From: Acidobacteriota bacterium
GTDB lineage: Bacteria; Acidobacteriota; Terriglobia; Bryobacterales; Bryobacteraceae
Reading direction: 5' to 3'
Assembly: GCA_016870915.1 (NCBI GenBank)
Contig: VFZY01000012.1
Location: 1 to 50,430, forward strand
Length of the DNA: 50,430 nucleotides
Below, piece after piece: positions 1 through 50,430 of this stretch. Both the position numbers and the translations under genes were made by a program. Numbering within the stretch: the stretch's first letter is position 1; every line of letters starts with the position of its first letter. Under the pieces are notes generated by a model. It saw only the letters and a list, made by a program, of their open reading frames with translations, did not search any database and was not told where the DNA came from.

Positions 1-134
1 GCTGAAAGGGCTGGTTTTGTTTGTCACCCATTGGGTGCTGTCCTCCGCAGGGGTCTTCGCTGCCTTCAAACCCCTATCGATATTGATGCGGACGAGCATC
101 CAGGAGATTCGCACGCGCGGCTCAAAACGGAAAT

Positions 135-622
135 GTGGGATTCCCCTCGATCGCCCAGCCGGAGTTTCAGAAGCTGGCGACGGACAGGTTTCTCACTGAA
201 ACGATCGCCAAGGGCAGGCCGGGCCGCCGGATGCCGGGGTGGAACAAGGAGGGTGGCCTAGGGAAGGAAGAGATCGCGGCCGTGGTGACTCATCTGCGGG
301 CGATGGCGGGCGTGCCGGCCCGGGTGGAGGAAGATCGCTGGAAGGCCGCGGCAGAACCGATGACGGGCGAGCCGCTCTATGCCGCATCGTGCGCGGGTTG
401 TCACGGCGGCAAGGGGCAGGGTGGCAAGGGTCCCGCGCTCGCCAACCGCGTCCTGCTTGAGGCGGCATCCGACGGTTTTCTGCGCGACACGATTGCAAAG
501 GGGCGGCCAGGCAGCGTGATGCCGGCCTTCAGTGAGCCCTCGACCGTCCACCGGACACTCACGCCGTCCGACATTGAATCCATCGTGGCCTATCTGAGGT
601 CCTGGCAAGGGGAGATGAAGCA

Positions 623-626
<4 letters not shown>
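135..626 (+). CDS. c-type cytochrome, N-terminal heme site missing
   Basis: Periplasmic electron carrier, probably the redox partner of the molybdoenzyme downstream. Residues 80-163 form a complete class I cytochrome c domain: CAGCH at 86-90 and a likely axial Met in the GSVMPAF stretch near 128. Residues 1-58 look like the second half of another cytochrome c domain, with its own [10 protein letters not shown] axial-Met motif near 30-36, but no CXXCH for it is visible upstream in any frame. The frame is closed by TGA at 84-86, so GTG at 135 is the only start found. The gene is probably a diheme cytochrome whose 5' part is broken by frameshift or lies before the window; no signal peptide is seen. 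The stop overlaps the next start (ATGA). Confidence 0.7.
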
Positions 627-4077
<3,451 letters not shown>

Positions 4078-4078
<1 letters not shown>

Positions 4079-5205
4079 TGGCACGCGTCTACAACTGGCA
4101 GATTGGCCGCGAGATGTCGTACTGGTATCCCGAGCACCGGCCGCAGAAGCAGTTTGCCGCGGTGTTTGACACGAACAAGTGCATCGCCTGCCAGACCTGC
4201 ACGCTTGCCTGCAAGACCACCTGGACGTCGGGCCGGGGGCAGGAGTACATGTTGTGGAACAACGTGGAAACGAAGCCCTACGGCTCCTATCCATTGGCCT
4301 GGGACTTGAACCTGCTCAAGACGCTTGATGGGGGCAAGTGGAACGGCGGCCGGTACGAGGGGCGGACGATCTTCGAATCAGCCGAAGCCGGCGAGCGTGT
4401 CTTGGGGTGGCGGCCGGAGTCGCAGGATTACGCCTATCCCAACGTTGGCGAGGACGACTGCGCCGGGCAGGTGGACGCCGGCGCATACATGAACTCGCCG
4501 CACATGGCCTGGTTCTATTATCTGGCGCGGATCTGCAACCACTGCACGCACCCGGCGTGCCTGGCGTCCTGTCCGCGGGGCTCCATCTACAAGCGGCCGG
4601 AGGACGGCATTGTCCTGGTGGACCAGAGCCGCTGCCGTGGTTATCAGGAGTGCGTGAAGGCATGTCCTTACAAGAAGGTGTTTTTCAACCCGATGACCGG
4701 CACGTCGGAGAAATGCATTGCCTGCTACCCGAAAATCGAGCAGGGCATTCAGCCGCAGTGTTTTGTCAACTGCATCGGCAAGATCCGCATGGCCGGCTTC
4801 ATCAACAAGCCACAGAACGCCCGGCCGGACAACCCGATCGACTACTTGGTGCACATCAAGAAGGTGGCCCTGCCGCTATACCCGCAGTTCGGGCTGGAAC
4901 CGAACGTTTACTACATTCCTCCGATTCACGTACCGACTCCGTTTACCCGCCAGATGTTCGGGCCTGGCGTCGACGCCGCGGTAAAGACGTACCGCAACGC
5001 AACGAACGACCCGGACCTGGCGGCACTGCTGTGCCTGTTCGGTTCGAGCGAGATGATGATGCCGCAGTTCCGCCGGCAGGGGGATGTGATCAGCGGTATC
5101 GACGCGCACGGTAACACGGTGGTGCGCGTACCGGTCAACGAACCGGTGCACGTACGGCCCGCCTATGACCGGCTGTATCAGATTCAGCGGACGAACTGTC
5201 CGTAA
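4078..5205 (+). CDS. Iron-sulfur beta subunit of the NXR/EBDH-like complex
   Basis: Electron-transfer subunit, 375 aa, linking the molybdenum subunit to the heme b subunit. Four ferredoxin-type Cys clusters are visible: [16 protein letters not shown] near residues 34-49, [13 protein letters not shown] near 154-166, [15 protein letters not shown] near 181-195, and KCIACYP followed by [11 protein letters not shown] near 213-242. The stretch [17 protein letters not shown] is shared by NarH/NxrB-type subunits. There is no signal peptide, as expected if it is carried across the membrane with the Tat-bearing alpha subunit. Its ATG overlaps the alpha-subunit stop by one base, implying translational coupling. 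Confidence 0.93.
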
Positions 5206-5217
5206 GGGAGAACCCGC

Positions 5218-5991
5218 ATGCGAACCCGCGTCCTGGTGATGGTTCCGGTGCTGGCGGCCCTCCACGGCTGCCGGCAGGTTGCGCCAACCGCCAATGAAGT
5301 GGTGGCTCTGAGGGTGGCGCAGATGCCTTCGGCGCCCGGAGACGGAGTGTGGAACACCACGAGCGAGTACACGGCCAAATTGCTGCCACAAGACCTGGTG
5401 GATCCACGCCTGATGCAGTCTTCCACGCAAGAGGTGAGGGTGCGGGCGCTGACCAACGGCTCCGAGCTGGCGCTCCGGCTGAGCTGGCTCGATCCGCAGG
5501 TGAACGACTTGCCCGGTCCTGGCCGTTTCGTGGATGGCTGCGCGATTCAGATTCCGCGCACGATTGAGGCGAACCCGCCTGATCCGCAGATGGGCCAGGC
5601 CGGCCGGCCGGCGGGAATTGCGTTCTGGCGGGCGGACTGGCAGGCGGCGATGAACGGCCGCAAGGATGACATTCGTTCAATCTACCCGAATGCGGCGGTG
5701 GATCACTACCCGTTCCAGGCCCAGTCACTGGAGCCCGGTTCGACTGTGCAACAGGAGATGGCGATGCGCTACGCGCCGGCGGCGGCGGTGGGGAATCGCC
5801 GGGTGGGCCCGCGCCGGTCCCCGGTGGAGGACATGATTGCGGAAGAGCCGGGAACGTTGTCGCCCGATCCGGCGGGTTCATCACGTGGAAAGGGGGAACG
5901 CACGGCGGATGGGTGGTCTGTGATGATCGTTCGCAGGGCTCCGGAGGGCTGGGGTCCGAAGACGCGCACGCAGATTGCATTCGCGGTATGA
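5218..5991 (+). CDS. Heme b-binding gamma subunit of the type II DMSO-reductase complex
   Basis: 257-aa protein of the ethylbenzene dehydrogenase / DMS dehydrogenase gamma family, which binds one heme b and hands electrons to a periplasmic cytochrome c. The N-terminus is hydrophobic and ends in LHGC near residue 18, so it may be a lipoprotein, although the lipobox is imperfect. Family-typical features are LRLSWLDPQ near 80-88, GCAIQIP, and the C-terminal DGWSVMIVRRAP stretch ending in a beta-rich segment. It follows the beta subunit by 12 nt, with an upstream GGGAG as ribosome binding site. Assignment rests mainly on these short motifs and on its place in the operon. Confidence 0.8.
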   Translation: MRTRVLVMVPVLAALHGCRQVAPTANEVVALRVAQMPSAPGDGVWNTTSEYTAKLLPQDLVDPRLMQSSTQEVRVRALTNGSELALRLSWLDPQVNDLPGPGRFVDGCAIQIPRTIEANPPDPQMGQAGRPAGIAFWRADWQAAMNGRKDDIRSIYPNAAVDHYPFQAQSLEPGSTVQQEMAMRYAPAAAVGNRRVGPRRSPVEDMIAEEPGTLSPDPAGSSRGKGERTADGWSVMIVRRAPEGWGPKTRTQIAFAV

Positions 5992-6068
5992 GAAGGATCG
6001 GCGAAGGAAGCCGGTGCGCGGAAGATGCGCACAGGCTGGGTACCGCTGTCGCTTAGGGAGGCCGCGCG

Positions 6069-6731
6069 ATGAGCGTACCATTGGAGGCGCCGGCCCGCCA
6101 GTTGTTGGCCGAAGCCGCCGAATGGCGCCTGATTGGAATGCTGTTGGAGTGCCCGTCCGGTTCCTGGCGTGGACGCGTCGAAGAACTGGAAGGAGAAGTG
6201 GAGGACGCGGAACTGCGGCAAGCCGCACGACTGGCGCTGGAGCAGGCGAGCGAAGGCCTGTATCATTCCACTTTCGGCCCCGGCGGACCGGCCCCTCCAC
6301 GCGAGGCCACGCACCGCGACACTTTGCAGTTGGGCTACCTTCTCTCTGAATTGAACGCCTACTACGCTTCGTTCGGCTACCGGCCGGAGTCTGTTTCCTT
6401 CGAGCCGCCTGACCACATCGCCGTGGAATCCGGTTTCGTGGCGTATCTTAAGTTTAAAGAGGCGTTCGCGGCGGCGTGCGGGGATGCTGAAGCACGGGAG
6501 ACAACGGCGCAAGCGTGCCGGGAATTCGTGACGGAGCATCTGGCCTCCACGGCCGCGCCACTGAAGGAAATGCTGGCCGCCTCGGGAGTGCCGTATCTGG
6601 AGTTGACCGGCCGGGCGATGGCTCGCCGGGCGGGCCCAGCCAAGCAGAGATTTCTGGTGTTGGGGGCCAGCTCGATGGAAGGAGACGATTCCAGCGAATT
6701 CGGTTGTGGCGTTGAAGACCAGTCATCATGA
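6069..6731 (+). CDS. TorD/DmsD-family chaperone (delta subunit) for the molybdoenzyme
   Basis: 220-aa cytoplasmic chaperone that would bind the alpha subunit, guide cofactor insertion and hold it until Tat export. The diagnostic TorD-family motif EPPDHIAVESGFVAYL is present near residues 117-132 in an otherwise all-alpha, Ala/Glu/Leu-rich protein of normal family length. It is preceded by a strong AGGGAGG ribosome binding site. A 77-nt gap separates it from the gamma subunit gene and no hairpin was noticed there, so it is probably still in the same transcript. Confidence 0.88.
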   Translation: MSVPLEAPARQLLAEAAEWRLIGMLLECPSGSWRGRVEELEGEVEDAELRQAARLALEQASEGLYHSTFGPGGPAPPREATHRDTLQLGYLLSELNAYYASFGYRPESVSFEPPDHIAVESGFVAYLKFKEAFAAACGDAEARETTAQACREFVTEHLASTAAPLKEMLAASGVPYLELTGRAMARRAGPAKQRFLVLGASSMEGDDSSEFGCGVEDQSS

Positions 6732-6999
6732 CGGCCCATGACAAGTAAACGGCGGGGGCGTTGGCGGCGCGGGCTGCTGGCGGAAAATGCGAGGGACTGG
6801 CCGCCGCTACTCAAACACTTCCACCCGTTGCGAACTTTGCCCTGGTTAAGTGAAGAAGAGCGGGTGGATGCCGGTCAGGTGCGGCCGTTGAGGCAGGGAG
6901 GCAAACCGCCTCCTCGACGGATTCGATGGCAAGATCGCGCAACGGAAGGCGGGCAGATCTACTGGCTTGCGAACGCGCGTTACGGTATGCTGGCGAATC
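6732..6999. other. Intergenic stretch with no convincing gene
   Basis: About 270 bases between the chaperone and the next gene. One frame is open for 89 codons (6738-7007) but it is Arg/Trp/Pro-rich, has no recognisable motif or ribosome binding site and runs into the next gene. The only useful signal is the -10-like element at 6986-6991. Confidence 0.5.
6986..6991 (+). promoter_or_regulatory. -10-like element TATGCT, predicted leaderless start
   Basis: The hexamer ends 8 nt before the ATG at 7000. Transcription would start at or next to the start codon, and no Shine-Dalgarno sequence is present in the 8-nt gap. Confidence 0.5.
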
Positions 7000-8397
7000 A
7001 TGAGTGATGCTACATCGACATCCCGCCGCGAATTTCTGACCACGACGCCTGCTCGTGTCGCGGGTACCAGTGCTTTGGCCGGTGTTGTGCTTCCGCATGT
7101 GCATGCGGCGGAGGACAATACCGTGGAGGTGGCGCTGGTGGGCGCCGGGGGGCGCGGGACGGGCGCCGCGGGGAATGCGCTTTCGGTTGAGAACGGCCCG
7201 ACGAAGCTGGTGGCGATCGCGGATGTGGTTCCGAAGAAGCTGAACGACAACTACGACCGGCTGAAGACGCAGTTCGGGGCCAAGGTGGATGTGCCACCGG
7301 AGCGGCGTTTTCTGGGGTTTGACGCCTACAAGCAGGCGATGGATGCGTTGAAGCCGGGTGGTGTGGTGATTCTGGGTACGCCGCCGGCTTTCCGGTGGGT
7401 GCACTTCAAGTACGCGATCGACAAGGGCCTGCACACGTTCATGGAGAAGCCGGTGACGGTGGATGGTCCGACAACGAAGCGAATCTTCGAGTTGGGCGAC
7501 CTGGCCACGCGGCGGAACCTGAAGGTGGGTGTGGGACTGATGGTGCGCCACTGCCGGGCGCGCCAGGAACTGCTGAACCGGATTCGCGATGGGCAGATTG
7601 GCGAGATTGTGGCGATGCGCGGGTATCGCATGGGACAGGGTGGCGGCACGGCTCCGCCGAAGCCTGAGGGGATGAGCGAGGTGATGTACCAGTTGAGCCG
7701 GTTCCATGCGTTTCTTTGGGCGAGCGGCGGGGTGTTCAGCGATTATTACATTCACCAGATCGATGAATGCAGTTGGATGAAGGGCGCCTGGCCGGTGGAA
7801 GCTCATGGGGTAGGCGGCCGGCATTACCGCGGGGATTCACTGGATCAGAACTTCGACACGTATTCGGTGCAGTTCGTGTACCCGGACGGAACGCGGTTGT
7901 ACTTCGATGGACGGAACATGGCGGGGGCGCGGGATGAGTTCGCGTCGTACGCGCATGGCTCGAAGGGATCGGCTGTGATTTCGACGCTGGCGCACACGCC
8001 GGGCATCACGCGGATTTACAAGGGCCAGAACATTCCTCGCGTGAACAACCGGAAGGAATTGCCGCTCGCGGCGGATCCGAATCTGGTGTGGGCGTTTCCG
8101 CAACCGGAAAAGAGCCCATATCAGTGGGAGTGGGACGATCTGCTGGAGGCGATTCGAAACGACAAGCCGTACAACGAGGTGCGGCGCGGAGCGGAGGCGA
8201 GCCTGGTTACTTCGATGGGGCGGATGGCGGCGCACACGGGGCAGATCATTACGTATCAGCAGATGCTCGATTGCCCGCATGAGTTCGCGCCGGACGCCGA
8301 CAAGCTGACTCCGGATGGTCCGGCGCCGGTCCGGTTGGGGGCGGATGGCAAGTATCCGCAGCCGGAGCCGGGGGTGAAGAAGGATCGCGAGTACTGA
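7000..8397 (+). CDS. Tat-exported Gfo/Idh/MocA-family oxidoreductase
   Basis: 465-aa NAD(P)-dependent sugar dehydrogenase-like protein. A twin-arginine signal (SRREFL near residues 8-13) and Ala-rich h-region suggest export to the periplasm. The Rossmann fold begins at VEVALVGAGGRGTG (Gly-x-Gly-x-x-Gly), the EKP motif of the family is in MEKPVTVDG near 149-157, and the C-terminal Gfo/Idh beta-sheet domain follows. ATG at 7000 is preferred over an in-frame upstream ATG at 6967, because it places the Tat signal at the N-terminus and matches the -10 element just upstream. Such secreted members are abundant in Acidobacteriota and Planctomycetota and are thought to act on glycans; the substrate is unknown. 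It converges on the gamma-glutamyltranspeptidase gene. Confidence 0.88.
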   Translation: MSDATSTSRREFLTTTPARVAGTSALAGVVLPHVHAAEDNTVEVALVGAGGRGTGAAGNALSVENGPTKLVAIADVVPKKLNDNYDRLKTQFGAKVDVPPERRFLGFDAYKQAMDALKPGGVVILGTPPAFRWVHFKYAIDKGLHTFMEKPVTVDGPTTKRIFELGDLATRRNLKVGVGLMVRHCRARQELLNRIRDGQIGEIVAMRGYRMGQGGGTAPPKPEGMSEVMYQLSRFHAFLWASGGVFSDYYIHQIDECSWMKGAWPVEAHGVGGRHYRGDSLDQNFDTYSVQFVYPDGTRLYFDGRNMAGARDEFASYAHGSKGSAVISTLAHTPGITRIYKGQNIPRVNNRKELPLAADPNLVWAFPQPEKSPYQWEWDDLLEAIRNDKPYNEVRRGAEASLVTSMGRMAAHTGQIITYQQMLDCPHEFAPDADKLTPDGPAPVRLGADGKYPQPEPGVKKDREY

Positions 8398-8406
8398 TTC
8401 CGCGGC

Positions 8407-10161
8407 CTACCTGCCGAAGATGAAGCGGCCGCGGCGGGGGTCGGCGGCGCCTTCGAGGATTCCGTCTCCGATCTTGATGACTGTGGGTGCGGAGCCGTTG
8501 CTCCAATCGCCGGTGACTGTGATGCGGTGGCCGCGTGCTTTCAAGTCTTCGACGGCGGCCTTGCCGAGACGGCCTTCGAGATTCACCTTGCCGGGAGAGA
8601 ACTCGTGGGTGGCGAAGGATGAGTAGAAGTGTTCGGTCTGGAAGCGGGGCGCTTCGGCGGCGTCCTGGGCGGCCATGCCGAAGTCGATGATGTTGAGCAG
8701 GACTTGGAGCATGGCCTGGTCCTGATTGTCGCCGCCGGGGGTGGACATGGCCATGAAGGGCTTGCCGTCCTTGAGAACAATGGTTGGGCTGAGGGTGACG
8801 CGGGGCCGCTTGCCGGGGGCGAGCTGGTTGGCGTGGCCATCGGTCATGACGAAGGACTGAAGGCGGGTGCTGAAGGGCACACCGGTCTTGCCGGCGATGA
8901 CCGAGGGCAGCCAGGCGCCGCTGGGGGTGGCTGAGAAGACATTGCCGAAGCGATCGACGACGTTGACGCAGGTGGTGTCCTGCACGGAGCCCTGGCCGGC
9001 CGAGGAGGGCGAGGGAAGAGCGGGAGCGAAGGCGCCGGGGCGGTGATCCATGGAGGCGCGGCGGGGATCGATCAGCTTGCGCCGCTCGGCGGCGTACTCC
9101 TTGGAGAGGAGGGTTTCCTCGGGGATCTTACTGAACTTGGGGTCGCCGTAGTAGCGGTCGCGATCGGCGAAGGCGAGCTTAGCGGTTTCGATGACGGTGT
9201 GGAGGTATTCGGAGCTGTTGTGGCCCATGGCGCGAAGGTCGTAGCCTTCGAGGATGTTGAGCGCCTGCAACATGACCGGCCCCTGGGTGTAGAAGCCGGG
9301 TTTCACCACTTCATAGCCGCGGTACACGGTGCTGCGCGGCTGGTCGATTTCGGCGCGGAAGCCGGCGAGGTCTTCGCGGGTGATGAGGCCGCCGGCGGCC
9401 TGGGAGGCTTCGGCGATGCGGCGGCCGAGATCGCCGCGATAGAAGTAGTCGCGCACGGCGCGGATCTTGCGGACGCGGTTGCCTCGGGCTTTCTTTTCGA
9501 CCGCCGCCAGCTCGCGGAACGTGGCGGCGAGGGTGGGTTCGCGGAACATGGTTCCGCGCCGGGGCGGCTCACCGCCGGGCAGGAAGAACTCCTTTGAGGC
9601 GGGCCAGAGTTCGAGAATGCGGCGCGTGTTGCGGATGAACGCCGCGTACTCTTCGCCGATGGGAAAGCCGTCGGCGTACTCGATGGCGGGGGCCACCACT
9701 TGGGCGAAGCTCATGGTGCCGTACTCCTCAAGGGCCAGCAGGATGCCATCGAAAACGCCGGGGAGGATGGCGGCGTAGATGCCTTGGGCTGGTATGGGCG
9801 GGCGACTGGAGCCTTCTTCCCAGGGCTCATTGGGGCGCTGGCGGTACCATTCGACGGTGGCTTTCTTGGGCGCGGTGCCGATGCCGCTGATGGAGATGAC
9901 GGGCTTGCCATTCATCTTGATGAGAAGCGGCATTTCACCACCGATGCCAAAGCGCGCCTGTTCGGTGACGGAGGCAGCGAGGATGGACGCCACGCCCGCA
10001 TCGACGGCGTTGCCGTTGAGGCTGAGCATGCGGTAGCCCGCCTCAACCTCAAAGTTGTTGGCGGCTCCCACCATCTCGCGGGTTCCGCGCACGGCGGGGA
10101 ACATGCTGTATTGAGCGGAAGCGGCGGAGGCCGCAAGGATCAGAATCCCCAGTATCCTCAT
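8407..10161 (-). CDS. Gamma-glutamyltranspeptidase
   Basis: 584-aa secreted N-terminal nucleophile hydrolase that cleaves gamma-glutamyl amides such as glutathione. A short signal peptide (cleavage probably after ASAQ near residue 16) is followed by the GGT fold: GNAVDAGVASILAASVTEQ near 50-68 and GIGGEMPLLI. The autoprocessing site is the first Thr of DTTCVNVVDRFGN, Thr396, which starts the small subunit. The oxyanion-loop STPGGDNQDQ motif is present near 480. Last gene of a reverse-strand operon; its ATG overlaps the stop of the methyltransferase gene (ATGA), so it is translationally coupled. Confidence 0.92.
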   Translation of the reverse strand: MRILGILILAASAASAQYSMFPAVRGTREMVGAANNFEVEAGYRMLSLNGNAVDAGVASILAASVTEQARFGIGGEMPLLIKMNGKPVISISGIGTAPKKATVEWYRQRPNEPWEEGSSRPPIPAQGIYAAILPGVFDGILLALEEYGTMSFAQVVAPAIEYADGFPIGEEYAAFIRNTRRILELWPASKEFFLPGGEPPRRGTMFREPTLAATFRELAAVEKKARGNRVRKIRAVRDYFYRGDLGRRIAEASQAAGGLITREDLAGFRAEIDQPRSTVYRGYEVVKPGFYTQGPVMLQALNILEGYDLRAMGHNSSEYLHTVIETAKLAFADRDRYYGDPKFSKIPEETLLSKEYAAERRKLIDPRRASMDHRPGAFAPALPSPSSAGQGSVQDTTCVNVVDRFGNVFSATPSGAWLPSVIAGKTGVPFSTRLQSFVMTDGHANQLAPGKRPRVTLSPTIVLKDGKPFMAMSTPGGDNQDQAMLQVLLNIIDFGMAAQDAAEAPRFQTEHFYSSFATHEFSPGKVNLEGRLGKAAVEDLKARGHRITVTGDWSNGSAPTVIKIGDGILEGAADPRRGRFIFGR

Positions 10162-10697
10162 GACGATTTATTCTCCAACATCCGGCGGTACTTTCGCAGA
10201 AGCTCATAGAGCAGGACGCCGCCGGCGGTAGCGACATTGAGCGAATGCTTGACGCCAAGCATGGGGATTCGGACGTGCGTGGCGGCGGCTTGGAGAAGCG
10301 GGGGCTCGATGCCGTCGACTTCGTGGCCGAAGACGAGGCAGACGGGGAAGCGCGGCTGCCAGTCAAAGAGGTCGACGGAGCGGACGCTGGTTTCGACGGC
10401 GGCCACTTCGACGCCGCGGGACTCCAACTGGTGGAGGAGCGCAAGAGGGTCCACGGTGCGTTCCCAGGGGACGGTCTCGTCGGCGCCGAGGGCGGTCTTT
10501 GTGATCTGTTTCCTGGGCGGAGACGCGGTGATGCCCGCGAGATAGAGCCGGCTCAGGCGTACTCCATCGGCGGTGCGGAAAACTGCTCCGACGTTGTACA
10601 TGCTGCGAACGTTTGAGAGCAGCACGGAGACGGGGAGTTCACGCACGGTGTCATAGAGGGAGCCGAGCGTGGTGGCTTGAAAGGGCAGCCTGTCCAT
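10158..10697 (-). CDS. TrmH/SpoU-family RNA 2'-O-ribose methyltransferase
   Basis: 179-aa SPOUT methyltransferase acting on tRNA or rRNA with S-adenosylmethionine. Motif 1 NVRSMYNVGAVFRTADG, motif 2 FGHEVDGIEPPLL and the knot motif 3 IPMLGVKHSLNVATAGGVLLYE are all present in order. It lacks the extra N-terminal substrate-binding domain of RlmB, so it is of minimal size. ATG at 10697 is chosen because it lies 16 nt after the sulfatase stop; an upstream in-frame TTG would overlap that gene. The RNA target cannot be read from sequence. Confidence 0.88.
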   Translation of the reverse strand: MDRLPFQATTLGSLYDTVRELPVSVLLSNVRSMYNVGAVFRTADGVRLSRLYLAGITASPPRKQITKTALGADETVPWERTVDPLALLHQLESRGVEVAAVETSVRSVDLFDWQPRFPVCLVFGHEVDGIEPPLLQAAATHVRIPMLGVKHSLNVATAGGVLLYELLRKYRRMLENKSS

Positions 10698-10713
10698 TGA
10701 AGAGTCGCCGAGA

Positions 10714-12186
10714 CTAGGCAGGGCGGTGCCAGGCAAGCAGTTCGGCTTCCATGGCCTGGCGCCGCGCGGCGTGGGTTGCTGAAGCCGCGAGATTGTTCAT
10801 TTCGTCCGGGTCAGCACGCAGGTTGTAGAGTTCGGGGGTGTCGTTGGCGTAGTGGCAGTACTTCCAATCGCCGCGGCGGAGCATGGCTTTGGCGTTCTTG
10901 GTGCGGAGGGCAAATTCGGCGAAAACGGGCTGGTCGCGCAGGACCGTAGGTTCGTGCACGTGGGGCAACAAGCTGCCGCCATCGAGCCCGGCGGGAACCG
11001 GCACGCCGCACAGTTCGAGGATGGTGGCGACCAACTGCACCTGGCTCACCGGCGAGGCACAGCGCGCGCCGGCGTTTGCCATGCCGGGCACATGCACCAT
11101 GAGGGGCACACCCACTGATGGCTCATAGAAGACGAACTTCTGCCACAATCCGTGATCACCCAGCATTTCACCGTGATCGCTTGAATAGATGATGGCTGTG
11201 TCCTGGTCGAGTCCCAGGGCCTTCAGTTCGGCTATGACCGAGCCGATGGAGTCATCCAACTGGGCGACGTTGGCGTGGTACATGGCGATGCGCTGCCGGG
11301 CCTGATCGGGGTTCGCCAGTTCGGGTGTGGCGGTGGATGTTTTCATTCGCTCTTGAATTTCGCGCGGCACGGTGGCCGGGTTGACCTTGCCCCAGGTGGC
11401 GGGCAGGGACATTTTGGCGGGATCGAACATACGGGCAAAGCGGGTGGCGGGCATGAACGGATCATGTGGTTTGAGATAGCTGGCCACCAGGAAGAACGGG
11501 TTCTCGCGGCCGTGGTTGCGGAGGAAGCGAATGGCCTCACGGGAGACGAAGCTTTCGAAGTGGTCGCGTTCGGCGATCCTGGATTCGCGGCCGACGTGGA
11601 CGAGGCTCTGGCGGTTGTCGAGGGTGCGGGTGCCGATCCAGGGGTCGCCGTGGTCGAGCCAGAGGGAGTCGATTTGGGGCATGCCGCTGCCGGAGTTGGC
11701 GCGGGAGAGTTCCTCGGCGTAGAGCTGTGTCTTGGGCCCGAGTTGCTGGTACCAGTCGTTGAAATCGAGCCGGTAGTCGAAGCCGTGCGTCTGGGCGTCG
11801 ACGAAGTGCATTTTTCCGATGAGGGCGGTGAAGTAGCCGGCGCGGCTGAGGTGATGGGCGACTGTCTTGTTGCGGAATGGCCAGGGAGTGGCGTTGCTCC
11901 AGGTCTGGTGGTTGTGGGTGTAGAGCCCGGTGAGGATGGAGGCCCGGGAAGGCGTGCAGACGGGATTGGCGCAGTAGGCGGCGTTGAAACGCACGGAGCG
12001 GGCAGCGAGGGCGTCGAGGTTGGGCGTGCGGGCGATGGGATCGCCTTCGCAGCCCATGGCGCTGGGGCGATGCTGGTCCGAAAGGAGGAACAGCACATTG
12101 CGCGGGCGGCGGGATTGCTGAGCGAACTGCGGAGACAGGGTGACGGGAGCGGCTGCGCCGGTCTTGAGGAAAGTCTTGCGCGTCAT
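10714..12186 (-). CDS. Secreted sulfatase (arylsulfatase/choline-sulfatase-like)
   Basis: 490-aa sulfatase of the alkaline phosphatase superfamily. The formylglycine signature is Cys77-Thr-Pro-Ser-Arg81 followed by ASILTGLY; the N-terminal metal site is LLSDQHRPSAMG near 34-45, and the second metal site is SSDHGEMLGDHG near 320-331. The N-terminus (MTRKTFLKTGAAAP) resembles a weak Tat or Sec signal but lacks the twin arginine. It would hydrolyse sulfate esters, consistent with the other sulfatases and TonB receptors here. It is the third gene of the reverse operon beginning at the porin. Confidence 0.9.
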   Translation of the reverse strand: MTRKTFLKTGAAAPVTLSPQFAQQSRRPRNVLFLLSDQHRPSAMGCEGDPIARTPNLDALAARSVRFNAAYCANPVCTPSRASILTGLYTHNHQTWSNATPWPFRNKTVAHHLSRAGYFTALIGKMHFVDAQTHGFDYRLDFNDWYQQLGPKTQLYAEELSRANSGSGMPQIDSLWLDHGDPWIGTRTLDNRQSLVHVGRESRIAERDHFESFVSREAIRFLRNHGRENPFFLVASYLKPHDPFMPATRFARMFDPAKMSLPATWGKVNPATVPREIQERMKTSTATPELANPDQARQRIAMYHANVAQLDDSIGSVIAELKALGLDQDTAIIYSSDHGEMLGDHGLWQKFVFYEPSVGVPLMVHVPGMANAGARCASPVSQVQLVATILELCGVPVPAGLDGGSLLPHVHEPTVLRDQPVFAEFALRTKNAKAMLRRGDWKYCHYANDTPELYNLRADPDEMNNLAASATHAARRQAMEAELLAWHRPA

Positions 12187-12233
12187 GGTGGGAATACGCT
12201 ACCACGCGCGGGGCAGGCTGTGCTGAGGGAGGG

Positions 12234-12479
12234 TTACGGAAGGCCGGCCAATTGGGCGTCGAGATGCTTGAGGGCTTCGTCCAACTGGGCTTGATGGCGC
12301 GGGTGGCGGGCCATGGCGCGATCATTCGCGACTCGCGTGCGGGTGAGTTCAAGGGACTGGCGCCGGGCCTGATTCGCGATGGCCTCGGCGGTGGGCTTGG
12401 TCGCGGCGGCGTCGCGGCGAGCCTGAACGCGTTCTTCGATCTGCGATTCCACTGACTTGCTTTCCCAACCACGGGCCAT
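12234..12479 (-). CDS. Small Ala/Arg-rich helical protein of unknown function
   Basis: 81 aa, highly charged and almost entirely helical by composition, probably a short coiled coil. There is no signal peptide, metal motif or membrane segment. Support for reality: a good ribosome binding site (AAGGGAAG about 8 nt upstream of ATG), a 13-nt spacing after the porin gene and 47 nt before the sulfatase gene on the same strand, and a non-shadow amino-acid composition. I do not recognise a family. Confidence 0.6.
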   Translation of the reverse strand: MARGWESKSVESQIEERVQARRDAAATKPTAEAIANQARRQSLELTRTRVANDRAMARHPRHQAQLDEALKHLDAQLAGLP

Positions 12480-12492
12480 GGCGCACTTCCCT

Positions 12493-13767
12493 TCAGAACG
12501 AGGTTAGCAGGCTGAAGAATGGAAAGCTGTAGTTGTGGCCGTCGCGTGTAGCTTTCCTGAGGAATCCGCCCGCGTGGAGGTGGGCAAAGCCGGCGGCGAT
12601 GGTGAACGTCTTGTTGACGGCGAAGGTGCCCGTGAGGTCAAACTCCTGGCCAACGTGGCGCCCGGCGGACCCATCGGCGCGGCGGGCCACGATGGCGTTG
12701 TTGGTGGCATAGAGCCCGTCGCGGGCGCTGGCGAGCCACATCTGGTGATAGGAGGGAATGATGGCGATGCTTTTCCAGGGTCTGATGTCGGCGGCTGTCT
12801 TCCAGTGATGGATGTTCTTCCAGCCGATCTGGTCGCTGAAGCCGATGCGGTCATGGGCGGCGGGATAGAGTTGATCGAAGGTGCCGCGCTGGCGGTCTGA
12901 GGGGTCGCGGTCGCCGGAGGCGTAGTTGTATTCGGACCAGAAGCGGGGTTTGCCTCTCCACTTGGGCATGGTGCGTCCCAGCCAGCCGTGGGCGGCGTGG
13001 GCTGAGACGGTGTCGCGTCTGAAGGAGCCGCGCTGGAGGACGCCTTCGATGGAGTAGTCAAAGCCGCGGGGAAGCTGACCGGCGGCGCGGAAGCCGGGGA
13101 CCCAGAAGTTGAGGCCGCCCACGCGGACGCGCCAGTAGAGGTAAGGCTCGATGAGGCCTTTGGGAACAAGTTTTTCGAGGCCGCCGTAGAGGCCGTGCAG
13201 GTTGTCGCCGGGTTCGGACTGATCGAAGCCATCGGCGCGGAGTTTGACGACGGCGCCGGTGAAGGTATCGAGGCGCAAGCCGCGTTTTTTGTCGCGCAAG
13301 GTGAGACGGACGGCATCCCAAGTGCGGCCGGTGTTGGACCATGCGGGGTCTCCCATGAGGCGGCCGGCGCCGAAGATGAGGGACTGGCGTCCGGTGCGCA
13401 CGGCCCAGGCTCCTTTTTCGGTGTCGCCGAGTTCGAAGAATCCCCAGCGAAGATCGAGCCGGTTTTCAAGAGGCGGGCCGTGGGGTTTGCGGTTGACGTG
13501 GGGCGACCAGGAGTCCTGGGTTTGGAAGTGGAACTTCATCCAACGGATGGGTTGGACGATGGCATCGGCCCGGAGGCGGCCGAGTTCGTAAAAGTCATTG
13601 GTGGCGTTCTGGAAGGCGCCGCCGCGGAAACCTTCGAGGCGAACGCGGTATTCGGCCTTGAACTGAATGTACTTGGGAAGGGTCTTGTTCAGTTCCTCAA
13701 CGGGACGGGTTTGGGCATGGGTCAAGGCCGCGGCGAAGGACAGCAGTGCGGCTCGATACAGCGGCAT
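12493..13767 (-). CDS. Alginate_exp-type outer-membrane porin
   Basis: 424-aa predicted beta-barrel. A signal peptide (residues 1-18, ending THAQ) is followed by alternating amphipathic strands rich in aromatic and Gly residues, and the chain ends in Phe (SLLTSF), typical of an outer-membrane barrel. RTGRQSLIFGAGRLMGDPAWSNTGRTWD near 122-149 and the WSEYNYASGDRDPSD stretch near 270-284 match the alginate export porin family. It would move anionic or sugar compounds across the outer membrane and heads the operon that includes the sulfatase. A GATAAT -10-like element at 13779-13784 and GGAG 7 nt before ATG support this start. Confidence 0.82.
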   Translation of the reverse strand: MPLYRAALLSFAAALTHAQTRPVEELNKTLPKYIQFKAEYRVRLEGFRGGAFQNATNDFYELGRLRADAIVQPIRWMKFHFQTQDSWSPHVNRKPHGPPLENRLDLRWGFFELGDTEKGAWAVRTGRQSLIFGAGRLMGDPAWSNTGRTWDAVRLTLRDKKRGLRLDTFTGAVVKLRADGFDQSEPGDNLHGLYGGLEKLVPKGLIEPYLYWRVRVGGLNFWVPGFRAAGQLPRGFDYSIEGVLQRGSFRRDTVSAHAAHGWLGRTMPKWRGKPRFWSEYNYASGDRDPSDRQRGTFDQLYPAAHDRIGFSDQIGWKNIHHWKTAADIRPWKSIAIIPSYHQMWLASARDGLYATNNAIVARRADGSAGRHVGQEFDLTGTFAVNKTFTIAAGFAHLHAGGFLRKATRDGHNYSFPFFSLLTSF

Positions 13768-13778
13768 GGGAAGACTCC

Positions 13779-13784
13779 ATTATC
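13779..13784 (-). promoter_or_regulatory. -10-like element GATAAT of the porin-sulfatase-ggt operon
   Basis: Lies 11 nt upstream of the porin ATG, with a GGAG ribosome binding site between. It would give a very short 5' leader. Confidence 0.45.
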
Positions 13785-13831
13785 GCGAAGTGGATCCCAG
13801 AAAGTGGCACGGGGAGTGGGGGAGGCTCTGG

Positions 13832-13837
13832 TACTCT
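13832..13837 (+). promoter_or_regulatory. -10-like element TACTCT, predicted leaderless start
   Basis: Ends 6 nt before the GTG at 13844; there is no room for a ribosome binding site. It supports GTG 13844 as the NHL-protein start. Confidence 0.5.
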
Positions 13838-13843
13838 GTCGTT

Positions 13844-14704
13844 GTGACGAGATCACTGAGCATGGCGTTGTGGCCGGCGATGATGCTGGCGGCGGGCGGC
13901 TATGAGCCCGCGGGATTCGTTCCGATTCCGGGAGAGGTGGCGCTGGGGGCGATGTCGGCGGTGGCGACAGACGCCAAGTCGGGGCGGGTGTACGTGCTGC
14001 ACCGTGGCGAGCCGCCACTGTTGGCATACGGCAAAGATGGCCGGTATGTGAAGGGCTGGGGCGGCGGCATGTTCAAGGTGGCGCATGGTCTTCGAGTGGA
14101 TGCCCGGGGGAACGTGTGGACGACGGATAACGGGAACCACGTGCTGCGCAAATTCTCGCCGGACGGGCAGTTGCTGCAGACGCTGGGCGAGGTGGGTGTG
14201 GCCGGCGGTGGCGAGAAGCAGTTCCGGTCGCCGGATGATCTGGTGTTTGCGCGCAATGGCGACATCTACGTGGCGGATGCGGGCAACGGCCGGATTGTGC
14301 GGCTGAAGGCAGACGGGACGTTCGTCGCGCAGTGGGGCAAGAAGGGGAAGGGTGAGGGCGAGTTCACGCTGGCGCACGGGATAGCGATCGATGGGAAGGA
14401 TCAGCTTTACGTGGCGGACCGGGGGGCCCGCCGGGTGCAGGTGTTTGCGCCGGACGGCCGTTTTTTGCGGATGATCACGGAGGTGGGGAATCCGTTCTGC
14501 GTGCTGGTGCACAGGAATGAGCTGCTGGTTTCCGAGGGTGAGATCCACAAGATTTTCCATACGGGGTTGGATGGGGCAGCGCGGGCGGCGTGGGGTGGTC
14601 CGGAGGTGTTGCAGTTGCCGCATATCATGGCGGTGGCGAAGGATGGGACGTTGTACGTGGCCGAGGTGAACGGGAAGCGGGTGCAGAAATTCCGGCCGCG
14701 GTGA
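13844..14704 (+). CDS. Secreted NHL-repeat beta-propeller protein
   Basis: 286-aa protein with a signal-peptide-like N-terminus (SLSMALWPAMMLAAGGY). Several NHL repeats follow, for example WTTDNGNHVLRKFSPDG, YVADAGNGRIVRLKADG, YVADRGARRVQVFAPDG and YVAEVNGKRVQKF, at roughly 45-residue spacing, which predicts a six-bladed propeller. Such proteins act as binding scaffolds or as peptidyl-glycine lyase-like enzymes; no catalytic set is evident, so the role is unknown. The start is GTG at 13844; an upstream in-frame extension to 13667 reads into the opposing porin gene and is rejected. Its stop codon forms the beginning of the duplicated promoter block before rnpB. Confidence 0.82.
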   Translation: MTRSLSMALWPAMMLAAGGYEPAGFVPIPGEVALGAMSAVATDAKSGRVYVLHRGEPPLLAYGKDGRYVKGWGGGMFKVAHGLRVDARGNVWTTDNGNHVLRKFSPDGQLLQTLGEVGVAGGGEKQFRSPDDLVFARNGDIYVADAGNGRIVRLKADGTFVAQWGKKGKGEGEFTLAHGIAIDGKDQLYVADRGARRVQVFAPDGRFLRMITEVGNPFCVLVHRNELLVSEGEIHKIFHTGLDGAARAAWGGPEVLQLPHIMAVAKDGTLYVAEVNGKRVQKFRPR

Positions 14705-14747
14705 GGCGCGGGTACACTACGGCCGCGCTGAGGCGCGGGGTACACTA
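14702..14747 (+). promoter_or_regulatory. Tandemly duplicated promoter element ahead of RNase P RNA
   Basis: Two near-identical blocks, 14702-14719 and 14729-14747, each read TGAGGCGCGG(G)GTACACTA and carry a TACACT -10-like hexamer (14713-14718 and 14741-14746). The second hexamer sits 6 nt before the apparent rnpB 5' end. The first block begins with the stop codon of the NHL gene. Confidence 0.6.
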
Positions 14748-14752
14748 GAGGT

Positions 14753-15130
14753 GGCTTGCCGGACGGGTGGTCGCGGGCGCTTCGGCGTTCGAGGAAAGTC
14801 CGGTCTCCACAGGGCGGCGTGCCGGCTAACGGCCGGGGGGGCGTGCTCAAAGCGCGTTTCACGGATAGTGCCACAGAAAATGTACCGCCGGGCCAGAAAG
14901 GGCCAGGTAAGGGTGAAAAGGTGCGGTAAGAGCGCACCGCGGCGCGGGTAACCGTGGCTGGCAGGGAAAACCCCACGCGGAGCAAGACCAAATAGGGGAG
15001 GAGGGACGGCCCGTCCCGTTACTACTTCCGGGTAGGTCGCTCGAGCCGTTCAGTAATGGACGGCCAAGATGAATGACCGCCCCTCGCGGCGACGCGGGGA
15101 CAGAAACCGGCTTATAGTCCGGCAGGCCAG
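14753..15130 (+). ncRNA. rnpB: RNase P RNA, bacterial class A
   Basis: Catalytic RNA that matures tRNA 5' ends. Conserved blocks are present in order: GAGGAAAGTCCGG (about 14792), a CGGATAGTGCCACAGAAAA block (about 14862), GGGTGAAAAGGTGCGGTAAGAGCGC (14911-14935), GAGCAAGACCAAATAGG (about 14980), GTAGGTCGCTCGAGCC (about 15031), AGATGAATGACCG (about 15067), and ACAGAAACCGGCTTATAG near 15100-15117. Helix P1 pairs CTTGCCGGAC near 14755 with GTCCGGCAGG at 15117-15126, setting both ends to within a few bases. It is driven by the twin TACACT elements. Confidence 0.96.
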
Positions 15131-15485
15131 TTCAGACCGCCGCCGCAGCGGTTGCCAGAGGCGGGAAGCCGCGCCATCATGGTGTCACGCAGGCTGAGGT
15201 TTAGCGAGATCTACCGCCACAAACGCTCGGCCGGATGAAGTTGCCTCCCTGGGCCCTTGTCGCGACTGTGGCCGCCTCTCTGGACGCCGCCCACTTCGTG
15301 TAAAGCCGGGGCGGCACCCACCGACCGCGACCCGGCGCAGGCAACTGGCGGCACAGCGCGGGATTGGTTGGCTATACTGAGAAGAGCCATTGCCCGCCCT
15401 CGCCCTGCGAGTGCGCGGAATCCTGCTCCTGCGGGAGCCGCCGGGGTGCGGCGCAAGGCTGACCGCTGAAGGAGAGTTCGGATTC
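15131..15485 (+). other. Intergenic leader region upstream of the PpiD-like gene
   Basis: No convincing gene in about 355 bases. A 22-codon frame at 15235-15303 has a signal-peptide-like sequence (MKLPPWALVATVAA) but no further support. A TATACT -10-like element at 15373-15378 would start the ppiD-like transcript near 15385, leaving a leader of about 100 nt. No clear terminator was seen after rnpB. Confidence 0.5.
15373..15378 (+). promoter_or_regulatory. -10-like element TATACT for the PpiD-DedA transcript
   Basis: Best -10 match upstream of 15486. Unlike its neighbours it lies about 107 nt before the start codon, so this gene has a normal leader and a GAAGGAG ribosome binding site. Confidence 0.5.
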
Positions 15486-17417
15486 ATGTTTCAACTGTTT
15501 CGTAACCGGGACACCGCCTTTCGTTATGTCCTGGGTGGGATGCTGACGCTGATTGCGGTGTCGATGGTGGTGACGCTGATCCCGGGGTTTGGCAGCGGCA
15601 GCGGCGCTTCCGGGGACGATCAGACGGTGGCGGAAGTGGGCGACTCGGTTGTGACCGAACGCGAGGTTCGGCTGCAGGCGCAGAACATGGTTCGGGGCGG
15701 CGGCGTTCCGGCGGGCATGGCGGGCTTCATCGTCCCGCAGATGGTGGAGAGCCGGGTGGCGGAGTTGGCCGTGGAGTACCAGGCCAAGCGCATGGGCTTT
15801 GAAGTGACCGAGTCCGACGTGGCGGCCTACATCAAGGAACTGATGCCGGCGCTGTTTCCGAACGGACAGTTCGTGGGCCAGCAGGCCTATGCCTCGATGC
15901 TGGGGCAGCGCGGAACGACGGTGCAGGAGTTCGAGCGGAACGTGCGGCGCAGCCTGGTGACCTCGAAGCTGCACAGTCTGGTGGCCGAAGGGCTGCTGGT
16001 GACCAACGCCGAGGTGGAGGCGGAGTTCCGGAAGTCGAACGACAAGATCACGATCGCGTTCCTGACGCTGGATCCGGCGAAGGTCCGCGAGGAGGTCAAG
16101 GTGACCGAAGCGGACGTGGCGGCGGAATTTGAAAAGACGAAGGCCGGCCACAAAGTGGGCGAACAGCGCACGTTTTCGCTGCTGGTGCTGGATGAGGCTC
16201 GCGTTGCCTCTCAGTTCAACGTGCCCGATGCCGAACTTCGCAGGGCGTACGCCAGCGACACGGAACGGTTCCGGACGCCGGAACGGGTCCGGGTGCGGCA
16301 CATTCTGTTGAAGACGACCGACAAGCCGGCGGCCGAACTGCCGACGATCCGGAAGAGGATGGAGGATCTGCTGAAGCAGGCGAAGGGCGGCGCGAACTTC
16401 GCGGAGTTAGCGAAGAAGGTGTCGGAAGACACCGGGTCCGCTCCGAATGGCGGCGATATCGGATTCGTCACGCGCGGACAGACCGTGAAGGCGTTTGAGG
16501 AAGCGGCTTTCAAGATGAAAGCCAACGAATTGAGCGGCATTGTGGCCACCGAGTACGGGTTGCACATCATCCAGATGGTGGAGCGGCAGGATGCGCACAC
16601 GTTGACGTTCGAGGAAGCCCGGCCGCAACTTGTGAAGGAAGCGACTCAGCGCCAGGTGTACGACCGGATGCCGGCCATCGCCGGTGAGATGCGCGACGCG
16701 CTGGCCAAGGCACCCACGGCGACCGTGGATGTGGCGACGAAGTACAACGCGCAGTTGGTGAAGGCGGAAAAGATCGGCAGCGGAGACGCACCGCTTCCCT
16801 TGTTGAACAAAGCTCCCGAGGTGTATGCCGCGGTGGCCGGTTTGAAGAAGGGCGACGTGACGCAAGTGATCAACGTGGCCGGGAACCGGCTGGTGGTGGC
16901 GCAGTTGGACGAGATTCACCCCGAGCGGCCGGCGACGCTGGCCGATGTGGGTGGCCGAATCATGGAAGATCTGAGGATCGCGCGCGGCAATCAACTGCTG
17001 GAAGCGCGGCGGAAGACCGCCGAAGAGAAGCTGGCGGCGGCTGGGGCGGATCTGAAGAAAGTGGGCGCCGAGTTGAAACTGGAGTACAAGGAAGCGCCGG
17101 AGTTCACCGCGGATGGCGCGGCGGAGGGCCTGGGCAGCGCGTCCGTGCTGACGGAGGCGTTCGCCAAGCCCGTGGGGTCGCTGATTAAGCCGGTGACGCT
17201 CGACGGGAAGTGGTTCTTCGTGAAGGTGACGGGCCGCCAGGACGCCGACTTGTCCAAGCTGCCCGCGGGCCGCGAGGCGATTGTCGCCAAACTACGCAAC
17301 GCCAAGCAGACCGAGCGCCGGCAGTTGTTCGAGGACGGCCTGGTGGCGAAGCTGACAGCCGAAGGCAAGATCAAAATCCGCCAGGATGCCATCAAGCGGA
17401 TTGTGAACACCATCTAG
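15486..17417 (+). CDS. PpiD/SurA-like membrane-anchored peptidyl-prolyl isomerase chaperone
   Basis: 643-aa inner-membrane-anchored periplasmic folding factor. A single N-terminal transmembrane segment (residues about 14-36, YVLGGMLTLIAVSMVVTLI) precedes a SurA_N-type chaperone region (about 45-240), a parvulin PPIC domain (about 270-375, containing RVRHILLKTTDKPA and GGDIGFVTRGQTVKAFEEAAF) and a PpiD-like C-terminal region. ATG at 15486 is chosen for its GAAGGAG ribosome binding site and because the membrane segment then starts near residue 14. The longer frame from 15390 begins with TTG and adds Pro/Arg-rich sequence. Followed after 9 nt by the DedA gene. Confidence 0.9.
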   Translation: MFQLFRNRDTAFRYVLGGMLTLIAVSMVVTLIPGFGSGSGASGDDQTVAEVGDSVVTEREVRLQAQNMVRGGGVPAGMAGFIVPQMVESRVAELAVEYQAKRMGFEVTESDVAAYIKELMPALFPNGQFVGQQAYASMLGQRGTTVQEFERNVRRSLVTSKLHSLVAEGLLVTNAEVEAEFRKSNDKITIAFLTLDPAKVREEVKVTEADVAAEFEKTKAGHKVGEQRTFSLLVLDEARVASQFNVPDAELRRAYASDTERFRTPERVRVRHILLKTTDKPAAELPTIRKRMEDLLKQAKGGANFAELAKKVSEDTGSAPNGGDIGFVTRGQTVKAFEEAAFKMKANELSGIVATEYGLHIIQMVERQDAHTLTFEEARPQLVKEATQRQVYDRMPAIAGEMRDALAKAPTATVDVATKYNAQLVKAEKIGSGDAPLPLLNKAPEVYAAVAGLKKGDVTQVINVAGNRLVVAQLDEIHPERPATLADVGGRIMEDLRIARGNQLLEARRKTAEEKLAAAGADLKKVGAELKLEYKEAPEFTADGAAEGLGSASVLTEAFAKPVGSLIKPVTLDGKWFFVKVTGRQDADLSKLPAGREAIVAKLRNAKQTERRQLFEDGLVAKLTAEGKIKIRQDAIKRIVNTI

Positions 17418-17426
17418 CGGCCCCGG

Positions 17427-18083
17427 GTGGATACCTTATTCGACCTGGTCCGCACGCTTCTGGACGCCCAGAAGCTGCGGCACCTGCTGGAAACCACGCT
17501 TTCGGGTTGGCCTGCGTACGCAGCCGTTGTGGCGATTGTGTTCGCGGAGACCGGCTTGTTGTTTGGCTTCGCACTGCCGGGCGACAGTCTGCTCTTCGTG
17601 GTGGGAGTTCTGGCCGGCGCCGGACAGCTTGATATCGTGCTGGTCAACGTTCTGCTGATGGCGGCGGCGATTCTGGGTGACGCCACGGGCTACGCACTGG
17701 GACGGCGGGCGGGGCCCGCGATCTTCGACCGGCCCAGTTCGCGGCTTTTCAAACGGGAACACCTGCTTCGCACCAAGGCGTTCTACGAAAAGCACGGTGG
17801 CAAGACCATCATCTACGCCCGGTTCGTGCCCATCATCCGCACATTCGCTCCGTTCGTGGCCGGCGTGGCAGAGATGGGTTATCGCCGTTTCGCCGCGTTC
17901 AATATCTTCGGTGGCATCGGGTGGGTGGCCGGATTGACGGCGCTGGGGTACGCGGCGGGGAATCACCCGCTGGTGCAGCGGCACTTCGAAAAGGTGATCC
18001 TGGGCATCATCGGCGTTTCCGTGCTGCCATTGTTGATCGAGTTGCTCAGAGCGCGGATGGCATCGAAACCCAAGTTTCCGTAG
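17427..18083 (+). CDS. DedA-family (SNARE-associated/VTT) inner-membrane protein
   Basis: 218-aa polytopic membrane protein. VTT-domain hallmarks are FAETGLLFGFALPGDSLLF near 33-51 and GDATGYALGRRAG near 79-91, with the conserved amphipathic FYEKHGGKTIIYARFVPIIRTFAPFVAG near 115-142, which carries the key Arg residues. Members of this family move lipid carriers such as undecaprenyl phosphate or phospholipids across the bilayer. GTG start at 17427, 9 nt after the PpiD-like gene, probably co-transcribed. Confidence 0.9.
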   Translation: MDTLFDLVRTLLDAQKLRHLLETTLSGWPAYAAVVAIVFAETGLLFGFALPGDSLLFVVGVLAGAGQLDIVLVNVLLMAAAILGDATGYALGRRAGPAIFDRPSSRLFKREHLLRTKAFYEKHGGKTIIYARFVPIIRTFAPFVAGVAEMGYRRFAAFNIFGGIGWVAGLTALGYAAGNHPLVQRHFEKVILGIIGVSVLPLLIELLRARMASKPKFP

Positions 18084-18151
18084 GGCCGGGTTCATCGTGT
18101 TGATCAACGCGGTCCAACGTGTGCGAGGCAGAGAGAGCCCCGCAATCCTGA

Positions 18152-18157
18152 TACTCT
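18152..18157 (+). promoter_or_regulatory. -10-like element TACTCT, predicted leaderless start
   Basis: Ends 7 nt before the ATG at 18165; no ribosome binding site fits between. Confidence 0.5.
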
Positions 18158-18164
18158 GGACGGG

Positions 18165-18596
18165 ATGACCCGCGTTTTCTCGATTGCCTGCATCGCCACA
18201 TTGTTGGTCACGCTTTGCACCGCGGCGGACTCCGCCAAGGAGGTGCTGGCGGCTCAGGAAGCGTTCGGAAAAGCATCGGTTGCCGGCGACAAGGCGGCGC
18301 TCGACAAGCTGCTGCATGACGACCTTCAGTATGTCCATTCGAGCGGCCAACTGGACAGCAAGAGCGTGTACATCGGCAACATCACAAGCGGACGGTCGAA
18401 GTACCTGGCCATGGAGATGTCCGGCACCACGGTGCGGGTGTTCGGGAACTACGCTTCCGTGCGGACGAAGCTGGTGGTGAGAGGCGAGCAGCAGGGCAAG
18501 GAGATGATCACCCATCTCAACGTCTTGTTCGCCTGGGTGAAGGCGGGCAAGGGCTGGCAGATGGTGGACCGGCAGGCGATCCGGGTGCAGCCGTAG
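18165..18596 (+). CDS. Secreted SnoaL-like / DUF4440 (NTF2-fold) protein
   Basis: 143 aa with a Sec signal peptide (residues 1-20, IACIATLLVTLCTAADS) and a single NTF2-like cone domain: AAQEAFGKASVAGDKAALDKLLHDDLQYVHSSGQ near 28-61, then beta strands with VRVFGNYASVRTKLVV and a terminal WQMVDRQAIRVQ. DUF4440 members include polyketide cyclase-like and ketosteroid-isomerase-like proteins, but no catalytic residues can be assigned. It lies 14 nt upstream of the biotin carboxylase gene; a functional link is not evident. Confidence 0.85.
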   Translation: MTRVFSIACIATLLVTLCTAADSAKEVLAAQEAFGKASVAGDKAALDKLLHDDLQYVHSSGQLDSKSVYIGNITSGRSKYLAMEMSGTTVRVFGNYASVRTKLVVRGEQQGKEMITHLNVLFAWVKAGKGWQMVDRQAIRVQP

Positions 18597-18610
18597 TTCC
18601 CTCCCCCGGC

Positions 18611-20110
18611 ATGTTCCGCAAGGTCCTTATAGCCAACCGCGGCGAGATCGCGGTCCGTCTCATTCGCGCTTTGCGTGAGTTGGGCATTCCGAGCGTGGCG
18701 GTCTATTCCGAGGCAGACCGTGGCGCGCTGCACACACGGATGGCCGACGAGGCGGTGCTGCTGGGCCCGGCGCCTTCGGCGGAAAGCTATCTTCGAAAGG
18801 ATCGTCTGATCGAAGCCGCGGTGCGCACCGGCGCCGAAGCCGTTCACCCGGGCTATGGGTTCCTGAGCGAGAACGCCGGATTCGCCGCGGCCTGCCAGGA
18901 GGCGGGGCTGGTATTCATTGGGCCGCCGGCTTCGGCCATCGAGAAGATGGGGTCAAAGACGAACGCCCGCACGCTGGCCAAGGCGGCCGGGGTTCCGGTG
19001 ACACCGGGCACGGAGGAGCCGGTGACGGACGATGCGGTGGCGGCGCGCACGGCACGTGAAATCGGGTACCCGGTGCTGTTGAAGGCCTCGGCTGGCGGGG
19101 GCGGCAAGGGGATGCGCCGCGTGGATGATGAGCGTGGGCTGGCGGCGGCGTGGCGGGATGCGTCCAGCGAGGCGCAACGATCATTCCAGGACGGCTCGGT
19201 GTATATCGAGAAGCTGATCGTGGAGCCGCGCCACATTGAGATTCAGGTGCTGGGCGACCAGCACGGACACATGATTCACCTGGGTGAACGCGAATGCTCC
19301 ATCCAGCGGCGGCACCAGAAGATCATTGAGGAGTCGCCGTCGCCGCTGCTGGCGGAGCATCCGGAGTTGCGTCATGAGATGGGTGAGGCCGCGGTGCGGG
19401 CGGCGCGCGCGGCCGGCTATCACAACGCCGGAACGGTGGAGTTTCTTGTGGGGCCGGACCGGCGTTTCTACTTCCTGGAGATGAATACCCGGCTTCAGGT
19501 GGAGCACCCGGTGACGGAACTGGTGACGGGCCTGGATCTGGTGCGGTGGCAGTTGCGGATCGCCCGCGGGGAGCACCTAACGGTGCGCCAGCAGGATGTG
19601 GCGCTGCGCGGCTGGGCGATTGAATGCCGGGTGTACGCCGAGGATCCGGATAATCAGTTCCTGCCGTCGCCCGGGCGGATCACACATCTTGTGGAGCCGG
19701 CGGGCCCCGGCATCCGGCTGGATTCAGGCGTGTATGCCGGATGGAACGTTCCGATCGACTACGATCCGCTGCTGGCCAAGCTGGCGGCCTGGGCCGAGAC
19801 CCGCGATGACGCGGCGGACCGGTTGCGGCGCGCTCTGGGTGAGACGGTGGTGGGCGGCATCCGGACCAATGTCGCGTTTTTCCGGGAGGTGCTGGACGAT
19901 GCGGAGTTTCGCGCCGGGCTGCTGCACACCGGGTTTCTCGATGGCTTCTTCGCACGCCGGGCAGCGGCAAGCGTGCCCGAACGGCTGGAAGCGGTGGCGA
20001 TGGTAGTGGCTGCCATCGAACAGACGGGCCGCGGCGGCCGTAAGGCGGAAGCGGTGGGACGCGAGCCGGCTTCCCGGTGGCGGCAGGGCCGCGAGGAGAT
20101 GTACCGGTGA
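18611..20110 (+). CDS. Biotin carboxylase subunit of an acyl-CoA carboxylase
   Basis: 499-aa ATP-grasp enzyme that carboxylates biotin from bicarbonate and ATP. Biotin carboxylase N-domain (1-115, starting MFRKVLIANRGEIAVRLIRA), ATP-grasp (about 116-325, with KASAGGGGKGMR and EMNTRLQVEHPVTE) and C-domain (about 335-445). It is about 50 residues longer than a typical AccC; the Arg/Ala-rich tail and the adjacent separate biotin carrier suggest a split acyl-CoA carboxylase (methylcrotonyl-, propionyl- or acetyl-CoA type). No carboxyltransferase gene is in the window, so the acyl substrate is unknown. Its stop overlaps the next start (GTGA). Confidence 0.92.
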   Translation: MFRKVLIANRGEIAVRLIRALRELGIPSVAVYSEADRGALHTRMADEAVLLGPAPSAESYLRKDRLIEAAVRTGAEAVHPGYGFLSENAGFAAACQEAGLVFIGPPASAIEKMGSKTNARTLAKAAGVPVTPGTEEPVTDDAVAARTAREIGYPVLLKASAGGGGKGMRRVDDERGLAAAWRDASSEAQRSFQDGSVYIEKLIVEPRHIEIQVLGDQHGHMIHLGERECSIQRRHQKIIEESPSPLLAEHPELRHEMGEAAVRAARAAGYHNAGTVEFLVGPDRRFYFLEMNTRLQVEHPVTELVTGLDLVRWQLRIARGEHLTVRQQDVALRGWAIECRVYAEDPDNQFLPSPGRITHLVEPAGPGIRLDSGVYAGWNVPIDYDPLLAKLAAWAETRDDAADRLRRALGETVVGGIRTNVAFFREVLDDAEFRAGLLHTGFLDGFFARRAAASVPERLEAVAMVVAAIEQTGRGGRKAEAVGREPASRWRQGREEMYR

Positions 20111-20601
20111 AGCTGCTGGCCACGGCCGGAGACCGGCGGATTGAGCTGACCGTGGAGCGCGCGGGCGGAGCGTGGAGTTTTCGCGCCGGCAGCCAGGACG
20201 GGGTGCTGGATGTGCTGGAGATCGCACCCGGAGTCTATTCCGTTCTGGATGGCGATCGCTCCCATGAAGTAAGGTTGTGGGCTGGCCCGGAGGGCTGGAC
20301 GGTGGAGGTTGAAGGCCACCGCCTGGATGTGGCTCTGGCGGACCCGCGCGACGCGGCCGCGGGCCTGGCGGGCGCCGACGGCGGGGCGCGGCTGGAGTTG
20401 AAGGCGCCGATGCCGGGCAAGGTGGTACGCGTGCTGGTGCAGGAAGGGGATTTGGTGGAAGCGGGCCAGGGGATCGCCGTGGTGGAGGCGATGAAGATGC
20501 AGAACGAAATGAAGGCAAGGCGCGGCGGGCGTGTGGTGACGGTGCGGGTGGCGGAGGGCGCGGCGGTGGCGGCGGGTGAAGTGCTGGCCGTGATCGAATA
20601 G
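20107..20601 (+). CDS. Biotin carboxyl carrier protein
   Basis: 164-aa biotin carrier. The C-terminal biotinyl-lipoyl domain (about 98-164) holds VVEAMKMQNE with the biotinylated Lys at 130. The N-terminal 95 residues form a small beta-rich domain resembling the BT domain region of acyl-CoA carboxylase alpha chains rather than the Pro/Ala linker of AccB. The start is GTG at 20107, overlapping the carboxylase stop; together the two genes look like an alpha chain split in two. Confidence 0.88.
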   Translation: MKLLATAGDRRIELTVERAGGAWSFRAGSQDGVLDVLEIAPGVYSVLDGDRSHEVRLWAGPEGWTVEVEGHRLDVALADPRDAAAGLAGADGGARLELKAPMPGKVVRVLVQEGDLVEAGQGIAVVEAMKMQNEMKARRGGRVVTVRVAEGAAVAAGEVLAVIE

Positions 20602-20602
20602 C

Positions 20603-20608
20603 GATAAT
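20603..20608 (+). promoter_or_regulatory. -10-like element GATAAT, predicted leaderless start
   Basis: Ends 8 nt before the ATG at 20617 and overlaps the end of the carrier gene region. Confidence 0.45.
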
Positions 20609-20616
20609 GAAGAACG

Positions 20617-21384
20617 ATGCCTGACGCGGCCTGCGAGAAGTGCGGAGGAACCGGCTGGGTGATTTCCGACCGCAACGGGATCTCTGGCGCTGAGAAGTGT
20701 TCCTGCCTGCTGAATGAGCGGATCCGGCAGGTGGAGTCGACGGCGGGCATTCCACCGTTGTACCGGAACGCCTCGCTTGACAACTTCGTGCTGCCGCGGG
20801 ACAACCCGGTGGCAAACAACGCGCTGGCGGGGCTGGTGCTGACGGTTCGCAGTTTCATACGCAATTTCCCGAACGAGGAGCGGCCGGGATTGTTGCTGAT
20901 TGGCGATCCGGGCACGGGCAAGACGCATCTGGCGGTGACGGTGCTGCGGGCGCTGATCGCGCGCGGTTTTGAGTGCGTGTTCTTCGACTATCAGAATCTT
21001 CTGGACCGCATCCGGGCGGGCTATGACCAGGCATCGGGTCAGACGGACAAGGAGGCGTACCGGACAGCGCTGGAGGCCGAGGTGCTGGTGCTGGACGATC
21101 TGGGCGCGCACCGGGTGACGGACTGGGTGCAGGACACGGTGACGTCGCTGATCACGTATCGCTGCAACCACAAGAAGCCGCTTATTGCGACGACGAACCT
21201 TCCGGACCCGGATGCCGGTTCGACTATCGTGCAGCGGTCGGCAGGGGATCCGGGGAAGATGGAGTACCGGGAGACGCTGGCGGAGAAGGTGGGTGGTCGG
21301 GCGCGGTCGCGGTTGTTTGAAATGTGCCGGGTGGTGCGGATGCCGATCACGGACGATTACCGGGTGAAAAACCGGCGGTCGTGA
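20617..21384 (+). CDS. DnaC/DnaI-like replication ATPase (AAA+)
   Basis: 255-aa AAA+ ATPase of the DnaC/DnaI/IstB group. The N-terminus carries a zinc-ribbon-like CEKCGGTGW...CSC arrangement (residues 6-31). Walker A is LIGDPGTGKTHLA near 94-106, Walker B VLVLDDLGAH near 149-158, sensor-1 ATTNLP near 190-195, and a terminal GGRARSRLFEMC box matches DnaC-type proteins. The likely role is loading the replicative helicase. No transposase partner is adjacent, so an IstB function is less likely. Confidence 0.88.
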   Translation: MPDAACEKCGGTGWVISDRNGISGAEKCSCLLNERIRQVESTAGIPPLYRNASLDNFVLPRDNPVANNALAGLVLTVRSFIRNFPNEERPGLLLIGDPGTGKTHLAVTVLRALIARGFECVFFDYQNLLDRIRAGYDQASGQTDKEAYRTALEAEVLVLDDLGAHRVTDWVQDTVTSLITYRCNHKKPLIATTNLPDPDAGSTIVQRSAGDPGKMEYRETLAEKVGGRARSRLFEMCRVVRMPITDDYRVKNRRS

Positions 21385-21698
21385 GGGCGCGGGGAGTACG
21401 AACTACAGCTTGAGCGCCGATGATGGTGCGGTTCCGGTTTTGGCAGGACCAGTTCCACGAGGGGCGCGTCCGGTCCAATGGTAGCCTGAGCCAAGTCTTC
21501 GCGCATGGCGGCGTGGATGCGATTGTTGCTGCCGATCGCTCGGTGGAGAATGCGCGGTCCGTGCGAGCGTTTTCTGAGGGCTGGATTCAGGATCGCGGGC
21601 ACGGTGCGGCTTGCCGGCGAAGAGTTCCAGCGGCATGTGTTTCGGCTGGACCGGGGCCCCGGGGGTTGAGAGGGCCTGGTTCCGTATACTACGTGGTA
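21385..21698 (+). other. Intergenic region with a possible 54-codon frame
   Basis: Some 314 bases between the DnaC-like gene and the dehydrogenase. A frame at 21505-21669 encodes 54 aa that are Arg-rich and end in a plausible strand (TVRLAGEEFQRHVFRLDRG), with no ribosome binding site or recognised family. It may be the tail of a decayed gene. The promoter of the next gene lies at its end. Confidence 0.3.
21685..21690 (+). promoter_or_regulatory. -10-like element TATACT, predicted leaderless start
   Basis: Ends 8 nt before GTG at 21699. This spacing, shared with neighbouring genes, is the reason for choosing 21699 as the dehydrogenase start. Confidence 0.5.
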
Positions 21699-22703
21699 GT
21701 GACCCATAAAGTGACATTGATTCCCGGAGACGGGATTGGCCCCGAAGTGGCAGCGGCCGTTGTGCGGATTCTGGATGCCGCGGGTGTGGCGATTGAGTGG
21801 GACCGGGTAGAGTTGTCCACTGACGTGATTCTGGCGGCGGGGAAGACGCTGCCCGACCCGGTGCTGGCTTCGCTGGACCGGACTCGCGTGGGGTTGAAGG
21901 GTCCCGTGACCACGCCGGTGGCGGGCGGCTTTTCAAGCGTGAACGTGGCCCTGCGCAAGAGGCTGGACCTGTTTGCCAACGTGCGGCCGGTGCGGACGGT
22001 GCCGGGTTTGAAGACCCGGTATCAGGACGTTCAGATCGACATGGTGATCTTCCGTGAGAACACGGAAGATCTGTACTCCGGGCTTGAGCACGAGGTGGTG
22101 AAGGACGTTGTCGAAAGCCTGAAGATCATCACGCGGCATGCCTCCATCCGGATTGCCGAATATGCGTTTGAGTTCGCACGGAAGCAGGACCGGCGGCAGG
22201 TGACGGCGGTGCACAAGGCGAACATCATGAAGTTGAGCGACGGGCTGTTCCTGCGATGTTGCCGGGAGGTGGCGGAGCGGTATGCGGGCATCGAATACAA
22301 GGAACTGATTGTGGATAACGCTTCCCTGCAGCTTGTGATGCGGCCGGAGACGTTCGATGTGTTGCTGTTGCCGAACCTGTATGGGGACATCGTGTCGGAT
22401 CTGGCGGCGGGGCTGGTGGGCGGTCTAGGCATTGTGCCGGGGGCGAACATGGGTGAGAAGCACGCTGTGTTTGAAGCCGTCCACGGGAGCGCGCCGGATA
22501 TCGCGGGGAAGGGTGTAGCAAATCCGACGGCGCTGTTGCAGAGCTCGATTCTGATGTTGCGGCATTTGGGTGAGAGCACCATCGCCAATCGCGTACAGGC
22601 GGCGATGGAGCGCACCTACGCGGAGGGCAAGGCGCTGACGCCGGATGTGGGCGGGCGGGCGACGACGGAGGAATTCGTCGGGACGCTGATTGGGCATCTT
22701 TAA
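21699..22703 (+). CDS. NAD-dependent isocitrate dehydrogenase-like enzyme
   Basis: 334-aa beta-decarboxylating dehydrogenase. It begins THKVTLIPGDGIGPEV, the family N-terminus. Substrate-binding SSVNVALRKRLDLFANVRP (about residues 83-101) and FRENTEDLYSGLEHE (about 118-132) are typical of NAD-type isocitrate dehydrogenase rather than LeuB, whose substrate helix differs. The catalytic Lys is in VHKANIMKLSDG, metal-binding Asp residues in LYGDIVSDL, and GSAPDIAGKG is the cofactor loop. It would convert isocitrate to 2-oxoglutarate. GTG start. The next three genes follow with 3-nt or overlapping spacing. Confidence 0.85.
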   Translation: MTHKVTLIPGDGIGPEVAAAVVRILDAAGVAIEWDRVELSTDVILAAGKTLPDPVLASLDRTRVGLKGPVTTPVAGGFSSVNVALRKRLDLFANVRPVRTVPGLKTRYQDVQIDMVIFRENTEDLYSGLEHEVVKDVVESLKIITRHASIRIAEYAFEFARKQDRRQVTAVHKANIMKLSDGLFLRCCREVAERYAGIEYKELIVDNASLQLVMRPETFDVLLLPNLYGDIVSDLAAGLVGGLGIVPGANMGEKHAVFEAVHGSAPDIAGKGVANPTALLQSSILMLRHLGESTIANRVQAAMERTYAEGKALTPDVGGRATTEEFVGTLIGHL

Positions 22704-22706
22704 GAC

Positions 22707-23171
22707 ATGCGTCCAAGGTGGCAGTCCTTGGTGTTGCTGATGGCGGCGCTGCTGGCCAACGGGTGTTGGAAGAAGAAGCCTGTGGTGGCGGCGCCGCCTC
22801 CGGCTCCTCGGGCGCCGGCGCCTGCCACGGTTCCGCCGCCGGCGCCGGTGGAGCCTCCGAAGCCCGTGAAGCCGCGCGCGGCCGCTCCGCCGAAGCCCGT
22901 TCCGCCTCCCGCGCTTTTGGGTGAGGTGTTGAGCGCGGGCGAACGGGCGCGGTTCGAAAAGCAGATTGGAGCGGACTTGGAAGAGACCCACAAGATTCTG
23001 GCGGCGCTGGCTTCGAAGCGGCTGACGCCGGAGCAGGCGCAGAGTGCGGAACGGATTCGGGCGTTTGCCCGTCAGGCAGCGGAGGCTCGTGGGGGGGACC
23101 CGCGGCCGGCGGCTGAACTGGCCCGGAGGGCGGTGGTGACGGCTAGGGGATTGGCGGGGGTGGTGAGATGA
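22707..23171 (+). CDS. Proline-rich lipoprotein of unknown function
   Basis: 154 aa. Type II signal peptide with lipobox LANGC, Cys20, then a Lys patch and a long Ala/Pro-rich linker (about 25-72) that could span the periplasm. A helical Glu/Ala/Arg-rich domain follows (about 75-154, including ERARFEKQIGADLEETHKIL). It lies 3 nt after the dehydrogenase gene and its stop overlaps the cytochrome start, so it may tether or scaffold the cytochrome/PQQ-dehydrogenase pair. No family recognised. Confidence 0.75.
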   Translation: MRPRWQSLVLLMAALLANGCWKKKPVVAAPPPAPRAPAPATVPPPAPVEPPKPVKPRAAAPPKPVPPPALLGEVLSAGERARFEKQIGADLEETHKILAALASKRLTPEQAQSAERIRAFARQAAEARGGDPRPAAELARRAVVTARGLAGVVR

Positions 23172-23884
23172 CGGGATTGCTGCTGTTGGCCGCGTGGACG
23201 GCGCAGCCGGCGGATGCGGATGCGAACCTGGGCCGCCGGCTCTTCGATGCGCAGTGCGCCCTGTGCCACGGAATTGGCGGCGCGGGCGGGCGCGGACCGG
23301 TGCTGGCGCGGGCGCAATTGAAGCATGCGCCGACCGAGGAGGCGTTGAAGACGGTGATCGAGCAGGGGTTGCCGGGGACTGAGATGCCCGGGTCGTGGCA
23401 GCTTTCGCCGCGAGAGACGGGGTTGGTGGCGGCGTATGTGCGTGGGTTGGGGAAGTTGAAGGAAGAGGTGGTGCCGGGTGACCCGGTGCGCGGCGCGAAA
23501 GTGTATGCGGGGCAGGGGTGCGCGGGGTGCCATGCGGTGGCGGGGGAAGGCAGCGGGTATGGTCCTGAGTTGACGTCGATTGGGGCCCGGCGGAGCGCGG
23601 CCTATCTACACGAAGCGCTGGTGCGGCCGGGGGCGGCGGTGCCGGAGGACTTTCTGGTGGTGGAAGCGGTGGGGCGAGCCACGGTGCGGGGGATCCGGGT
23701 GAACGAGGATTCGTTCACGATTCAGTTGAAGGATCCGCAGGGGTTCCATAGCTTTCGAAAGTCGGAGTTGCGGAGCTTGAGGAAGCTGGCGGGTGAGACT
23801 CCGATGCCGGCGTATGGAAAGCTTGCCCCGGCCGAGTTGACGGATCTGGTGGCGTACCTGGTGTCGCTGAAGGGGAGGCCATGA
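23168..23884 (+). CDS. Diheme c-type cytochrome
   Basis: 238-aa periplasmic cytochrome with a short signal sequence (residues 1-18). Two heme sites: CALCHG near 34-39 and CAGCHAV near 118-124. The second is followed by a segment like those in membrane-bound PQQ-dehydrogenase cytochromes (GYGPELTSIGARRSAAYLHEALVRP) and by a terminal TPMPAYGKLAPAELTDLVAYLVSL with axial Met. Encoded immediately before the PQQ dehydrogenase, it is its likely electron acceptor. Confidence 0.9.
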   Translation: MTGLLLLAAWTAQPADADANLGRRLFDAQCALCHGIGGAGGRGPVLARAQLKHAPTEEALKTVIEQGLPGTEMPGSWQLSPRETGLVAAYVRGLGKLKEEVVPGDPVRGAKVYAGQGCAGCHAVAGEGSGYGPELTSIGARRSAAYLHEALVRPGAAVPEDFLVVEAVGRATVRGIRVNEDSFTIQLKDPQGFHSFRKSELRSLRKLAGETPMPAYGKLAPAELTDLVAYLVSLKGRP

Positions 23885-25462
23885 ATGCGGCGGCGTGATT
23901 TTGTGAGCGGACTGGCGGGTATGCCGCTGGCGGCGCAGGTGCCGTTTGAACGGGTATTGAACGCCGGGGCGGAGCCGCGGAACTGGCTGACCTATTCGGG
24001 CAACCTGCTGGGCCACCGGTATTCGCCGCTGGCGCAGATCACGGTTGAGAACGCAGCGCGGCTGCGGCCGGTGTGGGTGTATCAGTTTCCGGACACGAGC
24101 AATCAGGTATCGCCGCTGGTGGTGGACGGAGTGATGTACCTGACGGCGCCGCAGGCGATGATGGCCGTGGATGCGCGGACGGGGCGGAACCTGTGGCGGT
24201 GGTCGCGGCCGGCGCCGAAGGACCTGCAGACGATTGGATTTGGGCGGACGAATCGCGGGGCGGCGATTCTTGGCGACACGCTGTATGCGGGCACGCTGGA
24301 CGGGTATCTGGTGGCGGTGGATGCGAAGTCAGGGGTGGAGCGGTGGGCTGTCGAGGTGGCCGATTACAAGGTGGGGCACTGTATCACGGTGGCTCCGCTG
24401 GCGGTGCGGGACAAGATTGTGGTGGGGATCAGCGGGGGTGAGGCTGGGGTGCGGGGCTTCGTGGACGCCTACGATGCCAGGACCGGGAAGCGGGCGTGGC
24501 GGTTCTGGACGGTGCCGGGTCCGGGGGAGAAGGGACACGACACGTGGTTGAATGAGGCGTGGAAGACGGGCGGTGCGACGACGTGGGTGACCGGGTCCTA
24601 TGACGCGGACCTGGATCTGGTGTATTGGGGCGTGGGCAATCCTGGTCCGGACTGGAATGGGGATGTGCGGCCGGGGGACAATCTGTTCTCGTGTTCGTTT
24701 ATCGCCCTGGAGGCGGCGACGGGGAAGCTGCGGTGGCATTTTCAGTTCACGCCGCACGACACGCACGACTGGGATGCGACGCATGTGCCGGTGCTGGTTG
24801 ATGCGACGATCCGGGGGCGGGCTCGGAAGCTGGTGATCAACGCCAACCGGAACGGCTTCTACTACGTGCTGGACCGGGTGACGGGCGAGTTTCTGCACGG
24901 CAACGCGTTCGCGAAGCAGACATGGGCTTCGGGATTGGACGACAAGGGCCGCCCGATGGCGCTGCCGAACACGGAGCCGACGGAACAGGGCACGCTGGTT
25001 TGGCCGAGTCTGCAGGGCGCGACGAACTGGTTCAGTCCGACGTACAGCCCACGGACGGGATGGCTGTACGTGCCGGTGCGGGAGATGGGCGCAATCTACT
25101 ACAAGCGCGAGGCGGTGTATAAGCCAGGAACGTTTTTCGCGGGCGGAGGCGAGATGGCGCAGGCTGGCGACAAGGCGTGGGGCGCCGTGCGGGCGCTGGA
25201 GGTGGCAACGGGCAAGACGATGTGGGACTTCCGTCTGCATTCGCCGACGTGGGCGGGGCTGATGTCGACGGCGGGCGGGCTGGTGTTTGGCGGATCGAAT
25301 GAGAGCAATTTTTTCGCGCTTGAGGCGCGGACGGGCAAGCCCGTCTGGGATTATCAGACCGGGGGGCGGGTGACGGGAAACCCGGTTTCGTTTGAAGTGG
25401 ACGGGCGGCAACATGTGGCGGTGGCCTCGGACCGGGTGCTGCTGGTGTTCAGCCTGGCATGA
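23885..25462 (+). CDS. PQQ-dependent alcohol dehydrogenase-like quinoprotein
   Basis: 525-aa eight-bladed propeller dehydrogenase. The N-terminus MRRRDFVSGLAGM suggests export, possibly Tat. Type I quinoprotein hallmarks: NWLTYSGNLLGHRYSPLAQI near 37-56, the PLVVDGVMYLTAP strand, GVRGFVDAYDARTGKRAW, and VYWGVGNPGPDWNGDVRPGDN carrying the calcium-binding Asn. The catalytic Asp lies in THDWDATHVPVLVD. It oxidises an alcohol or sugar in the periplasm, passing electrons to the cytochrome encoded just upstream; the substrate is not determinable. Start ATG at 23885 right after the cytochrome stop. Confidence 0.92.
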   Translation: MRRRDFVSGLAGMPLAAQVPFERVLNAGAEPRNWLTYSGNLLGHRYSPLAQITVENAARLRPVWVYQFPDTSNQVSPLVVDGVMYLTAPQAMMAVDARTGRNLWRWSRPAPKDLQTIGFGRTNRGAAILGDTLYAGTLDGYLVAVDAKSGVERWAVEVADYKVGHCITVAPLAVRDKIVVGISGGEAGVRGFVDAYDARTGKRAWRFWTVPGPGEKGHDTWLNEAWKTGGATTWVTGSYDADLDLVYWGVGNPGPDWNGDVRPGDNLFSCSFIALEAATGKLRWHFQFTPHDTHDWDATHVPVLVDATIRGRARKLVINANRNGFYYVLDRVTGEFLHGNAFAKQTWASGLDDKGRPMALPNTEPTEQGTLVWPSLQGATNWFSPTYSPRTGWLYVPVREMGAIYYKREAVYKPGTFFAGGGEMAQAGDKAWGAVRALEVATGKTMWDFRLHSPTWAGLMSTAGGLVFGGSNESNFFALEARTGKPVWDYQTGGRVTGNPVSFEVDGRQHVAVASDRVLLVFSLA

Positions 25463-25473
25463 CCCGGAAGGGT

Positions 25474-25479
25474 TACAAT
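25474..25479 (+). promoter_or_regulatory. -10-like element TACAAT, predicted leaderless start
   Basis: Ends 9 nt before the ATG at 25489, heading the sulfatase-to-ABC/amidohydrolase operon. Confidence 0.5.
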
Positions 25480-25488
25480 CGGCGCTGA

Positions 25489-27063
25489 ATGATCACACGC
25501 CGTCAATTCGCAGCGGGCTGCGCGGCTGCTCCGGCGGTGTTCGCGCAGGGCGGACGCCGCTGGAATTTTCTGTTTGTCAGTTGCGAGGATACGAGCCCGG
25601 ATCTTGGGTGCTACGGGGATCAATATGCCTCGACGCCGAATATTGACAAGCTGGCCACCGAGGGGCTGCGGTACACACATGCGTTTTCGACTTACGGGGT
25701 CTGCGCGCCGAGCCGGTCGTCGATCATCACGGCGATGTACCCGGCGACGATTGGGACGCATCACATGCGGTCGCAGGGGGTACCGCCGCCGGAGGTGAAG
25801 TGTTTCACGGAGTATCTGCGGGCCGCGGGATACTACTGCACGAACAATTCGAAGACGGATTACAACTTCGCGCCGCCGGAGACGGCGTGGGACGAAAGCA
25901 GTCCACGGGCGCATTGGCGGGGGCGTGCCAGCAACGATCAGCCGTTTTTCGCGGTGTTCAACTTCGTGGTGTCGCATGAGAGCCAGGTGCGGGCGCCCGA
26001 GGAGACGTACCGGAAGAATATCGCGCGGCTGAAGCCGGAGCAGATTCACGATCCGGCAAAGGCTCAGCTGCCGCCGTACTATCCGGACACGCCCGCGGTG
26101 CGGAAGGACTGGGCGCGGCTGCACGACAACATCAGCGCGATGGATGCGATGGTGGGCGACACATTGCGGGAGTTGGAAGCAGACGGGCTGGCCGGGAACA
26201 CGATTGTGTTTTTCTGGGGCGATCATGGGCGCGGGTTGCCGCGGGCGAAGCGCTGGGTGTACGACTCCGGAACGCGCGTGCCGCTGATCATACGGTGGCC
26301 GGGTACGCTTGCCGCGGGCACAGTCACGGACCGGATGGTGAGTCTGATGGACCTGGGCCCCACGCTGCTGTCTCTGGCCGGCGTGGCGCCGCCCAAGCAC
26401 ATGCAGGGGCAGGCGTTTCTGGGCGCACACGCCGGTGCGCCGCGTGAGTACACGTTCATGGCGCGCGACAGGATGGATGAGACCTATGACCTGATTCGCA
26501 GCGTGCGTGACAAGAGGTACAGGTACATCCGGAACTATCAGGCGGGTAAGCCGTATGCCCAGTACATCGAGTACATGGATCAGATGCCGACGCTGCGTGA
26601 GATGCGGCGGCTCAACGCGGCCGGGCAGTTGACGGGAGCGCAGAAGCTGTTTTTCCGGCCGGAGAAACCGGTGGAAGAACTCTTCGATTCGGAAGCCGAT
26701 CCGCATGAGGTGAACGATCTGGCGAGGGATCCGAAGTATGCCGGGATCCTGGCGCGGATGCGCGGTGTGCATGAACGGTTCATGAAGGAGACGGGGGACC
26801 TCGGCTTGATTCCCGAGGACGAGTTGAAGGAGAAGATGCGCCCGGGCGGAGTGTTCGCGACGGCGGCGGTTCCCACGGCCACGGTGCGGGGAGAGATGGT
26901 GACGCTTGCGTGCGAGACTCCGGGGGCGTCGATTGCGTACACGTTCGAGGCCGGCGCGAAAGCCCGGTGGCTGCTGTACTCAAAGCCGGTGCGGAAGACG
27001 GGGCCGATGCGCGCCAAAGCGTGCCGGTTGGGATACAAGGATAGCCCGGAGGTCAAGGCTTGA
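25489..27063 (+). CDS. Secreted sulfatase (sulfamidase/heparan-sulfatase-like)
   Basis: 524-aa sulfatase. N-terminal MITRRQFAAGCAAAPAVFA is a Tat-like signal. The formylglycine motif is Cys72-Ala-Pro-Ser-Arg76; the first metal site is SCEDTSPDLGCYG near 31-43 and the second FFWGDHGRGLPRAKRW near 243-258. A C-terminal extension of about 70 residues (about 455-524) resembles the chitobiase/hexosaminidase C-terminal domain seen on some bacterial glycan-active enzymes. The short catalytic domain and GDHGRGLP place it near sulfamidase-type enzymes. Its TGA overlaps the next ATG (TGATG). Confidence 0.9.
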   Translation: MITRRQFAAGCAAAPAVFAQGGRRWNFLFVSCEDTSPDLGCYGDQYASTPNIDKLATEGLRYTHAFSTYGVCAPSRSSIITAMYPATIGTHHMRSQGVPPPEVKCFTEYLRAAGYYCTNNSKTDYNFAPPETAWDESSPRAHWRGRASNDQPFFAVFNFVVSHESQVRAPEETYRKNIARLKPEQIHDPAKAQLPPYYPDTPAVRKDWARLHDNISAMDAMVGDTLRELEADGLAGNTIVFFWGDHGRGLPRAKRWVYDSGTRVPLIIRWPGTLAAGTVTDRMVSLMDLGPTLLSLAGVAPPKHMQGQAFLGAHAGAPREYTFMARDRMDETYDLIRSVRDKRYRYIRNYQAGKPYAQYIEYMDQMPTLREMRRLNAAGQLTGAQKLFFRPEKPVEELFDSEADPHEVNDLARDPKYAGILARMRGVHERFMKETGDLGLIPEDELKEKMRPGGVFATAAVPTATVRGEMVTLACETPGASIAYTFEAGAKARWLLYSKPVRKTGPMRAKACRLGYKDSPEVKA

Positions 27064-27941
27064 TGCGCTGGTGGGCGGCGCTGGCCCCGGTGGCGTTGTG
27101 CACGGCGGAGACTCCGATGGAGGACCTGCTGGCGGCGAAGCTGGTGGCGCAGGTTCGCGCATTCGACGACAAGCTGGACGGTGTGCTGGGGTTCGCGGCG
27201 GTTGATCTGGGGACCGGGCGGAGCTTTGGCTACAACGACGGCGTGGTGTTTCCGCAGGCGAGTTCGATCAAGATCCCGATTCTTATTGAGGTGTTCAAGC
27301 AGGCGAAAGCGGGGCGATTCGGGCTGGATGACCGGGTGACCGTGCAGCCTTCGGAGAAGGTGGCTGGGAGCGGCGTGCTGGCGGGGCGCCTTGCCGGGGG
27401 TCCGGTGACGCTAGCGATTCGGGAACTGGCGCTTGAGATGATCCGGTCCAGCGACAACACGGCCACGAACCGGTTGATTGCTATGGTGGGAATGGGGGCG
27501 GTGAACCGGACGCTGGATGAACTGGGATTCCATGCAACGCGGCTGCGGCGGATCATGCTGGATTCCGCGGCGGCCACGCGCAATGAGGAGAACATTTCGA
27601 CGCCGTTGGAGATGGCTAGCCTGGCCGCGATGTTGTACCGGGGCGAAGTGCTGGATGGGGCCAGGAGCGCGGACATGATCGCGATGATGAAGACGGTGAA
27701 GGCGGACTTTCGCGCGGTGATTCCACCCTCGGTGGAGGTGGCGGCCAAGCCGGGTGAGTTGACGGGTGTGCGATGCGAGACAGGGGTGGTGTATCTGCGC
27801 GGACGGCCGTTCGCTTTGAGTGTGATGGCAGCACATCTGGAAGGGGAGCAGAACCCGGTGGGGGATGTGGTGAAGATGGTATTTCATCATTTTTCGAAGC
27901 TGGCGCGGGCGAACCGGTACGGAAACTACGGAGTACGATAA
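27063..27941 (+). CDS. Class A beta-lactamase-like secreted serine hydrolase
   Basis: 292 aa with a signal peptide (residues 1-16). The Ser67-Ser-Ile-Lys70 active-site motif and SDNTATN box (SDN loop) are in the right order; NEEN in RNEENISTPLEM could hold the general base. The KTG position reads KPGELTG, so the third motif is altered. It could be a beta-lactamase or a DD-peptidase/esterase relative; the altered KTG makes true beta-lactam hydrolysis uncertain. Translationally coupled to the upstream sulfatase. Confidence 0.8.
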   Translation: MRWWAALAPVALCTAETPMEDLLAAKLVAQVRAFDDKLDGVLGFAAVDLGTGRSFGYNDGVVFPQASSIKIPILIEVFKQAKAGRFGLDDRVTVQPSEKVAGSGVLAGRLAGGPVTLAIRELALEMIRSSDNTATNRLIAMVGMGAVNRTLDELGFHATRLRRIMLDSAAATRNEENISTPLEMASLAAMLYRGEVLDGARSADMIAMMKTVKADFRAVIPPSVEVAAKPGELTGVRCETGVVYLRGRPFALSVMAAHLEGEQNPVGDVVKMVFHHFSKLARANRYGNYGVR

Positions 27942-27948
27942 GGGGTTT

Positions 27949-28473
27949 ATGTCAGTTGAAGGAAAGACAGTCGCTTTGCTGGTGGACAACATCTACCAGG
28001 AGATGGAAGTGTGGGTGCCTTTGTACCGGCTGCGGGAAGCGGGTGTGCGCGTGGTGACCTTGGGTGCGGCGGCCGGGACGACATACACCAGCAAGCTGGG
28101 GTATCCGGTGGTGGCCGAGAAAGCGTATGACCAGGTGTCCGCGGCGGATTTCGACGGCGTGGTTGTGCCTGGTGGATTCGCGCCGGACCACATCCGGCGG
28201 CATGCGCGGGCGACGCAACTGGTGCACGACCTGGATGCCGCCGGAAAACTGGTTGCGGGGATCTGCCATGCGGGCTGGGTGCTGTGCTCATCCAACCTGC
28301 TGCGGGGGCGGCGTGTAACGTCGTATTTCTCGATCAAGGACGACATGACGAACGCGGGCGGGCTGTGGGAAGACGCCGAGGTGGTGGTGGACCGGAATCT
28401 GGTGACATCGCGGCGGCCGGACGATTTGCCGGCGTTTTGCCGGGCGATGCTCGAAGTGCTGGCGCGGCAGTAA
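27949..28473 (+). CDS. DJ-1/PfpI-family protein
   Basis: 174-aa class I glutamine amidotransferase-like protein. The nucleophile elbow is AGICHAGW with Cys106-His107, and an acidic residue at 18 or 20 (IYQEMEV) fits the family's conserved Glu. The sequence GYPVVAEKAYDQVSAADFDGVVVPGG matches the PfpI/YhbO subgroup, implicated in deglycase/glyoxalase or peptidase activity. Cytoplasmic (no signal). It lies 7 nt after the hydrolase and 6 nt before the ABC ATPase gene, with an AAGGGG ribosome binding site. Confidence 0.9.
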   Translation: MSVEGKTVALLVDNIYQEMEVWVPLYRLREAGVRVVTLGAAAGTTYTSKLGYPVVAEKAYDQVSAADFDGVVVPGGFAPDHIRRHARATQLVHDLDAAGKLVAGICHAGWVLCSSNLLRGRRVTSYFSIKDDMTNAGGLWEDAEVVVDRNLVTSRRPDDLPAFCRAMLEVLARQ

Positions 28474-28479
28474 CGGCAG

Positions 28480-29403
28480 ATGCAACCGGTGATTTCGGTG
28501 CGCGGACTGCGCAAGGCTTATGGGACGTTCGAGGCTGTGCGAGGGATCGAGTTCGAGGTGCGGGAGGGGGAGGTGTTCGGGCTGTTGGGTCCGAACGGGG
28601 CGGGCAAGACAAGCACGGTGGAGATTCTGGAGGGGCTGCGGCCGCGATCAGCGGGTGAGGTGACGGTGCTGGGGTACGACCCGGGCGTTGATGTGCGGGC
28701 GTTGAAGGACCGGATTGGGGTGTGTTTGCAAGCGACGAACCTGCCGGAGAAGATCAAGGTGAGCGAAGCGCTGGCGCTGTTCGCAGCGTTCTATTCGCGA
28801 AATACCGATCAGAACAAGCTGATTGACCGGTTGCAGCTTGGGGACAAGAAGGATGCGTTCTATTCGACGCTTTCCGGTGGACAGAAGCAGCGGGTGGCGA
28901 TTGCACTGGCGCTGGTGAACAGCCCGAAGCTGGCGTTTTTCGACGAGCCGACGACGGGGCTGGATCCGCAGGTTCGGCTTGAGATCCACGGTTTGATTTC
29001 CGAGTTGCGGGCGTCGAAGACGACGACGCTGCTGACGACGCACTACATCGAAGAAGCGGAACGACTGTGCGACCGCGTGGCGATCATGGACGAGGGGCGA
29101 ATCATCGCGATGGGCACGCCTCGCGAGATTCAGCAGAGCACGCTGGGGCACACGATGATCGAGATTTCAACGGAGCGCCCGCTGCCCGATGGCGCGCTGC
29201 CCGAGTTGATGGGAGCGTCCGAGATGGTGGTGACTGGGGACCGCAAGGAACTGCGGATGGCATCGGCTGAGCCGGCGCGGGCGATTGTGGAACTTGTGAA
29301 ATGGATCGATCAGGCAGGGGTCGGGCTGGCGGATATCCACATGAAACGGCCGACGCTTGAGGATGCGTTCATCAAGCTCACCGGGAAGAGCTTGCGGGAT
29401 TGA
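28480..29403 (+). CDS. ABC-2-type exporter ATPase
   Basis: 307-aa ATP-binding subunit. Walker A GPNGAGKTST near 40-49, signature LSGGQKQR near 133-140, Walker B LAFFDEPTTGLDP near 154-166, and switch His in TTHYIEEAE. A C-terminal extension of about 80 residues is typical of DrrA/CcmA-type drug or lipid exporters. Its TGA overlaps the ATG of the permease-amidohydrolase fusion (TGATG), the permease being its obvious partner. Confidence 0.94.
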   Translation: MQPVISVRGLRKAYGTFEAVRGIEFEVREGEVFGLLGPNGAGKTSTVEILEGLRPRSAGEVTVLGYDPGVDVRALKDRIGVCLQATNLPEKIKVSEALALFAAFYSRNTDQNKLIDRLQLGDKKDAFYSTLSGGQKQRVAIALALVNSPKLAFFDEPTTGLDPQVRLEIHGLISELRASKTTTLLTTHYIEEAERLCDRVAIMDEGRIIAMGTPREIQQSTLGHTMIEISTERPLPDGALPELMGASEMVVTGDRKELRMASAEPARAIVELVKWIDQAGVGLADIHMKRPTLEDAFIKLTGKSLRD

Positions 29404-31607
29404 TGATGAACGCATACCTGGCGCATATCGTCATCAGTTTCAAAATCGCCTGGCGCGACCGGATGGTTCTGTTCTTCAACTACGCCTTTCCGCTGATTTT
29501 CTTCTTCATGTTCGCCCAGATGTTCAAGGCGGAACAGGGCGGCGCGATTGTGCAGGTGGTGGCAAGTGTGCTGTGCATCGGTGTGCTGGGGAACGGCTTT
29601 TTCGGCGGTGGATTGCGGGCGGTGCTGGACCGTGAGGCGAACATTCTGCGGCGTTTCAAGGTAGCGCCCATCTCACCGGCGCCGATTCTGGTGTCGTCGA
29701 TGGCGGTGGGGCTGATCAACTATCTGCCATCGGCCCTGATGATGGTTCTGCTGGCGCATTTGCTTTACGGAATGCCGATTCCGGAACAGTGGCCTTCGCT
29801 GCTGTTGTTCCTGGTGCTGGGTGCGACGGCGTTCCGGGCGATAGGACTGATCATCGCTTCGGTGGCGAACTCGATGGGGGAGAGCCAGATCATCATTCAG
29901 ACGCTGTATTTCCCGATGCTGCTGTTGAGCGGGGCGACGATTCCGGTGATGGTGTTTCCGGACTGGCTGCAGATTGTCTCGCAGTTCATTCCCGCAACCT
30001 ATCTGTTCGGGGGCGTGCAGGCGATTCTGCTGCGCGGAGAGACGTTGGCGGCCAACTGGACGGCCGCGGGCGCGCTGCTGCTGACGATCCTGCTGTGCAC
30101 GTTCATTTCGATCAAGCTATTCCGGTGGGAGAAGGAAGAAAAGATCAAGGCGAGCGCGAAGTTGTGGCTGGTGGCGGTGCTGGCTCCGTTTCTGGCGATT
30201 GGGATGTATCAGGCGCAGGCGAAGAGCAACATCGCCAAATCGAAGCAGTTGTATCGCGAGATGCGGCGGGATCACAAGTTTCTGATTCGAGATGCGCGCA
30301 TCTTCGTGGGCGATGGGCGTGTGCTTGAAACGGGAACGGTGTTTGTAGCGAACGGGCGAATCGTGGCGATTCACGCGGGCCATGGGCCGGATCCGGAGAC
30401 GCTGAAAGCGGAGGTGATTGAGGCGGCGGGCAAGACGCTGCTGCCCGGGTTGATCGATGTGCATGTGCATTTGGGCGCGCCGGGAGGCGTGTTCGAGAAG
30501 GTGGAAGACTACCAGAAGCCGGGGTTGATGGAACGGAATCTGGCGGCGTATCTGTATGCGGGTGTGACCACGGTGAAGAGCGTGGGCGACATGATGACGA
30601 CGCTGGGGCCGGCGCGGGAGCGGGTGCTTTCGGGCGAGTATCTGGGGGCTGACTTGCAGATGACGGGTCCGCTGTTCACGGCCGAAGGCGGGCATGGGAC
30701 GGAGTACTTTAAGGGCGTTCCGGCGGCGCTGCGGGAGAGGATGGTGCGAGAGTTCACGCGGTTGCCGAAGACCGTGGAGGAGGCCAGGGCGCAGGTGAGG
30801 GAGTTGAAGGCGCAGGGAGTGGATGGAATCAAGGTGGTGTTGGACGCGGGGGCGGCGCCGGCGGTGTACAACCGAATGGATACGGCACTGCTATCGGCGA
30901 TTGCGGCTGAAGGGGCCTCGTTGAGGCTGCCGGTGGTGTCGCACACGGGGGATGCCCATGATGTGGCGGATGCGGTGGCGGCGGGCGTGAGCGGGGTGGA
31001 GCACGGGGCACAGAGAGACCGTTTGAGCGACGCGCTGCTGGCGGAAATGAAGCGGAAGGGCGTGGCGTACGACCCGACGTTAAGCGTACTGGAGGCGTTT
31101 TCCGTGCTGCGCGGGGGCGGAACGGGGCCGATGTTCGAGGGGTCGCTGGTGCAGCAGGTGGCGTACCCGGGGTTGATTCAGAATACGAAGAAGGCGTTTG
31201 CGGCGGCGGAGTTTCAGAAAGGGTTGCAGCCCATCAAGGACTATCCGCTGGACCTGAAGCTGGCGATGGAGAATCTGAAGCGTGCGCATGAGGCGGGTGT
31301 GGTGTTGACGGCAGGGACGGATTCGGGGAATTTCCTGCTGCCGCACGGGGCGGCGATTCATCGCGAATTGCAGTTGTGGGTGCGCGCCGGGGTTCCGGCG
31401 GGGGCGGCGCTGAAGGCAGCCACGTTTGAGAACGCGCGCTTGTTGGGGCTGGAGCACCGGATTGGGGCGATCCGCGAGGGACTGGAGGCGACGATGCTGC
31501 TGGTGGATGGGAATCCGCTGGCCGAGATCGCGGCGACGGAGCGGATTTCCATGGTGATGTTCAAGGGAGAGCGGGTGAACCGGGCCGATCTGTTTGAACA
31601 GAAATAG
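29403..31607 (+). CDS. Fusion of an ABC-2 permease with a metal-dependent amidohydrolase
   Basis: 734 aa in one uninterrupted frame. Residues 1-245 are a complete ABC-2 permease: an N-terminal helix, six membrane spans, and the family stretch FPMLLLSGATIPVMVFPDWLQ near 175-195. A further hydrophobic segment (about 252-272, LWLVAVLAPFLAIGMYQAQA) would bring the chain to the periplasmic side. Residues about 295-734 are an imidazolonepropionase/prolidase-like amidohydrolase with His354-x-His356, Lys477, His514, His534 and Asp640 as metal and catalytic residues. The set is complete, so the domain should be active. The ATPase is encoded immediately upstream. Substrate unknown; hydrolysis of an exported amide or dipeptide is one possibility. 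ATG at 29403 is used; a TTG lies one codon earlier. Confidence 0.9.
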   Translation: MMNAYLAHIVISFKIAWRDRMVLFFNYAFPLIFFFMFAQMFKAEQGGAIVQVVASVLCIGVLGNGFFGGGLRAVLDREANILRRFKVAPISPAPILVSSMAVGLINYLPSALMMVLLAHLLYGMPIPEQWPSLLLFLVLGATAFRAIGLIIASVANSMGESQIIIQTLYFPMLLLSGATIPVMVFPDWLQIVSQFIPATYLFGGVQAILLRGETLAANWTAAGALLLTILLCTFISIKLFRWEKEEKIKASAKLWLVAVLAPFLAIGMYQAQAKSNIAKSKQLYREMRRDHKFLIRDARIFVGDGRVLETGTVFVANGRIVAIHAGHGPDPETLKAEVIEAAGKTLLPGLIDVHVHLGAPGGVFEKVEDYQKPGLMERNLAAYLYAGVTTVKSVGDMMTTLGPARERVLSGEYLGADLQMTGPLFTAEGGHGTEYFKGVPAALRERMVREFTRLPKTVEEARAQVRELKAQGVDGIKVVLDAGAAPAVYNRMDTALLSAIAAEGASLRLPVVSHTGDAHDVADAVAAGVSGVEHGAQRDRLSDALLAEMKRKGVAYDPTLSVLEAFSVLRGGGTGPMFEGSLVQQVAYPGLIQNTKKAFAAAEFQKGLQPIKDYPLDLKLAMENLKRAHEAGVVLTAGTDSGNFLLPHGAAIHRELQLWVRAGVPAGAALKAATFENARLLGLEHRIGAIREGLEATMLLVDGNPLAEIAATERISMVMFKGERVNRADLFEQK

Positions 31608-31612
31608 GCCGG

Positions 31613-33640
31613 CTACTTCCCTCGAAAGCGCACAGTGAGCCCGGCGGTGATGGTGCGCGGGTAGCCGGGTGTGCCGTGGATGCCCATGCGTGGGGCCGCG
31701 CCTTGCAGGCGGGATTCGATGTAGTTCTGCGTCTCGTAGTATTCGCGGTTGAGCATGTTGTCGAGGGCGAAGTTGAAGTCAACGCTCCGGGTGAGGCGGC
31801 GAACGAGGCTCATGTCCCAGACGGTGTGGCCGGCGGCGCGGATGGTGGCGTCGAGCGGATCGAGGCGATAGCGGTTGATGGCGCGGACGCGGAGCGAGCC
31901 GGTCCAACCGCGCCAGGCGGCGAGGGTGAGACCCGCGTTGGGGACGAAGCGCGGGGCGCGGTCGACGTATTCGCGGGGCGAGGTGGCGCGATAGAACGCG
32001 TTGAGCACTTGGGTGAATCCGCCGGAGAAGCTGAGTTTGCGGTTCAGTTGCAGGGACAGTTTACCTTCATAGCCATAGGCCCGGCTGGGTCCCAGGAATT
32101 CGAGCGAGCCATCGTCGGCGACGTAGACGAGTTCGTGGGAGCGATCGATGAGGAAGGCGTCGAAGGCGGCTGAAAAGCGGCTGACGTTGTAGGAGACGCC
32201 CACTTCCTGGAAATCCGTGGTGGAGACGCGGGCGCCGCCGGGCGATTGAATCATGCTGCGTGCGTCAAGCGAGGAGATGCCGCGGCCGTAGTTGGCGTGG
32301 AAGGTGATGGGGAGACGGCGGGTGGGGGTATAGGCGAGGCTGGCCTTCGGCTGCCAGTTGCCGGCGGTCTGGCCGAGGGTGGAGGGGCTGAGCCGATCAG
32401 CGACGTGGAAGCGAAACAGGTCGTAGCGAAGCCCCGCGGAGGCGATGAGCTTTCCGTTGAGAAGGCTGAACGTTTCCTGGGCGTAGCCGGCCGTGTTGGT
32501 GACGTTGGCGTGAGCGCGTGTGGTGACGCCGGTTGGCGTGCGGCCGATGCGCGGGTAGAGGCCGACGTTGATCTGATTGCCATGATAGTTAGCCCCGGCT
32601 GAGAACTGGCTGAAGGAGGAGCCGAGTTTGTGCGGCTTGATGTATTGGGCGTTGGCGCCCTGCTGGAGACGGGAGTCGTGTTGTTGGATGCCGTCGCCGT
32701 CCATGGGGTCATTGAGGAAGTAGGTGAAGTTGGAGTAGAGGTCGAAGAGGGAGCGGCTGAGGAAGCCGTCGATTTTCCAAACAGCGCCGTCGGCGAGGTC
32801 CTGGCGGTAGTAGAGGCCAGCGGTCGCGCTGCGAACACGACCGCCTTCGCCCGGGTCGAGAAAGCCGAACCGGGGGAGGATGCCTTCCTGGACGGCATCG
32901 AGAGGAATCTGGCCGGAAGAGCTGAAGCTGTTTCGGCCGGCATTGAACTTGAAGCCCGCGCTGCGCTGGCGGGCGAGGCGTTGGGTGATGTTGGCGGTGA
33001 GGTTGTCGCGACGGTAGTCGAGGGGTTTGAGGAAGGGTCCATCAGAGTGGGAGCCTTCGTAGGCGAAGAGAGCGTCGGTGTTGAGGAGGTTGGGGCTGAA
33101 GGCGAGGAAGCCACGCTGGCTGTTGAAGGAGCCACCCTGAAGGCGGGCGGTCCATTCATCGGGCATGGATTCGCGGAGCCGGATGTGCACGACGCCGAGG
33201 CCGCTGAAGTCACCGTATTCGGCGGAGAAGGGTCCGTTGATGATGCTGGCTTCCTGGACGAGTTCGGGGGCGATGCTCTTGAGTGAGCCCAGATAACCCT
33301 GGCCGTGGCCCTGGGTGCTTTGGTTCTGCTGAACGTTGTCGACCAGGATCTTGAGGCCGCCGCTGACGCCGCCGTGATCGAGGTTGTAGCCGAAGCGGCG
33401 GATCTCGATGGACTTGCCGCCGCCCTCGTGTTGGACGGCGTGGATTCCGGCGTTTAACTGGTGGAGAACCTGGTCGTCGCGGCTGAACAGGGTGTGCTCG
33501 AAGACTTCCTTGTTGCGGTGGTCGACGGAGGGTTCGATTGTCTTGCCGGTGATGACAATGGACGTCTTGACGGGTTCGAGTTTGGGCGTTTGATCTTGCG
33601 CCGCGATGGCGGCGAACGCGGCGGTGAGCCAGGGAGTCAT
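31613..33640 (-). CDS. TonB-dependent outer-membrane receptor
   Basis: 675 aa, signal peptide ending near residue 14 (AFAAIAAQ). The plug domain is at about 25-145 (KTSIVITGKTIEPSVD, VLHQLNAGIHAV, INGPFSAEYGDFSGLGVVHIRLR), followed by a 22-stranded barrel ending in TAGLTVRFRGK. No N-terminal carboxypeptidase-like domain, unlike the receptor at 41172. A TACAGT -10-like element lies at 33655-33660, 14 nt before the ATG. It converges on the ABC/amidohydrolase operon with only 5 nt between the stops. Confidence 0.9.
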   Translation of the reverse strand: MTPWLTAAFAAIAAQDQTPKLEPVKTSIVITGKTIEPSVDHRNKEVFEHTLFSRDDQVLHQLNAGIHAVQHEGGGKSIEIRRFGYNLDHGGVSGGLKILVDNVQQNQSTQGHGQGYLGSLKSIAPELVQEASIINGPFSAEYGDFSGLGVVHIRLRESMPDEWTARLQGGSFNSQRGFLAFSPNLLNTDALFAYEGSHSDGPFLKPLDYRRDNLTANITQRLARQRSAGFKFNAGRNSFSSSGQIPLDAVQEGILPRFGFLDPGEGGRVRSATAGLYYRQDLADGAVWKIDGFLSRSLFDLYSNFTYFLNDPMDGDGIQQHDSRLQQGANAQYIKPHKLGSSFSQFSAGANYHGNQINVGLYPRIGRTPTGVTTRAHANVTNTAGYAQETFSLLNGKLIASAGLRYDLFRFHVADRLSPSTLGQTAGNWQPKASLAYTPTRRLPITFHANYGRGISSLDARSMIQSPGGARVSTTDFQEVGVSYNVSRFSAAFDAFLIDRSHELVYVADDGSLEFLGPSRAYGYEGKLSLQLNRKLSFSGGFTQVLNAFYRATSPREYVDRAPRFVPNAGLTLAAWRGWTGSLRVRAINRYRLDPLDATIRAAGHTVWDMSLVRRLTRSVDFNFALDNMLNREYYETQNYIESRLQGAAPRMGIHGTPGYPRTITAGLTVRFRGK

Positions 33641-33715
33641 GGAAGCCTTGTGCTACTGTACTACATTTCGTGCTACGAGACTGCCGGATTTTCGGATTGC
33701 CGGTGCGGCAGATTT

Positions 33716-34531
33716 CTACACAAGGCGTTCGAGATTGGCGACGTAGTGTTCCATGCCGTGGTCGGCGACCTTGTCTCGATTTTGGAGTGCTTCGATGCCT
33801 TCCTTGACCCGGGTGATGATGTTGCCGTTCTGGAGAGCGATCTCATCGTCGTCCTCGGTGGCTATGACCGAACCGTCCGGGCCGAAGTGGAAATAGTTGA
33901 GCTCGTGGCGGAAGCCGAAGCGGAAGGGTGGCACGTGGGGAACGATGTCGTTGTCGTTGACGTAGCGTGAGGTGCGCGGGCCGAGCGCCGAGGCGTACTG
34001 GTGACGAAAGGTTTCGTCGCCGACGCGAGGCTGGCCGAAGGTGTAGACACCCTGAACGGGAATGCCTTCGACAAAGTGGAAGCGGGCGGCGCAGATGCGT
34101 GTGATGGCTCCGCCAAGACTGTGTCCCGTGATAAAGAGCGGGAGGTCACCGCGATCCGTGATGACCCGGGGGACGACGACTTCCTGAACTTTTTCGAAGG
34201 CGTTTTGGAAGCCACGGTGGACGCGGCCGACGGGACCTGGTTCGTGGTCGGTCTCGACGTTGAAGACCCAGTCCCGCACGGAAGCAGTGCCGCGGAAGGC
34301 GACGATCATGGCGGTGGAACCGGCGGCGATGAAGCCTTGCGTGCCACCTTGGTCGAGGAAGAGGAAGCGGGCGGGGTCAAAGCCCCAGATGGTGGTGATG
34401 GCGAGGGCCTCGTCGGGGCCTGCGTACGCGAGTTTGGCGCAGAGGCCCATGAGGAAGGCGTTGCGATGGGAGTGGCCGTCGGCGTTGGGTTCGAGGAGGT
34501 CGTGGAATGGGACGAGGTAGTTGACGGGCAT
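33716..34531 (-). CDS. Class 3 lipase (alpha/beta hydrolase)
   Basis: 271-aa lipase_3-family esterase. The nucleophile elbow is GHSLGGA near 138-144; VAFRGTASVRDWVFN near 78-92 is the oxyanion-hole region; the catalytic Asp is probably in NDNDIVPHVPP near 194-204, with a His in the last third (HELNYFHFG). No signal peptide, so cytoplasmic or exported by another route. A TACATT -10-like element (34538-34543) ends 6 nt before the start, implying a leaderless message. Confidence 0.9.
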   Translation of the reverse strand: MPVNYLVPFHDLLEPNADGHSHRNAFLMGLCAKLAYAGPDEALAITTIWGFDPARFLFLDQGGTQGFIAAGSTAMIVAFRGTASVRDWVFNVETDHEPGPVGRVHRGFQNAFEKVQEVVVPRVITDRGDLPLFITGHSLGGAITRICAARFHFVEGIPVQGVYTFGQPRVGDETFRHQYASALGPRTSRYVNDNDIVPHVPPFRFGFRHELNYFHFGPDGSVIATEDDDEIALQNGNIITRVKEGIEALQNRDKVADHGMEHYVANLERLV

Positions 34532-34537
34532 CCCTCA

Positions 34538-34543
34538 AATGTA
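34538..34543 (-). promoter_or_regulatory. -10-like element TACATT, predicted leaderless start
   Basis: On the reverse strand, ending 6 nt before the lipase ATG at 34531. Confidence 0.45.
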
Positions 34544-34571
34544 CACCCGATGGGATTTGTGAGGGGAGAGG

Positions 34572-34601
34572 TTGACAGGGCTGGGTGGGACTCGGGAGAA
34601 T
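34572..34601 (+). promoter_or_regulatory. Promoter of tRNA-Leu
   Basis: TTGACA (34572-34577), 18-nt spacer, GAGAAT (34596-34601). Predicted initiation about 10 nt before the tRNA 5' end. Confidence 0.6.
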
Positions 34602-34618
34602 GGAGATGTCACAGGTGT

Positions 34619-34705
34619 GCGGATGTGGCGGAACTGGCAGACGCGCTAGATTCAGGTTCTAGTTCTCGCAAGGGAGTGGAGGTTCAAGTCCTCTCATCCG
34701 CACCA
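34619..34705 (+). tRNA. tRNA-Leu (anticodon CAG), CCA encoded
   Basis: Class II tRNA. The acceptor stem pairs GCGGATG (34619-34625) with CATCCGC (34695-34701); discriminator A at 34702 and encoded CCA at 34703-34705. The anticodon arm is CTAGA-TTCAGGT-TCTAG with anticodon CAG, followed by the long variable arm of Leu tRNAs and a GGTTCAAGTCC T-arm. Its 3' half is duplicated at 39208-39277, marking it as the integration target of the island downstream. Confidence 0.96.
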
Positions 34706-34718
34706 ATAAAATCAATAA
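34649..34718 (+). repeat. Left attachment-site repeat (tRNA-Leu 3' half plus 13 nt)
   Basis: 70 bp that recur at 39208-39277 with three substitutions. It spans the anticodon loop to 13 nt past the CCA. Intact-tRNA copy, the expected result of integration by a tyrosine recombinase at a tRNA 3' end. Confidence 0.93.
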
Positions 34719-34734
34719 TTTACAAAGATTTAGA

Positions 34735-34753
34735 CGCCCTCCACCGGAGGGCG
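34735..34753 (+). terminator. Hairpin after tRNA-Leu, possible terminator
   Basis: Perfect 8-bp stem CGCCCTCC / GGAGGGCG with a 3-nt loop, followed by CTTTCAGTCTTT. The downstream run is only weakly T-rich, so termination is plausible rather than certain. Confidence 0.5.
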
Positions 34754-34764
34754 CTTTCAGTCTT

Positions 34765-34816
34765 TGTGTGCGTAGTGTGTGCGAGTCTGGCGCAGTTCGC
34801 ACACTGGGCGCACACA
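34765..34816. repeat. Left-end paired TGTGTGCG motifs, possible recombinase arm sites
   Basis: Two direct TGTGTGCG motifs at 34765-34772 and 34776-34783, and two inverted ones at 34798-34805 (7 of 8) and 34809-34816 (exact). Each pair is 11 bp apart, and the whole forms an imperfect inverted repeat of about 20-bp arms. The motif recurs twice at the other end of the island with the same spacing. Confidence 0.6.
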
Positions 34817-34914
34817 CGTCCGGGAAACCAGCTCGAAGAAGTGTCCCGAATACGTTGACTCGCCTGAGGTTGTCGCGCCCCTGGAAAAGGCGCGCCTTAG
34901 AATCCGTAGCTTTC

Positions 34915-37338
34915 TCAGAGATCGAGTCGGCGCTGGGCATCTGACAGCACCTTGTACCCCATGTCCGCGTACCCCTTGAGCCGGCGGCCATACATGCGCG
35001 CGAGCATCAAGACGTCGGCGTCAACGTAGTCGTACACCTCGACGACCTTCTTGCCGTCGTGGAGCCGGTGGAGTCGGCCAACGTATTGCTGGAGCGTTCC
35101 CTTCCAGGAAATCGGCATTGCAAGGAAGAGCGTGTCGAGGCGCGCATCGTCGAAGCCCGCTCCGATGTAGCTGCCGGTTGCAAGAATCAATCGCGGTTCA
35201 GACTCGGGGATCGCGGCCAAGCGTTCGTTCACTTCACGCCGCTGTTTGCGACCCATGCCGCCCTTCAGTACGACGATGTTTTGAACACGGCCGGTGAGCG
35301 CAGCTTCCAAGTGCACAAGATGCTCAGTCCGGCCCGTGAGCACCAGCGGCGACCGCGCTTGTCCCACTGCGCATGCCACGTCATCAGCGATCATGCGATT
35401 GCGAATCTCGTCGGTCGTCATCGCGGCATAGATGTCCTGAATCGTTGGCTCGCCAGCGGCGGAAATCTTGAACTCCGTCGGCCGCGGAACGACAACGTGC
35501 CCGAAGGGCGTAGACTCTGTCATAGCGCGAGCGGCCATCGTGAACCATGCCGGCCCGCACTGCATGTAAATGATCGGGTGATGACCATCCTTCCGAGTTG
35601 GCGTGGCCGTCAGTCCGACGACGAACTTTGCTTTCACCTGGCGCATCACCTGCTCGAATGTGAAGGCTGATAGGTGGTGGCATTCGTCGACAACAACATG
35701 GCCGTACTCGGCGACAAAGTCCTTCACCCCCTTTTCACGATGAAGGCTCTGGATGACCGCCACGTCAATGACGCCGGTCCTCTTCGTCTTGCCGCCTCCC
35801 ACTTGGCCGATCTCGTCAATTGGCATGTTCAGAAACATCGCCAGGCGCTCGCGCCATTGGTCAAGTAGCTGTTGACGATGAACGATCACGAGCGTGTTGA
35901 CCCCGCGTTTGGCGATCAGCCACGCCGCCACTGCGGTCTTGCCGAACGCCGTGGGAGCGCAGATCAAACCCTCGTCATGTTGGACAACCTTCGCTACTGC
36001 CTCCTCCTGCGTCTGGCGGAGCGCGCCGTGAAACTTCGAGTCGATCGCAGTTCCAGCAGCACGCTCATCGCGGACCACGGTCTTCACCTTCAGTCCCTCC
36101 AGGAGCGCGGTCACTTCCGCGAGACAACCGCGCGGCAACGCCAGGTGGCGTGGCAGGTCTTCACCGCACGCAATCACGCGCGGCTTGTCAAAAGTCGCGA
36201 GCCGCATCGCCTGGGCCTTGTAGAACTCCGGATTCTGGAACGCAGCCAAGCGCAAGAGCCGGTTCATCAGATCCGGCGGCAAGCCCTTCTTATCGATGAA
36301 CAGCAGGTTTGCGCGCACGATTTCGACAGACACTGGCACCGGCCCTTTGATTGGCTTCTCAGGGCGCCGGCGCGAAGGCGGAAGCGTCCAGGGATCGGGC
36401 GCTTCGTCGTCCTCAGTGCTCGCAAAGCGAACACCGATGAGATCGCCCCCTTGCTGGAGGGCTTCGGAGATCAGCCGTTCAGCAGCGGTCTGGGCCATCC
36501 GTTTGACGGATCCGAGGTAAGCCCATTGATCCGGATACGGCTTCATTTCTCCGTCGAGAAAAACACTGCGCCCCTGCTCGCGAGGAACCTTTTGCAGCGG
36601 TAACGCAATGAGGTTGCCGAAGCCGCCTTTGGGCATCGTGTCTTGGTTCGGGAAGAGACGATCATAGGAATCAAGGCCGAGTTGGTGGCGGCGCTCCATC
36701 GTCCTGGTGAGCAACAGCGATCCGAGGCGGCGGGCCAGTCCTGCCGAAACGGGTCGTTCGAAGAAGATCCAGATGTGCGCTCCGTCGCCCGATCGCGAGC
36801 ACTCCACCGATGCCGGCACGCCGAGAGTGTTGCACGTTGCCCGAAACGCCGCGGCGTCTTCTTTCCATGTCTTTTTGTCGAAATCCGCCGCAAGGAACCA
36901 GCAAGTGTCATCGAGCAACAGCGGATATACGCCGACAGTTTGCTTGCCGGAAAGATGTGCGTGAATGGCTTTGTCGTCCAGCGGGATATTCTTTCTTGTC
37001 TCTTTGTCGACGCGCTTTCGATCATCCGGCTTGGCGGCATAGAACGCCTTCCAGTCGCTCTCCGTCCTGGGCGAGTAGCCGACGCGACCGTCAGGGCTTT
37101 CCCACCGTTGGGCGTAAACATCCTCTCGTCCGCGAAACAGCGACCTGAAGAGTGCGACCTTCTCGGGCGTCTTCAGGGACGACGGAGCAGGGATAGGAGT
37201 TGGCTTGATCACGGCGGCAGGGATGGCGATGCCGTGCTGGTCTAGCAGCGACCGGAGCCCTTCAACCTCCCGCTCGAGTTGCTCGCACCTCGCCGCCAGA
37301 TCGGGACGAGGTTCGTCGGCTCGCCTTGCGTCGCTCAT
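34915..37338 (-). CDS. TOTE-type primase-helicase (AEP primase plus superfamily 2 helicase)
   Basis: 807-aa two-module protein. A coiled-coil-like N-terminus (about 12-35) leads to an archaeo-eukaryotic primase domain (about 60-330): catalytic Asp152-Phe-Asp154 in LAADFD, SRSGDGAH near 181-188, and NQDTMPKGGFGNLIALPLQ. A superfamily 2 helicase follows: Walker A APTAFGKTA near 457-465, DECHH near 549-553, GLTATPTRKDG, and motif VI QQYVGRLHR near 755. The block LSGKQTVGVYPLLLDDTCWFLAADFD is characteristic of TOTE conflict-system proteins. The Cys-rich knuckle I expect between the first block and HLSGK is absent (Lys/Asp-rich instead). ATG 37338 lies one base after the nucleotidyltransferase stop, implying coupling; upstream extension is rejected. 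Likely senses or processes invading nucleic acid. Confidence 0.9.
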   Translation of the reverse strand: MSDARRADEPRPDLAARCEQLEREVEGLRSLLDQHGIAIPAAVIKPTPIPAPSSLKTPEKVALFRSLFRGREDVYAQRWESPDGRVGYSPRTESDWKAFYAAKPDDRKRVDKETRKNIPLDDKAIHAHLSGKQTVGVYPLLLDDTCWFLAADFDKKTWKEDAAAFRATCNTLGVPASVECSRSGDGAHIWIFFERPVSAGLARRLGSLLLTRTMERRHQLGLDSYDRLFPNQDTMPKGGFGNLIALPLQKVPREQGRSVFLDGEMKPYPDQWAYLGSVKRMAQTAAERLISEALQQGGDLIGVRFASTEDDEAPDPWTLPPSRRRPEKPIKGPVPVSVEIVRANLLFIDKKGLPPDLMNRLLRLAAFQNPEFYKAQAMRLATFDKPRVIACGEDLPRHLALPRGCLAEVTALLEGLKVKTVVRDERAAGTAIDSKFHGALRQTQEEAVAKVVQHDEGLICAPTAFGKTAVAAWLIAKRGVNTLVIVHRQQLLDQWRERLAMFLNMPIDEIGQVGGGKTKRTGVIDVAVIQSLHREKGVKDFVAEYGHVVVDECHHLSAFTFEQVMRQVKAKFVVGLTATPTRKDGHHPIIYMQCGPAWFTMAARAMTESTPFGHVVVPRPTEFKISAAGEPTIQDIYAAMTTDEIRNRMIADDVACAVGQARSPLVLTGRTEHLVHLEAALTGRVQNIVVLKGGMGRKQRREVNERLAAIPESEPRLILATGSYIGAGFDDARLDTLFLAMPISWKGTLQQYVGRLHRLHDGKKVVEVYDYVDADVLMLARMYGRRLKGYADMGYKVLSDAQRRLDL

Positions 37339-37339
37339 T

Positions 37340-38350
37340 TCACTTGTTGGCTCGGGCCTCCAAGTCCCGGCATTGTTCAAGCAACGTCTCAAACGGTTCG
37401 GTATCAGTCGGCAACAGCCCATCGTCCAGCATTCTCGCGTAATCGAGGGAAAGGCTGGCGAGCGCCTCGTCGCCCGGAACCAGTTGCAGTCCGCCGGATA
37501 CGGCTGCGCCATAGTCGATCATGGCCCCGGACACATTCTTCTCGGAGAAGAACATGGACTTGTGCTTGGCGACAGCATCCGCAAGTGTTCGATCAGCAAT
37601 TGCAGCATCTGCGAAGCCCGCGGCGTCCAGGCGCGTCAAATCATGCCAGTGCCGCGAAAAGCGTTCGCCGCCACGAAACTCACCTTGCTGGCAGAATACG
37701 TGAACCGCAGTGGCTTTCTCCCAGAACGTGCGCTCCGGGCGCATAACCCTGGCGGTCGCCGATGGAAAGACAACGCCGGCAACGCTCGGCGCTGCGTCGC
37801 AGGCGATCATTCGAGGTTCCCACGGCTCGCCTGTAGAGCGAGCACCGAACTCAAGCGTGACCACTGGACGCACATAGCCGGACCCCGCGGCCAGCGCGGC
37901 GTACTCAAGAAAGACCTTTTCGCCCTCCGACGAAAGCGTCGCGGCCAGCCCTTGATCAGCAAGGGCAGCGGAGATCTGGGGCATGACCTGCTCGGCGATC
38001 CAGACCGGGAGGCGAGAACGAATGTCCCTGGTCCAGCGTTTCTCTTGACTGCGCGTCGCCGGAAGCGGATCAATCCCAGAACCTGATAGGTCCGGCGCCA
38101 GCACGCGGATATCGTAGGTAAGGTCAACATCTTCAGAGAACCGGCTGATGATCTGGTATCCCTTGGACAACGACGAGCCCCCCTTGAAGACAAGGTGCTC
38201 GCCGAAAGGCGACTGGAACAGAACATCGAGCAGCCAAACCAGCCACACGTCTTTGTCTAACACGTGGATCGGACGGCCCGAACCCGCTGCGGCTACCGCC
38301 AGCGCTTCGCGCCGGTCGGCTGCAGACAGTTTGAGGAATGCGTCAGGCAT
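37340..38350 (-). CDS. AbiEii-like nucleotidyltransferase (type IV toxin family)
   Basis: 336 aa. The N-terminal nucleotidyltransferase core has VFKGGSSLSKGYQ (GGSS at 57-60) and SEDVDLTYD (72-80), the Gly-Ser and Asp-x-Asp motifs of the AbiEii/DUF1814 toxin family. The long helical C-terminal part includes RTFWEKATAVHVFCQQGE and RFSRHWHDLTRL, also conserved in the family. AbiEii toxins transfer nucleotides onto cellular RNA, with abortive infection as outcome. The start overlaps the antitoxin gene by 8 nt, and the helicase ATG follows its stop by one base, so all three are translationally linked. Confidence 0.9.
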   Translation of the reverse strand: MPDAFLKLSAADRREALAVAAAGSGRPIHVLDKDVWLVWLLDVLFQSPFGEHLVFKGGSSLSKGYQIISRFSEDVDLTYDIRVLAPDLSGSGIDPLPATRSQEKRWTRDIRSRLPVWIAEQVMPQISAALADQGLAATLSSEGEKVFLEYAALAAGSGYVRPVVTLEFGARSTGEPWEPRMIACDAAPSVAGVVFPSATARVMRPERTFWEKATAVHVFCQQGEFRGGERFSRHWHDLTRLDAAGFADAAIADRTLADAVAKHKSMFFSEKNVSGAMIDYGAAVSGGLQLVPGDEALASLSLDYARMLDDGLLPTDTEPFETLLEQCRDLEARANK

Positions 38351-38939
38351 GGGACGCGAGTCGGCTCACCTGCTGCGCCATCCAGGTGGGCAACATTCGG
38401 CGTAGTTCAACGACCGCGGCACGTTCCGACTCCGGCAGCTTGCCACGCAAGGCTTCGATTACGTGACTGGCCTGCTCAGGCCCCAGCCAAGCTAACGCTC
38501 GAATCAGAGCGCCTGCCTTACGTCCCGGAAGCGCCAATTGCCAGGCTGGAGCGTGACGAAGCTCGACAACCTGATTGCCTAGTTTCAACTTCCGTGTCGG
38601 ACCGGAGGTCAGGTACACCTCACGCACCGGAACTTGCGTCGTCAATCCCAACTCGTTCGCGGCGGCCGCGCCGTGGGGAACCACCTTCTCTCCACGTTGT
38701 TCCACGATGGCCTGCACAACCGCGGCCGGTTCGGGTGGTCGGACACCAAAACGTCCCTCCACCGGCCGAACGTAAAGTCCGCGGCCCACGCGGATCAAAT
38801 TCCCACGCCGGACCAAGCGAGACAGCGTCTGGTCTACGGCCGCACGGGTTCCAAGATGCAGGAGTTCCTTCGCCGCGAGCGGCACTCCTTCCGGAGCATT
38901 GCCGACGTGATTGATCACGGCTGTTCCAAGCGTTTCCAT
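38343..38939 (-). CDS. AbiEi-like antitoxin / transcriptional repressor (DUF6088-like)
   Basis: 198 aa. The N-terminal winged helix-turn-helix (about 20-65: LLHLGTRAAVDQTLSRLVRRGNLIRVGRGLYVRP) is the hallmark of AbiEi-type antitoxins. The C-terminal domain contains PHGAAAANELGLTTQVP and PTRKLKLGNQVVELRHAP, as in AbiEi/DUF6088 proteins. Such antitoxins neutralise AbiEii and repress their own promoter. ATG at 38939 is chosen because it directly follows the TATACT promoter and operator; an upstream in-frame start would lie inside the promoter. First gene of the island operon. Confidence 0.88.
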   Translation of the reverse strand: METLGTAVINHVGNAPEGVPLAAKELLHLGTRAAVDQTLSRLVRRGNLIRVGRGLYVRPVEGRFGVRPPEPAAVVQAIVEQRGEKVVPHGAAAANELGLTTQVPVREVYLTSGPTRKLKLGNQVVELRHAPAWQLALPGRKAGALIRALAWLGPEQASHVIEALRGKLPESERAAVVELRRMLPTWMAQQVSRLASHA

Positions 38940-38941
38940 AC

Positions 38942-38971
38942 CTGTCAGAAGTATAGCATGCTTTATGACAC
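38942..38971 (-). promoter_or_regulatory. Antitoxin-operon promoter with flanking operator-like inverted repeat
   Basis: Reverse-strand TATACT (38950-38955) ends 10 nt before the AbiEi ATG. It is flanked by CTGTCAGA (38942-38949) and a degenerate inverted partner (38964-38971, 6 of 8). In the second copy at 39476-39505 the same arms form a perfect 8-bp palindrome at identical spacing, supporting a repressor-binding site. AbiEi autorepression is known in the family; its use here is inference. Confidence 0.6.
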
Positions 38972-39061
38972 AGCCTCCACCGCGAATACTTTCTGTATGC
39001 AAAATCAGCTGAATACTGTCGGTTTATGAATATGACTGGAGACAGGACGAGCGCCCAAGGT

Positions 39062-39080
39062 TGTGTGCGGGCTGTGTGCG
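39062..39080 (+). repeat. Right-end paired TGTGTGCG motifs
   Basis: Exact TGTGTGCG at 39062-39069 and 39073-39080, 11 bp apart, matching the spacing of the pairs at the left end of the island. Confidence 0.6.
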
Positions 39081-39207
39081 GATTCCGCGAAACGGCCCCA
39101 AACTGGCCTGACTGGCTCAAGCGGCGATAACAAGCCAAGGTCCATCAGATCAACACGTTACGGAAGAGACCCCACCGGCTTCAAACTCCCGAAAACTAGC
39201 TCTTTCT

Positions 39208-39277
39208 GATTCAGGTTCTAGTTCTCGCAAGGGAGTAGAGGTTCAAGTCCTCTCATCCGCACTAATAAAATCAGTAA
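39208..39277 (+). repeat. Right attachment-site repeat: displaced tRNA-Leu 3' fragment
   Basis: 70-bp copy of 34649-34718 with three changes, one of which turns the encoded CCA into CTA. No 5' half is present, so it cannot make a tRNA. It is the expected relic of the original tRNA end pushed away by integration and defines an island of about 4.56 kb. A hairpin-like GCGGTCC...GGGGCCGC near 39293-39309 follows, in the position of the one after the intact tRNA. Confidence 0.93.
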
Positions 39278-39474
39278 GCTGCAATCATAGGGCGGTCCTC
39301 AGGGGCCGCTCTTGCTGTCCAGGGTAGCAGTCCAGGGTAGCGCAAATGGTAGCGCTGGGGTAGCGGAAATGGGGGGCTATCCGGGTAGGTGAGGGGCGCG
39401 CCGGGGATTGGGTCTGAAAATCGAGTGTGTCGATTTGGCGTTGCGCCATGGCTTGCGCTAAGAACGCTTTTATG
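39278..39474 (+). other. Non-coding remnant with four GGTAGC repeats
   Basis: Roughly 200 bp with no supported gene. GGTAGC occurs at 39323, 39336, 39348 and 39359 (spacing 13, 12, 11 bp), like iterated recombinase or initiator sites. Probably the left arm of an older element that used the same tRNA. Confidence 0.55.
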
Positions 39475-39622
39475 CCTGTCAGAGGTATCTTATGCTTTCT
39501 GACAGATCTCTACCGCGAATACAGGGATCCCCTCTCTGAATGCAAAATCAACTGAATACTGTTCGTTTATAGATATGATTGGGGAAAGGACAAGCGGCCC
39601 AAGGTTCGGTGCGGGCTGTGGG
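39475..39622. repeat. Direct repeat copy 2: orphan antitoxin promoter region
   Basis: Diverged duplicate of 38941-39080 without any antitoxin gene beside it. Carries a perfect palindrome CTGTCAGA (39476-39483) / TCTGACAG (39498-39505) and a roughly 7-bp insertion relative to copy 1. It ends where TonB-receptor-like sequence begins. Confidence 0.85.
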
Positions 39623-39770
39623 ACGAAAAATCTGGACTTCATCGCGACGAAGCTGTTTCCCATGCCGTGGGAGGACCATCAGCTCCAGTCCCGGTTTGAA
39701 TCGTTCAACCTTTTCGAGTACGCCGGCCTTTGGCCCGCCGAACGCCGGTGCGGGAAATCCAGGAGCCTTC
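39620..39770 (+). pseudogene. C-terminal fragment of an Oar-like TonB-dependent receptor
   Basis: Frame from about 39620 reads GTKNLDFIATKLFPM, then DHQLQSRFESFNLFE (about 39674-39718), which matches the last strands of Oar-like receptors (LQFR-E-FN-NH pattern). The expected continuation, AFGPPNAGAGNPGAF, is found in another frame at about 39726-39770, so a frameshift lies near 39720. The final strand and stop are missing and the sequence runs directly into the sulfatase start. Probably a receptor gene truncated by the mobile element at 39622. Confidence 0.6.
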
Positions 39771-41104
39771 ATGAAGAGAAGAGCATTTCTCAGTCTTGCG
39801 GGTGGAACCCTCGGGGCGGCTGCGGCTAAGCCCAATATCGTGCTGATCATTTCCGACGATCTCGGCTACAGCGACTTGCCCCGATTCGGACGCTCCGAAA
39901 TTCCCACGCCGCATCTGGACCGGCTGGCCGCTTCGGGAACGATCTTCACGCAGGCGTACTCGTCGGCTCCGATCTGCGTGCCTGCGCGGATGGCAATCAA
40001 CACCGGCCGCTATCACCAGCGCTTCGGCATCTACGACAACATGTATGACCCGCGCGAGGTGAAGCTCTTCTTCGAAGAGACGACGCTGGCGCAACATCTG
40101 AAGAAACTCGGCTATGCGACGGGGCTGGTTGGGAAGTGGCATCTGAGCGGGAATCAGTTTCCACCGAACGGCCCCACGCCGGAGCAGAGAGGATTCGATG
40201 AGTGGGTCGGGATCGAAGGCGGCGGGTCGGCTTATCTGGCGCCGGTGAAGGTCTACCGGAACAACACGCCATTTGAAACCAGCGAGTATCTCACGGACTT
40301 CTGGGGTACCGAAGCCGTCCGGTTTGTCGAGCGCAACCGCCAACGCCCGTTTTTCCTCTATCTCGGATTCAACGCTCCACACGCGCCCCTGCACGCGCTG
40401 GATGCCGACAAGACGGTGGGCGAGTCGGCCAGCCCAGACCGCCACATTTACGCCGGCATGGTGAAGGCGATGGATCGCAATGTCGGCCGGGTGATGACGG
40501 CGCTGCGGTCGAATCGATTGGAGCGCGACACGCTCGTCATCTTCATCAACGACAACGGCGGCGGCGGCAATCATACGCACCACACACGCGCAATACCGCC
40601 CGCAATGCTCCGCTCCGCGGGTACAAGTTCGATTTGTGGGAAGGCGGTATTCGCGTCCCGATGATCGTGAGTTATCCCGGACGCGTCGCCGCCGGTGCCC
40701 GCTACGACAAGGTGGTCTCGAACATGGATCTGGCGCCGACCTGCCTGCGGGCCGCGGGCGGAGATCTTCCTCGCGAGCGTCCGTTCGACGGCGTCGACCT
40801 GATGCCCTTCCTAACGGGCCAGGACAAAGGCGCACCCCACCCGCTGCTGTGCTGGGAGAATCGCGCGTGGCTGGGACCACGCGGCAAACAGCGGCCCGCC
40901 GCCGGACAACACCATCGCGCCGTTCGCAAAGGCAAGTGGAAGGCCATCCAACCGGCCGGCGAACCGGAATGGCAACTGTTCGATTTGGACGCCGACCCGG
41001 GAGAAGCGCACGACATGGCAACGGAGCACCCGGACATTGCGAAGGACCTGGCAGGCGAGTTCAGCCGGTGGCGGGAATCCATGACAAACCAAGTGCAGCT
41101 CTGA
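39771..41104 (+). pseudogene. Sulfatase gene interrupted by a frameshift
   Basis: Arylsulfatase-like. ATG at 39771 has an AGGAG ribosome binding site; N-terminus MKRRAFLSLAGGTLG is Tat-like. Formylglycine motif Cys69-Val-Pro-Ala-Arg73; metal sites ISDDLGYSDL near 27-36 and FINDNGGGGNHTHHTR near 261-276. After this the frame is lost at about 40590: the expected NTARNAPLRGYKFDLWEGGIRVPM lies in the +2 frame, continuing to 41104 with a normal sulfatase C-terminus. One inserted base near 40593 restores a 444-aa protein. Either a recent pseudogene or a base-calling error; the two halves show no other decay. Confidence 0.82.
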
Positions 41105-41143
41105 GCTGAGGGCGAAGAGCGCTCAAAGGCATCGCTGGCTCTG

Positions 41144-41149
41144 ATAGCA
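41144..41149 (+). promoter_or_regulatory. -10-like element TAGCAT of the receptor operon
   Basis: Ends 22 nt before the ATG at 41172, with AAAGGAA as ribosome binding site in between. Confidence 0.4.
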
Positions 41150-41171
41150 TCAACCAACGAAAGGAACTTTC

Positions 41172-44100
41172 ATGAGAGCACCTGTCCTGGCAGCCATCCT
41201 GGTGGCCGCCGGCATCTCGTTGCACGGCCAAGGGACCAGCGGCCAGATCACCGGATCCGTCACGGACGCTTCGGGCGCCGTGATCCCCGGAGCCATCGTG
41301 GCTGCCGTCAACGACGGTACAGGATTAAAGCGCGAAACCGGCACGAACGATCAGGGCAACTACCTGCTTTCGCTGTTGCCTCCTGGCGTTTATCGCGTGA
41401 GCGTGGAAAAGACGGGCTTCCGGCCCATGGCGCGCACGGATCTGACGCTGGCCGTGGATCAAACCGTTCGCATGGACTTCGCGCTGGACGTAGGAACGGT
41501 CAGTGAATCCGTGGAGGTCAGCGCAACCGCTGTGCAAATCGATCAGGACACTTCGGCGCTAGGACAGGTGATCGACGGATCGAAGGTACTCAACATGCCG
41601 CTCAACGGGAGGAGTCCCCTCCGGCTGACCCAGTTGACTCCGAACGTGGCGGTGGCGCCCACGGGTAACGGGCAGTTTCAGGATATCCCGGTGAACATGA
41701 TGGACGACTCGATGATTTCCATCAATGGCGGGCGCGCTCGTTCGAACGAAGTGCTGGTGGATGGAATCCCGACGACCACGGGATTCGTGAATGTCATGAC
41801 CACGGTTCCCAACGTCGACAGCACCCAGGAGTTCAAGGTGCAGAGCAACAACCTCTCCGCCGAGTGGGGCCGGTTCGGAGGCGGTGTCATCAACGTTTCA
41901 ACGCGCAGCGGCACCAACGCACTGCACGGGTCCCTCTTTGAGTTCCTTCGCAACGACGCCTTTGACGCGAACGAGTTCTTCAATCGGGGGGCTGGGCGGA
42001 CCATTCCTCCGTTTCGCATGAACCAGTTCGGTTACGCCGTGGGTGGTCCCGTTGTTTTGCCGAAGGTCTACGACGGCCGAAACAAGTCGTTTTTCTTCAC
42101 CGACTACCAGGGCAGCCGGTGGCGCCGGGGCCAGGTGTTTCGCACCACCGTGCCCACCGCATTACAATCCCGGGGAGACTTCACGGGCACGCTCGCCCAG
42201 AACGGTCAGCCGATCCTGGTGTTCGACCCGCTTACCACCCGGCCCAACCCAGCGCAAGCGGGACGTTTCCTGCGCGATGCTTTTCCGGGCAACGTAATTC
42301 CCGCCAACCGGTTCGACCCGGTGGCCAGAGCCATGAACGCGTATCACCCCGCGCCCAACACCACCGGAGATCCCTTCACGCAGAACAACAATTACATCAG
42401 CAACGCGCCGATTCGAATCGATCAGGCGAACGTTGGCAACCGCCTGGATCACTACTTCAGCCAGGCGTGGCGCATGTTCGGACGGGTTTCGCTGCACCGC
42501 TCCACAATTGGCCAGCCCGATACGTTTGGAAACATCGCCACGCCGGGCGGGCTGAGAGGCGTGGCGCTCAACAACGCTTCCGCGGGAATGGATCACACAG
42601 TGACGCTGAACTCAGCGTCGGTCTTCAACGTGCGGACGGGCTTCGCAAGGTTCTTCTGGACGCGCCAACTCTTCAGCGAAGGCTTTGACGCTACGCAACT
42701 GGGGCTTCCCGCGAGCCTCGTGCGCGCGTTCACGAATCCACTCTTGCCGGAGGCGAACATAGAGGGCATGTCCGGTTTGAGCGGAAGCGGCATGCTGCGC
42801 TCCGGCCAGAACAGCTATTCGCTTCTCGCGTCGTATTCGCGCCTGGCGGGCCGCCACAGTTGGAAGACCGGATTTGAAGGCCGCGCGCAACGGCTCAACG
42901 TATTCAACCTGAGCGCCGGATCGGGGGTGTTTGGATTCACGCGGGCGATGACGCGGGGTCCCGACCCGAATGTCGTGGTTCAGAACGCGGGCGTCGGTTT
43001 TGCCAGTTTCCTGCTGGGCGCGGCCAGCACGGGTCAGGTCAACATCGCGAGCGGCCACACGCTTCAGAACTTCTACTACGCCGGGTATGTTCAAGACGAC
43101 ATCCGCGTGAATCGGCGCCTGACGTTGAACCTTGGTTTTCGCTACGAGACCGAAACGCCATTCACCGAGAAGCGAAATCAGTTCCATCGTTTTGACCCGG
43201 CGCTGGCCAGCCCGGTGCGCAACCCGTCGTTTCCGAACCTCACGGGTGGCTTGGTCTACGCAGGAAAGGACGATCGCCAGGCCTACCGCCGTGACGGCAA
43301 CAACTTCGCCCCGCGCTTTGGATTCGCTTTTACCCCCTTCGACCGGACTGTGATTCGCGGCGGAGGAGGGCTCTTCTTTGCGCCGTTTGGCACCGGGGGC
43401 GACGGAACAAACGGCGCCGTGCCCGACGCCGGCTTCAGTTCTGTCTCGCCCATGGTTGCCTCCCTGGATGGCCTGACCCCGTTCCGGTACCTGCGCGACC
43501 CGTTGCCGGAGGGCCTGACCCCTCCGACGCGCGATCGCCTGGGCGCCAGAACATTCCTGGGTCAAGCCGTGAATCAGTGGGATCCGGTCGCCGTCACGCC
43601 TTACACCGTACAATGGAATCTGGACATCCAACGTGCATTCGGCAAGGACTTCATTCTGGATGCGGCCTACTCGGCGAATCGCGGTGTGAAGCTGAATCAG
43701 GTCCGGCAGCTCAACGCGCTTTCGCCGGATCTGCTGAGCCTCGGCACCGGATTGCAGGCACTGGTGACGAATCCCTTCTTCCCGAATATCACAGCCGGCG
43801 CGCTCAGCCGTCCGACCGTAGCGCGGCAGCAATTGCTGCTCCCCTATCCGCAATACAGCGGGGTTTCCACGTTCAACTCGAGTTCGGGCAATTCGATCTA
43901 TCACTCGCTGGCGGTGAAATTCGAAAAGCGGGCGTCGAGAGGCGTCGGCTTTCTGCTGGCTTACACGTTGTCGAAGTCGATTGCCGACGTCCGCAACTCG
44001 GTCGGCGCCAACGGGAATGCGCAGAACGTCGGATTGAACACCACTGTGCAGAATTGGTACGACTTGCGAGCGGAACGCGCCATCTCCGAAATCGACGCCA

Positions 44101-44642
44101 CGCACGCCTTGGCCGCCAGCGTGGTGGCCGAACTCCCGTTCGGCCCCAACAAGCGATTCTTCTCCGGCTCTCGCGGAGTGGCCGGAAAGCTGATCGGCGG
44201 CTGGCAGCTGTCGGGCGTTTCGCGCAGCCGCAGCGGCTATCCTCTTGCCATTTCAGCGACCATCCCGAACGGCGGCAACCGTCCGAACTCCACCGGCCGG
44301 AGCGCTGAACTGCCGGCGGGGCGATCGCGGAGCGAACAGGTGGCCAAGTGGTTCGATACCTCCGCTTTCACGCAGCCCGCACCCTTCACGTTCGGCAATG
44401 TCTCCCGCACGTTGCCGGACACGCGCGGGCCGGGGAACTGGCTGGTGGATCTCTCGCTGGTGAAGGACACCGCGATTCGGGAACAATGGAAGCTGCAGTT
44501 CCGGGCCGAATCGTTCAATGTCATGAATCGCGCAAACTTCTGGCAGCCCAACACGCTGGTGAACAGCACGCTGTTTGGTCAACTGGTGACGACGACGGGG
44601 CTTCCCAGAGTGAATCAGTTGGCCCTCAAGGTCCTCTTTTGA
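41172..44642 (+). CDS. Oar-like TonB-dependent receptor with N-terminal carboxypeptidase-regulatory-like domain
   Basis: 1156 aa. Signal peptide (1-20), then a CarboxypepD_reg-like domain (about 22-110: GQITGSVTDASGAVIPGAIV ... GVYRVSVEKTGF), a plug (about 115-245, with SINGGRARSNEVLVDGIPTT and the SAEWGRFGGGVINVSTRSGTN end) and a long barrel finishing RVNQLALKVLF. This architecture is greatly expanded in Acidobacteriota, where it is linked to uptake of large polymers. It heads a set with the PSCyt/DUF1553 and DUF1501 genes that follow with 1-9 nt spacing. Confidence 0.94.
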   Translation: MRAPVLAAILVAAGISLHGQGTSGQITGSVTDASGAVIPGAIVAAVNDGTGLKRETGTNDQGNYLLSLLPPGVYRVSVEKTGFRPMARTDLTLAVDQTVRMDFALDVGTVSESVEVSATAVQIDQDTSALGQVIDGSKVLNMPLNGRSPLRLTQLTPNVAVAPTGNGQFQDIPVNMMDDSMISINGGRARSNEVLVDGIPTTTGFVNVMTTVPNVDSTQEFKVQSNNLSAEWGRFGGGVINVSTRSGTNALHGSLFEFLRNDAFDANEFFNRGAGRTIPPFRMNQFGYAVGGPVVLPKVYDGRNKSFFFTDYQGSRWRRGQVFRTTVPTALQSRGDFTGTLAQNGQPILVFDPLTTRPNPAQAGRFLRDAFPGNVIPANRFDPVARAMNAYHPAPNTTGDPFTQNNNYISNAPIRIDQANVGNRLDHYFSQAWRMFGRVSLHRSTIGQPDTFGNIATPGGLRGVALNNASAGMDHTVTLNSASVFNVRTGFARFFWTRQLFSEGFDATQLGLPASLVRAFTNPLLPEANIEGMSGLSGSGMLRSGQNSYSLLASYSRLAGRHSWKTGFEGRAQRLNVFNLSAGSGVFGFTRAMTRGPDPNVVVQNAGVGFASFLLGAASTGQVNIASGHTLQNFYYAGYVQDDIRVNRRLTLNLGFRYETETPFTEKRNQFHRFDPALASPVRNPSFPNLTGGLVYAGKDDRQAYRRDGNNFAPRFGFAFTPFDRTVIRGGGGLFFAPFGTGGDGTNGAVPDAGFSSVSPMVASLDGLTPFRYLRDPLPEGLTPPTRDRLGARTFLGQAVNQWDPVAVTPYTVQWNLDIQRAFGKDFILDAAYSANRGVKLNQVRQLNALSPDLLSLGTGLQALVTNPFFPNITAGALSRPTVARQQLLLPYPQYSGVSTFNSSSGNSIYHSLAVKFEKRASRGVGFLLAYTLSKSIADVRNSVGANGNAQNVGLNTTVQNWYDLRAERAISEIDATHALAASVVAELPFGPNKRFFSGSRGVAGKLIGGWQLSGVSRSRSGYPLAISATIPNGGNRPNSTGRSAELPAGRSRSEQVAKWFDTSAFTQPAPFTFGNVSRTLPDTRGPGNWLVDLSLVKDTAIREQWKLQFRAESFNVMNRANFWQPNTLVNSTLFGQLVTTTGLPRVNQLALKVLF

Positions 44643-44643
44643 T

Positions 44644-47019
44644 ATGGCTGGAACTGCGCTGCTCTTCATAACGGCCCTGCCCCTATGGGCTGCCGATGTT
44701 GCGTTCTTCGAGAAGAAGATCCGCCCTGTTCTGGCGGAAAAGTGTTGGAGCTGCCATTCGAACAACGCGAAGATCGCCTTCGCGGGATTGAGGCTGGATA
44801 CAAAAACCAACGTCTCGAAGGGCTCCGACGCAGGACCGGTGATCGCCGCTGGTGACCCCACGGCTAGCCGTCTGTATCAGGCCCTACTCTACACTGGGCA
44901 GGCCAAGATGCCGCCTTCGGGCAAACTCCCCGAGGCCGTGCTCGCCGACTTTCGGGAGTGGATCGCTGGTGGCGCACCTTGGCCGGACGATGCGGGCTCA
45001 AGCGCGGCGGCGAGTCAGGACAGCACCGTGGGCAAGGCAAAGCAGCATTGGGCATGGCAACCGGTCGCGAAACCTCCCGTACCCGTGGTGCGTAATCAAG
45101 CGTGGCCCGTGAACGACATCGACCGGTTTGTGCTGGCCGCGCTCGAAGCCAAGCGGCTCGCACCGAGCACCGACGCCGCACCGGCGGCGTGGCTCCGCCG
45201 GGTGACGCTGGACTTGACCGGCCTGCCGCCCACACTCGCCGAACAGGAGGAGTTCGCCCGGACTGCGTCGCATGAAAAGGTGGTCGATCAACTGTTCGGC
45301 TCGAAAGCCTTCGGAGAACGCTGGGGGCGGCACTGGCTCGACCAGACTTATTACGCCGACAACATCGAGATCGGCCGCCGGGTACCCGCCCGCCACGCCT
45401 GGCGTTATCGCGACTATGTCATTGACGCGTTGAATCGCGACGTGCCCTACGATCGCTTTCTTATCGAGCAACTCGCGGGCGACCATCTCGAATGGACTTT
45501 GCCTGTGGAACGGCGCAACAACATCGTCGCCACCGGAATGCTGGCGCTGGGCCCATGGCCGCTGGTTAACGCCGACAAAGAACAGCTCCGCATGGATGTG
45601 GTCGACCTGCAGATGGACATGGTGGGCCGGACGATGCTTGGGTTGACTCTCGGCTGCGCGCGCTGCCACGATCACAAGTTCGATCCGATTACGCTCGACG
45701 ACTACTACGGCATGGCCGGTGTCTTCGCCAGCACACGCACAATCTTCGGACGGCTGGACCTCGGCGTGTTCAGCAACGTCAACACTGTGACGCTGCCGGA
45801 GCAGCCGGACGAGATGACGGCGCGGGCGGCGGAGACCCGAGAGTATTGGGAGAAGCTGGCAGCGGCGCGCGAGAAACTGGAACGATTGCGCGCTGAACGC
45901 AAGCCGCTTGAGAAGGACACCGCCGACGCCAAGCGCCTGGACAAGGAGATTCAGGAGGCGACACAGACGGTCAAGTTCTACGAGTATCTTCCAGTGGTTC
46001 CTCCCACGGCGCACGCTGTGCAGGATGTCGACGCGCCGGCCGATTGCCGGGTGAACATCCGTGGCAACGCTCACCAGCTAGGGAAACAAGCTCCTCGTTC
46101 CGCCATTGCGATCCTGGGCTCGCACAAGTTGGACATCGCGGATTTCACCAGCGGACGCTTGAAGTTGGCCGAGTGGATCGCGCGAAAAGAGAATCCGCTC
46201 ACGGCACGCGTGGCAGTGAACCGCATCTGGCACCACTTGTTCGGCGCGGGCCTGGTCCCGTCGATCGACAACTTTGGAATGCGTGGCGGCAAGCCGAGCC
46301 ATCCGGAGTTGCTGGATCATCTTGCCGCGGCGTTCGTTGCCGACGGCTGGTCGGTGAAGAGGTTGATTCGGAACATGGTGCTCAGCCGGACGTACCGGCA
46401 GGCGTCGGCACCACGCGCTGAAGGACTTGATGCGGATCCCGAGAATCGTCTGCTTTGGCGGATGAGTCCAAGGCGCCTGGAAGGCGAGACGATTCGTGAC
46501 GCCATGCTCACGGTCAGCGGGCAACTCGATCCGGTGAGCGGAGGGCCGTCGTTGCCGTTCTGGGTGCCCGGCAACATGAACCTCGGCAGGCCTGAGTCTC
46601 TTTCCGACAGCGCGAAACTCGACCCCGCCACCAGCCGGCGCCGGTCGATCTATCAGCCGACGATGCGCAAGGGGCAGGTGGAAGAGATGGATGTTCTCAA
46701 CCTGTTCGACTTTCCCGACACAAACCAGATCACCGGCGCCCGATCGTCGACCACCGTGCCCACGCAGGGGCTGTATCTGATGAACGCGCCGTTCGTGAAG
46801 CAACAGGCCGCGGCGCTGGCGAAGCTGGCTGCGGATGGCGAGAGATCGGATGGGGACCGCGTACGGGAGCTGATCCGCCGGGTGTATGCCCGCGCACCCG
46901 AGCCCGGCGAAGTGGACCGGTTGCTCAGCTACGCGGCAGCGCTTCCCGGGCGCGCGGAGGCTTGGGAACGTCTCTGCCACACGCTGCTGATCTCGAATGA
47001 GTTTCTCTATCGGAGGTAA
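44644..47019 (+). CDS. PSCyt1/DUF1549/DUF1553 cytochrome-containing protein
   Basis: 791 aa. Signal peptide (1-17), then a planctomycete-type cytochrome domain with heme motif Cys34-Trp-Ser-Cys37-His38 and the MPPSGKLP axial-Met region; DUF1549 (about 150-360, FVLAALEAKRLAPS, LDLTGLPPT, GCARCHDHKFDP with a second CXXCH); a coiled-coil stretch (about 395-440); and DUF1553 (about 500-780, LAEWIARKENPLTARVAVNRIWHHLFG). Function unproven; these proteins always pair with DUF1501 proteins and are often linked to sulfated-glycan use. It starts 1 nt after the receptor stop. Confidence 0.93.
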   Translation: MAGTALLFITALPLWAADVAFFEKKIRPVLAEKCWSCHSNNAKIAFAGLRLDTKTNVSKGSDAGPVIAAGDPTASRLYQALLYTGQAKMPPSGKLPEAVLADFREWIAGGAPWPDDAGSSAAASQDSTVGKAKQHWAWQPVAKPPVPVVRNQAWPVNDIDRFVLAALEAKRLAPSTDAAPAAWLRRVTLDLTGLPPTLAEQEEFARTASHEKVVDQLFGSKAFGERWGRHWLDQTYYADNIEIGRRVPARHAWRYRDYVIDALNRDVPYDRFLIEQLAGDHLEWTLPVERRNNIVATGMLALGPWPLVNADKEQLRMDVVDLQMDMVGRTMLGLTLGCARCHDHKFDPITLDDYYGMAGVFASTRTIFGRLDLGVFSNVNTVTLPEQPDEMTARAAETREYWEKLAAAREKLERLRAERKPLEKDTADAKRLDKEIQEATQTVKFYEYLPVVPPTAHAVQDVDAPADCRVNIRGNAHQLGKQAPRSAIAILGSHKLDIADFTSGRLKLAEWIARKENPLTARVAVNRIWHHLFGAGLVPSIDNFGMRGGKPSHPELLDHLAAAFVADGWSVKRLIRNMVLSRTYRQASAPRAEGLDADPENRLLWRMSPRRLEGETIRDAMLTVSGQLDPVSGGPSLPFWVPGNMNLGRPESLSDSAKLDPATSRRRSIYQPTMRKGQVEEMDVLNLFDFPDTNQITGARSSTTVPTQGLYLMNAPFVKQQAAALAKLAADGERSDGDRVRELIRRVYARAPEPGEVDRLLSYAAALPGRAEAWERLCHTLLISNEFLYRR

Positions 47020-47028
47020 CGGACGACG

Positions 47029-48405
47029 ATGACAAGGCAAGAGTTTCTCCGGCGCTCCGCTTGCGGCTTCGGAATCGCCGCACTGCAATCGATGATGGCC
47101 GGAACCCATCATCCGGCACGGGCCAAACGCGTGATCTTCCTCTTCATGCAGGGCGGCCCTTCGCAGATGGACTTGTTCGACTACAAGCCGGAGCTCGAAC
47201 AGCGCCACAGCCAGCCGTTTTCGCTCGCGCTGCCGAAGAACTATGAGGCGCCGGGGATTCGTGGCACCCGGTTCTTCGGGCCGATCAGCAAGTTCGTGCG
47301 CCGAGGCCAACGCGGCATGTTGATGACGGAGATGCTGCCTCACTTGGGCGGCGTGGTGGACGACGTCTGCTTTCTGCACGGCATGCATGCAGACAGCGAG
47401 GCACACGCCCCCGCCATTCGCCAGCTTCACACGGGGCACAGCGTGCAGGTGCGCCCGTCAATGGGATCCTGGGTGCTATACGGGCTCGGTTCGGAGAATC
47501 GCAATCTGCCCGGCTTCATTACAATCTGCCCCGCCCTGGGCGGCGACGGCGGCACGCCGCAGCTTTACGGTAGCGGCTTTCTGCCGGCGTCCTACCAGGG
47601 AACGCCGCTCGGGCGTTCCGGCGACGCGAAGAACGCGCGCTTCGGTTATCTCGGTGACGCGGTTGGAACCAGCGGCGATCAACGGCGGCAACTCGATTTT
47701 TTGGCGGCGGTGAATCGCCACGATGCAGCGCGCGTGGGCGCCGAAGCCGAACTCGATGCCCGCGTGGCCTCGTTCGAACTCGCCTTCCGGATGCAGATGG
47801 AAGCACCCACCGTGCTCGATCTGGCTCGCGAAACGGAGACGACGCAGAAGCTCTACGGTATTGGAGAAAAGGAAACGGACAACTTCGGCCGGCAGTGCCT
47901 GATGGCCCGGCGCTTGGTGGAGGCCGGTGTCCGCTTCGTGCAGATCACCGACGGCGGCTGGGACCACCACGGGAACCTGCGCGGGGCGCTGCCAGTCCGT
48001 TGCAAGGCGGTGGACAAACCGATCGCCGGCTTGATTGCGGACTTGAAAGGCCGCGGCCTGCTTGACGATACGCTGCTGATTTGGGGCGGCGAGTTTGGCC
48101 GTACGCCGTTCGACCAGGATCTCTCGCAGGGCAAAGCCCCGGCGAGTGAACGCGGGCGCGAGCACAATCCGCGCGGTTTCACCATGTTCCTGGCCGGCGG
48201 CGGAGTCAAGCCGGGCATCGCGCACGGCGGCACCGACGATTTCGGATGGGATGCCGTGCAAGGTAAGGTACACATTCACGACCTGCACGCGACGATGCTC
48301 CACTTGCTGGGCCTGGACCACGAGCGGCTCACCTACCGGTACACCGGCCGCGACTATCGCCTGACCGATGTATTCGGCCATGTCGTCAAGGAGATCTTGG
48401 TCTAG
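47029..48405 (+). CDS. DUF1501 (sulfatase-fold) protein
   Basis: 458 aa, partner of the preceding DUF1553 protein. N-terminus MTRQEFLRRSACGFG resembles the Tat signals of this family, but the usual TRREFL reads TRQEFL, so Tat export is less certain. The body has FLFMQGGPSQMDLFDYKP near 34-51, PRVD-equivalent regions, LMARRLVEAGVRFVQITDGGWDHHGN near 285-310 and LLIWGGEFGRTPFDQD near 345-360, all typical of DUF1501, which shares the alkaline phosphatase/sulfatase fold without the formylglycine Cys. 9-nt gap from the upstream gene. Confidence 0.93.
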   Translation: MTRQEFLRRSACGFGIAALQSMMAGTHHPARAKRVIFLFMQGGPSQMDLFDYKPELEQRHSQPFSLALPKNYEAPGIRGTRFFGPISKFVRRGQRGMLMTEMLPHLGGVVDDVCFLHGMHADSEAHAPAIRQLHTGHSVQVRPSMGSWVLYGLGSENRNLPGFITICPALGGDGGTPQLYGSGFLPASYQGTPLGRSGDAKNARFGYLGDAVGTSGDQRRQLDFLAAVNRHDAARVGAEAELDARVASFELAFRMQMEAPTVLDLARETETTQKLYGIGEKETDNFGRQCLMARRLVEAGVRFVQITDGGWDHHGNLRGALPVRCKAVDKPIAGLIADLKGRGLLDDTLLIWGGEFGRTPFDQDLSQGKAPASERGREHNPRGFTMFLAGGGVKPGIAHGGTDDFGWDAVQGKVHIHDLHATMLHLLGLDHERLTYRYTGRDYRLTDVFGHVVKEILV

Positions 48406-48524
48406 CACCCCAATGCTGAACCGCAGAAGACGCCACGCGCCGTCCGCGGTTGCTGCGGATGCACTGCCTCAGGGCGAACTGCTATGACGCAACCTCGCAG
48501 CGGCGACGAAACCCTATTGCGACC

Positions 48525-50132
48525 TTAGCCGCCCGCGGCGGGTTCCATGCCTGGCAGGGTGACTTCGCTCAGGCCGAAGCGGTTGATGGCGTCGGCATAG
48601 GCCTTGGCGCTGGCTTCGATGACGTCGGTGGAGGCTCCGCGGCCGACGACGCGGCGGCCGTTGTCTTCCAGGTGGACTACCGCTTCACCCATGGCTCCCG
48701 CGCCGCCGGTGACCGCACGCACTTCGTACTTCACCAGACGTGCATTGGTGCGGGTGACGGCGGCGATGGCCTTGTAGACCGCATCGACGGGTCCATCGCC
48801 GAGCGCGGCGGCTTCGCGCGTCTCTTCTGCGCGCTTGAGGCGGACGGTGGCCGTGGGTATGGCGTTCGTTCCGCTGTAGATGTGCAGATAGTCCACCGAC
48901 CATCCTTCGGGAGCGCCGTGGATTTCATCGTGGAAGAGCGTGAGCAGGTCTTCATCGAAGACCTCGGTCTTCTTGTCGGCCAGCACCAGGAAGCGCTGGT
49001 AGGTCTGGTCCAGTTCCTGCGCGGACAGCGCATAGCCCAGCTTGTCGAGACGGTCGCGCAGGCCCGCGCGGCCGGTGCGGGCGGTGAGTACGACGCGGCT
49101 TTCAGCGGCTCCGATGTCGGCCGGCTGCATGATCTCGTAGGTGAGGCGTTCCTTCAGGAAGCCGTCCACGTGGATGCCGCTGCTGTGCGAAAAGGCATTA
49201 CCGCCAACCACCGCCTTGTTCGGCGGCACGGCGATGCCGAGCATTTCCGAGACCATGCGGCTGGTGCGCGCAAACTCGCGGGCGTCGACATTGGTGTACT
49301 GCGCAAAGTAGTCGCGGCGGGTGCGCAGGGCCATCACCACCTCTTCGAGCGCCGCGTTTCCGGCGCGTTCGCCGACGCCGTTGACGGTGCCTTCCACCTG
49401 CCGGGCGCCGTTTTGGATGCCGGAGAGGGAGTTGGAGACGGCCAGGCCCAGGTCATTGTGGCAGTGTACGCTGATGACTGCCCTGGCGATGTTTGGCACG
49501 TTTTCAACCAGCGACCGGATGAGCCGGCCGTACTGTTCGGGCACGGTATAGCCGGTGGTGTCCGGGATATTGACGACGGTGGCGCCGGCGTCGATGGCCG
49601 CTTCGATCATCTCGAAGAGGTAGGCCGGATCGGCACGGCCGGAGTCCTCCGCGTAAAATTCGACATCGTCGACGAAGGTCCGGGCCAGTTTGACGGCGCC
49701 GCGAGCCATCTCGATCATGGTGACTTTCTTTTCGCCGAGGGTGCGGCCGTAGCGCTCATCGCGGAACTTGCCCATGATGTGGATGTCGCTGGCGCCGATG
49801 CCGGTGTGGATGCGGGCGCGGCGGGCCTTGGCCAGGGCTCCACCGCAGGCGACGATGTCGCGTTCGACGACGCGGGAGAGGGCGCAGATGGTGGGTCCTT
49901 CGATTTCGCGGGCGATGAGTTCAACGGCTTGGTAATCTTCCGGAGACGAGGCCGGGTAGCCGGCTTCGATGACGTCGACGCGGAGCCGCGCCAACTGCCG
50001 GGCCAGGGTCAACTTCTCGCGGCTGCCCAGCCGCGTGCCCGCCGCCTGCTCGCCATCGCGAAGCGTCGTGTCGAATACAGCAACTTGACCGGGATTTCCA
50101 TTTTGGGTCTCCCGGACCCCAACAGTATACAC
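48525..50132 (-). CDS. leuA: 2-isopropylmalate synthase (possible 5' frameshift)
   Basis: 535 aa from GTG 50132. First step of leucine biosynthesis: condensation of 2-oxoisovalerate with acetyl-CoA. HMGL-like TIM barrel (FDTTLRDGEQAAG near 18-30, HCHNDLGLAVSNS, GVGERAGNAALEEV, SSGIHVDGFLK) and a C-terminal LeuA regulatory domain (GTNAIPTATVRLKR ... GRGASTDVIEASAKAYADAIN) for leucine feedback. The best start is ATG at 50101-50099: it has GGGAG 7 nt upstream and a TATACT promoter, but is one base out of frame. Adding one C to the CCC at 50091-50093 gives MEIPGQVAVFDTT in frame. The GTG at 50132 overlaps the promoter and is only the formal start. Confidence 0.9.
   Translation of the reverse strand: MYTVGVRETQNGNPGQVAVFDTTLRDGEQAAGTRLGSREKLTLARQLARLRVDVIEAGYPASSPEDYQAVELIAREIEGPTICALSRVVERDIVACGGALAKARRARIHTGIGASDIHIMGKFRDERYGRTLGEKKVTMIEMARGAVKLARTFVDDVEFYAEDSGRADPAYLFEMIEAAIDAGATVVNIPDTTGYTVPEQYGRLIRSLVENVPNIARAVISVHCHNDLGLAVSNSLSGIQNGARQVEGTVNGVGERAGNAALEEVVMALRTRRDYFAQYTNVDAREFARTSRMVSEMLGIAVPPNKAVVGGNAFSHSSGIHVDGFLKERLTYEIMQPADIGAAESRVVLTARTGRAGLRDRLDKLGYALSAQELDQTYQRFLVLADKKTEVFDEDLLTLFHDEIHGAPEGWSVDYLHIYSGTNAIPTATVRLKRAEETREAAALGDGPVDAVYKAIAAVTRTNARLVKYEVRAVTGGAGAMGEAVVHLEDNGRRVVGRGASTDVIEASAKAYADAINRFGLSEVTLPGMEPAAGG
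50124..50129 (-). promoter_or_regulatory. -10-like element TATACT upstream of leuA
   Basis: Reverse-strand hexamer whose predicted start site near 50117 lies downstream of the formal GTG start, supporting ATG 50101 as the real start. Confidence 0.5.
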
Positions 50133-50322
50133 CAACGCCTCACTCCCGTGCCGGATTTGATCAGAATCCCCTTTCCGAGGGCGGGCCAGTGCCTGCGGAT
50201 GGCTTCTTTCGACCATCGCACAAAAACGAAAACCGACAACATGCCTGTTTCCAGCAGTTCTTTCGACACCTCTCCCTCCCAGCCTCCTTTCTCTCAAGAT
50301 TTTCACCTCTCCGGGCCGATCT

Positions 50323-50430
50323 TCACCCCGCCGGCAGCGCCTCGATCCGCCGCACCATGCTCCCGAACAGCCGGCGCGTCAGATGGCTCTCAGCCAACAT
50401 CAGCCAGTAGTAGCGGGCGTGCTTGACCAG
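50323..50430 (-). CDS. C-terminal 35 residues of a probable transposase (partial)
   Basis: Open frame running off the right edge, ending VKHARYYWLMLAESHLTRRLF ... MVRRIEALPAG then stop. The KHARYYWLLLAESHLTRRLF-like ending resembles IS4/IS1380-type transposase C-termini that I associate with Acidobacteriota. Only the tail is visible, so the family is tentative; no terminal inverted repeat could be identified between here and leuA (50133-50322 holds no other gene). Confidence 0.5.
   Translation of the reverse strand: MVKHARYYWLMLAESHLTRRLFGSMVRRIEALPAG

Follow-up and report, generated by a model that had tools for sequence, protein, structure and literature searches.

A single reading frame on a contig from an Acidobacteriota bacterium (family Bryobacteraceae) raises the question of whether a membrane exporter can carry a hydrolase of its own, and what that enzyme would do there. 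The window, which is the whole 50,430-nucleotide stretch of contig VFZY01000012.1 that was analysed, holds at 29403..31607 (+ strand) a gene for a 734-aa protein in which an ABC-2 permease, a seventh membrane span and an amidohydrolase follow one another, as judged from the open reading frame, Pfam and full-length relatives. The sequence-only reading of the locus had proposed that the extra span places the enzyme in the periplasm, at the exit of a channel driven by the ATPase encoded just upstream, and that export is coupled there with hydrolysis of the cargo.

The gene, its partner and its enzyme

The frame from 29403 to 31607 has 734 codons and no internal stop, and it ends in a TAG at 31605-31607. 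It starts with the ATG at 29403 or the one at 29406; for most homologues, the alignment begins at residue 2. ABC2_membrane (PF01061) matches aa 12-209 with 81.3 bits (curated cut-off 26.9) and Amidohydro_1 (PF01979) matches aa 345-725 with 92.3 bits (curated cut-off 25), so the single frame described earlier as joining a permease to an amidohydrolase is confirmed. The Pfam matches are limited to two ABC2 and two Amidohydro families, with no C39 peptidase domain among them. As for the search for the same domain fusion that was advised earlier, full-length fusions occur in three named records at 49-56% identity, and a whole-protein search found both parts in one frame in 17 of 36 relatives from the window's family (the permease part alone was found in genome G026). 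Given these relatives, neither of the two outcomes named beforehand as fatal, a missed stop or frameshift and a fusion confined to one genome, is the case. There is a negligible probability that two genes were joined by an assembly error or a missed stop. Nothing in the window points to either, although draft assemblies make up most of the genomes compared and a frameshift lies within the enzyme part of one member (L094). An amidohydrolase-derived tail stands behind the permease in 122 of the 124 family genomes from which the gene was extracted, including some of only 1-4 contigs (G576, G577, G008, G624 and G497), and we reject an artefact because relatives carry the same fusion. The fusion is real. 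Four plasmid records match at E 1e-20, each over the enzyme part only.

The ATPase gene noted just upstream is there, at 28480..29403 (+ strand; ABC_tran 100 bits). It encodes a DrrA-like ABC ATPase of 307 aa, the partner of the permease, and its stop overlaps the ATG of the fusion by one base, at 29403. A homologue of this ATPase ends at most 60 bases from the start of the fusion at 119 of the 120 family loci whose upstream sequence is 960 bases or longer (three duplicates included); the sole exception, L016, has its start behind a run of N. The ATPase-permease pair is like that of DrrAB-type ABC-2 exporters, and among transporter families drrA and drrB score highest on the two parts. However, DrrA (TIGR01188) gives 256 bits on the ATPase against a cut-off of 312, DrrB (TIGR01247) gives 59 bits on the permease part against a cut-off of 223, and the window's permease also differs by its seventh span and its attached enzyme. 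With both scores below their cut-offs, filing the transporter parts as DrrA or DrrB was ruled out.

Directly upstream of the ATPase gene, Pfam identifies a DJ-1/PfpI-family gene (27949..28473, + strand), which has homologues at 36 of the 74 family loci whose upstream sequence is 1600 bases or longer. When the neighbours at 79 of 80 family loci were clustered (L148 was dropped by the gene caller, a crude one, and some of the clusters are antisense ORFs), no frequent neighbour appeared other than the ATPase and DJ-1/PfpI genes, and no cargo gene was conserved. In the window, the other neighbours are a sulfatase, a beta-lactamase-like gene and the DJ-1/PfpI gene, none of which names a cargo. A downstream TonB receptor was considered as a partner and ruled out, being present at 0 of the 72 family loci with room for it.

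The amidohydrolase domain spans aa 291-734 (30273..31604, + strand; Amidohydro_1). Alignment with family members places its ligands, all on the + strand, at H354 and H356 of the HxH motif (30462..30470), K477, the predicted carboxylated bridging lysine (30831..30833), H514 (30942..30944), H534 (31002..31004) and D640, a metal ligand or catalytic aspartate (31320..31322). The HxH/K/H/H/D set is thus as intact in the window's copy as had been claimed, and the subtype-I set HHKHHD is complete. The nearest solved structures by sequence are 2qs8 (the best, E 6.5e-27), 9l6p, 9l2t and 3mtw. The family and the six-ligand set are shared with the Xaa-Pro dipeptidase 2qs8, the arginine carboxypeptidase Cc2672 (3mtw), ochratoxinase (4c5y) and BwBSH, all of which we take, from reference titles and recall, to be COG1228-type enzymes; unlike in the window's fusion, no permease is seen in those entries. 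On the Xaa-Pro dipeptidase model NF051886, the domain scores 166 bits against a cut-off of 500; this assignment is ruled out, and no substrate can be assigned because of that score. In BwBSH, a homologous bile salt hydrolase, replacing any one of the six ligands by alanine abolished activity, according to the available part of the source (PMC13081902), and the available text on ochratoxinase describes ligands of the same kind as holding two metals (PMC11342369). Because its ligands match the set mutated in the one and the two-metal kind of the other, the window's copy is most likely an active hydrolase.

The seventh span and the side of the membrane

The permease core, aa 1-250 (29403..30152, + strand), has six spans by ABC2_membrane and by the hydropathy of 118 aligned family sequences, and the seventh span follows at aa 254-272 (30162..30218, + strand; hydropathy peak 1.56). 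Hydropathy peaks in the 118 sequences lie at aa 22-40, 49-67, 100-118, 133-151, 163-181, 222-240 and 254-272, these seven being 12 overlapping segments merged by eye, and the six-span permease with an extra membrane segment stands as first described. Between the span and the enzyme, loop counts give a charged juxtamembrane stretch at aa 273-290 (30219..30272, + strand).

What does not stand is the idea that the extra span was brought in to place the enzyme, since most unfused relatives read have one. By eye, a C-terminal stretch like the seventh span is present in the unfused permeases L023-L025, L035, L037, L077 and L080; it is absent from L078 and L079, which end before that point and are taken as cases of loss. 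Because unfused relatives already have the span, it was not added with the enzyme, and its acquisition together with the enzyme as one part is ruled out.

From the hydropathy and the N-terminal hydrophobic stretches of unfused relatives, we infer that the seventh span would put the enzyme outside, on the periplasmic side. The alternative is a cytoplasmic domain, with a seventh peak that does not cross the membrane or a core of another topology, so that cargo would be processed before export, as in peptidase-containing ABC transporters. K/R counts (loop limits set by hand) are low in aa 40-52, 120-132 and 178-222, whereas aa 1-22, 68-98 and 238-254 are rich in these residues. This pattern argues against a cytoplasmic domain, as do the clear seventh peak in the 118-sequence average and the signal- or anchor-like N-terminal stretches seen by eye on related unfused enzymes. 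What fits it are the K/R of 7.6 in aa 272-300, past the peak, and the zero K/R in aa 150-163, a loop expected inside; on balance, we consider a cytoplasmic enzyme improbable. Because K/R is high on either flank of the seventh span (5.8 before it, in aa 238-254, and 7.6 after it), the charge pattern is ambiguous under the positive-inside rule. A full-protein structure model from four sequences has confidence too low to place the domain (pLDDT 49, pTM 0.36), and too low for the helix that it draws up to aa 287 to be relied on.

Distribution and origins of the fusion

The fusion is widespread in the window's family. The permease part is found at E 1e-20 or better in 160 of 237 family genomes, belonging to 47 of 76 genera.

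The gene was extracted from 124 of the 160, from permease-bearing loci in two family searches plus 80 loci picked among the matches listed; because these 80 were picked by hand, with shortened frames deliberately included, the rates given here are not unbiased. Among the 124 are 63 genes with all six ligands, 54 with ligand loss, one frameshifted (L094), four cut by a contig end and two without the domain (L022 and L093). L052, L059, L065 and L067 were left out as copies, and L060, L069 and L104, duplicates of L001-L003, were removed from the counts (127 records with duplicates). In L094 (genome G469), the amidohydrolase part runs on in another frame, through a frameshift or an assembly error. 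One of the three named records with the fusion, L003, titled Nevskia soli, is probably a mislabelled bin, because in a quick tree no distance separates its permease part from the one in G494, a genome of the window's family.

Fusions were looked for within one phylum. In a sample of 396 genomes, 13 match the permease part with an E value of 1e-30 or lower, the window's included. One of the other 12 (G435, of family f66, in a different class from the window's) is fused to an amidohydrolase and then CIA30, for 905 aa in total; three (L038, L044 and L045) have another C-terminal extension of ~280 aa, which gave no Pfam match in either of the two scanned; and the remaining eight stop soon past the last span or after short tails. 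In a second f66 genome, G660, the fusion runs up to the contig end. A histidine kinase and a LytTR regulator follow the f66 fusion, and because the same genes follow the unfused permease of G656, this fusion looks like an enzyme inserted into an existing operon.

The more careful of the permease trees unites f66 with three unfused permeases from its own class (96/87). A single clade of fused permeases is rejected by the AU test (p-AU 7.2e-8, for a constraint group named after the quick tree that included the nested unfused L035), which rules out a single origin for both fusions on this tree. The fusion seems to have arisen at least twice, although, with lower probability, one old fusion may have been lost many times. 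The enzyme tree places the domains of the window's family in one clade (100/100) and f66 apart, with all exporter-linked enzymes lying to the same side of a poorly supported branch (83/58; present in 81% of 200 bootstrap trees). This tree leaves out the long-branch unfused L171, L172, L195 and L196 and 12 family rows, and in it the complete genes of L199 and L200 replace L168, L169, L189 and L190; an earlier, larger enzyme tree had two long-branch unfused rows, omitted later, beside f66 with support 30. A separate observation concerns L035/L207 (G316), an unfused permease of another family that is nested in the fused clade and was probably transferred horizontally, losing its enzyme domain.

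Enzymes of this type are also encoded separately beside ABC-2 exporters. In family f16 (G653 and G661), two separate amidohydrolases, at 44-49% to the f66 domain, stand in a run with an ATPase and an ABC-2 permease. The run in G661 (the L199/L200 pair) has, by Pfam, ThiF-like (below cut-off), YcaO, nitroreductase and CIA30 genes, followed by a weak-TPR protein, the two amidohydrolases, a 299-aa protein without a Pfam match, the ABC ATPase and the ABC-2 permease; by eye, the gene order in G653 is the same. In G095 (family f25), an amidohydrolase-CIA30 gene is followed by an ATPase gene and then an ABC-2 permease gene, with gaps of at most 20 bases each. The separate f16 and f25 enzymes have, by eye, hydrophobic N-terminal stretches like signals or anchors. 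Counting the f66 fusion, the enzyme type is recurrently linked to ABC-2 exporters, and this recurrence favours a link between export and hydrolysis.

The G653/G661 genes form a RiPP-like cluster with tandem amidohydrolases, and the gene set in G661 resembles azole-forming RiPP clusters. This set alone hints at a peptide cargo, and the class in which it occurs is not that of the window.

Loss of the ligands and the role of the domain

Not every member can be catalytic: 54 of the 117 scorable family members (63 intact plus 54 ligand-loss) lack ligands, and catalysis throughout the family is ruled out. Fifteen of the 54 are at least 700 aa long, L050 reaches 690 aa, L016 has a complete enzyme part (it seems short only since its start sits behind the N run) and 37 are shortened. 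Full-length examples include L013, with H534 changed to Y, and L087, with six of six positions changed. More than half of aa 421-555, a part of the barrel (30663..31067, + strand), is missing in 32 of the 54. The flanking parts are retained: by block, the frequency of the commonest residue in aa 291-350 is 0.53-0.78 in the short set (39 rows, L094 and L016 included) versus 0.50-0.86 in the 63 intact members, and in aa 641-734 it is somewhat lower, 0.41-0.81 versus 0.57-0.78. The non-ligand residue H431 is H in 63/63 intact members and in 3/15 full-length ligand-loss members, and N643 is invariant in the 63.

In ligand-loss pairs (20, hand-chosen neighbours), dN/dS is 0.05-0.25 for the domain versus 0.01-0.19 for the permease part. 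The domain of intact members gives 0.07-0.24 in a set of 14 pairs, of which four were saturated and left uncounted. This comparison still classed L094 as ligand loss, whereas the count of 54 and the losses on the tree leave it out. From these ratios, change in the dead domain is somewhat faster than in the permease, yet far from free. If losses are irreversible, the quick permease tree needs 22 of them, or 16 when branches below 80 or below 90 are collapsed and 11 when those below 95 are. The frame and the sandwich are kept despite repeated ligand loss. With 54 of 117 members lacking ligands, whatever maintains the gene does not depend on hydrolysis.

One way to accommodate these data is a scavenging or detoxifying hydrolase of the periplasm that is merely anchored by the permease and has a substrate different from the transporter's cargo. 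The frequent unfused amidohydrolases of the same type in the same genomes and the lack of a conserved cargo gene next to the fusion would suit such an enzyme, but two fusions and two ABC-2 neighbourhoods exceed what anchoring needs, and the ligand-loss members would anchor nothing useful; we regard it as unlikely. The domain might instead be mainly structural, dimerising or gating the permease, with the catalysis of intact members a relic of the donor enzyme. This is possible, if doubtful. The 11-22 ligand losses on the permease tree, the sandwich kept at near-intact conservation and dN/dS well below 1 all point that way, as does ochratoxinase, a solved relative that is a homo-octamer according to the available text of PMC11342369. 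However, the 63 of 117 members that keep six ligands, with H431 and N643 invariant among them, are hard to explain without selection for catalysis.

Evenly balanced, in our estimate, is the proposition that the locus encodes an exporter with a hydrolase at its exit and a further, non-catalytic role for the domain, a role that alone is left in many lineages. A two-gene ABC exporter (ATPase plus permease) would carry a COG1228-type amidohydrolase on the far side of the seventh span, and in the intact forms, the window's included, the tethered enzyme would trim the cargo as it exits the channel. The cargo would most likely be a small peptide or an N-acyl amino acid. The sandwich and remaining barrel would have a second job without catalysis, likeliest as a clamp on the permease dimer, or else as a docking site for cargo or a partner; this job alone would remain in many lineages. 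The coupling of export with cargo hydrolysis that was first proposed survives in part: the recurrent ABC-2 linkage favours it and the ligand set is complete in the window's copy, but hydrolysis can be only part of the function, since purifying selection still acts on the domain although ligands are missing in 54 of 117 members.

Among the literature matches listed, in a search of limited coverage, no ABC-2 permease-amidohydrolase fusion was found. Permease/M1-aminopeptidase fusions exist as annotation names, and a literature search, also of limited coverage, found no paper with both terms. In known exporters with a C39 peptidase domain, this domain is N-terminal and cytoplasmic. The peptidase-containing ABC transporters are the closest parallel in that a built-in hydrolase couples processing to export (in the available parts of PMC6959990 and PMC7018657), and like them the window's fusion has a hydrolase built into the exporter. 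Their peptidase is unrelated, and their membrane and ATPase domains share one protein with it (available part of PMC6959990), whereas the window's fusion has a C-terminal metalloenzyme and an ATPase as a separate protein. The words amidohydrolase, ABC-2, fused and permease all occur in the available text of PMC5478893.

Our broadest suggestion is a tentative one that leans slightly towards doubt: the locus may represent an unrecognised exporter class with an exit-tethered hydrolase, perhaps serving peptide natural products. Exporter-linked amidohydrolases would have given rise to it on two or more occasions within one phylum, and the enzyme would then have been converted repeatedly into a non-catalytic subunit. 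Coupling of export with hydrolysis is known for leader-cleaving ABC transporters, and an ABC-2 exporter with a metalloenzyme tail is not among the literature matches listed. Because the family has intact, point-changed and barrel-deleted natural versions, the enzyme's contribution to the exporter is directly testable. The family is an unusually dense record of catalysis lost while the enzyme domain is kept, and if the suggestion is true, it would amount to a natural series in which an enzyme turned into a scaffold more than ten times in parallel, always in the same covalently fixed setting.
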